From: Bacteroidota bacterium
GTDB lineage: Bacteria > Bacteroidota > Ignavibacteria > UBA10030
DNA length: 64,000 nucleotides
Assembly: GCA_021813905.1 (NCBI GenBank)
Contig: JAKAJH010000002.1
Span: forward strand, 62,001 to 126,000
Direction of reading: 5' to 3'
Of the stretch, positions 1 to 64,000 are shown piece after piece (the stretch's first letter is position 1; each line of letters starts with the position of its first letter). The position numbers and the translations under genes were made by a program. The notes under the pieces were generated by a model. The model saw nothing but the letters and a program-made list of their open reading frames with translations, was not told the origin of the DNA and did not search any database.

Positions 1-381
1 ATGGTGGAGCGGGGACGGGGTACAATCGTCAACATCGGATCGATTGCCGGTCACGAGGTCTATCCGCGCGGCAATGTGTACTGCGCCACAAAGCATGCGG
101 TCGATGCGTTGACGAAGGGATTGCGGATGGATCTCATGGACACGCCCGTGCGGGTATGCACAGTGGATCCGGGACTGGTGCAGACCGAGTTCAGCGAGGT
201 GCGGTTTCGGGGCGATCGGTCACGCGCACAGGCGGTGTACCAGGGATACACGCCGCTTTCGCCCGACGATATTGCGGATGCGGTAATCTACGCTGCTACG
301 CGACCGGCGCATGTACAGATCGCCGAGGTTCTCATTCTGCCGACGGCGCAGGCTTCCACGACGCTGGTTCACCGCACCTGA
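1..381 (+). CDS. SDR family oxidoreductase, C-terminal part (5' truncated by window edge)
   Basis: IVNIGSIAGHEVYPRGNVYCATKHAV...YxxxK catalytic motif and VDPGLVQTEF, typical of YdfG-like short-chain dehydrogenases; no N-terminal Rossmann TGxxxGIG, so incomplete at the left edge. Confidence 0.85.
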   Translation: MVERGRGTIVNIGSIAGHEVYPRGNVYCATKHAVDALTKGLRMDLMDTPVRVCTVDPGLVQTEFSEVRFRGDRSRAQAVYQGYTPLSPDDIADAVIYAATRPAHVQIAEVLILPTAQASTTLVHRT

Positions 382-1052
382 AGCATCGCGTCGCGGGATG
401 AGTCAGGATTCTGCTGCTGACGCTCCCGACGATGCTCCTTTGACTGCTGCATGAAGAGGCGGAATTTCGCGGTGAAGTCTGACGCCGCCGTGAAGTTTCG
501 TTTCTGCAGCGTCAGGCCGAAGTCCCGGGTGCTCGGCGGCCACGAGATCGTCGTGCTGTCGCGCGTCTGCACCACGTCCCCGTTTGTCCGAACGACCGTC
601 TCGTCCGCTCCGACCACGATCCGTACGCTGTCGCCGCTGATCGCCTCCTGAAACAGCTTCCGGAAGTCCGAAAAGAGAGACGTTTCCCGCCATACCAGCA
701 CGCCGCCCTCCACATCAAGACGTCGATCTTTCACGTACACGCCCTGACCGGTCTTGTCCAGCAGGTATTCATCCCCCTGCCAGTCCCGGACCAACTCCTC
801 GAAATCCGCCTGTTGGCGTGCGGGATCGGGCTGATCGGATTGAATATTCCGCTTCACCACTGTGACCGTGCCGCTTTTGCCGTCCGCGTTCAGATGGATG
901 CTGTACTCATCCCGCTCACTGATCAGGCATCCGGCGAGCAACAGCAGGAATGGGATCATCGCGACGGTGAACGAGCGTCGCCTGAAGCCAAGAAAAGAAT
1001 GCATGGCAACCTTTCCGGGAGGCACGGCCCGCGCCTCCTTGTTTGTGACCAC
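369..1052 (-). CDS. Hypothetical lipoprotein
   Basis: ORF with signal peptide and lipobox LLLLAGC; tight junction to the next minus-strand ORF. Confidence 0.65.
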   Translation of the reverse strand: MVTNKEARAVPPGKVAMHSFLGFRRRSFTVAMIPFLLLLAGCLISERDEYSIHLNADGKSGTVTVVKRNIQSDQPDPARQQADFEELVRDWQGDEYLLDKTGQGVYVKDRRLDVEGGVLVWRETSLFSDFRKLFQEAISGDSVRIVVGADETVVRTNGDVVQTRDSTTISWPPSTRDFGLTLQKRNFTAASDFTAKFRLFMQQSKEHRRERQQQNPDSSRDAMLQVR

Positions 1053-1054
1053 GC

Positions 1055-1450
1055 TTACTTCGCCGCCGGGTGCCGCATCTCCATGCCGCGCACAATCACG
1101 TAGGCGATCAGCGCGAACATGAAGAACAGGAGCAGCATCCAGGCGATGCTTTGGAGTGTTTCGATGACCGTCCGATAAACCTCAAGCACCCAGCGGTCAG
1201 TCGTCAGGTCGAGGATCACGCCACCCTGATTGCGCGGCGTGATATATTTCTCCAGGTCCCAGATGCGCACGCCGCCGGAGATCCCGACCACGTAGACGGC
1301 AAAGACCATATACTTGCCCCACGTGGCGAAGATCTCTTCCTGGATGAGACGGTGAAGGATGTTGTTGATCGGATTCCGGAACACCCGTGCTACAATGAAA
1401 CAGACCGTCAGGGCGATCAGGAAGTTCACAACGAGCAGTCCGATGAACAT
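1055..1450 (-). CDS. Small membrane protein, hypothetical
   Basis: ORF with hydrophobic segments at both ends (MFIGLLVVNFLIALTVCFIVA; IAWMLLLFFMFALIAYVIV); start chosen at internal ATG 1450. Confidence 0.6.
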   Translation of the reverse strand: MFIGLLVVNFLIALTVCFIVARVFRNPINNILHRLIQEEIFATWGKYMVFAVYVVGISGGVRIWDLEKYITPRNQGGVILDLTTDRWVLEVYRTVIETLQSIAWMLLLFFMFALIAYVIVRGMEMRHPAAK

Positions 1451-1470
1451 GGTGAGCCTCCGTATCCCGA

Positions 1471-2133
1471 TTACAGCCGGTTGATCCGGTCCCACTGGGC
1501 CTCGCCGAACTCGACGAGGGAACGCAGCTTGAGGCCGGCAATGGAAAAGCGTGGATCGTCAATCTGTGCCGCACTGGGAACCGCGACGGTCTTCATCCGT
1601 GCGGCCGTTGCGGCCACGAGGCCGGCGAACGAATCCTCGAAGACCAGACAGCGGGTCGGTTCCACGTTCAGTTGCCGGGCAGTACTCAGAAAGACCGCGG
1701 GATGCGGCTTGCCGAGTTCTTCCTTCTCGCCCGAATGCACGACCTCAAAGACACCGGTCAAAGATAATTTCTCCAGCACTGTCCGGATCAGATGCATGTT
1801 CGAGGAGGAAGCCAGTGCAAGCCGGATGCTTCGCGCCCGGAGAAAATCGATCAGGGCCTCCACGCCGTTGCATGCCGTACCACGCTCGCGGACGCGTTGC
1901 TCCACACCGTGCAGGATCTTTGCTTCCACCTCCGCAAACGACATCCCTTTCCACGGATGACGCGCATGCCAGTACGGAATGACCTGTCCCACCCCTATTC
2001 CTGTGGCCTGCAGACACATCTCCCGCGTCAACGGCACTCCAAGCGCGCCGAACACCTCGATCTCCGCATCCTGCCAGAACGGTTCCGAGTCGATGATCAG
2101 ACCGTCCATGTCGAGAATTGCCGCTTCGATCAC
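1471..2133 (-). CDS. HAD-superfamily hexose/hexitol phosphatase (YniC/HxpB-like)
   Basis: DMDGLIIDSEPFW motif I, ALASSS motif II, GKPHPAVFL and VFEDSFAG motifs. Confidence 0.85.
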   Translation of the reverse strand: MIEAAILDMDGLIIDSEPFWQDAEIEVFGALGVPLTREMCLQATGIGVGQVIPYWHARHPWKGMSFAEVEAKILHGVEQRVRERGTACNGVEALIDFLRARSIRLALASSSNMHLIRTVLEKLSLTGVFEVVHSGEKEELGKPHPAVFLSTARQLNVEPTRCLVFEDSFAGLVAATAARMKTVAVPSAAQIDDPRFSIAGLKLRSLVEFGEAQWDRINRL

Positions 2134-2277
2134 CGGACGGACCTCCCCACCGCAACGGTGTGCCGGGAATGGGGAAGAAGGAGCCGGTCTCGCTCACGAA
2201 CGCACCACGGCATGGGATATCCTTTCAGATCGGAACGGGAACGTCGTTGGTTCGCCGGCCGCGTCATCGCAGCAGGA

Positions 2278-2664
2278 TCACGCTGGAAGCCGGGCGCCAG
2301 AGAGAAGGTACAGAGATTTGCACCGCGGGACAAGGCGATCCGCAACGCACAGAGAAGGCCCGACCAGCGGTGAGATGAGGGGTTCCTCGATGGGACCGAA
2401 CCACGGACAGCGGCAGCCCCGGGGGGGTCCCAACCACAGAATGAAGCTCTGCGGGGGAATGACCAGCCGGAACAGGCTCAACAGAGACGGATGTCGGTAC
2501 CACGCCCTCACATTCATGATCAGGGACCACGCGAACACTGCACCGCACGGCACCGATCCGACCATGAACACGCCTGACAGCGATAATCTGCTCATTCCAT
2601 TTCTTCCGGCTGATGTCTGAGCAACCGTCTCCTCCTGGCGGCGGTCCCCGTGTCTCCCTCGCAT
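2278..2664 (-). CDS. Possible small membrane protein (uncertain; maybe frameshifted)
   Basis: ORF with hydrophobic stretch VFMVGSVPCGAVFAWSLIM; a competing ORF in another minus frame and a G7 tract make the model uncertain. Confidence 0.25.
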   Translation of the reverse strand: MRGRHGDRRQEETVAQTSAGRNGMSRLSLSGVFMVGSVPCGAVFAWSLIMNVRAWYRHPSLLSLFRLVIPPQSFILWLGPPRGCRCPWFGPIEEPLISPLVGPSLCVADRLVPRCKSLYLLSGARLPA

Positions 2665-2692
2665 TGAACAACCGCGGTCAAATCGCTACCTT
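2664..2692 (+). promoter_or_regulatory. Putative sigma70-type promoter for the PLP-enzyme gene
   Basis: TTGAAC (2664-2669) - N17 - TACCTT (2687-2692); ATG at 2753. Confidence 0.5.
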
Positions 2693-2752
2693 AGAATCGT
2701 CTGTGCATTCCGCACAGCCGATCATTCCGGGACTCTGACAGGAACCTCGACC

Positions 2753-3976
2753 ATGAAACGCCCTCGTGCCAAATCACCGCTTTCCGTCGCCACGCGCGCC
2801 ATCCACGGGAACAGCCTTCAGCCGTTTCAAGGTCCCGTCGCGACACCGATCTACCAGACTTCCACGTACCGGTTTCGCACGTCCGATGACGCCATCCGCT
2901 ACGCCAAGGGCGATCCGTCGGTCTACGTGTATACCCGCTACCACAATCCCACCGTCCATGACGTGGAAGAGAAGCTTGCGCTCATGAACGGGACTGAATC
3001 GGCAGTGCTGTTCTCCTCCGGCATGGCGGCTATTACCACCGCCATCCTCGCCGTGACCGGCGCGGGTCAGAACATCATCAGCACGCGCGCGCTTTACGGT
3101 GGCTCGTACCGGTGGATGCGCGACGACCTGCCCGGCCGCCGGATCGGCGTCCACTTCATCGACGCGAACGAGATCGACCGCATCCCGCAGATCGCGACTC
3201 GCGAGACCACACTCGTCTATTTCGAAACGCCGACTAATCCCACCCTGGAGATCGTCGACATCGCCGCTGTCGTCCGCGCGACGCGCAAGGCCGAACGGCG
3301 CACCGGACGCCGCATCCTGATCATGATCGACAACACCTTCGCCACGATCCTCAACCAGGACCCGATCCGGATGGGTGTGGACATCGTCGTGGAAAGCGCC
3401 ACCAAGTATCTCGGCGGTCACAGTGATATCGTGGCCGGTGCGGTCTCCGGTCCCGCCGATTTCCTCAAGCAGGTGCGTACACTCGCGAAGTATCACGGTG
3501 GCTGCGCGGACCCGTTCGCCGCATTCCTGCTCTCACGCAGCCTCAAAACCTTCGAGCTGCGCGTGCATCGCCAGAATGACAATGCGCTCGCGCTGGCCCG
3601 CGCCCTTGAGCGCCATCCCCGCGTCCGTCGCGTCCTGTACCCCGGACTTCCGTCGTTCCCCGGCCATGCGGTGGCGCGGAAGCAAATGACCGGATTCGGC
3701 GGCATGGTCACTGTCGAGGTCAAGCCGTCCCGGCGCATGAGCCCGGTTAAAGCCGCCGTTACCGTCACCGACGGTCTGCGCGTGGCCGTCAATGCCATGT
3801 CGCTCGGCGGGGTCGAGACGCTGGTGAGCATTCCGGTGTATTCCTCGCACGTGTTCATGTCGGCCGCCGAGCTGCAGTCGCACGGCGTGGCACCGGGAAT
3901 GATCCGTATCTCGGTGGGTGTCGAGGGGATCGACGACCTCATCGCCGATTTTTCGCAGGCGCTCCATCGCATCTGA
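2753..3976 (+). CDS. Trans-sulfuration family PLP-dependent enzyme (cystathionine gamma-synthase/methionine gamma-lyase-like)
   Basis: YTRYHNPT, SGMAAITTA, ESATKYLGGHSD (PLP lysine) motifs of the Cys/Met metabolism PLP family. Confidence 0.9.
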   Translation: MKRPRAKSPLSVATRAIHGNSLQPFQGPVATPIYQTSTYRFRTSDDAIRYAKGDPSVYVYTRYHNPTVHDVEEKLALMNGTESAVLFSSGMAAITTAILAVTGAGQNIISTRALYGGSYRWMRDDLPGRRIGVHFIDANEIDRIPQIATRETTLVYFETPTNPTLEIVDIAAVVRATRKAERRTGRRILIMIDNTFATILNQDPIRMGVDIVVESATKYLGGHSDIVAGAVSGPADFLKQVRTLAKYHGGCADPFAAFLLSRSLKTFELRVHRQNDNALALARALERHPRVRRVLYPGLPSFPGHAVARKQMTGFGGMVTVEVKPSRRMSPVKAAVTVTDGLRVAVNAMSLGGVETLVSIPVYSSHVFMSAAELQSHGVAPGMIRISVGVEGIDDLIADFSQALHRI

Positions 3977-3984
3977 CGAGCTTC

Positions 3985-4563
3985 ATGCGCTCCTCACTCG
4001 AATCGGTCGCCGCTTTTCTCCGCACCCGCCGCCGGAAGAAGATCGATGATCCCCGGCTGGTTCGCGCGGCCGTGCTCGTACCGTTCTTCGAGCGGGACGG
4101 ACGGTTGCACCTGCTCCTGACACGGCGCACCGATACGGTAGAGCATCACAAGGGACAGATCTCGTTCCCGGGCGGCACTCGGGATACCGGCGACGTTTCC
4201 GCGACTGCGACGGCGCTTCGCGAGGCCGAGGAGGAGATCGGCCTTCCGCACGATTCCGTCGAAGTCCTCGGGTCGATCGATGATCTCGCCACACCGACGG
4301 GATTCATCATCACCCCCGTCGTGGGAATGATCGCACACCTGCCCGACCTTCGGCCGCATCCGCAGGAAGTTTCCGAGATCCTGTTCGTCCCCCTGAGCGT
4401 CTTCACTGATGCCGCCAACGAAGCGTCGTTTGACGTTGAGCGCGACGGGATCCGCCGCCGCGTCTACCGGTACCGGTTTGAGGGGCACGAAATCTGGGGA
4501 GCGACAGCGGCCATTATTCGTGAATTCTTGCTGGAGCTGCGTGCGGCGGGAATCGTGCTGTAG
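3985..4563 (+). CDS. NUDIX hydrolase, CoA pyrophosphatase-like (NudL)
   Basis: ISFPGGTRDTGDVSATATALREAEEEIGL Nudix box. Confidence 0.85.
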   Translation: MRSSLESVAAFLRTRRRKKIDDPRLVRAAVLVPFFERDGRLHLLLTRRTDTVEHHKGQISFPGGTRDTGDVSATATALREAEEEIGLPHDSVEVLGSIDDLATPTGFIITPVVGMIAHLPDLRPHPQEVSEILFVPLSVFTDAANEASFDVERDGIRRRVYRYRFEGHEIWGATAAIIREFLLELRAAGIVL

Positions 4564-4585
4564 AAAGTAGAAAAGGGAAAATCGC

Positions 4586-4614
4586 TTTGAATTCTGCGGT
4601 TTTTTGGTTATGTT
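4586..4614 (+). promoter_or_regulatory. Putative promoter of rpsT
   Basis: TTTGAA (4586-4591) - N17 - TATGTT (4609-4614). Confidence 0.5.
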
Positions 4615-4672
4615 GGAATATTCAAGCGAGAGATCGCAATCCGCCGGAAACGGCGCGTAAGGAGAGAAAGGA

Positions 4673-4927
4673 ATGCCACAACACAAGTCTGCAGTGAAGC
4701 GGGTTCGCCAGAGCGCACATCGCGCAATCCGGAACAAGGCACAGATATCCCGCCTCAAGACGCTCGTCAGGAAGGTTCGGACCTCGAAAGCCAAAGCGGA
4801 TGGTCAGAAGGCGCTCACCGTCGCGGTCAAGTATCTCGACCAGTCCGCCGCCAAGGGAATCATCCACAAGAACAAGGCGGCCAATCTGAAGTCGAGCCTC
4901 ACAAAGCTCGTCAATAAGCTGGCCTGA
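4673..4927 (+). CDS. rpsT: 30S ribosomal protein S20
   Basis: 84 aa basic protein MPQHKSAVKRVRQSAHRAIRNKAQ...; typical bS20. Confidence 0.95.
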   Translation: MPQHKSAVKRVRQSAHRAIRNKAQISRLKTLVRKVRTSKAKADGQKALTVAVKYLDQSAAKGIIHKNKAANLKSSLTKLVNKLA

Positions 4928-4952
4928 TCCGGATTCTCGAACTTCTCTGCAG

Positions 4953-4979
4953 AGCCTCGCCGTCCGGCGGGGCTTTTGC
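4953..4979 (+). terminator. Rho-independent terminator downstream of rpsT
   Basis: gcctcgccgtccggcggggcttttg hairpin followed by T4. Confidence 0.6.
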
Positions 4980-5005
4980 GTGTACGCGCGTCCCGACAAA
5001 ACACG

Positions 5006-5032
5006 AACGCCCGGCCGGAATGGTCGGGCGTT
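5006..5032 (-). terminator. Terminator for the minus-strand operon ending at 5053
   Basis: aacgcccggccggaatggtcgggcgtt inverted repeat; T-rich on the minus strand just beyond. Confidence 0.55.
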
Positions 5033-5052
5033 GTCATTTCGTTTGCCGCCGG

Positions 5053-6261
5053 TTACGATCCCGGCGACTGCTGTTGCTTCTCCTCTTCCAGTTCGGCGAT
5101 TCGCTTCTCGAACCGCTCCCGGTCCGCCGGCTTGTTGATCGCCAGCGTCCGGTACGCCTTGATGGCGTCATCAAACCAACCCTGCTTCGCGTAGATCTCG
5201 GCAAGCGTCGGTGTAACGAATCCCATGCTCGTCGCCGTATCCTGGTCGGACGCCGCTGATGCGGATTTCTCCGCCAGATTGATCACGGGTGTGATCTTCT
5301 TCGCGCTCTGCAGCTTCTCAGCGATCTCTTCGATGGCATTGGCGACCGGCGGTGCCGCAGGCGTCTCGGATTGTCCGCCGAAGTACTCCTCAATCGGTAT
5401 CGTGTTCTCTCCCTCGAGCTGAGGACGCATGCGCACGGCGAACTGCTCAAAGGTCTCCTCACCGGACGGCGGCGCCATGGTGCCTTCGCCCGGTCCGACA
5501 AAGAATTCCATGCCGGCTGCTGATTCAACAGGCGGTGGCGGCTCGGTGGACGTCGGCGATTCCGGAGAGGGAACGCCGGCGAAGACCGGAGTTTCGGGTG
5601 CGGGGATGTCGAAGCCCTGATCGGATGACGTTTCCGTCTCCGGGACGGCTGTCATATCCGGAACGGTCGTCATCGTCGCCGGTGGAACTTCCGGAGCGGG
5701 AAAGCCAGCCAGGCCGAATGGATCCGACGTGGTCTCGGCCGGGGCTCCAAATCCCTGGAACACCTGCGGTTCGGGCGGAGCCGGCGGCGGCACTTCGTCG
5801 ACCTCCGGCGCTGCGGATGGTGTGAATCCCATGATGCCGCCGAACGGGTCTGCGGTCTCCGGCTTTTTCGGTGCGGGCTTTTCGGCGACCGGTTCCGGCA
5901 CGGCCTCAATCACCGGGGCCTCTTGCGACGGCGTTTCGACAACCAGCGACTCTTCCGGCGCGGACGGAATGCTCTCCAGCAGCTTCTGCACCCATTCGTT
6001 CCCGGGGAGCAACTCAAGCACCAGCTCCAGTTCACGCCGCGCTTCCGCACGCATCTGCAGCGCCAGAAGCACTTTACCTTTCACCAGGTGGCCCGTGGTG
6101 TAGAACGGATGCTGCGCGATGCCTGTGTCGCACAGCTTCAGGGCATCCTGTGCGCGTCCCGCGTCCAGATACTCGTTGGCGAGGCGGGCAAAGAGCGGGG
6201 ACGTCCCCGCGGGGCCAACCCGTTTTTCAAGTGTCGAGATTGTTTCCTGCGGTGCGCTCAT
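5053..6261 (-). CDS. TPR-repeat protein with long Pro/Glu-rich linker
   Basis: N-terminal TPR-like repeats (LANEYLDAGRAQDALKLCDTGIAQHP...), low-complexity P/E/T central region, C-terminal TPR (LAEIYAKQGWFDDAIKAYRTLAINKP). Confidence 0.75.
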   Translation of the reverse strand: MSAPQETISTLEKRVGPAGTSPLFARLANEYLDAGRAQDALKLCDTGIAQHPFYTTGHLVKGKVLLALQMRAEARRELELVLELLPGNEWVQKLLESIPSAPEESLVVETPSQEAPVIEAVPEPVAEKPAPKKPETADPFGGIMGFTPSAAPEVDEVPPPAPPEPQVFQGFGAPAETTSDPFGLAGFPAPEVPPATMTTVPDMTAVPETETSSDQGFDIPAPETPVFAGVPSPESPTSTEPPPPVESAAGMEFFVGPGEGTMAPPSGEETFEQFAVRMRPQLEGENTIPIEEYFGGQSETPAAPPVANAIEEIAEKLQSAKKITPVINLAEKSASAASDQDTATSMGFVTPTLAEIYAKQGWFDDAIKAYRTLAINKPADRERFEKRIAELEEEKQQQSPGS

Positions 6262-7790
6262 GCGCGCGGCATCTGCTGCCGGAGTTTACGGGTTTCCAGC
6301 GAGTGGCGGATGGAAAGCCACGATACGAACGAGAAGCCCAGGAAATAGAGCAATTGGAACGGCACGGCTGCGAATTCCAGATAGTATAATGACGAAATCA
6401 CGCCAAACAAGCAATACAGGGCCAGCGCGATCTCGATGATCAGCACCCAGTCGATCTTGCGGCGAGCGACATACTTCTTCTCCATCCAGGAATCCTGCTT
6501 CTCCGTGATGGCGTACTTCGGCGTTCGGATGAACTCGCTCTTGCGGCGGAACAATCCTTCGAACACCGCGCGCGAGTTGTTCACCGCAAAGCCCATGCTC
6601 CCCGCCATGAACAGCGGAAACAGCAGGATCCGCCGCCGCCAGTCGGCATACACGGACTTCTGCGAGAAGAGATAGAACAGGAACGACCCGATGAACGCCA
6701 GCACGAAGACGGACATCATGGCGAAGTACGCTTCGTGTCCTCCCTTCTGCTTGATGAAGATGAGCGGCACGTTCAGCACACCCGCCAGAATGATGAAGGG
6801 GAAGACGATGTTGTTCGTCAGATGGAATGTCGAGTGGATCTTCACGCGCAGCGGGATCTTCGCTTTCCACACTTCGGGCAGCATCTTCCGCGCGGTTTCG
6901 ATCGCGCCCTTCGTCCACCGGAACTGTTGCGTCTTCAGTGCGTTCACCTCCGCCGGCAGTTCCGCCGGAGACGTCACGTCGGCCAGGTAGCGGAACTTCC
7001 ATCCCCGGAGCTGCGCGCGATAGCTCAGATCCAGGTCTTCGGTCAGCGTGTCCGACTGCCAGTTCCCCGCATCCAGAATGGCTTCCTTGCGCCACACGCC
7101 GCCGGTACCGTTGAAGTTGATGAAGTAGCCCGCCTTGTTCCGCACGTCCTGCTCGATCACGAAATGGCCGTCCAGCGCGAATGCCTGCGTCCGCGTCAGC
7201 AGCGAGTAGTCGCCGTTGAGGTGCTCCCACCGCGTCTGCACCACGCCGATGCGCGGGTCGATGGAAAAATGGGGGATGGTCTTCTGGAGAAAATCGGGAT
7301 TCGGCACGAAGTCCGCGTCGAAGATGGCGATGAATTCGCCCTTGGCGGAGGCGAGGCCGTACTTCAGCGCGCCCGCCTTGAAGCCGCTCCGGTCGCCACG
7401 GCGCACGTGTGTGATGTCGTAGCCCATCACGCGATAGCGGGCCACCGCTTTCGCCGCCACCTCGACCGATTCGTCGGTCGAGTCATCCAGAACCTGGATC
7501 TCGAGCCGGTCCTTCGGATACTCCATCGCGCAGACCGCATCGATGATCCGGTTGACCACGTACAGCTCGTTGAACATCGGGAGCTGAACGGTCACGATCG
7601 GCGTGCTCGTCAGCGGCGGATGCGACGGTTCGTTCTTTCGGTGCTTGAGATAGTGATAGACCATCACAAATCCGTGCGCGCCGAACGCGAACAGGATCAG
7701 GAGCGAGATGAAATAGAGATAAAGGACGAAGTCCGTGAACACCGGGTTCTCGACGAACTCCTGGCGAAACATCGTCATAGCGAGTATCAT
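6258..7790 (-). CDS. Family 2 glycosyltransferase, cellulose-synthase-like membrane enzyme
   Basis: VTVQLPMFNE, DDSTDES, FDADFVP, QxxRW (QQFRWTKG) motifs with multiple TM segments. Confidence 0.88.
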   Translation of the reverse strand: MILAMTMFRQEFVENPVFTDFVLYLYFISLLILFAFGAHGFVMVYHYLKHRKNEPSHPPLTSTPIVTVQLPMFNELYVVNRIIDAVCAMEYPKDRLEIQVLDDSTDESVEVAAKAVARYRVMGYDITHVRRGDRSGFKAGALKYGLASAKGEFIAIFDADFVPNPDFLQKTIPHFSIDPRIGVVQTRWEHLNGDYSLLTRTQAFALDGHFVIEQDVRNKAGYFINFNGTGGVWRKEAILDAGNWQSDTLTEDLDLSYRAQLRGWKFRYLADVTSPAELPAEVNALKTQQFRWTKGAIETARKMLPEVWKAKIPLRVKIHSTFHLTNNIVFPFIILAGVLNVPLIFIKQKGGHEAYFAMMSVFVLAFIGSFLFYLFSQKSVYADWRRRILLFPLFMAGSMGFAVNNSRAVFEGLFRRKSEFIRTPKYAITEKQDSWMEKKYVARRKIDWVLIIEIALALYCLFGVISSLYYLEFAAVPFQLLYFLGFSFVSWLSIRHSLETRKLRQQMPRA

Positions 7791-7794
7791 ACGG

Positions 7795-8313
7795 TTACCA
7801 TCCTGCGACTGTATCGTTAAGAATATCTTCGGTCAGCTTGCGCACCGCCTCCTGCACACCATCATTTCGCTGGGTCAGACCGCCGCCCGAGGGGTAATCG
7901 CCCCATTCACTGAATGTCTTATCCCACACTTTCTTGCGGAGCTTCAAATCCTGGAACACCATGTGAACCATCACCGTGATCCGGCGCTGCGACACCTGTT
8001 CGTTCCCCTGCACCACCGCCGGCACATCCCGCACGTCGGTGATCGCGCCCTCCAGTACCGCGTCGGCCGTCGTGCGGTCGGTCACCTGGAGCGTATTGTC
8101 GTTGACGAATTTCTGCACCAGCTCGCGCGTGAATGCGTCCCGCAGCGTCGGATCGCCCCAGCCGCTCTGATCGTCCACCACGGGGATGGCGATCGTCTTC
8201 ATGTGCGGCGGCACCGAGGCGCCCGTGAACGAGTAGGGACAGCCCGAGCATCCGGAGAGCAGCAGTACCGCCGGCAGCAAGAGAAGGCGCCGCCACCATT
8301 CCGTCCCGCGCAT
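7795..8313 (-). CDS. lptE: LptE-family LPS-assembly lipoprotein
   Basis: Lipobox LLLSGCSGC, then YSFTGASVPPHMKTIAIPVVDDQSG typical of Bacteroidota/Chlorobi LptE. Confidence 0.75.
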   Translation of the reverse strand: MRGTEWWRRLLLLPAVLLLSGCSGCPYSFTGASVPPHMKTIAIPVVDDQSGWGDPTLRDAFTRELVQKFVNDNTLQVTDRTTADAVLEGAITDVRDVPAVVQGNEQVSQRRITVMVHMVFQDLKLRKKVWDKTFSEWGDYPSGGGLTQRNDGVQEAVRKLTEDILNDTVAGW

Positions 8314-8325
8314 CAGCGAGTGCTC

Positions 8326-9441
<1,116 letters not shown>

Positions 9442-9460
9442 CCCGATCGATGCCTTTGTG

Positions 9461-10168
9461 TTAGCGGGAAACGACGATGGAATTCAGGCCGAACTTCTTC
9501 TGGATCTCGGCGGTGAACCGCTTCGCCTCGGCAATCGACTGAAACTCACCGACCCAGACCTTGTGCAGCTTGCGGCCGTTGGTGACGATCGTAAAGATGT
9601 TCGAGACGTATCCTTCTTTCTCGAACTTGGCGCGGAGATCCTCCGCGTTCTGCACTGTCGAAAAGGCGCCCACCTGCACGGTGAAATTGGTGCCGTACTT
9701 GGCCACCGGCGCTTTCGGCTCGGCCACCGCCGTCTTCTCGTCGGCGCGCGGCGGTGATTCTTTCGGCGACTCTTCCCGTGCGTATGCCGAGAAGGGATAC
9801 TGCTCCCGCAGCTGCGTCATCTTCTGATCGGCGGTCTTGTACAGTCCGATCGAATAGTAGTACTGATACAGCTTATAGAGCGCGTCGTCCGCCCACTCGC
9901 TTTTCGGGAAGTTGTCCACGATGTTCTGATACAGCTTCGCGGCTTCGCTCCCATCGGTGGTTAAAACGGCCTGCAGATACATCACACCGGGGTCGTTCTG
10001 ATACGTCGTCATCAGCGCGGGCAGCTCCGCACGCACCGCGTCCGCCTGACCCTGCTCGATCATCTCCAGCCGCCGCCGGATGTCCGGCTCGCCCGCCGTC
10101 GTGGTCTGCGCCAGCCCCACGCCGGGAAGAAGAAGCATCAGGAAAAGAAGTCCGGCACGTGCATTCAT
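9461..10168 (-). CDS. SPOR-domain exported protein with TPR-like repeats
   Basis: Signal peptide; tandem-helix region; C-terminal FTVQVGAFSTVQNAEDLRAKFEKEGY...HKVWVGEFQSIAEAKRF SPOR domain. Confidence 0.8.
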   Translation of the reverse strand: MNARAGLLFLMLLLPGVGLAQTTTAGEPDIRRRLEMIEQGQADAVRAELPALMTTYQNDPGVMYLQAVLTTDGSEAAKLYQNIVDNFPKSEWADDALYKLYQYYYSIGLYKTADQKMTQLREQYPFSAYAREESPKESPPRADEKTAVAEPKAPVAKYGTNFTVQVGAFSTVQNAEDLRAKFEKEGYVSNIFTIVTNGRKLHKVWVGEFQSIAEAKRFTAEIQKKFGLNSIVVSR

Positions 10169-11499
10169 GACATACTCCCGGCCGTTTCTTCCACGACGTG
10201 GCGGCCGAAGAGCGTCGCCGCGTTGGCGCGCTCGACCGCGATCCGGGCGTAGGAGCCCGGCGCAAAGCCGTTGCGTGGAAAGACGACCATCTTGTTCGTG
10301 TCTGTGCGGCCGCAGAAATCCTGCGCCGACTTCCTGCTTTCACCCTCGACCAGTACCTCGACGGTCCGGCCAACCTCCTCCCGGTTCCTGCGCAGCGATA
10401 TGGCCCGCTGCACGTCAATAATCTCGTTGAGCCGCCCGATCTTCACGGCTTCCGGCACCGAGTCGCCCATCTTCCATGCCTTCGTGTGCTCGCGCGGTGA
10501 ATACTTGAAGGTGAACGCCCCGTCATATTCCACGGTACGGAGAAGATCGAGCGTTTTGCGGTGATCCGCGTCTGTCTCGGTCGGGAAGCCGGCAATGATA
10601 TCCGTCGAGAGACTCGCGCCCGGGATAGTCGCCTTGATCCGGTCCACCAGTCGCAGATACTGATCCGCCGTGTATGAGCGATTCATCAGTTCCAGAATCC
10701 GGTCCGAACCCGATTGCACCGGCAGATGAATGTAGTTGCAGATGTTCGAATGATCCGCGATGGTTCGAATCAATTTGTCAGATACATCCTGAGGATGCGA
10801 CGTTGTGAAGCGGATTCGCATCAACCCATCGACTTCCGCGCATGCCGCGAGAAGGTCCGCGAAGTCGTACTCGCCGTCCCGATACGAATTGACGTTCTGC
10901 CCGAGCAGCGTCACTTCCCGGAACCCGCGCACGCTCAGCTGACGGACCTCGTTGACGATGCCCGCCAATGTCCGGCTCCGCTCCCGGCCACGCGTGTACG
11001 GAACCACACAGAAGGTGCAGAACTTGTCACACCCGCGCATGATGGAGATCCACGCACCAATGCCCTCGGTCCGAAGCGGTTCGATATCCTCATACCGCTC
11101 CACCCGCGACAGCTTCACCGCAATTCCTTTTTCACCTTCCAGCGCCCCGTCGATCAGGGCGGGGAGCTTCCGGTATTCGTCGGGCCCGACGACCAGGTCG
11201 ACGGCGCTTTCCGACTCGAGCAGGTCCTTCCGCAGGCGCTCAGCCATGCATCCCAGGATTCCAAGCACCACGCCGGGATTTGACTTCTTGTAGGTGCGAA
11301 AATCTGCCACCCGCCCGAATACGCGCTGCTCGGCATTCTCGCGAACCGCACAGGTATTGATCAGGATGACGTCGGCGTTGGCCGACTCGTCCACCTTCAC
11401 ATATCCTTCCCGGCTCAGAATTCCAAGGACCAACTCCGTATCGGCTACGTTCATCTGGCAGCCGTACGTCTCGACATACACTTTCCGCGATTTCTCCAT
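10165..11499 (-). CDS. miaB: tRNA-2-methylthio-N6-dimethylallyladenosine synthase
   Basis: VYVETYGCQMNVADTE, radical SAM GCDKFCTFCVVPYTRGRERSR, TRAM domain; start at ATG 11499 supported by promoter position. Confidence 0.93.
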   Translation of the reverse strand: MEKSRKVYVETYGCQMNVADTELVLGILSREGYVKVDESANADVILINTCAVRENAEQRVFGRVADFRTYKKSNPGVVLGILGCMAERLRKDLLESESAVDLVVGPDEYRKLPALIDGALEGEKGIAVKLSRVERYEDIEPLRTEGIGAWISIMRGCDKFCTFCVVPYTRGRERSRTLAGIVNEVRQLSVRGFREVTLLGQNVNSYRDGEYDFADLLAACAEVDGLMRIRFTTSHPQDVSDKLIRTIADHSNICNYIHLPVQSGSDRILELMNRSYTADQYLRLVDRIKATIPGASLSTDIIAGFPTETDADHRKTLDLLRTVEYDGAFTFKYSPREHTKAWKMGDSVPEAVKIGRLNEIIDVQRAISLRRNREEVGRTVEVLVEGESRKSAQDFCGRTDTNKMVVFPRNGFAPGSYARIAVERANAATLFGRHVVEETAGSMS

Positions 11500-11508
11500 C
11501 ACCTTACA

Positions 11509-11537
11509 AAAGTAATGAAAGATTGGCAGACTCACAA
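11509..11537 (-). promoter_or_regulatory. Putative miaB promoter
   Basis: Minus strand TTGTGA - N17 - TACTTT (revcomp TCACAA 11532-11537, AAAGTA 11509-11514). Confidence 0.5.
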
Positions 11538-11660
11538 TTGAGACAGGAGGACATTAACTCCTTTTAATCCTAAAGGGTTTCTTGAGCGATCGGCAAGAAA
11601 TCGCCTCTGCGCTTGCCATTTCGTCAGGTGGCGCTGTCCCACGATCCAAATTCCGGTCCG

Positions 11661-11689
11661 TTGATTGACGAGAGACGCAATCGTATATT
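11661..11689 (+). promoter_or_regulatory. Putative pta promoter
   Basis: TTGATT (11661-11666) - N17 - TATATT (11684-11689). Confidence 0.55.
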
Positions 11690-11788
11690 TGTCTTTGGGA
11701 GGTCCGCCAGAAGTCGGACCTCGTGCCCGACCGGCTCACCTGAAGTTCCCTCAATCGACAGTCTCAATACCGAAGAAAGCTCTTCCCT

Positions 11789-12769
11789 ATGCCACCGCTC
11801 ATCGAATCTCTGAAAGCCAAGGCCAAGGCGCTCAAGCGTCACGTCGTGCTTCCCGATGCGACAGACGAACGCGCCATCCGCGCCGCACGTATCTGCACCG
11901 ACGAACAGCTTGCGACCGTTTCACTCATCGGCGACCAGGCTGCCATCCGTGCCCGCGCCGCCGAAGCAGGTGTTTCTCTTGACGGGATCGCCGTCGTCGA
12001 TCCTGCGGCGTCACCTCGCCTCAACGAGTTCGCAACCCTCTACTACGAGTTGCGCAAATCCAAAGGCATGACGCCTGACGAGGCGCAGAAGGTTCTGCGT
12101 CATCCGCTGTTCTACGGAGCGATGATGGTTCGCCAGGGCCTCGCTGACGGCAGCGTCGCGGGTTCGCTCTCCACCACCGGCGATGTGCTTCGCGCCGCCA
12201 TCCAGATCATCGGTATGGCGGAGGGCATCAGCATCGTTTCCAGCTTCTTCCTCATGGTGTTCCCGGAGAAAGTGTACACCTTCGCCGATTGCGCTGTCGT
12301 TCCGGATCCCACACCCGAGCAGCTCGCGGACATCGCCATTGCATCCGCCGAGAACCATCGCAAACTGCTCAGCGAGGAGCCGCGCGTGGCGATGCTTTCG
12401 TTCTCCACAAAAGGAAGCGCAAGCCATCCGCTGGTGGAAAAGGTTCAGAACGCCACAGCCATCGTCCGCGAGAAGCGTCCGCAACTGATTGTGGACGGTG
12501 AGATGCAGTTCGACACCGCGGTCGTCCCGTCTGTGGGAAAGCAGAAAGCGCCCGGCAGTCCGGTCGCCGGCAGCGCGAACGTATTCGTGTTTCCGGATCT
12601 CAACGCGGGCAACATCGGCTACAAGATCACCCAGCGTCTCGCGGGCGCCGAGGCCGTCGGTCCGGTCGTTCAGGGGCTGCGGAAGCCGGCGTTCGACCTT
12701 TCGCGCGGGTGCAGCGTCAACGATATCGTCAGCGTCGTTGCCATCAACGCTGTGGTGGGAAGCGTTTGA
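11789..12769 (+). CDS. pta: Phosphate acetyltransferase
   Basis: [61 protein letters not shown]...[27 protein letters not shown]. Confidence 0.93.
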
Positions 12770-13968
12770 CCCGTTCCACACCCACACGCTCCTCCGCGGT
12801 CCCGGCCTCTTCGAGTGCGCCGCGGTACGGATTCCTCGACCTGTACCGCGGCCTGTTCGTTCTTCTGATGCTCGAAGGCCACATCACTCGTGAATTGCTT
12901 TCGGCGGGCGCGCGAACCGGCGGGTTATTCACGATCCACGAAATCCTTCACGGCATCACCGGTCCGGGATTCTTCTTCGGCGCCGGATTCGCATTCACGA
13001 TCTCCACGCAGCGCCGGTGGGATCAGGTTACGCACGCAGGACTCCCGTTTCTCCGGCGCATCCGTCGCGCCCTTCTGCTGATCGGCCTCGGCTACGCCAT
13101 GCATGTTCCGTTCCTCTCGCTCACCAAGACAATTGCAGCCGCATCTGCGGATCAGCTGGCTGCGTTCTGGGCGTTCGGCGTACTGCAGTGCATCGGCGTA
13201 ACCCTGTTGTTCCTGTACCTCCTGGTATTCATCGTCCGCGATGAACGGGCGCTGATGATCGGCATTCTGTTCTCGCTTGCCGCTGTTGTGTGGCTGACTC
13301 CGGCACTCTGGTCGTGGTCAAAAGCCGGAACACTCCCGTCACCCGTTGCGGCGATGTTCAATACCGGCTCCGGATCACCCTATCCGATCGCGCCGTTTTC
13401 GGCGTTTATCCTTGCCGGCGCGCTCGTTTCGTGGCTTTTTCTGCGAGCCGTTCAGCAGGAGCGCGAACGCCTGTTCCAGCGCATGCTTCTGGCGGTTGGC
13501 CTTATTCTGGTCGGGGCTTCACTGGCGGCGGAACTTTTCAAGCCTGTGCCGTTTTCCGTGGGAACGTTCTGGTCGGTCGATCGGACATTCTTCGGCATCC
13601 GGCTCGGGGTGTTGTTGCTGCTTCTGAGCGCCCTCTGGCGGCTGGAACAGGCGACGAGCCGGCGGAATGTTCCCTGGCTTCCGCGCTGGATCGTCCTCCT
13701 AGGGATCGAATCATTCTTTGTGTATGTCACTCATCTCTTGCTTCTGTGCGGTTGGACGACAAATGTTACATGCAACGTTCGCGCGTATTTCGGTCCGAGT
13801 CTGTCGTGGCCCGCGGCCTTTGCGGTCATTGTTGCCTTTATCCCGGTTGTTGTCGTGCTTGCCGAAGGCTGGCACCGGCTGAAGCGGCAGCATCCCGTGC
13901 TTATGCGCGGTGTGTACGCGTGGATGGCGTTCGCTGTCGTTTGGGCATTCTTCGCGAATCCTTACTGA
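12766..13968 (+). CDS. Heparan-alpha-glucosaminide N-acetyltransferase-like (DUF1624-type) membrane protein
   Basis: [19 protein letters not shown] and multiple TM helices; TTG at 12766 overlaps the pta stop (TTGA), suggesting translational coupling. Confidence 0.7.
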
Positions 13969-13989
13969 CGTTGCTCGTATGGGACGTTG

Positions 13990-14220
13990 ATAACGTGTGA
14001 ATATATGTGCGGATGCTGTGGAGGCGAAAACTCAATTTCAGTATTACACCCCTTCATCCACATCGATGTTTATAATTCAATATCTATCCACACAACAGCT
14101 GTTCACCCGGATGCTGTGTACCAGTGAGCTTAACCTTATCCACAGAATCCACCGTATCTATAATCATCTTCTTTCTTCTTTCTTTCCTTTATTTAAGATA
14201 ATATTTCCCGCAGCACCACG
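13990..14220. promoter_or_regulatory. Candidate chromosomal replication origin (oriC)
   Basis: Exact DnaA box TTATCCACA at 14136-14144; one-mismatch boxes at 14084-14092 (CTATCCACA), 14054-14062 (TCATCCACA), 13996-14004 (revcomp ATATTCACA); adjacent AT/pyrimidine-rich tract about 14151-14208; immediately upstream of dnaN. Confidence 0.72.
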
Positions 14221-14290
14221 ATGAGAACAAACTGAAACAAAACTCCAACTGCTGTCAGTGTGTTGACCGAAATAACAGGATTGAAAGCTT

Positions 14291-14307
14291 TTGGCACCAC
14301 GAATGCA
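14291..14307 (+). promoter_or_regulatory. Sigma54 (-24/-12)-like element upstream of dnaN
   Basis: TTGGCACCACGAATGCA: TTGGCAC with GG-N10-GC spacing. Confidence 0.35.
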
Positions 14308-14398
14308 GAGCAGAACACGCCGATATTCTTGTATCTGCGCTCTTTTTTGAGTAGATTCGAACTCGTACGAACCTCCACCCTCCAGAGGAGAATTCGGA

Positions 14399-15514
14399 AT
14401 GAAATTTTCCGTCAACAGCAATGAACTTCAGCGGGCGCTGAACAAAATCAGCGGCGTCGTTCCGTCCAAATCGACCCTCCCGATACTCGAAAATTTCCTG
14501 TTGACGCTCTCGAAGAACACGCTTCACGCTGTCGCGACCGACCTTGAAATATCCATGTCGGCAACGGTGGACGTTCGCGGTACAGAGGATGGATCGCTTG
14601 CGGTCCCTGCCCGCCGCGTCATGGACACGATTCGCGCGCTTCCCGATACGCAGATCGTGTTTCACGCCGACCAGGCGTCGAATAAAGTGAAGATGATCAC
14701 AGAGAGCGGCGAATACAATCTGGTGGGTGAATCGAGCAAGGATTTTCCGGCGACACCGGAATTCAAGGCGGAGAATGAGATCGCGATGGACGGTGCGGTT
14801 CTTTCCGGCCTGATTAATCGGACAATCTTCTCGGTCAGTACCGACGAGCTCCGGCCGGCAATGACCGGTGTGCTGCTGCAGCTGCGTGCAACGGAGCTGC
14901 GGGCAGTCGCAACCGACGGCCACCGGCTGGTGCGCGTGGTGTACAGCAGCTTCAAGGATGCAAATCCGGAAAAAGACATCATCATTCCGTCGAAAGCGTT
15001 CATGCTGGTTTCGAAAATGACGGAAGATGAAACCTGTGTGATCTCCGTGAGCAGCACCCATGCGCGCTTCGCCTTCAAGAACGTGACCCTCACATCCCGG
15101 CTGATCGGCGAGAATTATCCGAACTACGAAACGGTCATTCCGCTCGATAACGAGAAGAAGATGATTGTGAACCGGCACGCCCTTCTCGCGGCGGTACGGC
15201 GGGTGTCGCTGTACTCGAACTCCTCGACGCACCAGGTACGCTTCTCGATGCGCAAAAACGAGCTGCGACTGGCGGCGGAAGATGTGGATTTCGGCGGCGA
15301 AGCGAAGGAACGGATCAACTGCACATTCGAGGCGGACGATCTGGAAATCGGTTTCAACGCTCATTATGTCGTGGACATCCTCAGTCACATCGAATCGGAT
15401 GATGTGCTCTTCAAGTTCAGCAGCCCGGTGCGTGCGGCGATCGTGATGCCCACGGTGAAACGCGAGAACGAGGAGATTCTGATGCTTGTCATGCCGATGC
15501 GGCTCAACACATGA
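14399..15514 (+). CDS. dnaN: DNA polymerase III subunit beta (sliding clamp)
   Basis: MKFSVNSNELQRALNKISGVVPSKSTLPILENFLL ... IMPTVKRENEEILMLVMPMRL. Confidence 0.96.
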   Translation: MKFSVNSNELQRALNKISGVVPSKSTLPILENFLLTLSKNTLHAVATDLEISMSATVDVRGTEDGSLAVPARRVMDTIRALPDTQIVFHADQASNKVKMITESGEYNLVGESSKDFPATPEFKAENEIAMDGAVLSGLINRTIFSVSTDELRPAMTGVLLQLRATELRAVATDGHRLVRVVYSSFKDANPEKDIIIPSKAFMLVSKMTEDETCVISVSSTHARFAFKNVTLTSRLIGENYPNYETVIPLDNEKKMIVNRHALLAAVRRVSLYSNSSTHQVRFSMRKNELRLAAEDVDFGGEAKERINCTFEADDLEIGFNAHYVVDILSHIESDDVLFKFSSPVRAAIVMPTVKRENEEILMLVMPMRLNT

Positions 15515-15542
15515 GCGCCGGTGTGAGCGGAACGGAAGACCG

Positions 15543-15576
15543 GATAGCCCCACTCCTCACTCAGGATGGGGCTATC
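15543..15576 (+). terminator. Strong hairpin between dnaN and recF
   Basis: Perfect GATAGCCCCA/TGGGGCTATC stem with inner TCCT/AGGA; no clear U-tract, so terminator or attenuator. Confidence 0.45.
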
Positions 15577-15600
15577 GCGTTCTCATAACGGGATGCGCCG

Positions 15601-16731
15601 GTGAGATTGCGGAACGTACGGCTGGTGCATTTTCGGAACCACGCGGAGACCGCCTTCACCTGCTCCCCCGACGTCAACGTCTTCGTGGGGAAGAACGGCG
15701 AAGGGAAGACGAATATCCTGGAAGGGATATCGTATCTCTGTCTGACGAAGAGTTTCTTTGCCGCGAGTGACGCGACTGCGCTGCAGCTGGGCACGGAAGC
15801 GTTCACGGCGCAGGGATCGTTCGAAGCGGCGGATGGGCTGACGTTCGACACCGTCGTTTCGTACCAGGGTGCCGAGCGGCGCAAGGTGATGACCGTGAAC
15901 GGTCAGGCGCCGGAATCGATGGCAGCGATGGTGGGGCAGTTTCCCGTCGTTATCCTCTCACCGGAAAACAGCAATATCACCTTCGGCGGACCGGGTGACC
16001 GCCGACGTTTTGTCGATCTGGTCATCTCCCAGGCGAGCCGCGGCTATCTCGAAGATCTGCTGGAGTACCGGCGCGTGCTGCGTCAGCGGAACCGGATCCT
16101 GGCGGATAATCGGGAGCGGCCCGGGAGCGTGACAGCAGCACTGGAGCCGTGGACGGAGAGTCTTGTAAACTGCGGTGCGCGGATTGTGGCCCGGCGGATC
16201 CGGTTCGTGCAGGAGTTCGAACCGGAAGTGCGCACGGCGTTTGGCCGCGTTGCGGCGGTGAATGAAGCGCCGGCGCTGGAGTACCGCGGGACCGTGGAGT
16301 TGAACGGGGACGCCTCACCGGATGCGGTGCGCAGTGCGTTCGCGCGATCCGTGGAACGTGTGGCGCCGCAGGAGCAGCGCGCCGGTCTCACGCTGGTCGG
16401 ACCGCACCGAGACGAGCTGGGAATGACGATCAATGACCTGGAATTGCGCGGATATGCGTCGCAGGGTCAGCACAAGACGTTCCTGGTGGCGTTGAAGCTG
16501 GCGGAAGTGGCGTTTCTGCGCGAACGATGCCGGGAGGCACCCATCCTGCTGCTGGACGACGTGGTGAGTGAATTGGATCCGGAGCGGGCAACGCGGCTGC
16601 TGACCGAAGCATCATCGCTGGGACAGACGTTTATCACGGCGACGGAGGCCACGATGTTTGACCGGACGTACGGCGCCACGGGCTACCGGCGATTCAGTGT
16701 GCGTGCCGGACAGGTGACCGCCGATGAGTGA
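15601..16731 (+). CDS. recF: DNA replication/repair protein RecF
   Basis: MRLRNVRLVHFRNHAETAF, GKNGEGKTNILEGISYL Walker A, ABC signature and LLLDDVVSELD; GTG start. Confidence 0.94.
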   Translation: MRLRNVRLVHFRNHAETAFTCSPDVNVFVGKNGEGKTNILEGISYLCLTKSFFAASDATALQLGTEAFTAQGSFEAADGLTFDTVVSYQGAERRKVMTVNGQAPESMAAMVGQFPVVILSPENSNITFGGPGDRRRFVDLVISQASRGYLEDLLEYRRVLRQRNRILADNRERPGSVTAALEPWTESLVNCGARIVARRIRFVQEFEPEVRTAFGRVAAVNEAPALEYRGTVELNGDASPDAVRSAFARSVERVAPQEQRAGLTLVGPHRDELGMTINDLELRGYASQGQHKTFLVALKLAEVAFLRERCREAPILLLDDVVSELDPERATRLLTEASSLGQTFITATEATMFDRTYGATGYRRFSVRAGQVTADE

Positions 16732-17020
16732 AAAGCGCGGATCGACCATGTCGCTCGGTGCGGCGATGAACGCGCTGGTGCGCAGCCTGGGAATTGACCG
16801 GAAGCTCCGCGAGTACGATGCCGTCGTGCGATGGGAACAGATTGTGGGTGAACAGATTGCCCGGGTGACGCGCCCGGATCAGATCGTCAAAGGCGTGCTG
16901 GTGGTGCACGTCACGGCAAGCGCGTGGCGCCAGGAACTGACGCTGCGCAAGACGGAGATCATCCGCCGGCTGAACGAAGATCTGGGTGAAGAGGTCGTGA
17001 AAGATATCCGCTTCCGATGA
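16724..17020 (+). CDS. DciA-like DUF721 protein (putative helicase loader)
   Basis: 98 aa protein with DUF721 pattern (VVRWEQIVGEQIARVTRPDQIVKGVLVVHVTASAWRQELTLRKTEIIRRLN); overlaps recF. Confidence 0.8.
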   Translation: MSEKRGSTMSLGAAMNALVRSLGIDRKLREYDAVVRWEQIVGEQIARVTRPDQIVKGVLVVHVTASAWRQELTLRKTEIIRRLNEDLGEEVVKDIRFR

Positions 17021-19129
<2,109 letters not shown>

Positions 19130-19191
19130 GCGGGCAGGCTCACTAAATACGCACACGAGTTCCACGATCTGAATCACAATCGAACGAGTCC

Positions 19192-21888
19192 ATGGCAACT
19201 GTGAATGAGAAGATAGTCCCGGTTGATATTGAAGACGAGATGCGGGGATCGTACATCGACTACTCGATGTCGGTCATTGTGGCGCGGGCCCTGCCCGACG
19301 TGCGGGACGGCCTGAAGCCGGTCCACCGCCGTGTGCTCTACGGCATGCAGGATCTGGGCCTGGCCAGCAACCGCGCCTACAAGAAGAGCGCGCGTATCGT
19401 GGGCGAAGTGCTCGGGAAATACCATCCGCACGGCGACATGGCGGTGTACGACACCATGGTGCGCATGGCACAGGATTTTTCGATGCGCTACATGCTTGTC
19501 GACGGTCAGGGAAACTTCGGATCGGTCGACGGCGACTCGCCGGCGGCGATGCGGTACACGGAAGCGCGTCTCACCCGCGTGGCGGAGGAGATGCTCCGCG
19601 ACCTCGACAAGGATACCGTCGACTTCGTGCCGAATTTTGACGATACGCTCAAGGAGCCGAGCGTGCTGCCGGCGATGGTGCCGAACCTGCTTGTCAACGG
19701 GACCAGCGGCATCGCCGTGGGCATGGCCACGAACATTCCACCGCACAATCTCACCGAAGTCGTGAACGGGTGCATCGCATACATCCACGACAGCAGCATC
19801 GGTAACGAAAAGCTGATGAAATACATCCCGGCGCCGGACTTCCCCACCGCCGGCATCATCTACGGGTATGACGGCGTGCGGTCGGCGTACACAACGGGCA
19901 AGGGGCGTGTGGTCGTGCGCGCCCGGGCGGCAATCGAGTCGGCCAAGGGCGACCGCCAGCGCATCGTGGTGACCGAGCTTCCCTACCAGGTGAACAAGGC
20001 CGGTCTCATCGCGAAGATCGCGGACCTCGTCTCCGAGAAGAAGCTGGAAGACATCTCCGACGTGCGGGACGAGTCCGACCGGGACGGCCTGCGCATGGTG
20101 GTGGAGCTCAAGCGCGAGGCGAACGCCGAGGTGGTGCTGAACAATCTGTACATGCATACGCAGATGCAGACGACGTTCGGCGTCATCATGCTGGCGCTGG
20201 TGGACGGTCGTCCGCAGATCCTGCAACTGCGTGATCTCATCCGGCACTTCATCGAGCATCGCAACGATGTGGTCGTGCGTCGCACGAAATTCGAGCTCGA
20301 CGAAGCCGAGAAACGGGCGCACATCCTCGAAGGGTACATTATCGCGCTCGACAGCATCGACGAGGTGATCGCCCTCATCAAGAAGTCGCGCGACGTGGAA
20401 TCCGCCCGCATTGGACTGATGAAGCGGTTCAAACTGTCGGACATCCAGGCCCGCGCGATCCTCGACATGCGCCTGCAAAAGCTCACCGGTCTCGAGCGGA
20501 AAAAGGTCGAGGAAGAGTACCGCGAGACGATCAAGCTGATCGAGCGTCTGAAGGCCATCCTGAAGAACAAGCAACTCCAGATGAAGATCATCGAGGAAGA
20601 GCTGACGCAGATCCGCGACAAGTACGGCGACGAGCGCCGGACGGAAATCGTCTATAAAGCCGAAGAGTTCAGCATCGAGGACATGATCGCCGAAGAGGAG
20701 GTTGTGATCACCATCAGCCACGGCGGCTTCATCAAGCGTTTCCCGGTGTCCGGCTATCGCCGGCAATCGCGCGGCGGCCGCGGCGTAACGGGAGCAGCAA
20801 CGCGCGAAGATGACTTTGTCGAGCACATGTTTATCGCCAGTACGCACGACTACATTCTGATCTTCACGGACAAAGGCCGGTGCTACTGGCTGAAGGTCTT
20901 CGAGATCCCCGAAGGCGGCCGCACGACGAAGGGCAAATCAATTACCACGCTGATCTCCAGGGGACCCGACGAGACCATCGCGTCCTTCATTGCGGTGAAG
21001 GAGTTCGACGATAAGCATTTCGTCTTCATGTTTACGCAGGACGGATTGGTGAAGAAAGTCCTGCTCTCCGAGTTCAGCAATCCCCGTCGCAGCGGCATTG
21101 TAGCCGCCAACCTGAAGGGCAAGGACGTGCTGCGCGATGTGAAACTGACCGACGGCACACAGGATATCGTTATCGGCACGCATAACGGGCTGGCGATCCG
21201 GTTCCACGAGAACGAGATCCGGCCCATGGGCCGTTCGGCGGCCGGCGTCCGCGGCATCCGCCTGGGAAAAGACGACCGGGTCATCGGCGCCGTGAATCTG
21301 GCCCGGCGCGGCACCACTATCCTGGTTGCCACCGAGAAGGGCTTCGGCAAGCGCAGCGAAGAGGCCGAATACCGCATCAGTCACCGCGGGGGCAAAGGCA
21401 TCATCACCGTCAAGACCTCGGATAAGACGGGCAAAATGGTGGTGATCAAAGAAGTGGTGGACAAGGATGATGTGGTGATCGTGACGTCCAACGGCATGAT
21501 CATCCGGCAGCACGCGTCGGACATCCGCGTGGCGGGACGGAACACGCAGGGCGTGCGCCTTATCCGACTGGGCGACGGCGATGCGGTCGCCGATGTTGCC
21601 GCGGTCGTTGCCGAGGAAGAAGAAGAGAACAAGATCGCCGAAGCGTCGATGAAGTCCAACGGTGCGAACGGCAGCAACGGAAAGAACGGGAAGAACGGAA
21701 CGAGCGGCCCCGGAGCGCATGAAGAGCCCGCCCTGGCGAACGCACCTCCCGCAAGACCTGATTCGAAAGCGAAGCCGGCCCCTGCCTCCCCGAAAGCTCC
21801 GGTAGTGAAAAAGAAAGCCGCTCCGCCTCCGGCAAAAGCGCCGAAAGGCAAAGCGGCCAAAGCGAAACCCGCGAAAAAGCGGAAGTAA
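19192..21888 (+). CDS. gyrA: DNA gyrase subunit A with basic Lys/Ala/Pro-rich C-terminal tail
   Basis: [30 protein letters not shown], catalytic [11 protein letters not shown], GyrA-box QSRGGRGV; tail [26 protein letters not shown]. Confidence 0.96.
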
Positions 21889-21907
21889 TCTGTACTCCGT
21901 CGGATCC

Positions 21908-21934
21908 GGTCCGGGCAGGCATGCTGTCCGGACC
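21908..21934. terminator. Hairpin between convergent gyrA and TIGR03545 gene
   Basis: GGTCCGGGCAG-GCATG-CTGTCCGGACC, about 11 bp stem. Confidence 0.4.
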
Positions 21935-21950
21935 AACCGGCGGAATCCCG

Positions 21951-23825
21951 CTACTTGAACAGCCCCTTGAGGGCGTCCCCCGCCTTCTTCTTCAGCGCAT
22001 CCTCCTGCTTCTTCTTCTCCGCGTTCACCTTATCCTCGAGCTCCTTCTTCTTCTTCTCGACCATTGCGACCTTCTCGTTCATCATCGTCTCGTACGACTT
22101 CACCTTGGCCATCACATCGGCCCGCTTCTGATCGTAGAGCGCCATGACCTCGCGGCGCTTGGCGGCGATCGCGCCGTCCACGCGGGCCCGGAGCTCGTTC
22201 TGGAGCTTCGCCAGCTCGTCTCCCAGCACTTTCTTGGTGCGTGACGCCAGCTGATCGTCCAGATCGGTTGAGAAGGCCACGTCGAATTTATCCGTGTCCT
22301 TCCACATCCGGAGGTTGACGAAGAAGCCGCTGATGGAGGCGAGAACGTCGTGTGCGATGCGCTCGACATTGTTCTTCGGCGGGGCGGCAAACACGATCCG
22401 CATCCCCCGGAAGTCAATCCGCGTGTTCGAGTCGAACTGATTCCCCGGCGTGTGGACGGTGATGCTCGCATCCGCCGTGGCGTTGGTGATCTTTGACGGC
22501 AGGAAGCCCGAGTTGCCGACCTGCATGTCATCGACGGCAAGGCCGGTCAGCTTCGCCTTGTAGTCGTCCACCGGGATGTCGCCGCGTCGGTCGAACGATG
22601 CATCGAGGGTCAGCGTCGTGGTTCCGCCCCTGGTGGCAAGGATGGAGGCGGTCAGCGGCACTCGCGTGACACGCTGGTCGTTCGTGATGTTCAGGATCTG
22701 GCCCTTCGCGTAGAAGTATTGCGGATCCTGCTTCTGATCGGTACCGCCGGACAGGAGGATCTTCTGGATCCAGAACTTGGGATAGGCGCGATCTGCGGGG
22801 AAATGGATCACCTGTCCCCTCATCCGCCGGGGCGATTCCTCCGCCGGCTTGGAGGACGTGGACGGGATCTTGTCTTTGGCCATCTGCACGTAGCCGAGAT
22901 ACGTGTACGCCTTGTTCAAAATGTCGGGCCCGAGCAGCAGACCCGCCAGGCCCTTCATGGAGACGTCCGGCAGGCGCGCCATGCGAAGCACGTTTTGGTA
23001 GTCCTGACGGGCGAGATCATCGATCTGACCGATCGAGCCGGAGAATTGGTTCACGTTCCGGGTCAGTGCATCCTTCTGCTGCTGGAAGGACTTGGAGATG
23101 TCGTTGATGCCGTCAGCAGCGCCCTTCACCGTGTTCAATGCGTTCGTGGCGCTCTGGACGTCTTTGATCGCGTTGACGTCGATGGAGCGAACGTTGGATT
23201 CGATCTGCGCCAACCTGGCTTTCGAAGCATCAAACTCCGCGGTGGACTTGTCCCACTGAGCGCTTGCCTCCTGAATCTGCCGTTTCAGCGTGTCAATCTG
23301 CCGGTACGATGCCAGGTTGTTCGGATTGACCAGGCTGTCAATATTGAGTGTCTTGCGGATCGCTGCGATATCGAAGACGGGAGCTTTCTTCTCGTCCTTC
23401 TTCAGCGCGGGCGCGGCGGCGGCGGTCAGACTTGCCGTACCGGGCAGCGGAGGGGTGGGAACAACCTCCCTGGGCAGCGAGCCGTCCGTTGTCCGCTTCG
23501 TGCCGAGAATGAAGTTGTTGACCTCCATCGTCTCGATGATATACTTGCCGCGCAACAACTGGCCGAAGTTCAGGGCGAACTGCACTCTTCCCGTCTCGAA
23601 GAGATTCTTCCAGGGGTCGTCGGAATTAGCAACCTGCAGGCGCTCGAAGCGGATGCCGATCGGCGAGAGTGTAACACGCAGACCGTCGATCTCAACCTTG
23701 GCGCCAACAGCCTTCTCGCCGGCATATTCCAGGCCGGACTCGATCCAGCCATCGATGAACAAGTACACAACGAGAACAAGGATGAAAAGCGGGATCAGAA
23801 CGAACAGGATGAAGTTCTTGCGCAT
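21951..23825 (-). CDS. TIGR03545-family envelope protein
   Basis: N-terminal TM, then GAKVEIDGLRVTLSPIGIRFERLQVANSDDPWKNLFETGRVQFALNFGQLLRGKYIIETMEVNNF; start at ATG 23825. Confidence 0.75.
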   Translation of the reverse strand: MRKNFILFVLIPLFILVLVVYLFIDGWIESGLEYAGEKAVGAKVEIDGLRVTLSPIGIRFERLQVANSDDPWKNLFETGRVQFALNFGQLLRGKYIIETMEVNNFILGTKRTTDGSLPREVVPTPPLPGTASLTAAAAPALKKDEKKAPVFDIAAIRKTLNIDSLVNPNNLASYRQIDTLKRQIQEASAQWDKSTAEFDASKARLAQIESNVRSIDVNAIKDVQSATNALNTVKGAADGINDISKSFQQQKDALTRNVNQFSGSIGQIDDLARQDYQNVLRMARLPDVSMKGLAGLLLGPDILNKAYTYLGYVQMAKDKIPSTSSKPAEESPRRMRGQVIHFPADRAYPKFWIQKILLSGGTDQKQDPQYFYAKGQILNITNDQRVTRVPLTASILATRGGTTTLTLDASFDRRGDIPVDDYKAKLTGLAVDDMQVGNSGFLPSKITNATADASITVHTPGNQFDSNTRIDFRGMRIVFAAPPKNNVERIAHDVLASISGFFVNLRMWKDTDKFDVAFSTDLDDQLASRTKKVLGDELAKLQNELRARVDGAIAAKRREVMALYDQKRADVMAKVKSYETMMNEKVAMVEKKKKELEDKVNAEKKKQEDALKKKAGDALKGLFK

Positions 23826-23826
23826 G

Positions 23827-24351
23827 TCACACCCCCAGGTCGCGGATCTTGAAGTACCAGCGCACCAGATAGTTCTTGCTGATGATCTGGTAGATCTTCC
23901 AGTGCTCAATGCGGGCGCCGAGAGTCGAGCGATACGTAATGACGAACTTCTTCATCCCGAAATACACCGGGAGGGCCAGAACGATCGCCGCCAGGAAGCT
24001 CCCGAGCACAATGGTATTGTTGAATCGCGTCAGCGGAGCGATCGGCGCATTGTAAAGGGTGGTCCACAGACCCTTGAGCGACTCGACGTTCACCAAAAGG
24101 AAGTAGCCCAGGTGGTGGAACAGCGGATCGAACACGTACGCGAAGAGGCTGAAGAGCGTGAATGCCAGAATGGCGGCAGAGAGGTTGACGTCCAGGATGA
24201 GGATGATCAGCCAGAGAAGCAATCCCTGAAGCGTCAACGTCGGCGACAGACCCACGATGGAGCCGAGGGCGAAGCCGCCGGCCACCTGGCGGGGCGTCTG
24301 GCCCTCGCGCAGGATCTTGATGAAGTTGGTGAGGATGTTGAGCCAGAACAT
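23827..24351 (-). CDS. TIGR03546-family membrane protein (DUF2062-like)
   Basis: REGQTPRQVAGGFALGSIVGLSPTLTLQGLLLWLIILILDVNLSAAILAF; directly upstream of the TIGR03545 partner. Confidence 0.75.
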   Translation of the reverse strand: MFWLNILTNFIKILREGQTPRQVAGGFALGSIVGLSPTLTLQGLLLWLIILILDVNLSAAILAFTLFSLFAYVFDPLFHHLGYFLLVNVESLKGLWTTLYNAPIAPLTRFNNTIVLGSFLAAIVLALPVYFGMKKFVITYRSTLGARIEHWKIYQIISKNYLVRWYFKIRDLGV

Positions 24352-24390
24352 GGCGATTCCGTTGATCGGTGGGAGGAGTGTATCCGAAAG

Positions 24391-24419
24391 AAAATAGCGA
24401 GTTGGAGGGAGTTATGCAA
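24391..24419 (-). promoter_or_regulatory. Putative promoter of TIGR03546-TIGR03545 operon
   Basis: Minus strand TTGCAT - N17 - TATTTT (ATGCAA 24414-24419; AAAATA 24391-24396). Confidence 0.5.
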
Positions 24420-24613
24420 CACGGCGGATGCACACGCCGGCAGGCCGCCATCTCCGCGTGTTGAGAAGAGCACGCGGGGCTGCCCGGACGGACGGGCCGG
24501 CGTGTACGACCCAATATGCCCGTTTGTGAACCGGTGAGCGCCCGCCGTGAGTGCACCAAAGCAGCTCACCGCAACCTCCGACGCGGGAATGCAAACACCG
24601 CGAAGAAACACAA

Positions 24614-24648
24614 CGCCCGCGGCGGGACCGGGATCCGCACCGCGGGCG
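24614..24648 (-). terminator. Terminator of the first multiheme cytochrome gene
   Basis: Perfect CGCCCGCGG/CCGCGGGCG repeat followed on minus strand by TTGTGTTTCTT. Confidence 0.65.
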
Positions 24649-24671
24649 CGAACATATTCGTGAAGAGGCGC

Positions 24672-26774
24672 TTACTTCAGCAACACCATCTTCTTCGATG
24701 CGGTGAACATTCCGGATTGCAGGCGGTAGATGTAAATGCCGCTCGCGACATGCTCGCCGTTCTTGTCCAGACCGCTCCAGGTGGCGCGATAGGAGCCGGC
24801 GTCCTTGACGTCATTCACGAGCGTCGAGACGTGCTTGCCGAGCATATCGAACACCTCGAGCGTCACGGCAGAGCGCTGCGGGACGGAGAAGCTGATCTCC
24901 GTCGTCGGATTAAACGGGTTCGGGTAGTTCTGGCCGAGCGCAAAAGTCGCGGGCACGGTCGGATCCACGCGCTCCACGCCGGTGATCGCACCGATGGAGG
25001 CGTTCAGCAGCGCCACGGTATACGCGGGATTATGAATGCCGTGGCTGAAGTCGTTCTTGACGTAATAATAGTTCCAGACGCCCTGGATCAATTCGGGGCG
25101 GTTCTTCACCGCCAGCGAGTCCTTCTTCATGTTTACGGGTTCGCCGGTGGCGGGATCGATCGGCAGCTTCGCTTTCAGCTTCGCGAGCAATCCGTCGACC
25201 TCGGTGGCAAACGGTTCGATCGTGCCGTCTCCGTCCAGGTCGCTCTTGGCCATCTTCTGGCTGAAGGACGTGGTGACCTCCGCATGACACTGCGTGCAGA
25301 CGCCCGCAAAATCGACGCCGAGGGAGTCCATCGTCATTTCGTGATTCGAGTGGACACTGGATCCGTTCGTGCGTGTCTGCATGTGGCAGGTGACGCAGCT
25401 GTTTGCCGTCACAGTCAGGTGAACGCTTTGTGTGCTGGCAACGGTGCCGCCGTACTGGTAGCCGTTCTGACCGAACAGCATATCGGCCTGCACACTGTAG
25501 TGATTATAGAAGCGGTCTCCCCATCCGTAGTACGGAGCGACGGCCGTGATCTTGGCGTTGACGCTGTACCGACCGCGATGACAGTTCATGCACAGTTGCC
25601 CCTTGCCGCCGAGCGTAGGCACGTAGCCGTTCATGAGCGAATCGACGACGACCGTGCGGAGCTGGTTGGGATTGGCGTTGCCGTGCGGTTCGTGGCACAC
25701 GGAGCAGCCGATGGGCATGTTGCCATCGGCCGCGCCGGCATAGCCGGGAGACAGACGATTGGCGGCGAATTTCACAAAGGCTGCGCCACTGTGGCACGGA
25801 TAACAGTTATTCTGGCTGGTGTGTCCGCCCTCGGGAAGCGTGCCGTGCTTCGATGCGGCCCAGTAGCTGCCGAGACGATGCTTCTTGGGCGCGTCGTGGC
25901 ACTGCATGCAGACGCCGGCGTCCAGGCTCTTGCCGATGCCGCTCTTCATAAGATACGCACCGGTCATGTGGTCTCCTCCGGGGCCGTGACAGCTTTCACA
26001 GCCGATCGTGGCGACATTCTTTTGGGCGGCGCTCAGGGCGTCCCAAAGCGCCATCGTATCTTTCGGGATCCAGTAATCACCGTCGAACTGAAGACCCTTG
26101 TACCAGGTCGTGTCCCATCCGGTCTGGGCGGCGAGAGCGCCGAAGTTGCCGTTGTTAACGGTCGGCTCCCATCCGGTCGTGTGACACTTGATGCAGCCGC
26201 TGGCGTACGCGCCCTTGTTATCATGCGCCGGGTCGTTCTCGAGATTTCCGGTAATACCCTCCTTGAAGACCAGCGCATGCGGTGTCGTCGCCCACGCGGT
26301 CATATTGGCGGCGTGGCATCCGGATCCGCAGCCGCCGGCACCGCTGCCGATGCCCACGTACGAGCTGGCACGAATGGTATCGACGTCGCTCACCGTTCCG
26401 TTCACGGTCACCTGCACGATGTACTGACCGGCGAGGTCCGCAATGAAGGATGTGAAGATCGTGTCAGTGCGCACGAACGACGCCGTGGAAGACGTCGGCC
26501 TGCTCACGAATGACCATGCGAACGTGGAAACGGTTGTGGTGCCGGAGCCGGCGGTGTCGGCGGACAGATAGACACGCATCCCCGTCCCGACGACGCGAAG
26601 CCCCGTAGCGACATTGTTGACCGTCGATGGCGCCGAGTACGCGGCGGGAATAACACTGCGCCGTCCGGGCGACAGGGGTTTCACCGTCACGTTGACCGTC
26701 TGAGCAAGCAGGTCAACGGAAGCGGCGATCCCGGCCGCCAACAGCACGAGGCAGACGATAGCCAATCGTTTCAT
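24672..26774 (-). CDS. T9SS-type exported multiheme c-type cytochrome
   Basis: Signal peptide; eight CXXCH motifs (CIKCH, CESCH, CMQCH, CYPCH, CSVCH, CMNCH, CVTCH, CTQCH) plus a CX3CH; C-terminal FALGQNYPNPFNPTTEISFSVP...ASGIYIYRLQSG...KKMVLLK. Confidence 0.9.
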   Translation of the reverse strand: MKRLAIVCLVLLAAGIAASVDLLAQTVNVTVKPLSPGRRSVIPAAYSAPSTVNNVATGLRVVGTGMRVYLSADTAGSGTTTVSTFAWSFVSRPTSSTASFVRTDTIFTSFIADLAGQYIVQVTVNGTVSDVDTIRASSYVGIGSGAGGCGSGCHAANMTAWATTPHALVFKEGITGNLENDPAHDNKGAYASGCIKCHTTGWEPTVNNGNFGALAAQTGWDTTWYKGLQFDGDYWIPKDTMALWDALSAAQKNVATIGCESCHGPGGDHMTGAYLMKSGIGKSLDAGVCMQCHDAPKKHRLGSYWAASKHGTLPEGGHTSQNNCYPCHSGAAFVKFAANRLSPGYAGAADGNMPIGCSVCHEPHGNANPNQLRTVVVDSLMNGYVPTLGGKGQLCMNCHRGRYSVNAKITAVAPYYGWGDRFYNHYSVQADMLFGQNGYQYGGTVASTQSVHLTVTANSCVTCHMQTRTNGSSVHSNHEMTMDSLGVDFAGVCTQCHAEVTTSFSQKMAKSDLDGDGTIEPFATEVDGLLAKLKAKLPIDPATGEPVNMKKDSLAVKNRPELIQGVWNYYYVKNDFSHGIHNPAYTVALLNASIGAITGVERVDPTVPATFALGQNYPNPFNPTTEISFSVPQRSAVTLEVFDMLGKHVSTLVNDVKDAGSYRATWSGLDKNGEHVASGIYIYRLQSGMFTASKKMVLLK

Positions 26775-27103
26775 GGAAGAGCTCTCCCTTGAAGTGAGTA
26801 GTGGATGATGCGGGTTACACACACCGTCGGTACGATCGGTGTGTGCAGTGAATCCCCCCGGAAGAGAGCAGGAGTAGGCAGGAGTCCGGGCTCGACTTCT
26901 TGTTGGAGGGAACCACGACGGGGGTCAACATCTGTACCACTGAACGCTGGTGAGGACTACAACACCGCGAGAAAGAGAATGATGAAGAGGCCAACAGGTT
27001 GAAGGAGGGTCGCGCGGATATTACGTCTTCGCACGTCCGGCCTTTCCCACGGTGAAGGCGGAATTCTCGTGCGTGCGAAAAGATACGCCGGATAGAAATA
27101 AAG

Positions 27104-27140
27104 AGCCCGCGGAGGGCTCTGCCCAACCCATCCGCGGGCT
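27104..27140 (-). terminator. Terminator of the second multiheme cytochrome gene
   Basis: Perfect AGCCCGCGGA/TCCGCGGGCT stem followed on minus strand by CTTTATTTCTA. Confidence 0.75.
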
Positions 27141-27167
27141 TGAATGATGCTCGTTTGAGGAGGAGAA

Positions 27168-30077
27168 CTACTTGAGCATCACCATCTTCTTCACAGACGA
27201 GAAGGAACCGGCTTGGATCCGATACAGATAAACGCCGCTGCTCACGTGCTCGCCGAAGGCACTGGTGCCATCCCACCGCACGGAGAAGTTGCCGGCGCTC
27301 ATCGTACCGTTCACGAGCGTCTTCACTTCAACGCCGGACATCGTGTAGATCGTGATCCGGACATGCTCTTCGGTCGGAAGGCCGAAGCGGATCTCGGTGC
27401 TCGGGTTGAAGGGGTTCGGGTAGTTCTGGCCGAGCGCGAACTCGGTCGGGATACCGCCCGTCTCGTTGACGTCGGTCGTTGTTGCGGCCGCCTCGGACGA
27501 GGCGCCGCTCTTCATGCTGCTCTGCACCTGCTGAGCAACGACCTTGTAGTAGTACGTGTGACCGCCCGTCACGCTGTTGTCCGTGTACTGGACGTCCTTG
27601 ATGTTCGCGGCGATCGGCGTCAGGCCGCTCACGCTAAAGCCGGTGGTGGTGGAGCGATACACCGAATACGTGAAGGCGACGAGACCGCGCGAATCGGGCA
27701 TCACGTCGGGCTGGTTCCACTTCAGCAAGATGCCGTTGGGACCGGCCGATGCGACGAGACCGGAAGGCGCATTGGGCACCAGGTTGGCAACGGAGTAGAA
27801 GCTGTCCACCGGGCTCATGTACTTCGTCAGCATGCCGTTCGAGAATCCGGCAACATACACGGCGGTGTAGGCTGCGGAATCCGCATCCGTCGGGACGTCG
27901 GCGGAGAGGATCGTACCGGTCGGCGCGTACGGACCGTACGACACCCACGAAGTGTAATCATTCATCTTGAAGAGCTTGCCCGGAGCCGCCTGGCCGATCA
28001 TGTCGGCGAAGGAGTTGACCTTCGCGCTCGGTGCCGTGCCGGCGTTCAGAACACGCTTGAAGACGAAGTACTGTGCAACCGCGCCGTAGGAGGCCTTCTC
28101 CGCGGGGAACGGCTGCCACGACACGCGGACATACCGGCCGTTGTCGTTCGGACGGTCGGTGACGGAGATCGCAGACACCGCACCGCTGCCAAGGCTCAGC
28201 TGCTCGATGGAGGACTGCAGCAGCTCCTTGGCGTACTCGTGGTTGTGCACGCCCTCGCTGCCATCATTGAGGACGAAGTAGTAGTTGTAAGAGGCGGCGC
28301 TTTCCGTCGTCGTAAGTTTCAGCTTGACGGCGGTGGGTGCATTCTTCCACGCTGCGTAGCGCGTCGGATCCATCGGATACACCGGCGTGGTATTCGCGGA
28401 GTCGCGCTTTGGAAGCGCGGCGGCAAGCTGAGCCAGAAGCGTGTCGATCTTCGCCTGCGACTGATTGACGAACTCCATCGAGACGGTGCCGTGGCACTCG
28501 CGGCAGCCGACATCATTGAGCATCTCGGTCGAGTCGGGCAGCAGGTACACGATCTTGAAGGTGTGGCCACCGAGCTTGTTCAGCAGGGTGTCGGGCGACG
28601 CGTACGTCGGATCGTAGTCCGGCGAATTGGCCATGTGGCACACCACGCAACGCTCGGAGATCTGCGAGTGCGAAGAGTTGGCGTACTTGTAGCCGGGGAA
28701 CTCCCAGCCGGTGGCGCTGGACGTTCCGCTGAGGGGAATGGCCGCGCTCATTGGCGTACCGTCAGCACCGATCAGCATCGGACCCTGGTGGGCATGATGC
28801 AGGCCGCTGTAGGTGCTGAAGCGGACCGTATGGCAACCGGTGCACGCTTCGGCAATGGACGTACGGCGAAGCTGCGCCGCATTGTTTCCATTGTGCGGAT
28901 CGTGGCACGCTTGGCAGGTGATAGGCTGCGGGTTGTCCCAGATGACCTGACCGGCGGGAACCACCGGCTCGGGGTTGCCGTGAATCGTCTGATTCACATA
29001 TCCCTGGGCGGTATGGCAAGAGTTGCAGCCGGAGCGATCCATGTACTGGCCGCTGGCACCCTCGGCGAGAGAGTTCGCGTGCTTAGAAGAGGCCCACGAG
29101 TAACCTTTGCCGTGACGGTCGCCGGAAAAATGACAGGGCGCGCAGACATCGGAAGAGAATGACTTATCCATCTTGGTGTTGCCGGGCGTGGAGTACTGCT
29201 TCACATGCTCACCCGCGGGACCGTGGCAGTTTTCGCACTGAATGCCGGTCAACGCCATGAGGATCTTCAACGAGTCGGTCGTGGAGCTTGCGCCGCTGTT
29301 GGCGACGGTCACGAGGGAGTCGAAGACGCCCGGATGGTTCGGCGGAACGGTAAACTTGAGCTTCGATGCATATTCGGCATAGCCGCCGTTCGGGTCCGAA
29401 CTGAACGCAGAGGCTTTGTTTCCGCCGGCAGAGTGGCACGACATACAGCTGCTGCCGAAGTGACCGGCGGTCGTCAACGGAACGTCATTGAAGTCAAGAT
29501 TATTCATCTTGCGTCGGACGGCCCGGGCGTGGTTCGTATTCTGCCAATCGGTGAAGACGGTGGGATTGGTGCCGTGGCAACCGCAGGTAGCCGGGACGCC
29601 GGTGGCCGGATACACAAGGCTCCACCCCGCACCGACGAACTTCGCGGCCCGAATAGTATCCGTGGCCTGCGTTGCCGTTCCGCTGGCTGTGGTCGCGGTC
29701 ATTGTGACGATGTACGTGCCAATGGTATCGGGGATGAAATAGGTGACGAGACCGTTCAGGCTTGTCCCGCCGGATGTGTCCTGGATGGTCGCGGTTGATG
29801 TCGCCGGACCCGTAAGCGTCCACGTCGCGCTGGTGACAGTCAAAAGCGCGTCGCTGTACTTCTGTCCGGTGCCGGACCACGCGACGGGCTTCATCACGAC
29901 GCGTGTGCCGACAGGAACGTCCGTCAACCCCGTAGTTGCTTCCTTGTTTCCTTTGAACCGGTCGGGAACGCCGACAACGACAATCTTACCGGTTGACTGG
30001 GCAGTGACTACTGCAGGAGCAAAAACGAGGGAGGCGAGGACAACGAGGGCAAGGCAAAATTGCGCCAATCTGCTCAT
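27168..30077 (-). CDS. T9SS-type exported multiheme c-type cytochrome with fibronectin-III-like region
   Basis: Signal peptide; eight CXXCH motifs (CMSCH, CENCH, CAPCH, CNSCH, CQACH, CTGCH, CVVCH, CRECH) plus a CXCH; FN3-like LVPNAPSGLVASAGPNGILLKWNQP...YYYKVVAQ; FALGQNYPNPFNPSTEIRFGLP sorting domain. Confidence 0.9.
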   Translation of the reverse strand: MSRLAQFCLALVVLASLVFAPAVVTAQSTGKIVVVGVPDRFKGNKEATTGLTDVPVGTRVVMKPVAWSGTGQKYSDALLTVTSATWTLTGPATSTATIQDTSGGTSLNGLVTYFIPDTIGTYIVTMTATTASGTATQATDTIRAAKFVGAGWSLVYPATGVPATCGCHGTNPTVFTDWQNTNHARAVRRKMNNLDFNDVPLTTAGHFGSSCMSCHSAGGNKASAFSSDPNGGYAEYASKLKFTVPPNHPGVFDSLVTVANSGASSTTDSLKILMALTGIQCENCHGPAGEHVKQYSTPGNTKMDKSFSSDVCAPCHFSGDRHGKGYSWASSKHANSLAEGASGQYMDRSGCNSCHTAQGYVNQTIHGNPEPVVPAGQVIWDNPQPITCQACHDPHNGNNAAQLRRTSIAEACTGCHTVRFSTYSGLHHAHQGPMLIGADGTPMSAAIPLSGTSSATGWEFPGYKYANSSHSQISERCVVCHMANSPDYDPTYASPDTLLNKLGGHTFKIVYLLPDSTEMLNDVGCRECHGTVSMEFVNQSQAKIDTLLAQLAAALPKRDSANTTPVYPMDPTRYAAWKNAPTAVKLKLTTTESAASYNYYFVLNDGSEGVHNHEYAKELLQSSIEQLSLGSGAVSAISVTDRPNDNGRYVRVSWQPFPAEKASYGAVAQYFVFKRVLNAGTAPSAKVNSFADMIGQAAPGKLFKMNDYTSWVSYGPYAPTGTILSADVPTDADSAAYTAVYVAGFSNGMLTKYMSPVDSFYSVANLVPNAPSGLVASAGPNGILLKWNQPDVMPDSRGLVAFTYSVYRSTTTGFSVSGLTPIAANIKDVQYTDNSVTGGHTYYYKVVAQQVQSSMKSGASSEAAATTTDVNETGGIPTEFALGQNYPNPFNPSTEIRFGLPTEEHVRITIYTMSGVEVKTLVNGTMSAGNFSVRWDGTSAFGEHVSSGVYLYRIQAGSFSSVKKMVMLK

Positions 30078-30545
30078 AAAGCCTCCTCAGAGGGATGGTA
30101 TGTGTGAATCTCTTCGGCGAAATGCCCGAAGAGTTGGTGATAAGCCTGAACGGCTAATCGCCGAACAGTCGCGCGGGAAGGGTCAAGAACTGTACCAAAG
30201 TCCGATTTTTGCGATACGCAGAAAACGTTGATTATATCAACAAAAAATGGCCCCGCCCGTTCAATTCGCTTGCCGTTTATTAGAAATGGGGAGGCTAATT
30301 GCAGTGCCTTTGCAGACGTGAGAATACAATCCGGAGGAGTATAAATGAAAGGGGAGCCCCAAAAACAAAGGAGTTTCCAGTCCGAAAATCCTTCCGGACC
30401 GTGTGTTGGCGGTCGCACGCACGGCCGGAGAACGAGAGAACCGATCCGGCGAGTCCGCTTGCGGCATGCAATGACGTTGCATCGATTCCGCGAAGCGCAG
30501 CGCCGCACAACCGGCGTCGCCGCGAAAAATCAGTATATTATCGCC

Positions 30546-31775
30546 ATGATGGCATTCCTCGCACTAGTGATGTTGGCCACCGGAGATCCTGACATGTCTT
30601 CTGCATCCGACTCATCGGTTGCCCGGGAGTTGTTCACGCTCTACGAGCAGTTCATGCAACCGGATATTCAGAAACGCCGATTCACCCAGGCGCAAATGTT
30701 CGACTGGCTCACGCCACTGCTGCAATCGTCGGACATCCGGTCCACCGATCTCGGGCGCTCCGCCGAAGGCCGCATGATCCGCCTGTATTCGTACGGCACC
30801 GGACCGATTCGCGTTCTGCTTTGGTCGCAAATGCACGGTGACGAGTCAACCGCGACTATGGCGCTGATCGACATGCTCCGATTCTTCACGCGACATTCCG
30901 ATCACCCGGTTGCCCGCATGATCCGCGAGCGTCTGACACTCCTGATGATCCCGATGCTCAATCCGGACGGCGCCGAGCGCTTCACCCGACGGACCGCGCA
31001 GAACATTGATCTCAACCGTGACGCGCGGTCCCTGGTGACACCGGAAGCGGTCATTCTCAAATCGGCTTGCGACGCCTTCGCGCCGGCGTACGGCTTCAAC
31101 CTTCACGATCAGGACCGGCACTACACCGTCGGCACGACCCGAAAGCCCACCGTGATCGCACTGCTCGCGCCGCCCGTGAACGAGGAGAAGACGGACAATG
31201 TTGTCCGCCTCCGGGCCAAACGCGTCGCCGCCGTCTTGCGCGGTGCCCTCGAGCAGTTCGTCCCGGGACACGTCGCGAAGTGGGATGACACCTTTGAACC
31301 CCGCGCGTTCGGGGATAACATCCAGCGCCGGGGGACAAGCACGGTGCTCATCGAATCAGGATGGTGGGCGGATGATCCGGAGAAGATGTTTCTCCGAAAG
31401 CTGAACTGCACCGGCCTGCTTGCCACGCTGGATGGCATCGCGCACGGACGGACGGACGAGGTCGACGCGGGCGTGTACGAATCAATCCCCTTCAACACAA
31501 AACGCATCTATGATGTCATCTACCGCAATGCCACGTACCAGGCGGTCCCGGATGCGCCGCCGGTTCGCGTCGACGTGGGAGTGAACGTAACCGGCGCATC
31601 TGCTGACACCACCGTCGGAAAAGGGCAGACAGCGACTGTGGAGGATGTGGGAGATCTCAGCACATTCTCCGGATTCACCGAAAGAGACCTGGAAGGAAAG
31701 CGCGTGGATCTGTCGGGGATCGTGCTGGAGACGCCGTTTCCTGCGGAAGAGCTGAACCGGATCTTCGGGAACTAA
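30546..31775 (+). CDS. M14-family zinc carboxypeptidase-like protein
   Basis: QMHGDESTATM (HxxE), LNPDGAERFTRRTAQNIDLNRDAR, FNLHDQ; start ambiguous (ORF opens at 30345; candidates 30546, 30594). Confidence 0.8.
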   Translation: MMAFLALVMLATGDPDMSSASDSSVARELFTLYEQFMQPDIQKRRFTQAQMFDWLTPLLQSSDIRSTDLGRSAEGRMIRLYSYGTGPIRVLLWSQMHGDESTATMALIDMLRFFTRHSDHPVARMIRERLTLLMIPMLNPDGAERFTRRTAQNIDLNRDARSLVTPEAVILKSACDAFAPAYGFNLHDQDRHYTVGTTRKPTVIALLAPPVNEEKTDNVVRLRAKRVAAVLRGALEQFVPGHVAKWDDTFEPRAFGDNIQRRGTSTVLIESGWWADDPEKMFLRKLNCTGLLATLDGIAHGRTDEVDAGVYESIPFNTKRIYDVIYRNATYQAVPDAPPVRVDVGVNVTGASADTTVGKGQTATVEDVGDLSTFSGFTERDLEGKRVDLSGIVLETPFPAEELNRIFGN

Positions 31776-31800
31776 TTCCGGATCTGCTGTTTTCCGCGCC

Positions 31801-31829
31801 TTGACCCCGGCCGGACTTTTCCCTATGTT
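31801..31829 (+). promoter_or_regulatory. Putative promoter of the ECF sigma gene
   Basis: TTGACC (31801-31806) - N17 - TATGTT (31824-31829). Confidence 0.6.
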
Positions 31830-31906
31830 GAAAGAGCATTCCCGCGCCTGCCGCGGGGAGACCGTGTGCGGGAGACCGGAGCCGAGGAGGGAATGCAGGT
31901 CACGCA

Positions 31907-32497
31907 ATGTCGACCCCGCGCACCCCCATACCGCAGACCACACGCCTGAAGCAGAAGGAATTCGAAGCGGAAGCCGTTCCGCACATGGACCTGCTGTACA
32001 ATTTCGCTCTCCGCACAACGGGCAACGCGGACGATGCCCGCGACCTCCTGCAGGAAACCTACCTCAAGGCGTTTCGCTTCTGGGATAAGTACGAGAAGGG
32101 AACCAACATCCGGGCATGGCTGTTCCGGATCATGAAGAACTCGTACATCAACCGGTACCGCAAGGAGACACGCGAACCGGGCATGGTCGACTACGAGGAT
32201 GTCGAGAACTTCTATGACTCGATCCGGGCGGACAGCACCGACACCAACGATCTTCAGGAGAAGCTGTTCGGCAACCTCCTGAGTGACGAGGTCACCCAGG
32301 CGCTGCAATCGCTGCCGGGGGATTTCAGGACGGTCGTCATCCTGGCCGACATCGAGGGCCTCAGCTACGAGGAGGTTGCGGAGTTCCTCAACTGTCCCAT
32401 CGGCACGGTCCGATCGCGTCTCCATCGGGGCCGGAAGATGCTTCAAACGCAGCTCTTCGAGTACGCGCGGGACCGCGGTCTGATATCCTCGGACTGA
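31907..32497 (+). CDS. ECF-type RNA polymerase sigma factor
   Basis: Sigma70 region 2 (LYNFALRTTGNADDARDLLQETYLKAFRFWDKYEKGTNIRAWLFRIMKNSYINRYRK) and region 4 (LPGDFRTVVILADIEGLSYEEVAEFLNCPIGTVRSRLHRGRKML). Confidence 0.93.
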   Translation: MSTPRTPIPQTTRLKQKEFEAEAVPHMDLLYNFALRTTGNADDARDLLQETYLKAFRFWDKYEKGTNIRAWLFRIMKNSYINRYRKETREPGMVDYEDVENFYDSIRADSTDTNDLQEKLFGNLLSDEVTQALQSLPGDFRTVVILADIEGLSYEEVAEFLNCPIGTVRSRLHRGRKMLQTQLFEYARDRGLISSD

Positions 32498-32549
32498 ACA
32501 TCCCGGGGAGGCAACGGCATGGTGAAGCGGTCAAACGGTGCGGACGAGG

Positions 32550-33386
32550 ATGTTCGTGAAGTGTGAAGAAGCACAATGGCTGGCTGTCGACGAGATCGAC
32601 GGCAGGCTTCCCGCCGATGTCCGGCACGCGCTGTTCCGGCACCTCCAGGCGTGTCCGTCGTGCCGGCGTTCGTACGAGCTGGGTGCCGTTACCCGCCTTG
32701 CCATCCGCCGGGCCCTCCCCTCTCTTCCCACTCCCGCCAACGTGCGGCGCGGAGTTCTGCAGGTAATCGCCGTTGAGCGACCGATCCAACGTGTCATTGG
32801 CCGATCCGTGAGAATGCTGGCGCATACTCTGACCGCGAGACCCGCACTCTTCGGCGGACTCGCCACGGCGATGTTTCTGGCGTTCATCGCGTTCCAGCCG
32901 GCGATGGTGCAGCATTCTCCCTACCGGCCGATCGCGATGAATGTCGTGCGTGAAGCGGCGGTCAATCTCGAACTGTTCCGCACCGGACAGCTTCAGCCGG
33001 CCGTGATCACGACGAAGCCGGACTCGCTGTGCGGATATCTTCATACCCTGGGCGCTCCGTTGGCGTCGTGCGTGCGATCGTTCCGGGGATGGAGCTGGTA
33101 CGGCGGCTCCGTGACGGAGCACGAAGGCATCAAGCTCACCCACCTGGTCTGCCGTGTCGGATCGGATTACATCTATGTCTTTGGCGTGCGGGAGGAGGAG
33201 ATGCGGCGGGACGGGGATTTTGCGCTGCCCCCGTCTGCGATGCGCCGGCTGGCAACAGTCGGGTGGTATGCAACGCCGGACAGCGCGCGATGCGCGGTGG
33301 TGATGTGGACCGAGAATAACACACTCTGTGCCGCGGCGTCCACAATGAAGAAAGCCGACCTGTTGTACTACCTCGCGTCGCGCTGA
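32550..33386 (+). CDS. Putative anti-sigma factor (zf-HC2-like N-terminus and one TM)
   Basis: CEEAQWLAVDEIDGRLPADVRHALFRHLQACPSCRRSYEL zinc-finger pattern, adjacent to sigma gene. Confidence 0.75.
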   Translation: MFVKCEEAQWLAVDEIDGRLPADVRHALFRHLQACPSCRRSYELGAVTRLAIRRALPSLPTPANVRRGVLQVIAVERPIQRVIGRSVRMLAHTLTARPALFGGLATAMFLAFIAFQPAMVQHSPYRPIAMNVVREAAVNLELFRTGQLQPAVITTKPDSLCGYLHTLGAPLASCVRSFRGWSWYGGSVTEHEGIKLTHLVCRVGSDYIYVFGVREEEMRRDGDFALPPSAMRRLATVGWYATPDSARCAVVMWTENNTLCAAASTMKKADLLYYLASR

Positions 33387-33394
33387 GCGTCCGA

Positions 33395-34096
33395 TTACGT
33401 CCCGACGAACAAGCGGTTCGCGAGGGACCGAGGCAATTCGGCGCTCAGGATCTTCTGTGCTGCGGTCTCAATGTCGTACGGAGCCCGCACGTTCCGGTAG
33501 GACCAATCTTCCGTGTCCAGCACGCCGAAACTCAGACGCGGATCGCGGTCCCGCGGCTGACCGACGCTCCCCACGTTCACAAGCATGCGGCCATTCCGAT
33601 GGAGCGCCGCGATGCGTCCCCGTTGATCATAGATCCCGGGAAAATGCGAATGACCGACGAAGCAGAGCGTTTCCGTGAAGCAGCGGAATGCCGTCTGCGC
33701 GTCCTCGGCGTCGACGATGTAATGCCATTGATCCGGCTCGCAGGGCGAGGCGTGGACGAACAAGATGTCGCTGAGCGTTCGTTGGAGCGGAAGACGCGCG
33801 AGGTAGGACAGGTTCTCCGGCGAAATGTGTCGGTGGGTCCAGAAGACGGCGGAACGGGCGTTGGCGGTGAACGAGTCGGCGATCTCGGTCCGAACCACCG
33901 CGGCGTCGTGGTTGCCCTGCACAACGACGTCGCACCGGCCACGAACCAGCTCCACGCACGGATCGGGGTCGGCTCCATAGCCGACAATATCGCCCAGGCA
34001 CACGATGTGGTCGACGGATTCCGACTCGATCAAACGTAACGTCGCGGAGAGTGCCTCGAGGTTGGAATGGATGTCAGAAATGATTGCCAACCGCAC
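33395..34096 (-). CDS. Metallophosphoesterase
   Basis: AIISDIHSNLEAL, CLGDIVGYGADPD, VQGNHDAAV, FVGHSHFP calcineurin-like motifs. Confidence 0.88.
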   Translation of the reverse strand: MRLAIISDIHSNLEALSATLRLIESESVDHIVCLGDIVGYGADPDPCVELVRGRCDVVVQGNHDAAVVRTEIADSFTANARSAVFWTHRHISPENLSYLARLPLQRTLSDILFVHASPCEPDQWHYIVDAEDAQTAFRCFTETLCFVGHSHFPGIYDQRGRIAALHRNGRMLVNVGSVGQPRDRDPRLSFGVLDTEDWSYRNVRAPYDIETAAQKILSAELPRSLANRLFVGT

Positions 34097-34323
34097 CGCA
34101 ATGCCTCCCGCAATCGTGGTGTGCGCGTATGAGCATTGGAATGGTCCCCGGATGATCCTCCGGTCGCCGCCGGGTTGCCATCCCCGGGGGGCGCGATGCG
34201 CGTCGCCGTCGCAACGATCCGCACCGCCCGGGTGACCGGACCGGTGTTCTCCCCCGCGCCGCAGATCCTCCTCGCATCAACGGCACGGGAGAATATAGCA
34301 ATTGGCGGAGGATGAAGCAACCG

Positions 34324-34352
34324 TTGCGCTGCACCCAACGCCTCTGTATATT
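34324..34352 (+). promoter_or_regulatory. Putative promoter of the extended CDF transporter
   Basis: TTGCGC (34324-34329) - N17 - TATATT (34347-34352), 12 bp before the ATG at 34365. Confidence 0.5.
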
Positions 34353-34364
34353 GCGGGCACCGAC

Positions 34365-35771
34365 ATGACAACGACCCGCCCTCACGGTCTTATGAATCTC
34401 GAACTCGCAAGCAGGGAAAAACGCGCCATCGCGGTCTCGTCCGTCGTTGCCGCGGTGTTCCTTACCACGTTCAAACTGGTGGTGGGGATCGAGACGGACA
34501 GCCTTGGCATTCTGTCGGAAGCGGCGCACTCCGGACTGGACCTTATGGCGGCGGTGATCACCCTGATTGCCGTGACGGTCGCCGACCGTCCGCCGGATGA
34601 GGATCACCGGTACGGCCACGGCAAAGTGGAGAACATCTCGGCGTTCGTCGAGACGCTGCTGCTGGTGATCACGTGTGTCTGGATCATCTGGGAGGCGATC
34701 GACCGGCTTTCCACCGGCAAGACGCAGGTCGAAGCCACCGTGTGGGGCTTCATTGTCATGGGAACGTCAATCATCGTGGACTTCAGCCGCTCGCGGGCCC
34801 TGTATCGGATCGCGCGCAAGCACCACAGTCAGGCGCTCGAGGCGGACGCGCTGCATTTCTCCAGCGACATCTGGTCATCGCTGACCGTCATTGCAGGACT
34901 CTTCTTCGTCTCGATCGGGTACCGGGCGTTCGACTCTATTGCTGCGATGGTTGTCGCCCTGCTGGTCCTGTTCGTGAGCTACCGGCTGGGTCGCCGGACG
35001 ATCGATGCGCTCATGGACCGGGTGCCGAAGGATGTCGCAGACCAGGTGCGAGCCGCCATCACAGCGGTGGATGGAGTGGAAGAGGTGCGAAATCTGCGCG
35101 TCCGGCCGTCGGGGGCGCATCTGTTCGTGGATACCGTTGTGCGTATCCGGCGCACGGTGCCGTTCCAGCAGGCCCACGCGATTATGGATGCCGCGGAACG
35201 GGCGGTGCGGACCGTTCATCCGAACGCAGACGTGACGGTGCATGCCGAGCCGTTTGCCTCGGACGATGAGAGCCTTGTGGATAAGATCCGCATGATCGTG
35301 GTGAACAAAGGGCTTCGCGCTCCGCACAACCTCGAGGTGCAGCTGACCGATGGAAGATACTTCATCGACTTCGACGTGGAATATCAGAAAGGCAAGTCGT
35401 TCGCCGAGGCACACGCGATCGCGTCGGAGATCGAAACAGAAATCCAGCAGGACGTCCCCGCCGTCGGGAAAGTGACGATCCACATGGAGGAGTATCATCC
35501 GGCCGAGCGCGCCCTCACGAACGTGACGGATACCGAGCTGCGGCTCTCGTCGGACATCCAGCGGGTGACGGAGAATCACAAGGATGTGTTCGCGTGCAAG
35601 GATCTGACGCTGCTGAAAGAGGGGAGACACTACAACGCCACGCTGACGTGCACCATCGACCGGCGCAAGACGCTCGACGAAGTGCACCGGATCATCTCGG
35701 AGATCGAAACGGTGCTGTTTCAGCACTTCAAACAGCTGCGGCGGATCACTATCCACGCCGAGCCGCAGTAA
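34365..35771 (+). CDS. Cation diffusion facilitator transporter with three C-terminal CDF-like modules
   Basis: SEAAHSGLDLMAA and ADALHFSSDIWSS TM motifs (metal site positions); three successive C-terminal alpha/beta modules. Confidence 0.85.
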   Translation: MTTTRPHGLMNLELASREKRAIAVSSVVAAVFLTTFKLVVGIETDSLGILSEAAHSGLDLMAAVITLIAVTVADRPPDEDHRYGHGKVENISAFVETLLLVITCVWIIWEAIDRLSTGKTQVEATVWGFIVMGTSIIVDFSRSRALYRIARKHHSQALEADALHFSSDIWSSLTVIAGLFFVSIGYRAFDSIAAMVVALLVLFVSYRLGRRTIDALMDRVPKDVADQVRAAITAVDGVEEVRNLRVRPSGAHLFVDTVVRIRRTVPFQQAHAIMDAAERAVRTVHPNADVTVHAEPFASDDESLVDKIRMIVVNKGLRAPHNLEVQLTDGRYFIDFDVEYQKGKSFAEAHAIASEIETEIQQDVPAVGKVTIHMEEYHPAERALTNVTDTELRLSSDIQRVTENHKDVFACKDLTLLKEGRHYNATLTCTIDRRKTLDEVHRIISEIETVLFQHFKQLRRITIHAEPQ

Positions 35772-35786
35772 CCAGATTGCGCCGCC

Positions 35787-37079
35787 CTACGTCTTCTGCT
35801 GTTTCTTCTTCGCGGCAGGAAACAGCACGTTGTTGAGAATGAGCCGGTAGCCCGGCGAGTTCTTGTGGAGGCTGAGATCCGTCGGCGGATCGCCCACCGC
35901 GTGCTGATAGTCTTCGGGATCATGCCCGCCGTAGAAGGTGAACGTTCCCCGCCCGAAATTGCCGTGGATGTATTTCACCTCGTCCGTCCCCTCCCGCTCG
36001 GCCATGATCGTCACGGTCTTCTTGATCAGCGTCTTGCGGAATGCCGTCGTCTGCCCCATGAATCCTTTGATGATGTTGACGTGGTCCTGCGTGAGCATGG
36101 TCGGGACCGGGTCGTACTTCGCGGAGAACTCGAAGAGGGTGAAGTAGTCCGTGTTCGGGTCGCGGATGGGCGGCGGATCGCTCGGCGGAATGTCAATGTC
36201 GGAATATTCGTACCGCAGCGGATTCATGTCGAGCGTGAAGTTCTCAAACGCGAGCGTCTTGCTGAAATCGAGCTTCTGCTGCGCGTTCCGGTCGGGGGGA
36301 TCGCCGTCGTACATCACGTCGCAGATATCGTCGTTCTCCGCGGCGAGTGCGATGTCGTAGCTGTCGGTGGCGGAGCACATGGCGAACATGAATCCGCCGT
36401 TGCCGACGTAGTCCTTGATTGCCCGCGCGACCGCCTTCTTCTCTTCGGAGACCTTCTTGAACCCGAGTTTCTTTGCCTCCGCCTCGTACAAGGTCTGCTG
36501 CTCGATGTACCAGGGCGCGGACCGGTAATTCGCATAGAACTTGCCGTACTGACCGGTGAAATCCTCGTGGTGCAGATGGAGCCAGTCGTATTCCGAGAGC
36601 TTGCCCGCGAGAACCTCATCATCCCACACTTTTGCGTAGGGGATCTCGGCGTATTCAAGCGCCATCGTGACTGCGTCGTCCCACGGCTTGAATGTCGGCG
36701 GCACATACACGGCGATCTTCGGCGCCTTCTCGAGCCGGACGACATCCATGTTGTTGTCATCACGGCGCACTTCGGCGTAGATGGTCGCAGCGTCCGCCGC
36801 GGAGATCTCCCGGAATGTCACGCCCCGCACCCGGCACTCGGTCGCCAGTGGCGTCGCATCATCGCACAGGAACGACCCGCCCCGGTAGTTCAGCAGCCAA
36901 TCCACCTCTCCCCCCTTCTCCAGCACCCAGTAAGCGATGCCGTACGCCTTCAGATGGTCCGTCTGACTGAGGTCCATCGGAATGAGCAGCTTCGCCTGGG
37001 CCGAAAGCAAAACGGGACCGGCCAGGAGCATCAAGAGCGCCAGCCGCAGGCGCCCGGTATTCCATAGCAGCGTCTTCAT
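35787..37079 (-). CDS. Exported conserved protein (similar proteins are often annotated asparagine synthetase B in Bacteroidota, likely a misnomer)
   Basis: Signal peptide, then LLIPMDLSQTDHLKAYGIAYWVLEKGGEVDWLLNYRGGSFL; C-terminus with GRGTFTFYGGHDPEDYQHAVGDPPTDLSLHKNSPGYRLILNNVLFPAAKKK. Confidence 0.65.
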   Translation of the reverse strand: MKTLLWNTGRLRLALLMLLAGPVLLSAQAKLLIPMDLSQTDHLKAYGIAYWVLEKGGEVDWLLNYRGGSFLCDDATPLATECRVRGVTFREISAADAATIYAEVRRDDNNMDVVRLEKAPKIAVYVPPTFKPWDDAVTMALEYAEIPYAKVWDDEVLAGKLSEYDWLHLHHEDFTGQYGKFYANYRSAPWYIEQQTLYEAEAKKLGFKKVSEEKKAVARAIKDYVGNGGFMFAMCSATDSYDIALAAENDDICDVMYDGDPPDRNAQQKLDFSKTLAFENFTLDMNPLRYEYSDIDIPPSDPPPIRDPNTDYFTLFEFSAKYDPVPTMLTQDHVNIIKGFMGQTTAFRKTLIKKTVTIMAEREGTDEVKYIHGNFGRGTFTFYGGHDPEDYQHAVGDPPTDLSLHKNSPGYRLILNNVLFPAAKKKQQKT

Positions 37080-37110
37080 GTGTGTACCGTCTGATGAACG
37101 AAACCCCGGC

Positions 37111-37794
37111 TCACCGAAGTTCCAACCGTCCAAAATGTTCGAAGCGATGAAAACAACCCGGGCCAAGACCCGTGGAGGACCAGGCGAACAGCTCATCGCC
37201 GTGGAATCGTCCCGTCGCCCGGTAGAAATTGCACCACCACGATACCCCCCGCGGATCGGCGTCGGTCAGCGCCCGCCACGGGATCTTCAGTCCGGCGTAC
37301 CAACGACCGTTGTGAGAGTCCACGTGCGAGAAGAACCGGGCGCCGGACCGCCATCCGAAATCGGCGTCGAGGGGCTCCGTGCGGTGGTCCACATCGATGT
37401 CGATCCATCGGCTGTCGGGCGCGACCTCGAATTCCTTGTACCGCTTCGTGTGCGGCACATCCTCTCCGATAAACACCTCGAGCACGTCGCTGTGTTCCCA
37501 CAATCGCATCGTCTTTCCGCTCTCCGTGTCCCGTAAGACCGACGCGGGAGCGCTGCGCAACGACGTGAACGATGCCTCGAATCCCACGAAGAGCGCCCCG
37601 GGATCCCACGCCACCGCCACGCTCGTCGCGAGGTGGGCCGGCGTCGGTGTCCCGTCGGCGATCTGCAAATGCGCTGCATCGGCGCTCCGGCAGTACTCGC
37701 GCAGATTGCTGCCGTCCACGGTCCAGCCGGTCACCGACCGGGCGCGAAGTATGGGAGGGGCGCTTTCCAACGTGTTTCTACTCGACCGCCGCAT
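37111..37794 (-). CDS. Carbohydrate-binding family 9-like protein
   Basis: VAVAWDPGALFVGFEAS...DVLEVFIG...YKEFEVAPDSRWIDIDVD...WYAGLKIPWRAL pattern of CBM9-like domains. Confidence 0.7.
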   Translation of the reverse strand: MRRSSRNTLESAPPILRARSVTGWTVDGSNLREYCRSADAAHLQIADGTPTPAHLATSVAVAWDPGALFVGFEASFTSLRSAPASVLRDTESGKTMRLWEHSDVLEVFIGEDVPHTKRYKEFEVAPDSRWIDIDVDHRTEPLDADFGWRSGARFFSHVDSHNGRWYAGLKIPWRALTDADPRGVSWWCNFYRATGRFHGDELFAWSSTGLGPGCFHRFEHFGRLELR

Positions 37795-39175
37795 TGAGCG
37801 GCACCACTTCGATCGGGCCGAGGCCTTCCAGCTGCGCGCGGGTCTCCGCCGGATTGCTCACGACGAGAATCAGCAGATCGTCATACGGAATGTCCTTCGG
37901 CACCACGCGATTGATATCGGCCAGCGTGACGGCGTGAATGCGGCGAACGTATCCGCGCAGGTAGTCGTCGGGGAGATGATAAAAGAGCATGGTGCTGAGC
38001 TGGGCGGCGAGATTCTCCGGCGCCTGGAGATTGCGCGCGAACGAACCGGCGATGTAATTCTGCGCCTTGGACAATTCCGCGGCGCTCACGCCGTGCTCAC
38101 GGATCTTCTTCAGCTCCGCCAGTGCGACGTCAATTGTGGTCCGGAGCGACCGGTTCTTCGTGAACGTGCTGACGGTGAACGTACCGCCTTGCCGCGCGGA
38201 AGCGAACGAACTGTTCGCGCCGTACGTCAGGCTGCGCTTCACGCGGATTTCCTCGACGAGGCGAGAGGTAAACCCGCCGCCGAGGATCGTGTTGGCGACC
38301 TGAAGCGTGTACCGGTCGGGATTGAGAATATCCACGCCGGTATTGCCGATGCGGATCTGCGATTGCGTCACGTCGGGCTTGTCGATGATGACGACGTGCC
38401 GGCCGCTGATGCGCTTCGGCGCGACCGACGGAACGGACGGCGCGGTTCCGCGCGGCCACATGCCGAAGGCGGATTCGACCGACGCCAGCATCGCCTTCTC
38501 CTGAAAATCACCCACAACCACGAGAAGCGCGTTGTTGGGCACGAAGGTTTGCCGCTCGAAAGCAATGATCGCGTCGCGCGTCATCCTGGGAAGCGATGCG
38601 TGCGTGCCGAGTGCCTGCCGGCCGTATGGATGCATGCCGTAGACGCGCCGGTTGTAAGCGATCGAGGCGATATTGCCCGGTTCCTCTTTTATACTCTCAA
38701 GGGTGGCGAGCCGCTGCGAGCGTTCGCGGTCGATCTCCTCCTGCGGAAACACCGGGTGCAGGATCACATCCGAAAAGAGCGCGAGGCCGGCCGGAAGATC
38801 CTTCGTGAGAAACTCCCCGCTGATCGTGAACTGGTCGAGACCGGCGCTGGTGCGGAGGACGCCGCCGACAAAATCAACCTGCTCGGCGATCTGGGTGGCG
38901 GTGCGGGTCTGCGTTCCCTGGCGGAGCAGCTCGGCCGTCATGCTCGCGAGTCCGGTGAGCGAGTCCGGTTCGAGGGCGCGCCCGCCCCCGACGGTCATCA
39001 CCAGTTCCACCAGGGGCAGTTGGTGGTATTCCATCAGCACGACGGTGAGGCCGTTGCCGAGCGTATGCGTGGTGAACGGCGGAATCTGAACGTCAGCTGC
39101 GCCGGTGGCGGCCTGAGGCAGTGCGACGGCCGCGATCCCGGCAATCAGAACACAAAGGATCAGGAATCGTTTCAT
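37778..39175 (-). CDS. M16-family peptidase-like subunit lacking HXXEH (probably non-catalytic)
   Basis: M16 fold signatures (LGNGLTVVLMEYHQLPLVEL...; second half VNTILGGGFTSRLVEEIRVKRSLTYGANS); catalytic position reads GLASMTAEL. Confidence 0.88.
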   Translation of the reverse strand: MKRFLILCVLIAGIAAVALPQAATGAADVQIPPFTTHTLGNGLTVVLMEYHQLPLVELVMTVGGGRALEPDSLTGLASMTAELLRQGTQTRTATQIAEQVDFVGGVLRTSAGLDQFTISGEFLTKDLPAGLALFSDVILHPVFPQEEIDRERSQRLATLESIKEEPGNIASIAYNRRVYGMHPYGRQALGTHASLPRMTRDAIIAFERQTFVPNNALLVVVGDFQEKAMLASVESAFGMWPRGTAPSVPSVAPKRISGRHVVIIDKPDVTQSQIRIGNTGVDILNPDRYTLQVANTILGGGFTSRLVEEIRVKRSLTYGANSSFASARQGGTFTVSTFTKNRSLRTTIDVALAELKKIREHGVSAAELSKAQNYIAGSFARNLQAPENLAAQLSTMLFYHLPDDYLRGYVRRIHAVTLADINRVVPKDIPYDDLLILVVSNPAETRAQLEGLGPIEVVPLNAAVE

Positions 39176-39190
39176 GGGCGTCTCCTCGGC

Positions 39191-40510
39191 TTAGTTGGTC
39201 CCGGCGTCAGGAGCCTGGGGGATGAGTGTTACGACGGTCCGCCGCTGTTCATCGAACAGTCGGGCTGCGAGGCGTTTGATCTGATCGTTGGTGACGCGCT
39301 CGTACTGCTGGACGACGGTGAGTGCCCGGTGGTAGTCGCCAGAGAGCGTCTCGTAGTAGCCGAGAATGAATCCCGTTCCTTCGTTCGTCTTGAACCGGCG
39401 GACGTAGTCGGCCTGCGCGTTGTTCCGAGCCTTCTGGAGTTCTTCCGGCCGCACGCCGTTCTGTTTGATGGAGTCGAGAATGGCGTAGATCTCGCGCTCG
39501 GCATCCTCGGTCCGGAATCCTTCCTTCATCTGTGCATAGAACGTAAAAAGGCCCGGGTCGCGCAGTTCGTCCGCCCCGCCCCAGACCTGCGTGCACATCT
39601 GCTTGTCATACACCAGCCGCCGGTACAACCGGGAGCTTTGTCCCCGTGAGAGGATCTGTCCGAGCATGTCCGCTGCGGCGTAATCCGAGTCGCGTGCCGA
39701 AATACTCTTGTAGCCGATGAGAACCGCCGGCAGCTCGGCGGCTTTATAGAATTTGATGCGCTTCTCGCCGTGCTGCTCCGGCTCGGCGTTGAGATTTTCC
39801 CGCGGCGGCGCCTGGGCCGGGATACTCTCGAAGTGCTTTCGGATGAGTGCGATGGCCTTTGCACTGTTGAAGTCCCCCGTCAGGATCACGACGGCGTTGT
39901 TCGGCGCGTAGTACGTGCGGAAGTACGCCTTCGCATCGTCCAGCCGGATGTTGTCAAGATCCGCCATCCACCCGATGACCTGATGCTGGTACGGATGCGC
40001 CACGAACGCGTTGGCGTACAGGACTTCGGTCGCGGCGTTGCGGACATCGTTGTCGGTGCTGACGCGGCGCTCTTCCTTCACGATGCCGCGCTCCTGTTCG
40101 ATGTTGGCCGAGTCGAGCTTCAGCGCGCGCATCCGGTCGGCCTCGATGTCGAGGACCGTGTCCAGCAGATCGGGATTGAATTCCTCGAAGTAGTTCGTGA
40201 AGTCGTTCCAGGTGGATGCGTTGGAATAGCCACCGCCGCGTTCGATGATCTGATCAAGCTGGCCGGGCTTGTACTTCTTCGAGCCGTTGAACATCATGTG
40301 CTCGAACAGGTGCGAGATGCCGGTGATGCCGAGCGTCTCGTTGCGGGAACCGACCTTGAAGTACGAGAAGTAACAGATGCTCGGAACAGTGTGGTTCTCG
40401 ACGAGGAGGATCTTCATCCCGTTGGCGAGATGATACTCCTGAACGTCAACGCGCTGCGCCGAGGCGGCGAGCGGTACGAGCAGCATGAGCAGCACGGTGA
40501 ATCGTGTCAT
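39191..40510 (-). CDS. M16-family zinc metallopeptidase (catalytic)
   Basis: LANGMKILLVENHTVPSI...GISHLFEHMMFNGSKKY (HXXEH) with signal peptide. Confidence 0.92.
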   Translation of the reverse strand: MTRFTVLLMLLVPLAASAQRVDVQEYHLANGMKILLVENHTVPSICYFSYFKVGSRNETLGITGISHLFEHMMFNGSKKYKPGQLDQIIERGGGYSNASTWNDFTNYFEEFNPDLLDTVLDIEADRMRALKLDSANIEQERGIVKEERRVSTDNDVRNAATEVLYANAFVAHPYQHQVIGWMADLDNIRLDDAKAYFRTYYAPNNAVVILTGDFNSAKAIALIRKHFESIPAQAPPRENLNAEPEQHGEKRIKFYKAAELPAVLIGYKSISARDSDYAAADMLGQILSRGQSSRLYRRLVYDKQMCTQVWGGADELRDPGLFTFYAQMKEGFRTEDAEREIYAILDSIKQNGVRPEELQKARNNAQADYVRRFKTNEGTGFILGYYETLSGDYHRALTVVQQYERVTNDQIKRLAARLFDEQRRTVVTLIPQAPDAGTN

Positions 40511-40565
40511 GAGACCTCCGGAAAAAGAACGGAACGGGCGCGGATGTGCCGTCGGCAGGGGACGA

Positions 40566-42401
40566 TCAGAACGGATCGCCCCGGAGCAGCCGGATACGCC
40601 GGCGGGCTTCCTCCGCGTACAGTGAATTCGGGAACACGGTCAACAGACGTTCGTAGGTCTGGATCGCGGGCGGGGCGTCGTGCAGACGGTCCTGATACAA
40701 CACACCGATGCGGTACAGGGCCTGGTCGCGCAGGATGCTGGTCTGCATGGAGTCGACGACGAGGCGGTACGCGGCGATCGCCGCCGGGACATCGCCCATC
40801 TGGTCATGCAGCGCAGCGATCTTCATGGTGGCGTCGTCCACCAGCATGGACAGCGGAAACGTGCGGACGACCTCCCGGAACTGCGCGAGCGATTCCGACA
40901 GCCGGCGCTGCCGCATGAGCAGATCGGCGCGAGCGAACTGCGTCAGTGCCGCGGGGAGCTGCCGGTTCTCCAGGATGAAGTACTGCAGCTGCAGCGCATC
41001 GTTCGTCAGATCGGATTGCACGTTGGAGCCGAACCGGCCGAGCACAGCGAGCGCGGTGTCAAAGCGGCCTTCATAATAGTCGAGTTCTGCGAGCCGGTAC
41101 GCGGCCTGATCCTGATACGTGGTCACGGGTTGCTGTGCGAGACGAAGGAACGCTGTGCGCGCACGCGCCAGATTGTTCTGTGCGATTGACACCTCCCCGA
41201 CTTTGATCAGCGCCTCGAGCGGGAGACTCGACGATTGCGGCAGGAGAGAGACGCGGTCGAAGGCCTCCAGTGCCCCGGCCAGATCCCACAGCCGGTTCAT
41301 GCGGATGACGCCGATGCGAAAGAGCGCCTGTGCCGCGAGATCGGTTCGCGGATACGTGTCCACAACCGTCTGATAGAGATTGAGCACCGTCTCCGGCGTG
41401 GCGGCACCGCTCCGGGCGGAGAACGCAGCGCTGTCGGCGGGATCGCTCAGTTCTTCCATGGCCCGCGCGTACCCGAACCGGCACTGGGGGATCAGCCGCG
41501 GATCGGCGGAGCCGTGGAGGACCGCCTGGAATGCGTCGGCCGCAACGGCAAACACGCGCTCCTGGAGCATCCGCTGACCGAACGAGAAGAGTTCCGCGCC
41601 GCGGGCGCTGGTGCGCTCATCGATGATCCGCTCCTGCTCGAACGCGCCGGCGTAATCCTTCGACTCGATCGACAGCCAGGTCAGGATCCGGCGGAGGCCG
41701 ATGTTCTCGGGCGATCGGAGCGTCTCGGACCGTACGACCCCCAACGCCGCCTTCAGCCCGTCGGGGCGGTTGATCACGGGGACCAGTCGGGACTGCACAT
41801 ACGGCGCCTGGTCGGGGTTCCGTCGGACGCGCGTGAGCAATTCCCCGACCGCCGCACCAAAATCCTGCCGGATCAGATACAGGTTGGCCAGCTCTTCCGT
41901 GAACGTGAGATCGCTGCCGCTGACCGTGCGCCCCTCTTTATATACCGCAAGCGCCTGATCGTAGAGCCGGTGGTCGATCATCTCCGCGGCGACGACGGCG
42001 TACGCGCGCATGTTCGACGGCTCCACTGCAAGCGCGGTGCGCCACGCGGAATCGGCGGCGGCCGGCTGCCCGGCGTCGTACCGCAGGCCGCCGAGAGCGG
42101 ACAGAAGGACCACATCGCGGGGCTGTGCGCGCAGTCGCTCGGTGAGAAGCGCGATCGCCTTGTCATACTCTTTCAGCTGGGTGTAGGACCGACGAAGCCC
42201 GTCGAAGAAGACAAAGTTGGACGGGTCGGATCGATGCAGTTGCTCGTAGAGCGTAACGGCGTGCTCCCAATCGCCGTTGTTCTCCAGCTCCTGTGCAAGT
42301 CGCAGCGTGCTGATCTGCTGAGGATCCTGAGCGGCAAGTCGTGCGGCGAACAACGCGAGGGCAATGACCGGCGAGAGACTTCTGATGACACGGAGCACCA
42401 T
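40566..42401 (-). CDS. Exported tetratricopeptide-repeat protein
   Basis: Signal peptide and many TPR units over about 600 aa; start at ATG 42401. Confidence 0.8.
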   Translation of the reverse strand: MVLRVIRSLSPVIALALFAARLAAQDPQQISTLRLAQELENNGDWEHAVTLYEQLHRSDPSNFVFFDGLRRSYTQLKEYDKAIALLTERLRAQPRDVVLLSALGGLRYDAGQPAAADSAWRTALAVEPSNMRAYAVVAAEMIDHRLYDQALAVYKEGRTVSGSDLTFTEELANLYLIRQDFGAAVGELLTRVRRNPDQAPYVQSRLVPVINRPDGLKAALGVVRSETLRSPENIGLRRILTWLSIESKDYAGAFEQERIIDERTSARGAELFSFGQRMLQERVFAVAADAFQAVLHGSADPRLIPQCRFGYARAMEELSDPADSAAFSARSGAATPETVLNLYQTVVDTYPRTDLAAQALFRIGVIRMNRLWDLAGALEAFDRVSLLPQSSSLPLEALIKVGEVSIAQNNLARARTAFLRLAQQPVTTYQDQAAYRLAELDYYEGRFDTALAVLGRFGSNVQSDLTNDALQLQYFILENRQLPAALTQFARADLLMRQRRLSESLAQFREVVRTFPLSMLVDDATMKIAALHDQMGDVPAAIAAYRLVVDSMQTSILRDQALYRIGVLYQDRLHDAPPAIQTYERLLTVFPNSLYAEEARRRIRLLRGDPF

Positions 42402-42501
42402 GTCCCAATATACGAAAAACGGGGGCCAAAGGGATTCACGCCGATCGGGCAACGGAACAATCGCGTTGCGAACGGCGGGTCGGGACCGGCGAGCGGCTTT
42501 C

Positions 42502-42530
42502 TTGACTTGCCTGGCGAATTTCGCTATGTT
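42502..42530 (+). promoter_or_regulatory. Putative dxr promoter
   Basis: TTGACT (42502-42507) - N17 - TATGTT (42525-42530). Confidence 0.6.
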
Positions 42531-42540
42531 GCCTCGATCG

Positions 42541-43713
42541 ATGTCGCGTGCATGCCGCAATATTGCCATCCTGGGATCGACCGGCTCCATCGGACGCAAC
42601 AGCCTTGAGGTGATCCGGAACCTGCCCGAGCGGTTTCATGTCAGCGTTCTGACGACGTACAGCAACGTCGAACTGCTGGCGGAGCAGGCGCAGGAGTTCC
42701 ATCCGGCCGTCGTCGTCGTCCTGGATGAATCGAAAGCGGTGTCTTTGCGGCGGTCCGTGCCAAAAGGGACCACGGTCCTCATTGGCAAGGACGCGTTGCT
42801 GGAAGTCGTTCGCCGGGACGACGTGGATCTGGTGCTGAATTCGCTGGTCGGCTTTGCGGGTCTGCGGCCGACCGTCGAGGCCATCCGCAGCCGCAAGAAT
42901 GTGGCGCTGGCGAACAAGGAAAGCCTGGTCGTGGCCGGTGCAGCGGTGACCGCCCTGGTGCAGGAATATGGCGTGCGCCTCGTGCCCATCGACAGCGAGC
43001 ACAGCGCGATCATGCAGTGCCTTCTGGGCGAAGAGGCAAATCCGCCGGCCAAGCTGATCCTGACCGCCTCCGGCGGTCCGTTCCTGCATACACCGATCGG
43101 GGAGTTCGGTCAGATCACCGTGGAGCAGGCGCTCCGGCATCCGAACTGGAAGATGGGGCACAAGATCACGATCGATTCCGCCACGCTCATGAACAAGGGG
43201 TTGGAAGTGATCGAAGCCCACTGGCTCTTCGGACTGCCGCCCGAGCGGATCGACGTCGTCATCCATCCTCAATCCATCATCCATTCGATGGTGGAATTCG
43301 TGGACGGATCGGTGAAGGCGCAGCTGGGGTTGCCGGACATGAAAATCCCGATCCAGTATGCGCTGACGTATCCGGAGCGGTTGCCGCTGAACGGCGGGCG
43401 GGTGAATTTTCCCGAGCTGCACTCGATGACGTTCTTCACCCCCGACCGGTCCAAGTTCCGGTGCCTCCAGCTGGCATACGATGCGCTGGCGGTCGGCGGC
43501 ACGGCTCCGTCGGTGCTGAATGCCGCGAATGAAGTGGCGGTGGAAGCCTTTCTTGGCGGGCGCGTCTCATTTCAGAGAATCCCGGAACTGATCGAAGAAG
43601 CGCTGGCCTCGCAGATCGTCCGTTCCAGCTCAGCACTTGCGGATGTGGTCGATGCGGACCACGAAACGCGCAAATTCGTGAGAACTTTGTTCTCCGAGCG
43701 TGTGTTATCCTGA
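42541..43713 (+). CDS. dxr: 1-deoxy-D-xylulose-5-phosphate reductoisomerase
   Basis: IAILGSTGSIGRNSLEVI, NKESLV, PIDSEHSAIMQCL, TIDSATLMNKGLEVIEAHWLF. Confidence 0.95.
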   Translation: MSRACRNIAILGSTGSIGRNSLEVIRNLPERFHVSVLTTYSNVELLAEQAQEFHPAVVVVLDESKAVSLRRSVPKGTTVLIGKDALLEVVRRDDVDLVLNSLVGFAGLRPTVEAIRSRKNVALANKESLVVAGAAVTALVQEYGVRLVPIDSEHSAIMQCLLGEEANPPAKLILTASGGPFLHTPIGEFGQITVEQALRHPNWKMGHKITIDSATLMNKGLEVIEAHWLFGLPPERIDVVIHPQSIIHSMVEFVDGSVKAQLGLPDMKIPIQYALTYPERLPLNGGRVNFPELHSMTFFTPDRSKFRCLQLAYDALAVGGTAPSVLNAANEVAVEAFLGGRVSFQRIPELIEEALASQIVRSSSALADVVDADHETRKFVRTLFSERVLS

Positions 43714-43767
43714 ATACCCGCCGCTCCCGCGTGCGGGCCACCGTTCCAAAACGAATCTGACGACTTC

Positions 43768-45081
43768 ATGGAAATCCTCAGCACCCTCTTCTATTTTATT
43801 GTGACCATCGGCGTCCTGGTGTTTGTGCACGAGCTGGGGCATTTTCTTGCCGCCAAGTTCTTCCGGATGCGGGTGGACGTGTTCAGCATCGGCTTTCCGC
43901 CGAGGGCATTCGGCAAGAAGATCGGCGACACCGACTACTGCGTTTCCTGGGTTCCGATCGGCGGCTACGTGAAGATTGCCGGCATGATCGACGAGAGTTT
44001 CGACACCGAGTTCGTCGACAAGGAGCCGCAGCCGTGGGAATTCCGGTCGAAGCCGGCGTGGCAGCGGATCATTGTGCTTTCCGCGGGCGTGGTGATGAAC
44101 ATCCTCCTGGCGATCGCGATCTTCTGGGGGATCATTTATCATCAGGGGCGTATCCTGCGGCCGGTCACAGAGATCGGATACGTCACGCCGAACAGTGCGG
44201 CGGCGAAAGCGGGATTTGAGGCGAACGATCGCGTCGTGTCAGTCAACGGCACGCCGGTCCGCGAATGGGATGACATCGAAGGCGCGCTCTACACGGACGG
44301 GATGGGGAACGATGTGATCTATCAGATTGACCGCGCCGGGAGCCCGGTGACGATCCGCATCCCGCCTTCGACGATCCCGGGGCTCGCGGACGCGCGGTTC
44401 GGGATCCTGCCGGCCGGCCTGGTGGCCGTTGTCGGAAGCGTTGAGCGGGGAAAGCCGGCACAGGCGATCGGTCTGCAGGCCGGAGATACGATCGCGGCGG
44501 TGAATGCCGTGTCCGTGAGTTACGGATCGCTGCCGGATGCGATCCACGCATCCGTCGGGAAACCGCTGCAACTGATGTGGAGGCGCGACGGCCGGACGAT
44601 GGAAGCGATGGTGACGCCGACAAATGAAGGCCGGATCGGCATCACGCTGAGCGCGGCGTACACCGGACCGATCGTGCACGAGCGGTACGGATTGTTCGAA
44701 GCGCTCCCGGTGAGCGTGAATGAAGTGGTGGCGACGAGCGGACTCTTCCTGCAGAACATCTATCAGATTGTCATCGGCAATGTGTCGCTCTCGAAATCCG
44801 TCGGAGGTCCCATCCGCATCGCGCAGATGGCGAATCGTTCCGCGGAAAGCGGCGCAGCGAGCTTCCTCGGGTTCATGGCGCTGCTGAGCGTAAGTCTGGC
44901 GCTTCTGAATATTCTGCCCTTTCCGGCCCTCGACGGCGGGCACATCGTGTTCGTGGCGTATGAGGGTATTTTCCGGCGGGAGGTGCCTGCGAAGGTGAAG
45001 ATCGCCGTGCAACGCGCGGGATTCGTCTTGCTGCTGGCGTTCATGGCGTTTGTCATTTATAACGATATCGTGACGTTTTGA
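43768..45081 (+). CDS. rseP: Site-2 protease family RIP metalloprotease
   Basis: FVHELGHFLAAKFFRM, PDZ domain, NILPFPALDGGHIVF. Confidence 0.93.
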   Translation: MEILSTLFYFIVTIGVLVFVHELGHFLAAKFFRMRVDVFSIGFPPRAFGKKIGDTDYCVSWVPIGGYVKIAGMIDESFDTEFVDKEPQPWEFRSKPAWQRIIVLSAGVVMNILLAIAIFWGIIYHQGRILRPVTEIGYVTPNSAAAKAGFEANDRVVSVNGTPVREWDDIEGALYTDGMGNDVIYQIDRAGSPVTIRIPPSTIPGLADARFGILPAGLVAVVGSVERGKPAQAIGLQAGDTIAAVNAVSVSYGSLPDAIHASVGKPLQLMWRRDGRTMEAMVTPTNEGRIGITLSAAYTGPIVHERYGLFEALPVSVNEVVATSGLFLQNIYQIVIGNVSLSKSVGGPIRIAQMANRSAESGAASFLGFMALLSVSLALLNILPFPALDGGHIVFVAYEGIFRREVPAKVKIAVQRAGFVLLLAFMAFVIYNDIVTF

Positions 45082-45090
45082 AGGGTTTTC

Positions 45091-45108
45091 CCGTGACATT
45101 TGTCACGG
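45091..45108. promoter_or_regulatory. CRP-type palindrome upstream of FecR/adenylate-cyclase locus
   Basis: CCGTGACATTTGTCACGG contains GTGA-N6-TCAC; a TATGTT -10-like hexamer lies at 45129-45134. Confidence 0.5.
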
Positions 45109-45168
45109 CCGCTCAGTGAAGGCTAGTGTATGTTTGCGGTACTCAACTCTTCCATAAGGAGCAAGTGT

Positions 45169-46281
45169 ATGCACAGCCGTGCTACTCTGTGGAGCCTCGC
45201 GGTGACCGGCATCGCGATCCTGTTGCTCGTCGCCCTGCCGTCGGTTGCTCCTGCGCAGCAGCAACCCCCGCTGACCGGCGTTGCATTCGTCCTGCCGACG
45301 CTGGATTACGACGTCGTCTACCTGGCGGATTTTCTCGACGTGACCACCGGCAAGCTCGCATCGAGCATCCCGAATTTCTCGGGCGAGATACGACCGGTTC
45401 CCTCGAATGGTCAGGGAAACATCTTCCTGCGCCTCCGGGCGTACATCAAGCTGCAGGGAGACGCATCGCCCAACCTCTTGGTCCAGGCAGAAACAAAGGG
45501 GTTCACTCTTGAGGCTAAGCCACTAATCATATCTTCGCGTGATTTTGCCCAGGGCAGCGAAAAGATCCAAGTTCATAGCTGGTCCGAGGACAAGACGCAG
45601 CGCCAACGAATCGAGGATTACGTCGCACGATTCCCGACCGCACCGGTCGGCACGTACACCTTCGTCCTAGAGGCGTACGACCAATCGACGCAGCAGTTGA
45701 TCGGCAGCATCTCGAAGGACATCAACGTCCGTAATGCTTCTCCCGAGGAGGTGGTGGTTTCTCTTATCGATCCCCAGCCGGGCGCGGTGGTGGCGACGCT
45801 GCTTCCGACCTTCTCCTGGAGTTCTCCGAATTCCGACGTGACGCTGATGGTGTACGAGAAGCTTCCGGTTCAGCGGACGCCGCAGGAAGCGACGGCCGGT
45901 ATTCCGCACCTTAACGTGGATCTCAGTGGTGTCTCGACATACACGTACCCGCTGAGCGGCGCGCGGCGGCTGGAGAACGGCAAGACGTACGTCTGGTTCG
46001 TGCGGACGAAAGTGAAGACGAATCGCGGCGCCGTCAACCGGGACAGCGATCTGCGCGTGTTCCGCGTGCAGATGGGTGACGAGCGAGCGCAGCAGCTGGA
46101 ACAGTTCCTGAACACGCTGGGCGGAAACGCGGCCGGTACGCTGGCGACCCTGGAAAGCATGGGTTGGATCCCGCGCGGCGAGATGACGCTGGACGGCAAG
46201 CGCCTGACGATGGAAGATTTGAACAAGCTGCTGAACGAGCTCAACGCCAAGAACGTCCAGCTTCAGGTTCGCGTGGAATAA
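45169..46281 (+). CDS. Hypothetical exported protein
   Basis: Signal peptide and Ig-like/FN3-like beta region; ATG 45169 preceded by aggagc. Confidence 0.7.
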   Translation: MHSRATLWSLAVTGIAILLLVALPSVAPAQQQPPLTGVAFVLPTLDYDVVYLADFLDVTTGKLASSIPNFSGEIRPVPSNGQGNIFLRLRAYIKLQGDASPNLLVQAETKGFTLEAKPLIISSRDFAQGSEKIQVHSWSEDKTQRQRIEDYVARFPTAPVGTYTFVLEAYDQSTQQLIGSISKDINVRNASPEEVVVSLIDPQPGAVVATLLPTFSWSSPNSDVTLMVYEKLPVQRTPQEATAGIPHLNVDLSGVSTYTYPLSGARRLENGKTYVWFVRTKVKTNRGAVNRDSDLRVFRVQMGDERAQQLEQFLNTLGGNAAGTLATLESMGWIPRGEMTLDGKRLTMEDLNKLLNELNAKNVQLQVRVE

Positions 46282-46312
46282 CCGGTCACGGACGCCAACA
46301 GGAGAACGAGCC

Positions 46313-47071
46313 ATGAAACGAATTGCATTGCTTACCGCCATCGCGGCGCTCATCCTGCTGCTGAACGTCGGCTGGCAGAATCCGCAGGACAAGCACGACA
46401 TCGCGGCGTATATCGTCAAGGTCGTGCGGGATGTGAAGAAACGCTCCACCACCACCGGCTGGCAGACCGCGGTTCCGCTCGATCGGCTGAAGTCCGGCTA
46501 TCAGGTCCGCACGGAAGAATCGTCGCTGGCGATGATCAAGTTCGCCGACAACTCGAAACTGATCGTGCGCCAAAAATCGATCGTGGACATCAAGGGCGAA
46601 GTGCGCGGCAGGCAGATCCTGGACCGGAACGTGTACACCGAGCGCGGGAACATTCAATTCAACGTCGTGAAGCAGGAGCGGGAACAGTTCCGCTTCTCGT
46701 CGCCGGTGTCGGTCGCCTCGATTCGGGGCACCGAAGGCGCGTTCATTGCCGGCGTGGACAGCGTGGACAACCTGATCATCATTCACGGGCTTGCCACGCT
46801 GACCAATCTGCTCTCGAATCAGTCGCAGGATGTGGGGAACGGGCAGACCGGCAGGTCGGATGGTCATGGGAACGTAGGCGTGCACAACTCCTCGAACGAC
46901 GAGCAGAACATGGGCACGGACAACCCGAACAGCCCCTACAACCAGGGACTGCAGGAGGGACAGCAGGGAGGGCAGCAGGGTGATCAGGGGAAGACGAAGC
47001 GCACGCTGCGGATCCCCGGCGAGGACAAGGACGGCAACACGAAAACCATCATTCTGGAATGGGAAGAATAG
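46313..47071 (+). CDS. FecR-domain protein
   Basis: LDRLKSGYQVRTEESSLAMIKFADNSKLIVRQKSIVDIKGE...SPVSVASIRGTEGAF; Gly/Gln-rich C-terminal region. Confidence 0.85.
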   Translation: MKRIALLTAIAALILLLNVGWQNPQDKHDIAAYIVKVVRDVKKRSTTTGWQTAVPLDRLKSGYQVRTEESSLAMIKFADNSKLIVRQKSIVDIKGEVRGRQILDRNVYTERGNIQFNVVKQEREQFRFSSPVSVASIRGTEGAFIAGVDSVDNLIIIHGLATLTNLLSNQSQDVGNGQTGRSDGHGNVGVHNSSNDEQNMGTDNPNSPYNQGLQEGQQGGQQGDQGKTKRTLRIPGEDKDGNTKTIILEWEE

Positions 47072-47122
47072 GCCTGCGGCGTTCCGGCTCGCCTTGATTT
47101 CCGTTGCTCCATTCTCTATTTT

Positions 47123-47162
47123 AAGCGGCAGCAGGATCACCTGTTGCCGCTTTTCCTTTTTT
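47123..47162 (+). terminator. Strong Rho-independent terminator downstream of FecR gene
   Basis: AAGCGGCAGCAGG-ATCA-CCTGTTGCCGCTT stem (13 bp) then TTCCTTTTTTT. Confidence 0.85.
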
Positions 47163-47209
47163 TATCCAACGTGCCGCAAACTGAATCTGTGCTGCCGGAG
47201 GAGGCCTTC

Positions 47210-49663
47210 ATGAGACTTCTTGCTGTCCTCAGCGCCCTTGCCGTTCTCACCGTTGCTGCATACGGTCAACCGACCATTCTGCGGGTGAATGTTCCCGCCG
47301 CCAACGAACGGACCGCCCTTTCCATCAGCGCGGACCTCGCACAGAGTACCGACGTTCAGCAGGTGAACTTCTGGTACCGCGGATTCGGCGAGAGCGAATT
47401 CCAGCGGCTTGAAATGCTCCTGGCCGGCCGTACTGCCACGGTGACGCTCCCCGCGCAAGCCGTGCGTCCTCCGTATGTGGAATACTACGTTCAATTGATA
47501 AAGACCAGCGGGCAGGAAGAGACCTATCCCGCTGACGGCCCGCAGGCGAATCCGCTCAGGATCGAGGTGCAACAGGCGAACCCGAAGGACAAAGAAGTGC
47601 GGATTCTCAGTCCCGAACCCGGCGAGACGGTCGCCGCAGAGGACCTGGTGGTCGCGATTTCGCTGTTCTATGCCAGTCCGGCGGTCGATCCGAAGCGAAC
47701 GCGCATCTATCTTGACGGCACGGACGTTTCCCGGAACGCGATCCTTTCGGACGATGTGATCCTGTATTCGCCGAAGAACTTTGACCGGCCGCTCAACCTG
47801 GGCGCACACTTCCTGAAGATCGAACTGCGCGACACGAGCGGAAATCTCTATCATACGGTGCAGGAGACATTCAGCCTCTCCACGGCGGCGGCGATCGCCG
47901 AAGCGAAAGCGCGGCTCCAGGCGATCGGGAGCGCGCAGCTGGAAGTGCGGAACGAAGATCTTTCCACCAGCAATATCACCTATGTCCGGGGCGATGCACG
48001 GGTCGATGCGAATTATCAATCGATGAGCTTCGGCGCGAATGTGCACCTGGACAACCAGGACAAACCCGAGCGTCAGCCGCAGAACCGGTTCCTCGCGTAC
48101 GGCCAGACGAGCTTCCTGCGTCTCCAGCTTGGCGATGCATTTCCCAAGTTCCCGACGTATGTGATGAACGGCCAGCGTGTCCGCGGCGTAACCGGCAACC
48201 TGGCCCTCGGATTTTTCAACCTGGATGTGACGTACGGTCAGACGCTGCGACGGATCGAAGGCACGCGCTCACCGAGAGATACCGTGTTCGCGGATTCGTC
48301 CAGCGTGGATGCGCGTCCAAAGAATTCCATCCAAACGGGCGACTATTATACGTACAACATCTACGCGCCCGGCACATTCAACCGCACCCTGCTTGCCGTG
48401 CGTCCCAGCTTCGGCAGCGGCGAGCATTTCCAGCTGGGCTTCACTTACATGCACGCGATCGACGATACCGCGTCGATCCAGCTCGGCACCTCGCCCAAGG
48501 AGAATCTGGTCCTGGGATCCGACTTTCTGCTGGCGTTCGACGATCAGCGGGTGAAGCTCGAGGCGCAGGCATCGGTGGCGGTCAACAACACGGATATCAC
48601 GGGCGGGAGCTTCACGCAGGCGCAGTATGATTCGCTGAAAGTGCAGAACCCTTCCACGGGCCAGGACCTCGAGCGGCTCGGCAAGATCGCCGACAAGTTC
48701 ATCGTGGTGAACCAGAATCTGTTCCCGACGAACCCCATCAGCACCGGACTGCCGGGCATCGCCGCCGAAGCGGTGCTGAGCCTGAACTACTTCAGCAACT
48801 ATCTGCGCGCCACCGCGTTCCATCGCGGCGCGGGCTACCGGTCGTTCGGCAATGAGTTCCTGCAGACCGACCTTGCCGGATTCCAGGTGTCGGATAATAT
48901 CCGCCTGTGGCAGAATCGTCTCTTCGGCAGCCTTTCGTACGAGCGGAAGCAGGACAACACCGCGTCGCAGAAAGAGATCACCACCACCTATTCCAACATC
49001 AATACCTCGGTGACGGTCCTGCCCGGCATCGGCTTGCCGACCGTTCAGGTGGGGTTCGGGCAGTTCTCGCGCTCGGGACCCATCGACCTGAATACGCGGC
49101 TTCTGCTCAGCAACCGTCCGGATTCGGCCGGCGCGATGTACTCCTCCGACGAGGCGACGAACCGGTACTTCCTGGGTGCGTCGTACGATTTTGCGGGACG
49201 GATCCGGCACACCGCGGCGCTGAGCGTCAGCCTTGCCGACCGCGTGGACCGAACATTTCGCAAGCAGAACCAGACCAACCTGTATCTTCAGGGATCGCTG
49301 ACCTCACGCTTTCCCGGCGGATTGCAGACGCTGGCGAGCATCATCTACAGCGGCAACAAGAACGAGAACGAAGCATTCTACGCAACCACACCGCTGATGA
49401 ACCAGGACAGCGCTCTGGTGGTCACAAACTTCAATTACACCATGGTCAATCTCGGCGCGCAGTATCTGCTGCTGGATGAGACCCTGCGCATTGCAGCGAA
49501 CATCGCCCCGTCCTTCGGGGCGTTCTCCCGACAGGACTACACGGCCTCCGTGGAGTACACCTATGTCCAGCGGCACAACTTCCTGCTGCAGGCCGACTAT
49601 GTGCAGAACTCCGGCATGCGGGATGACTCCATCCTGAGCTTCATCTATCGCTTCACATTCTGA
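47210..49663 (+). CDS. Putative outer-membrane protein (beta-rich, possible barrel)
   Basis: Signal peptide; long region of alternating amphipathic strands; C-terminal aromatic ending SILSFIYRFTF. Confidence 0.65.
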   Translation: MRLLAVLSALAVLTVAAYGQPTILRVNVPAANERTALSISADLAQSTDVQQVNFWYRGFGESEFQRLEMLLAGRTATVTLPAQAVRPPYVEYYVQLIKTSGQEETYPADGPQANPLRIEVQQANPKDKEVRILSPEPGETVAAEDLVVAISLFYASPAVDPKRTRIYLDGTDVSRNAILSDDVILYSPKNFDRPLNLGAHFLKIELRDTSGNLYHTVQETFSLSTAAAIAEAKARLQAIGSAQLEVRNEDLSTSNITYVRGDARVDANYQSMSFGANVHLDNQDKPERQPQNRFLAYGQTSFLRLQLGDAFPKFPTYVMNGQRVRGVTGNLALGFFNLDVTYGQTLRRIEGTRSPRDTVFADSSSVDARPKNSIQTGDYYTYNIYAPGTFNRTLLAVRPSFGSGEHFQLGFTYMHAIDDTASIQLGTSPKENLVLGSDFLLAFDDQRVKLEAQASVAVNNTDITGGSFTQAQYDSLKVQNPSTGQDLERLGKIADKFIVVNQNLFPTNPISTGLPGIAAEAVLSLNYFSNYLRATAFHRGAGYRSFGNEFLQTDLAGFQVSDNIRLWQNRLFGSLSYERKQDNTASQKEITTTYSNINTSVTVLPGIGLPTVQVGFGQFSRSGPIDLNTRLLLSNRPDSAGAMYSSDEATNRYFLGASYDFAGRIRHTAALSVSLADRVDRTFRKQNQTNLYLQGSLTSRFPGGLQTLASIIYSGNKNENEAFYATTPLMNQDSALVVTNFNYTMVNLGAQYLLLDETLRIAANIAPSFGAFSRQDYTASVEYTYVQRHNFLLQADYVQNSGMRDDSILSFIYRFTF

Positions 49664-49674
49664 CCGAGGCAGGC

Positions 49675-51867
49675 ATGACCCTGTACGATTTCAAGAAGAA
49701 GGCCCTTCCCCTGCTGATCAAGGCGGGGATCGGCCTGGGGATCGGCGTACTCATCGCGCTCCTTACGCAGGGATACATCTTTGACATCGGCCTGCTGAAG
49801 GATGTGGATCTGCTGACGATCGACTACCGGTTCCAGAACCGCTCGTCCGCGGTCAAGGATGTGAAGAACGACGGCGACGTCGTGATCGTGGGGATCGACG
49901 ACGACGACCTGAAGGCGCTGCCGGAGAACTTCCCGTTCCCGCGCTCCTATTACGCGCACCTCATCGAGAACCTGGAGCGGGCCGGCGCGCGCGTCATCGC
50001 GTTTGATATTACCTTTGAATCTCCGGGCCGCGGGGATTCGGCTCTGGCGGCGGTACTGTCCCGGTATGACAATGTGGTCCTGGCCGCCAAGGTGCAGACC
50101 GGCGAGGTGACGTCGCAGTACGAGGTCCGGTCGCTCGTGCAGAACTACAACAACGTGTTCTTCGATTACGACAAGCAGGTCGGCATCGTCAATATTTACA
50201 AGAACCGGGACGATGTCTGCCGCGAGTATCTTCCGATGATCCTGATCGGCGACCGGCTGACGCCGACCTTCGCGTTTGCCGCATTGGACCGGGCGTTCCG
50301 CTTCCCGCCGCTGACTCACGTCCAGCCGACCAACGACGGATTCGTGTTCTCGCGGGATCGCGTGATCCCCAAATACACATCCTCGACGTTCATGCTGAAC
50401 TATTACGGCCCGAACAAGACCTTCCGGTACGTGCCGTTCTCACAGGTCATCGACGACGAGACCTTCCGCACGAAGGATGAGATCGACCTGGACGCGGATG
50501 TGAACGCGTTCGACGAGGACATGATGAAGCTCTTCCGCAACAAGATCGTGCTCGTGGGCTCGACGATGGCGGAGGAGCGCGACTATCACAGCACGCCGAT
50601 GTATGTGGTCGACGGGGGAAAGAAGAACTTCACGATGAACGGAGTGGAAATTCACGCCACGGCGATCCAGAACGTCATCGACCGGAATTTCATCAGCCGC
50701 ATGTCGCCGGTCACCGAAGTCCTTCTGATCCTCGTGTTGTCGATCATCGGGTTCATGGGACTTCTGGCGCTGAAGCAGGTGCACGTTCGGTATGCATGGC
50801 TGATGGAGGTGGGGGCGTTCTTTCTGATGCTGGCGATGATTGCGGGCGTCTTCGAGATCGGCGTGCTGGTCTTCTCGGGCTCGAACGTCATGATGAATAT
50901 CGTCAACCCGAGCCTGGCGATCGTGGTGGCGTACATCGGAACGGCGGTCTATCAGTATCTGGAAGAACGGCAGCAGAAAGCGATGATCAAGGGAGTGTTC
51001 AGTCACTACATCAACCCGTCGGTGGTAAACGAACTGGTGGCGAATCCGGAGAAGGCCAAGCTGGGCGGCGACCGGCGTGAGCTGACCGTGTTCTTCTCGG
51101 ACATCGCGGGATTCACGTCGATCTCGGAGAAGTTTCACAGCAAGCCGGAAGCCCTCGTGGAGCTGCTGAACGAGTATCTCGACGAGATGACGAGCATCGT
51201 GCTGAAGTACGAGGGGACGCTGGACAAGTACGAAGGGGACGCGATCATGGCCTTCTGGGGTGCGCCGATCCCGCAGAAGGACCACGCGCTCCGCACCTGC
51301 CTGGCGGCGCTCGACATGCAGAAGCGCCTCGCGCAACTGCGGGTCAAATGGGCCAAAGAAGGAAAACCCCAGATGGAGGTGCGGTGCGGCATCAACACCG
51401 GCATCATGATCGTGGGAAATATGGGAGGCAAGGAGCGGTTCGACTACACGGTCATCGGCGACAGCGTGAACCTCGCCTCGCGGCTCGAAGGCGCGAACAA
51501 GCAATACAACTCGCGCATCATGATCAGCGATATGACCTTCCAGCATGTGAAGGGGAAGATGGTGGTCCGGGAACTGGACCTGATCCAGGTGAAAGGCAAG
51601 AACGAGCCGGTCAAGGTGTATGAATTGCTCGGAACAACCGACCTCGTGATGACCCCCGAGCAGAAGCAATCGCTCGAGGTGTACGCCGAAGGTCTGCGGC
51701 TCTACCGCGAACGCAAATGGGAAGAAGCGATCGCCTACATGCAGCAGGCGCATACGCTGGACCCGTCCTGCTATGCGGCGCAGATCTACACCGAACGCGC
51801 GGGTCTGTACCAAATCACCGCGCCGCCGGCGGATTGGAACGGCGTGTTCGTGATGACAACCAAATGA
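49675..51867 (+). CDS. CHASE2-domain class III adenylate/guanylate cyclase
   Basis: N-terminal TM and CHASE2-like VDLLTIDYRFQNR...VVIVGIDDDDL, TM cluster, then cyclase domain ELTVFFSDIAGFTSISEKF...DKYEGDAIMAFWGAP...INTGIMIVGNMGG...YTVIGDSVNLASRLE. Confidence 0.93.
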   Translation: MTLYDFKKKALPLLIKAGIGLGIGVLIALLTQGYIFDIGLLKDVDLLTIDYRFQNRSSAVKDVKNDGDVVIVGIDDDDLKALPENFPFPRSYYAHLIENLERAGARVIAFDITFESPGRGDSALAAVLSRYDNVVLAAKVQTGEVTSQYEVRSLVQNYNNVFFDYDKQVGIVNIYKNRDDVCREYLPMILIGDRLTPTFAFAALDRAFRFPPLTHVQPTNDGFVFSRDRVIPKYTSSTFMLNYYGPNKTFRYVPFSQVIDDETFRTKDEIDLDADVNAFDEDMMKLFRNKIVLVGSTMAEERDYHSTPMYVVDGGKKNFTMNGVEIHATAIQNVIDRNFISRMSPVTEVLLILVLSIIGFMGLLALKQVHVRYAWLMEVGAFFLMLAMIAGVFEIGVLVFSGSNVMMNIVNPSLAIVVAYIGTAVYQYLEERQQKAMIKGVFSHYINPSVVNELVANPEKAKLGGDRRELTVFFSDIAGFTSISEKFHSKPEALVELLNEYLDEMTSIVLKYEGTLDKYEGDAIMAFWGAPIPQKDHALRTCLAALDMQKRLAQLRVKWAKEGKPQMEVRCGINTGIMIVGNMGGKERFDYTVIGDSVNLASRLEGANKQYNSRIMISDMTFQHVKGKMVVRELDLIQVKGKNEPVKVYELLGTTDLVMTPEQKQSLEVYAEGLRLYRERKWEEAIAYMQQAHTLDPSCYAAQIYTERAGLYQITAPPADWNGVFVMTTK

Positions 51868-51983
51868 TGGTGTGCGATCCGGGGAGGCCGGAGCAACGGT
51901 CGCGCCGCCGCGGCCGGTGATCCGGACGTCTGCTGTTGGCGGAACGCTGCCGCGTGTCCGGGAGTTCTGACAACAGGAGCACG

Positions 51984-52868
51984 ATGAACGCACCAGGGAC
52001 CATGGGGCGCGCATTTGCCGTCGGCATTGTGCTCAATGCCGCATTTGTCGCGGCGGAAGCCGCAGCGGGCGTGTGGATTAACTCGCTCGCGCTGGTCGCG
52101 GATGCCGGACATAATCTGAGCGACGTGCTGTCGCTCGCGCTTGCCTGGGGGGCGACCGCGCTGGCGCAGCGCCAGCCATCACCGCGGCGCACCTACGGAT
52201 TCCGCCGCACCACCATCCTTGCCTCTCTCGTCAATGCGGTCTTTCTCCTGATCGTGATCGGTGCGATCGCCCGGGAAGCGGTACATCGGTTCGGGCTTCC
52301 CGCCGACGTGAACGGCACCGCCATGTCGCTTGTGGCCGCGGTCGGCATTCTTGTCAACGGCAGCACGACGCTGCTGTTTGCTTCCGGCCAGCGGAGCGAT
52401 CTCAACATCAAAGGCGCCTTCTTGCACATGGCGGGAGATACAGCCGTCTCGGCGGGCGTGCTGGCGTCCGGTCTGATCATCGCGGCGACGGGACTGACCT
52501 GGATCGATCCGGCGATGAGCCTCCTCATCACGGTGCTCATCGCTCTGGGAACCTGGTCGTTGCTGCGGGACTCGGCCAACCTGGCGCTGGACGCTGTGCC
52601 GGGCGCCATCGATCCCGCCGCGGTCTCCCAGTACCTGAAAGGCCTGCCCGGCGTGCTGACGATCCACGACCTGCATATCTGGGCGATGAGCACGACGGAG
52701 ACGGCGCTGACGGTACACCTCGTCATGCCGCAGGCGGCCGTGGACGACGCATTCCTTGCCCGCGTGTCCGACGGGCTCGAGCAGGCGTTCGGCATTCGCC
52801 ATGCGACCGTGCAGGTGGAGCACGAGGACGAGATCAGCCATTGTTGCCAGCGGCGGCCGTCCGCCTGA
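51984..52868 (+). CDS. CDF-family cation efflux protein (CzcD-like)
   Basis: NSLALVADAGHNLSDVLSLALAW, GAFLHMAGDTAVSAGV, C-terminal HDLHIWAMSTTETALTVHLV. Confidence 0.92.
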   Translation: MNAPGTMGRAFAVGIVLNAAFVAAEAAAGVWINSLALVADAGHNLSDVLSLALAWGATALAQRQPSPRRTYGFRRTTILASLVNAVFLLIVIGAIAREAVHRFGLPADVNGTAMSLVAAVGILVNGSTTLLFASGQRSDLNIKGAFLHMAGDTAVSAGVLASGLIIAATGLTWIDPAMSLLITVLIALGTWSLLRDSANLALDAVPGAIDPAAVSQYLKGLPGVLTIHDLHIWAMSTTETALTVHLVMPQAAVDDAFLARVSDGLEQAFGIRHATVQVEHEDEISHCCQRRPSA

Positions 52869-52899
52869 GCGGCACCGATCATCGCGCGCCGCATTTCCG

Positions 52900-52938
52900 G
52901 CCCCCGGAAGCTGCAATCCCGGGGGCGACTTTTTTCTT
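52900..52938 (+). terminator. Terminator downstream of CzcD-like gene
   Basis: GCCCCCGG...CCGGGGGC followed by gacTTTTTTCTT. Confidence 0.75.
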
Positions 52939-53019
52939 CCCACCGCCGGAACACCGCGAACGCGGGATGCGTCTACAAATATTCCGCCCGGGGCGAACCC
53001 TGCGCTGGAGGGATATTGC

Positions 53020-53048
53020 TTGACTCTGGATTCTTCGTTTCATAACAT
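53020..53048 (+). promoter_or_regulatory. Putative promoter of the Gld-like ABC operon
   Basis: TTGACT (53020-53025) - N17 - TAACAT (53043-53048). Confidence 0.55.
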
Positions 53049-53098
53049 TGTGCCGCTTTTTTGAACCGCAATCTCACAATTCATTGCTCGGTCACGCT

Positions 53099-54064
53099 AT
53101 GGCGATCGCAGTTCGCAACCTGACAAAATTCTACGGACAGGAAAAGGCCGTCGACAACATCTCGTTCGACGTGAACACCGGTGAAATTCTCGGATTTCTC
53201 GGCCCCAACGGCGCCGGGAAGACGACAACGATGAAGATCATCACCTGTTATCTGCCGCCGTCCGGAGGGACCGTGGAGGTCGATGGTCTGAGCATCGTGA
53301 ACGACTCGCTCGCGGTGCGGCGAAAGATCGGTTACCTGCCGGAACTGAATCCGCTCTACCTGGATATGAACGTCCTCGAATATCTCGAGTACTCCGCGCA
53401 GCTGCACGGCCTGGACGCACCGGCCATCCGCAGCCGGATGCGGGAGATGATCGACGTCTGCGGGATCGGTGACGTTCGCCACAAGGATATCGGCGAGCTG
53501 TCGAAGGGATACCGGCAGCGGGTGGGGCTTGCGCAGGCGATGATCCACGATCCCGAGGTGCTGATCCTCGACGAGCCGACGAGCGGCCTAGATCCGAATC
53601 AGATCGTCGAGATCCGGAACCTGATCCGCCAGCTGGGACGCGCGAAGACCGTCATTCTCTCCACCCACATTCTCTCGGAAGTGCAGGCTACCTGCGACCG
53701 CGTGGTGATCATTCATGAAGGCAAGATCGTGGCCGACGGGACGCTGGAGCAGCTGCAGCAGAATTTCCGCGGCGCGGAGACCGTTACGCTCGAGCTGAAA
53801 GCCGACGTGGCCAACGCCATGACCGACCTGGTTCCCCGGCTTCAGACAGTACCGCAGGTTGAATCGGTCGAGTACAGCGGCTCGGACGGCGCGTCGCACC
53901 GGTTCATCCTGCGTGCGGTCAACGGCAGCGACATCCGGGAAGCCCTGTTCCGACAGGCAATCGCGGAAGGATGGCTGCTGCTGGAAATGAGCCGCAGGAC
54001 GACCAGCCTGGAGGAAGTGTTCCACCGGCTGACAACGACCGAGGATGTTGCCGAACACTCATAA
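53099..54064 (+). CDS. ABC transporter ATP-binding protein (GldA-like)
   Basis: GFLGPNGAGKTTTMKIITCYLPPSGGTVEVDG, ABC signature LSKGYRQRVGLAQAM, LILDEPTSGLDPNQ. Confidence 0.93.
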   Translation: MAIAVRNLTKFYGQEKAVDNISFDVNTGEILGFLGPNGAGKTTTMKIITCYLPPSGGTVEVDGLSIVNDSLAVRRKIGYLPELNPLYLDMNVLEYLEYSAQLHGLDAPAIRSRMREMIDVCGIGDVRHKDIGELSKGYRQRVGLAQAMIHDPEVLILDEPTSGLDPNQIVEIRNLIRQLGRAKTVILSTHILSEVQATCDRVVIIHEGKIVADGTLEQLQQNFRGAETVTLELKADVANAMTDLVPRLQTVPQVESVEYSGSDGASHRFILRAVNGSDIREALFRQAIAEGWLLLEMSRRTTSLEEVFHRLTTTEDVAEHS

Positions 54065-54078
54065 GTGACCGAACGATC

Positions 54079-54825
54079 ATGGAAAACGCTCTGACCCTTC
54101 ATCAGCTCTCGGGCTCGGCCCGGAATATCGGTACGATCTTCCGGAAGGAGCTCCGTTCCTACTTCAACTCCGCCGTCGCGTACGTCGTCATCGTCGTCTT
54201 TCTGGCGATCGTCGGTTGGTTCCATACGAGCAATCTGTTTCTCATGAACATCGCATCCCTTCGGCTGCTGTTCGAGGTCGTGCCGATCGTCTTCCTCTTC
54301 GTGATCCCGGCCATCACCATGCGGCTGCTGGCGGAAGAGAAGAAGACGGGGACGATCGAGCTGCTGGCGACGAAGCCGCTGAGCGACGCGGAAGTCGTGC
54401 TCGGCAAATTCCTGGCTGCCTGGGCGCTCATTGCGGCGGCGCTGCTGCCCACGCTGATCTACTATCTGACCATTGCCATGCTCGGCACCGTGGACAACGG
54501 TCCGATCATCGGCGGGTATCTCGGGCTGCTGCTCCTGGCCGGCGTGTTCGTGGCGGTCGGCCTGCTCGCGTCGAGCTTCACGGACAATCAGATCGTGGCG
54601 TTCATCGTCGGATTTCTGATGGTGTTCGCGTTCTACATGCTGGACAAGGTGCTGATGTATGTGCCAGGCTGGATGACGAGCATCGTGGAGTATCTCGGCG
54701 CGGACTTCCATTTTTCCAACATCGCCCGCGGTGTCATCGACTCGCGGGACATCGTCTATTTCCTTTCGGTCCTGGGATTCACGCTGTTCCTGTCTGTCGT
54801 CTCGCTGGAACGGCGCAAATGGTAA
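54079..54825 (+). CDS. ABC-2 permease (GldF-like)
   Basis: TIFRKELRSYFNSAVAYVVIVVFLAIVGWF, TMRLLAEEKKTGTIELLATKPLSDAEVVLGKF. Confidence 0.88.
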   Translation: MENALTLHQLSGSARNIGTIFRKELRSYFNSAVAYVVIVVFLAIVGWFHTSNLFLMNIASLRLLFEVVPIVFLFVIPAITMRLLAEEKKTGTIELLATKPLSDAEVVLGKFLAAWALIAAALLPTLIYYLTIAMLGTVDNGPIIGGYLGLLLLAGVFVAVGLLASSFTDNQIVAFIVGFLMVFAFYMLDKVLMYVPGWMTSIVEYLGADFHFSNIARGVIDSRDIVYFLSVLGFTLFLSVVSLERRKW

Positions 54826-54878
54826 GGCGGGAGCATCCGACCGCAATCGACAACCAGTGTGAACCGCGAATCTGAACC

Positions 54879-56432
54879 ATGACGTCAAAGAGAACGCATA
54901 CGATCGTCCGGGTGCTGCTGGTACTCGGCATTCTGATCCTCATCAACATCATTTCGGTGCGGGTGTTCACCCGTTTCGACCTGACCCGGAATCACGTCTA
55001 CACGCTCTCCGACGCCAGCAAGACGCTGGTGGGATCGCTCGACGACCGGGTGACGGTGAAGGCGTACTTCACGGAGGATCTGCCGGCGCCGTACAACAAC
55101 AACCGGCGCACCGTGCTGGACATGCTGAACGAGTACCGCGCCTACGCGCACGGGAATCTCGAATATGAGTTCATCAATCCGGAAGGCGAGAAGGGGCAGG
55201 AGGAAGCGCAGCAGGCGGGTATTCCGCCGGTGGAAGTGCAGGTCGTTAATCACGACCGGTTCGAGGTGAAGCGGGCGTTCCTGGGACTGGTGCTGCAATA
55301 CGAAGACCGGCGGGAAGTTCTGCCGGTGGTCCAGAACCTGGGCTCGCTGGAGTACGACATCAGCAGCGCGCTGAAGCGGCTGACCACCCGCGTGAAGAAG
55401 CGGATCGGCTACACGACCGGCCATCAGGAGCCGGACCTCCAGGCGATGCAGAACGCGCAACGGGAGATCGGCGCCCAATATGATCTCGTGCCGGTCGATC
55501 TCAGCCGCAATGAGCCGGTGCCGCAGGACCTGGCCGCGCTGCTCGTGATCGCGCCGCAGACGCGGTTCACCGACTCGGCCGCGTACTCGATCGACCAGTA
55601 TGTCATGCACGGCGGCCGGGTGGCGTTCCTCCTGAACGGCATGAATGCGACTCTGCAGCAGCGCTATGCCCAGCCCGCGGACGCGGGACTGAGCGGTCTC
55701 CTGAGCGCCTACGGCGTGCGCGTGAACGGTGATCTGGTCCGCGACGCCCAGTGCGCGAATGTCTCCATCATGCAGCAACAGGGACCGTTCCAGATCCGCA
55801 GCCAGGTGCCCTTTCCGTATCTACCCGCCGCGTCGGACTTCGACCGCACGAACATGATCGTGAAAGATCTGCAGAGCGTGATGTTCTATTTCGTCAGCTC
55901 GCTCGACACGACAGGTGCGGCGGCCAAAGGGCTCACGGCCGATGTCATCGTCCGGTCGTCGAAGCAGAGCGGCCGGCAGGCGGGGTTCGTAATGCTGGAT
56001 CCGATGGCCCGCTACACGCCGGCGGACTTTGCCGAGTCGGGGATCCCGCTGGCGGTGGTGATCAGCGGATCGTTCCATTCGGCGTTCACCGGACGGACGC
56101 CGGCGCCCGCGGTGGCCCAAAGCCCGGAGACGCGCATCGTGGTGGTGGGAGACGGCGATTTCATGAAGGATGAGTACCTGGGAAGCCGGAACAACCTGAC
56201 GTTCTTTGCCAACATCGTGGACTATCTCGCCGACGATGCGGGACTGATCACGATCCGCTCGAAGGATGTCACCGAGCCGCCGCTGGACCAGCTTTCCGAC
56301 GGGGCACGCCGGATGGTCAAGTACGGCAACCTGATCCTCCCGCCGCTGCTGGTCGTTCTGTACGGCCTGTTCCGGTGGCGGCGCCGCGTGGCCGGAAAGA
56401 AACTGATGGAAGCCCAGATCGCGGGGAAGTGA
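54879..56432 (+). CDS. GldG-family ABC-associated membrane protein
   Basis: FTRFDLTRNHVYTLSDASKTLVGSLDDRVTVKAYFTEDLPAPYNNNRRTVLDMLNEYRAY; C-terminal TM. Confidence 0.88.
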   Translation: MTSKRTHTIVRVLLVLGILILINIISVRVFTRFDLTRNHVYTLSDASKTLVGSLDDRVTVKAYFTEDLPAPYNNNRRTVLDMLNEYRAYAHGNLEYEFINPEGEKGQEEAQQAGIPPVEVQVVNHDRFEVKRAFLGLVLQYEDRREVLPVVQNLGSLEYDISSALKRLTTRVKKRIGYTTGHQEPDLQAMQNAQREIGAQYDLVPVDLSRNEPVPQDLAALLVIAPQTRFTDSAAYSIDQYVMHGGRVAFLLNGMNATLQQRYAQPADAGLSGLLSAYGVRVNGDLVRDAQCANVSIMQQQGPFQIRSQVPFPYLPAASDFDRTNMIVKDLQSVMFYFVSSLDTTGAAAKGLTADVIVRSSKQSGRQAGFVMLDPMARYTPADFAESGIPLAVVISGSFHSAFTGRTPAPAVAQSPETRIVVVGDGDFMKDEYLGSRNNLTFFANIVDYLADDAGLITIRSKDVTEPPLDQLSDGARRMVKYGNLILPPLLVVLYGLFRWRRRVAGKKLMEAQIAGK

Positions 56433-56435
56433 ACC

Positions 56436-57326
56436 ATGAAACGCTCAACGGTGATCCTTGGAGTTGTCTTTCTCGTACTGCTGGCGCTCGCCTTCCTGGT
56501 TCTGCAGAAACCGGGTGAACAGAGCCGCAGTTCGGCGGCAACCGGCGTTCTTCTCCAAATCGATTCTCTGGCCGTGGACCGGATCGAGCTGAAGAGTCCG
56601 ACCGGTCACATTGCGCTGGAGAAGAAAGGCGCCGAGTGGTATGTCACGCAGCCGCTCTTATCCCACGCGGACCAGGCGGCGGTGGCGTCGCTCATCGGCG
56701 TGTGCCGCGATCTCCGGAGCACCGGCGTGGTCTCCAGCCGGCCCGACAAGCGCGGCATATTTCAGGTGGATTCCACCGGAACGCGGGTGACGGTGTATGA
56801 AAAGGGGGCGCCGGTCGCTTCCTTCGTGGTGGGAAAAGCCGGGAGCACGTATTCGGACACATATGTCCGGCTCGCGGGATCGAACGACGTGGTGCTGGTG
56901 AGCGGACTGCCGGGCGATCGCATGAACCGACCGCTGCGCGACTGGCGCGACCGGACGATCACGAAGATCCCCCGTGAGTCCATCAAGGAGATCGGGTATC
57001 AGTACGGCGATACGGCATTTGTCGCAGCACTCAAGGACAGCGTCTGGATGATCGGTCGCGACAAGGTCCAGCCCTCCGTGATCAACGGCGTGCTGAACAC
57101 GCTTTCCTCGCTTCAGGCCGACGATTTTGCCGACTCGGTGGCGGTCGCCCCGAAGGTCACGGCGCAGATCGCGGTGGGCGCAGAGCAGGTGCGATTCGCG
57201 TTCCGCAAGGAAACAGGAAAGTACCTGGTGCAGGCATCATCGTCGCCTCAATGGTATGTGGTGGAAAGCTGGCGGGCAAACGACGTGCTCAAACGGAAGA
57301 AGGATCTTGTCGGTACCGCCCGATAG
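56436..57326 (+). CDS. DUF4340-domain protein
   Basis: DRIELKSPTGHIALEKKGAEWYVTQPLLSHADQAAVASLIG; directly after GldG-like gene. Confidence 0.75.
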   Translation: MKRSTVILGVVFLVLLALAFLVLQKPGEQSRSSAATGVLLQIDSLAVDRIELKSPTGHIALEKKGAEWYVTQPLLSHADQAAVASLIGVCRDLRSTGVVSSRPDKRGIFQVDSTGTRVTVYEKGAPVASFVVGKAGSTYSDTYVRLAGSNDVVLVSGLPGDRMNRPLRDWRDRTITKIPRESIKEIGYQYGDTAFVAALKDSVWMIGRDKVQPSVINGVLNTLSSLQADDFADSVAVAPKVTAQIAVGAEQVRFAFRKETGKYLVQASSSPQWYVVESWRANDVLKRKKDLVGTAR

Positions 57327-57356
57327 CCGTTGCGTGATCGCTTTGAGGTTTCGTTT

Positions 57357-57390
57357 GAAGCCCTTGAGATCAAGGGCTTCGGCGTTTTGG
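57357..57390 (+). terminator. Terminator after the DUF4340 gene
   Basis: Perfect 10-bp GAAGCCCTTG-AGAT-CAAGGGCTTC followed by ggcgtttt. Confidence 0.65.
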
Positions 57391-57409
57391 GCCGCTCGGG
57401 GCCGTTTTC

Positions 57410-57438
57410 TTGATTGGGCGGGCAAATTTGGTTACTTT
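57410..57438 (+). promoter_or_regulatory. Putative promoter of the PPIase cluster
   Basis: TTGATT (57410-57415) - N17 - TACTTT (57433-57438). Confidence 0.55.
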
Positions 57439-57492
57439 GACCATCCGTATGATCCAACGATCCAGAATCACGACTCTCCGGAAGGACAGCGA

Positions 57493-59481
57493 ATGAAGTA
57501 CAGATTCCTCATGGCAGCAGGCATTCTGCTGTCAGCGGCGCTTATCGGCTGCGGCACAAGCAGCCCGGTGGTGGCAACCGTGGGTAACGATGACATCACG
57601 CTGCGCGATTTTGAGAACTCGTATGCGAAGAATAACGGCGGCTGGGACGCGGCGGCAGCGTCGACCCTGGCCGATCGGCAAAAGTTCCTGGATCTGCTGG
57701 TGAAATTTCGGCTGAAGGTCCGCGAAGCCCGGGACCAGGGTCTGGAGCGTGACAGCGCGGTTCAGGACGAGCTGAATAACTATCGACTGTCCGTCGCCCA
57801 GTCGTACATGCTGGAAAAAGAGCTGATCGAGCCGAATATCAAGCGGCTGTACGAGCGCAAGAAGGAAGAGATCCGCGCGAGCCACATCCTGCTCAAGATC
57901 AGCATGTTGGGACGGCCTGTGGACACGCTGGAGGCGTACGAGCGGGCGATGAACGTCATCCGCCTCATTCCCACGACGCCGTTCGACAGTCTGGCGATCC
58001 GATACTCCAACGATCCGTCGGTGGCGACGAACCACGGCGATCTGGGCTATTTCAGCACCGGCCGGATGGTTCCGGAGTTTGAAGACGCCTGCTTTGCCCT
58101 GAACCCGGGAGATTACACCAGGCTTCCGGTCCGTACGCAATTCGGATATCACGTGATCATGGTGACCGGTCGCCGGCCAAACCTCGGCAGCGTGCACATC
58201 GCGCACATCCTCTTCCGGTATGCGCAGAACCGGCAGGACACGGTCGCCATTCGCGACACGGCCTGGATGGTCTATCGCAAGATCAAGGAGGGAATGCCCT
58301 TCGGAGAGGCGGCATCACGCTACAGCATGGATCCGGGCAGCGCCGGTCGCGACGGCGACATCGGCGAGTACGAGCGGGGCGCCCTTCCCGCCGTCCTCCA
58401 GGAACTGTTGTTCACAGCGGCCGTCGATTCTGTCACGGAACCGGTCGGATTCCCGTACGGATTCCACATCTTCAAAATCCTCGGTCGTCAGCCCGTTCCG
58501 GCATTTTCGGTCATCGAAAAATCCCTCCGCGACACGTATCAGCAGCAGCGGTATCAGTCTGACTACCGCGCCTACGTCCAGGGGCTGCGCCGGACGTACG
58601 CATTGGCGGTTGATTCGACCGCGCTGCGGGAGCTGGCGACGTCGTTCGATACCACGATGACGCCGTCTCATCCGCAATGGAAGGACACGGTCAGCGCCAC
58701 GCTTCGAGCGCGCACGCTGATCCGCGCGGGCAAAGAGCAGTGGAGTGTTCAGCAGATCCTCGATCGCATCGGAAACAGCGAGGAACTGAAGGGCATGCTG
58801 CTGACACCTGAGCGCGTGAACTCCATGGTGGACAAGATCGCGGACGCGCTGGCGCTGGAACTCCATGCCCAGACCGTTCCCCTGCGCCATCCGGAATTCG
58901 TCGATCTGATGAATGAATACGAGGACGGCATTCTCCTGTACCGCGTCGAGCAGGATGAAGTCTGGAAGAAGCTCGCCGTGAACGATTCGGTCCTGCACGC
59001 CTATTACGAACAGACGAAAGAGAAGTACCGCTGGCCCGACCGTGTGAACGTGGGAGAGATCTATGTGGTGACCGACAGCGCCGCGCAGGCCTGTTATCAG
59101 CGGGTGCTGAAGGGTGAGCCGTTCGATTCGGTCGCCGCGCACTTCACCGTGCGTCCCGGCTACCGCGACAAGATGGGACACTGGGGACTGCTGCCGGTCA
59201 CGTCGAACGAGCTGACGCGCCGGGCAAACACGATGGCGGCGGACAGCGTCGCACCGCCCTTCCACTATCAAAGCGGCTACTCGATCATCACGGTGATCGC
59301 CCGGGACAGCGCGCGTGTGAAGACGTATGACGAAGCTGCGCCGGAAGTGGCCGGCGGCTATCAGGACGTGGCGGCCAAGGCGCGCGAAGCCGAGTGGATG
59401 AACGAACTGAAACAGAAGTATCCGGTCACCATGCATGACGATGTGCTTGGCGCGGCGTTCAAGAAGCCGGAGGCGAAGTAA
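57493..59481 (+). CDS. Peptidylprolyl isomerase lipoprotein with two parvulin-like domains
   Basis: Lipobox ALIGCG; parvulin motifs ASHILLK...PFDSLAIRYSNDPSVATNHGDLGYF and IAHILFR...PFGEAASRYSMDPGSAGRDGDIGEY. Confidence 0.9.
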   Translation: MKYRFLMAAGILLSAALIGCGTSSPVVATVGNDDITLRDFENSYAKNNGGWDAAAASTLADRQKFLDLLVKFRLKVREARDQGLERDSAVQDELNNYRLSVAQSYMLEKELIEPNIKRLYERKKEEIRASHILLKISMLGRPVDTLEAYERAMNVIRLIPTTPFDSLAIRYSNDPSVATNHGDLGYFSTGRMVPEFEDACFALNPGDYTRLPVRTQFGYHVIMVTGRRPNLGSVHIAHILFRYAQNRQDTVAIRDTAWMVYRKIKEGMPFGEAASRYSMDPGSAGRDGDIGEYERGALPAVLQELLFTAAVDSVTEPVGFPYGFHIFKILGRQPVPAFSVIEKSLRDTYQQQRYQSDYRAYVQGLRRTYALAVDSTALRELATSFDTTMTPSHPQWKDTVSATLRARTLIRAGKEQWSVQQILDRIGNSEELKGMLLTPERVNSMVDKIADALALELHAQTVPLRHPEFVDLMNEYEDGILLYRVEQDEVWKKLAVNDSVLHAYYEQTKEKYRWPDRVNVGEIYVVTDSAAQACYQRVLKGEPFDSVAAHFTVRPGYRDKMGHWGLLPVTSNELTRRANTMAADSVAPPFHYQSGYSIITVIARDSARVKTYDEAAPEVAGGYQDVAAKAREAEWMNELKQKYPVTMHDDVLGAAFKKPEAK

Positions 59482-59482
59482 C

Positions 59483-60322
59483 GTGCGCGGACGGATCCTT
59501 CTGGCGGCGATCCTGCTGGCCGGTTGCGGACGCACCGAGCCTCCGGGCACCCCGGTGGCCCGCGTGGGGAACCGCACCCTGACCGTGGAGGAGATCCGCA
59601 AGGATTTGCAGCTGTCCGGGGAGCCGTCCGAGGCGCAGATGCAGCAGTACGTTCAGCGCTGGGTCGCCGATGAGCTGCTGTACCAGGAGGCGATCAACCG
59701 CAGCCTGGACCGGTCCGCGGTCATCGATCAGCGGGTGGCGGACCTCCGCCGGCAGCTGGCCATCAACGCGCTGCTGCAGAAGGATGTTTACGGCGCCGAA
59801 CCTGCATCGGTCAGCGACGAGATGGTCCGGGAGTACTTCAACGCTCACGAGAAAGAATTTGCGCTCTCCGAGGACGTCGCGCTCGTGAGTTATGCGTTGT
59901 TTCGGGATCGCGATGGAGCCACGACGTTCCGGAATGCCGTGCTCAAAGGCACAGGATGGGACGACGCGCTGCAGCAGAGCGGGACCGCGGTCGTCGCGCG
60001 GCTGGATTCCGCCTACCGCACGCAGGCCTCCCTGCAGCCGCCGGAACTTTGGCGCGTTGCAGTCAATGCAAAGAGCAAGGATCCCTCATTTCCGATCAGT
60101 ACCACGTCCGGCTATTTCGTGCTGGCTGTCTGGAAGTACTCCCGCCAGGGCCAGACAGCGGATGTGCAGTATGTGAGCCGGGAGATCCGGAACCGTCTGA
60201 CCGTTCGCGTGCGGCAGCACTTGTTCGACTCATTGTTGACAACGCTCCGGGCCCGGCATCCGATCGAGGTCTTCCTGACCTCCGCGGGACCCGACAGCAC
60301 ACAAAGGACAACAACCGAATGA
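59483..60322 (+). CDS. SurA/PpiC-like lipoprotein lacking an obvious catalytic parvulin core
   Basis: GTG start; lipobox ILLAGCG; SurA-N-like helices (VGNRTLTVEEIRKDLQL...DELLYQEAINRSLDRS). Confidence 0.7.
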   Translation: MRGRILLAAILLAGCGRTEPPGTPVARVGNRTLTVEEIRKDLQLSGEPSEAQMQQYVQRWVADELLYQEAINRSLDRSAVIDQRVADLRRQLAINALLQKDVYGAEPASVSDEMVREYFNAHEKEFALSEDVALVSYALFRDRDGATTFRNAVLKGTGWDDALQQSGTAVVARLDSAYRTQASLQPPELWRVAVNAKSKDPSFPISTTSGYFVLAVWKYSRQGQTADVQYVSREIRNRLTVRVRQHLFDSLLTTLRARHPIEVFLTSAGPDSTQRTTTE

Positions 60323-61605
60323 CCGCATTTCCCGGACGCCGGAGTCTCGGACTCCTCTACGCTCTTCTCCTGAGTCTCCCGTTGCTGGGAGCGGCCCAGA
60401 CCGTGATCGACAAGATCGTCGCCGTGGTGGATCGCGAGATCATTACCGAATCGGAGCTTCAGGAACGCATCAATTTTCTGGCCGTGCAGAACCGGATGGA
60501 TCCGACGAAACCGGAATTTCGCCAGCAGGTGCTGGACGCCATGGTGCAGGAAAAGCTGATTCTCGCCCAGGCGATCCTGGACAGCGTGACCGTGTCCGAC
60601 GAAGAAGTGACCCAGACGCTCAACCAGCGGCTTCAAAGCTTCATCCGTCAGGTCGGCTCCGAACAGAAAGTGGAGCAGATGTACGGCAAGTCGATCAACC
60701 GGATCAAGCTGGACTACCGGACGGAGATCCGGAACGAACTGCTCATCAACAAGATGCGTCAGCAGCGCGAGGCCAACCTTCAGGTGACGCGGCGCGAAGT
60801 GGAGGAGTTCTACGCCGCGTACAAGGACAGCCTGCCGCAGGTGCCGGAGGAGTTCGAGATGAGCCATATCTACATGGTCCCCAAGCCGGACACGGCAGTC
60901 GAAGCCCGCACCCGGCGGTTCGCCGAGGCCATCCGCGACAGCATCGTCCACGGCGGCGACTTCGCCGACTTCGCGCGCCGCTATTCGGCCGATGCCACCG
61001 CAGCCAACGGCGGCGATCTGGGATGGGCCAAACGCGGCGACTACGTCCGGGAGTTCGAAGAAACGGTGTTTGCGCTGAAAGAAGGAGAAATCTCCAACGT
61101 CGTCAAGACGCAGTTCGGATTTCACATCATTCAGCTTCTTGGCCGGCGCGGTGAGTCGGTGCATGCGCGGCACATTCTGATCAAGATCGAAAAAGGCGCC
61201 GCGAGCGACTCCGCGACTGTCGCCGAGCTCCGGGCCATCCGGGAACGGGCGCTGAAGGGTGAATCGTTCGCCGAGCTTGCGCGGAAGTACTCGGAGGACG
61301 AAGACACCAAGTCGATGGGCGGAGACCTCGGTACGCTGACCATCGACCAGCTGGTGCCGGAATTCGCGGCGGAGGTCAAAGACCTGAAGCAGGGCGACAT
61401 CAGCGAGCCGGTCCGCGCCACCGTCGGTACCACCTACGGATACCATATCATCTGGATGCGGAAGCGTACGCCGCCGCACGCGATGAATATGGAGCAGGAC
61501 GAGCGACGGCTGGAACAGCTGGCGCTGTACGTCAAACGCAACCGGGAGAATGCGCGTTGGGTGGACGAGCTGAAGAAGACCATCTACGTCGACATCCGCC
61601 CGTGA
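60319..61605 (+). CDS. SurA-like periplasmic chaperone/peptidylprolyl isomerase
   Basis: IDKIVAVVDREIITESELQERI; parvulin domains FADFARRYSADATAANGGDLGW and ARHILIKIEKG...FAELARKYSEDEDTKSMGGDLG. Confidence 0.92.
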   Translation: MTAFPGRRSLGLLYALLLSLPLLGAAQTVIDKIVAVVDREIITESELQERINFLAVQNRMDPTKPEFRQQVLDAMVQEKLILAQAILDSVTVSDEEVTQTLNQRLQSFIRQVGSEQKVEQMYGKSINRIKLDYRTEIRNELLINKMRQQREANLQVTRREVEEFYAAYKDSLPQVPEEFEMSHIYMVPKPDTAVEARTRRFAEAIRDSIVHGGDFADFARRYSADATAANGGDLGWAKRGDYVREFEETVFALKEGEISNVVKTQFGFHIIQLLGRRGESVHARHILIKIEKGAASDSATVAELRAIRERALKGESFAELARKYSEDEDTKSMGGDLGTLTIDQLVPEFAAEVKDLKQGDISEPVRATVGTTYGYHIIWMRKRTPPHAMNMEQDERRLEQLALYVKRNRENARWVDELKKTIYVDIRP

Positions 61606-61626
61606 CCCCGGAGCCAAAGGAACGCT

Positions 61627-62628
<1,002 letters not shown>

Positions 62629-62663
62629 CACCGCGGCCCGCTGCCGCCCAAGGACCCGATGCG

Positions 62664-64000
62664 ATGCGCATTCGTCCGCTGATCACACTGATGGTGTTGG
62701 GGGGATGGGTGATGACGGCCTTCGCCCAGACGATCCCCTCTGCGCACGTGTGGGTTTTGCTCCCGCCCGATCCCGCTGCCCAATCCGCCGTCAGCCGTTC
62801 GCCGGCCGACCTCGGCATCTCCGATCGCGCCATGCATCGCCGGGCAAAAGTGCTTCCGCCCGACCGGCTGATCGATAATGCCGATCTTCCGATCCCGGCG
62901 GAGATCCTTGACCGGATCCGCGCCACCGGCGTGCGCATCCGCACCGTCTCCCGATGGCTTCACGCGGTCTCGGTGGAAGCCACGCCCGATCAGCAGCGGT
63001 TACTCCCGTCCGCCGTCGCCGGCGTCCGGCTCGTTCCGGTCGCGGAGTTCCGCCGGCCGGCTCCGCTTCCCTCGGCCGCTCCGCTTACCGGGCTCGCCAA
63101 GTCGGGCGGCATCTCTTCGCTTCGGTACGGCCAGTCGCTGACCCAGGTCGAGAACATTCAGGTGACAAAGCTCCACGACCTCGGCATCATCGGCTCCGGC
63201 GTGCTGATCGGCATGCTCGACGACGGATTCAACTATCATCGGATACACCCCGCGCTTCGCGGCATTCAGGTGCTGGCGGAATACGATTTCGTGCAGGGAG
63301 ACAGCAATACTTCCATCGCACCCGGCGAGTACTACGAGCAGGGCGATCACGGGGCAGGAACGCTGTCGGAGATCGGTGCGTTCGCTCCGGGCACGATGGT
63401 CGGTGCGGCGCCCGGCGCGGCGTTCGTGCTGGCGAAGACCGAGGTGGACAGCGTCGAGATCCACGCCGAAGAGGACAACTACGTCGCGGCGCTCGAGTGG
63501 ATGGAGCGTTTGGGTGTGGATATCGCGTCGTCATCGCTGGGATACCGCGCCTTTGACGCATCGACGTACAGCTACTCGTACGGGCAGCTGGACGGGCACA
63601 CGACGATCGTCGCTCAGGCCGCCGCAATCGCCGCGCGAAAGGGAGTCCTTCTATCCACGGCGATGGGAAACGAAGGATACACGTACCGGGACAGCACCGG
63701 ACTCATCGTTCACGCCCCCGGCACGATCGTGTCGCCTGCCGATGCCGACAGTATTCTGGGCGTCGGAGCGACGACGGCGAACGCAGTATTGACGGGGTTC
63801 AGCGGAACGGGACCGACGGCCGACGGACGGATCAAACCGGATGTTGTCGCCCAGGGCGCCGGGATCTTCTGGGTGGACGGCGCAACGACCGACGGATACC
63901 GGTACGTGCAGGGCACGTCCTGTTCCACGCCTCTCGTCGCGGGTGCGGCGGCGCTGATCCTGTCCGCACACCCGGAGCTGACGCCGATGCAGGTTCGCGC
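62664..64000 (+). CDS. S8-family subtilisin-like serine peptidase (3' truncated by window edge; not in ORF track)
   Basis: Manual translation: MRIRPLITLMVLGGWVMTAFAQ signal, GVLIGMLDDGFNYHR (Asp), EQGDHGAGTLSEIGA (His), GTSCSTPLVAGAAALI (Ser); open to the window end. Confidence 0.9.
   Translation, partial: MRIRPLITLMVLGGWVMTAFAQTIPSAHVWVLLPPDPAAQSAVSRSPADLGISDRAMHRRAKVLPPDRLIDNADLPIPAEILDRIRATGVRIRTVSRWLHAVSVEATPDQQRLLPSAVAGVRLVPVAEFRRPAPLPSAAPLTGLAKSGGISSLRYGQSLTQVENIQVTKLHDLGIIGSGVLIGMLDDGFNYHRIHPALRGIQVLAEYDFVQGDSNTSIAPGEYYEQGDHGAGTLSEIGAFAPGTMVGAAPGAAFVLAKTEVDSVEIHAEEDNYVAALEWMERLGVDIASSSLGYRAFDASTYSYSYGQLDGHTTIVAQAAAIAARKGVLLSTAMGNEGYTYRDSTGLIVHAPGTIVSPADADSILGVGATTANAVLTGFSGTGPTADGRIKPDVVAQGAGIFWVDGATTDGYRYVQGTSCSTPLVAGAAALILSAHPELTPMQVR

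Follow-up and report, generated by a model that had tools for sequence, protein, structure and literature searches.

A conserved CRP-type site at class II spacing upstream of geneA–fecR in an Ignavibacteria locus that ends with a CHASE2 cyclase gene

The window analyzed here is a 64,000-nucleotide stretch of a Bacteroidota genome of the Ignavibacteria lineage (contig C28:62001-126000; the genome comprises 3.08 Mb in 90 contigs). Within it, a CRP-type palindrome lies between rseP and a group of genes on the same strand that ends with a CHASE2 nucleotide cyclase gene. The features of the locus are as follows.

43768–45081, plus strand: rseP, an M50 site-2 protease and the upstream neighbor (Pfam Peptidase_M50 and PDZ).
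45091–45108, no strand assigned: CRP-type operator, CCGTGACA-TT-TGTCACGG, with its core at 45093–45106; kept in 27 of 27 family-level loci.
45129–45134, plus strand: −10 element TATGTT, its TA at identical spacing in 26 of 27 loci.
45141, plus strand: predicted transcription start, counted from the −10 element.
45156–45161, plus strand: ribosome-binding site AAGGAG of geneA, read from the sequence.
45169–46281, plus strand: geneA, predicted to encode a secreted protein that has two Ig/FN3-like domains and helices at its C-terminus; orthologs occur in relatives.
46313–47071, plus strand: fecR, a secreted FecR-domain protein (Pfam FecR, 32.4 bits; cut-off 24).
47094–47122, plus strand: putative second promoter, TTGATT-N17-TATTTT, upstream of omp–cyclase; TTG-N20-TANN[TC]T is present in 14 of 18 genomes.
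47123–47159, plus strand: predicted terminator hairpin with a 13-bp stem (47123–47152) and a T-rich tail; −23.2 kcal/mol, abutting the second −10.
47210–49663, plus strand: omp, predicted to form an N-terminal Ig-like part and a large outer-membrane beta-barrel (AlphaFold2 pLDDT 80.8).
49675–51867, plus strand: CHASE2 class III nucleotide cyclase (Pfam), with the catalytic residues D476, K518, D522, N599, and R603 invariant in an alignment of 12.

No Pfam family matched geneA, for which Foldseek returned only generic Ig/FN3 matches; the Foldseek matches of omp were to barrels, with low TM-scores only. With its secreted Ig-like protein, FecR-domain protein, barrel, and CHASE2 cyclase, and by analogy with the S. 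meliloti and Campylobacterota systems described below, the locus is probably a trans-envelope signaling or envelope-sensing module. In some relatives (L096 and L106), fecR is far longer, at 552 to 565 aa versus 252 here, and in several relatives further omp-like Ig segments separate fecR from omp.

At 45091–45108 the window reads CCGTGACATTTGTCACGG, of which GTGACATTTGTCAC (45093–45106) forms the core. The initial annotation described this element as a perfect palindrome. Its two 8-nt arms, CCGTGACA and TGTCACGG, indeed match exactly, but the TT at the center is not its own complement, and the symmetry extends to 16 of 18 positions. The TATGTT hexamer occupies 45129–45134, as originally reported, and its first base is 22 nt after the 14-mer core. 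Half of the 14-mer (7) plus 22 gives 29 bases from the center of the palindrome, 45099.5, to the first base of the −10, which corresponds to −41.5 for a −10 whose last base is −7; the count made in the initial annotation, with +1 at 45141, therefore stands. Class II sites are known to be centered at −41.5 (PMC5957442). Counting in the E. coli manner is reasonable because the second promoter of the locus suggests that TTG-N20-TANNTT is usual for promoters of this clade.

Judged by sequence alone, GTGA-N6-TCAC is not rare in the window: it occurs three times versus 1.15 expected, and 11 of 100 shuffles reach three. Such a frequency would be compatible with a palindrome that arose by chance. The longer pattern GTGACA-N2-TGTCAC has a single match in the 3.08-Mb genome. 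A genome scan for GTGA-N6-TCAC, which had been suggested as a check, returned only the 45091 site once TANNTT was required 20 to 24 nt downstream; because the reversed-pattern control likewise gives one match, genomic uniqueness alone proves little. Across 41 genomes, matches to the strict class II pattern beyond this locus were near the level of the reversed-pattern control. A recurrent class II-pattern match, GTGAGCGACTTCAC...TGGTATGTT, was discarded as a regulon member because it looks like conserved coding sequence. Separately, GTGACTCGAATCAC recurs with class II spacing in several relatives (L192 and L198), where it precedes a transcript-like hairpin region with no obvious protein start; these sites may mark a further target of the CRP-family regulator or belong to an RNA gene. 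A conserved site was also sought upstream of crp itself, and none was found.

The decisive evidence is conservation rather than rarity of the sequence. The relatives obtained by protein search are MAGs labeled Ignavibacteria, Ignavibacteriae, or Bacteroidetes, and the gene order dxr–rseP–site–geneA–fecR–omp–CHASE2 cyclase is kept across the family. When the region upstream of orthologous loci was compared, as had been proposed, GTGA-N6-TCA was present after rseP in 27 of 27 distinct family-level loci of the same gene order, a count in which the invariance of these letters is by construction, the pattern requiring them, but the presence in every locus and the spacing are not. The 27 loci include family members whose geneA is too divergent for the protein search, and the site lies mostly 9 to 24 nt past the rseP stop codon, where the chance expectation for GTGA-N6-TCA is approximately 0.004 per 60 nt. 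In 26 of the 27 loci, the TA that opens the −10 element lies exactly 22 nt past the 14-mer, and TANNTT occurs at any other distance in at most 2 of 26. There is no conserved −35, with TTG in the −35 region of 1 of 26 loci. These data support the class II CRP-type promoter without a good −35 described in the initial annotation, whose site recurs throughout the family-level loci examined, past rseP and at a conserved distance from the −10. The blocks that stand out as strongly conserved in a column-by-column profile are both half-sites, with the bases next to them, and the TA..TT of the −10. Most columns between the two boxes are near random, and shared ancestry of the flank thus does not explain the conservation of the site. 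Because the site is conserved at the same place and spacing, we judge the observation to be real; conservation refutes a chance palindrome, the probability of which is negligible.

Beyond the family, some more distant families retain GTGA-N6-NCAC in this position; in others, the position holds a terminator or no such element. L120, in which rseP has 60.7% identity and the cyclase only 43%, lies outside the family and is without the site. In one outside family (L115, L023, and L024), a GC-rich terminator with a T-run follows rseP, replacing the CRP-type site.

An inverted repeat just past a stop codon might instead function in RNA, as a terminator or mRNA-end structure of rseP. The operator hairpin is without a U-tract, in agreement with the initial annotation, and the operator strand folds no more stably than shuffles (z −0.21). 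Across the family it is base identity that is kept, not pairing: 0 pairs had both sides changed, and this lack of compensatory changes led us to reject an RNA hairpin at the operator. The distance to the −10 is moreover fixed, and no RNA family was found at the site. Together, these data make an RNA element highly improbable.

A search of the genome for CRP/FNR homologs, another of the checks originally suggested, yielded a single CRP-type regulator, the only HTH_Crp_2 protein above the cut-off in the 90-contig assembly; HTH_Crp_2 matches were present in 41 of 41 genomes. Its gene, crp, lies outside the window and is split, the N-terminal part ending at the start of contig C41 and the C-terminal part beginning at the end of C62, and intact orthologs share 65 to 89% identity across the order. 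The overlap at this contig break (L060, L059, and L005) is 5 bp only, and the gene is intact in relatives. The recognition helix reads SRETVSR in the protein of this genome and in orthologs across the order, and thereby carries the CRP-type RE..R; in E. coli CRP, the Arg-Glu-Arg of this helix reads GTGA. The phosphate-binding cassette, GE...R(S/T)A, is found as FGEMSLLDGMARSA and is conserved in the orthologs, which suggests that the regulator binds a nucleotide. The CRP helix-turn-helix was absent from the other cyclic-nucleotide-binding proteins that were read in the genome. We link the regulator to the site by the logic of the recognition helix and because the 90-contig assembly holds no second CRP/FNR protein. 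A palindrome by itself does not reveal which protein binds it. Because the site overlaps the −35 region, a protein bound there could also block the polymerase, as a repressor at its operator would; another dimeric regulator that is not a CRP-type protein could likewise own the site. Either assignment is very unlikely, given the exact class II spacing, the lack of a −35 to compete for, and half-sites of the kind that the sole CRP/FNR protein should read, judging from its recognition helix.

The conserved site, its exact spacing, the missing −35, and the conserved CRP-type regulator make it very likely, with a probability of about 85%, that geneA–fecR is driven by a class II CRP-family promoter lacking a −35, as predicted from the sequence. 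The palindrome would be the binding site of the single CRP/FNR-family regulator of the genome, whose dimer would sit at −41.5, in place of a −35, and recruit RNA polymerase to TATGTT at 45129–45134, from which geneA–fecR would be transcribed. We infer activation rather than repression from the position of the site and the missing −35.

Between fecR and omp, the pattern TTG-N20-TANN[TC]T was found in 14 of 18 genomes, versus a mean of 0.69 and a maximum of 4 in mononucleotide shuffles, and was missing from the remaining 4. The hairpin at 47123–47152 is followed by TTCCTTTTTTT as its T-rich tail; strong hairpins with drifting stem sequence occupy the fecR–omp gap in most of the 18 genomes, and none of 200 shuffles folds as well as the hairpin region (z −3.21). 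The CsrC family of Rfam also matched the hairpin weakly (19.2 bits versus a gathering threshold of 61), most probably for no other reason than that each ends in a terminator. A transcript derived from upstream would form the full terminator, and one starting approximately 7 nt past the second −10 would be without the outer portion of its 5′ arm; positions 47094–47159 look like an insulator between two units. Because a conserved sigma70-type promoter and a terminator hairpin lie between fecR and omp, omp–CHASE2 cyclase is probably a separate, CRP-independent unit. It would be transcribed from the promoter at 47094–47122 and insulated from the geneA–fecR unit by the terminator that abuts the second −10, although terminator read-through into omp–cyclase is possible.

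This arrangement bears on the proposal in the initial annotation that the locus forms a cAMP–CRP feedback loop, in which the class II promoter would drive all genes through the CHASE2 cyclase, whose cAMP would activate the regulator. In every family-level locus reaching that far, the cyclase gene does follow on the same strand, its catalytic residues are intact, and the regulator carries a cyclic-nucleotide-binding cassette. However, the conserved terminator hairpin and the TTGNTT-N17-TANNTT promoter separate fecR from omp, and the genome encodes three other class III cyclases. The ligand is a further difficulty. In E. coli CRP, Thr127 and Ser128 of the C-helix contact the adenine N6. These residues are not kept, the aligned residues being Ala and Asp in the protein of this genome and in its orthologs; TTHB099 was aligned through the PDB search. 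Because the two positions are Ala-Asp, as in the cAMP-independent TTHB099, cAMP is no more than a candidate ligand. The proposed transcriptional feedback on the cyclase is thus unlikely, and we do not retain it. Tentatively, the barrel and CHASE2 cyclase, expressed from the insulated promoter, might signal to the CRP-family regulator, and the secreted Ig-like and FecR proteins of the module itself would be the class II target of that regulator with the deepest conservation; the loop would then be closed at the protein level, not by cyclase transcription, and the ligand might not be cAMP.

As a type of site, the class II CRP operator is already known. For this lineage, we found no description in the literature of the deep conservation of the site or its linkage to an NsrA/CHASE2/Clr-like envelope module, and none of a CRP regulon for this uncultured lineage. 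The site offers a concrete, deeply conserved candidate target for the one CRP-family regulator of the lineage, and lets the need of this regulator for cAMP be tested. It further links a CRP-type operator with a cluster of CHASE2 cyclase, FecR, and outer-membrane barrel, a combination so far mainly worked out in Sinorhizobium meliloti, and the promoter abutting a terminator between two units is a testable insulation device.

The site resembles E. coli class II CRP promoters in its GTGA-N6-TCAC core, its predicted center at −41.5, the 29 bases to the −10, and the lack of a −35. It differs in its outer bases, which are C and G here and in relatives mostly a 5′ T and a 3′ C, compared with TGTGA..TCACA in E. 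coli, and in its regulator, which belongs to another subgroup than E. coli CRP. Among PDB entries, the regulator matches TTHB099 best (122 bits); this is a CRP/FNR protein of Thermus thermophilus (PDB 4ev0), and both proteins have Ala-Asp at the adenine-contact positions. TTHB099 binds DNA without cAMP and prefers TGT(A/g)...(T/c)ACA (PMC7662524), whereas the site here is GTGA-N6-TCAC.

The closest parallel by component types is the NsrA–CyaD1/D2/K–Clr pathway of S. meliloti, in which an outer-membrane barrel, CHASE2 class III cyclases, and a CRP-family regulator are likewise all present. There, the response of the CHASE2 cyclases to an external protein requires the barrel NsrA, and Clr targets include the FecR-domain protein SMc02177 (PMC5498481, PMC7529298, PMC13001267). 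The genes are clustered here, unlike in S. meliloti, and the likeness is one of component types. Clusters of CHASE2 cyclase and FecR genes are also known in Campylobacterota (PMC9239204), where, as here, the CHASE2 cyclase adjoins a FecR-domain gene. Those clusters instead have a phosphodiesterase, a TPR gene, and a FecR-domain outer-membrane protein, whereas in the present locus FecR and the barrel are separate genes, accompanied by geneA and a CRP-type operator.
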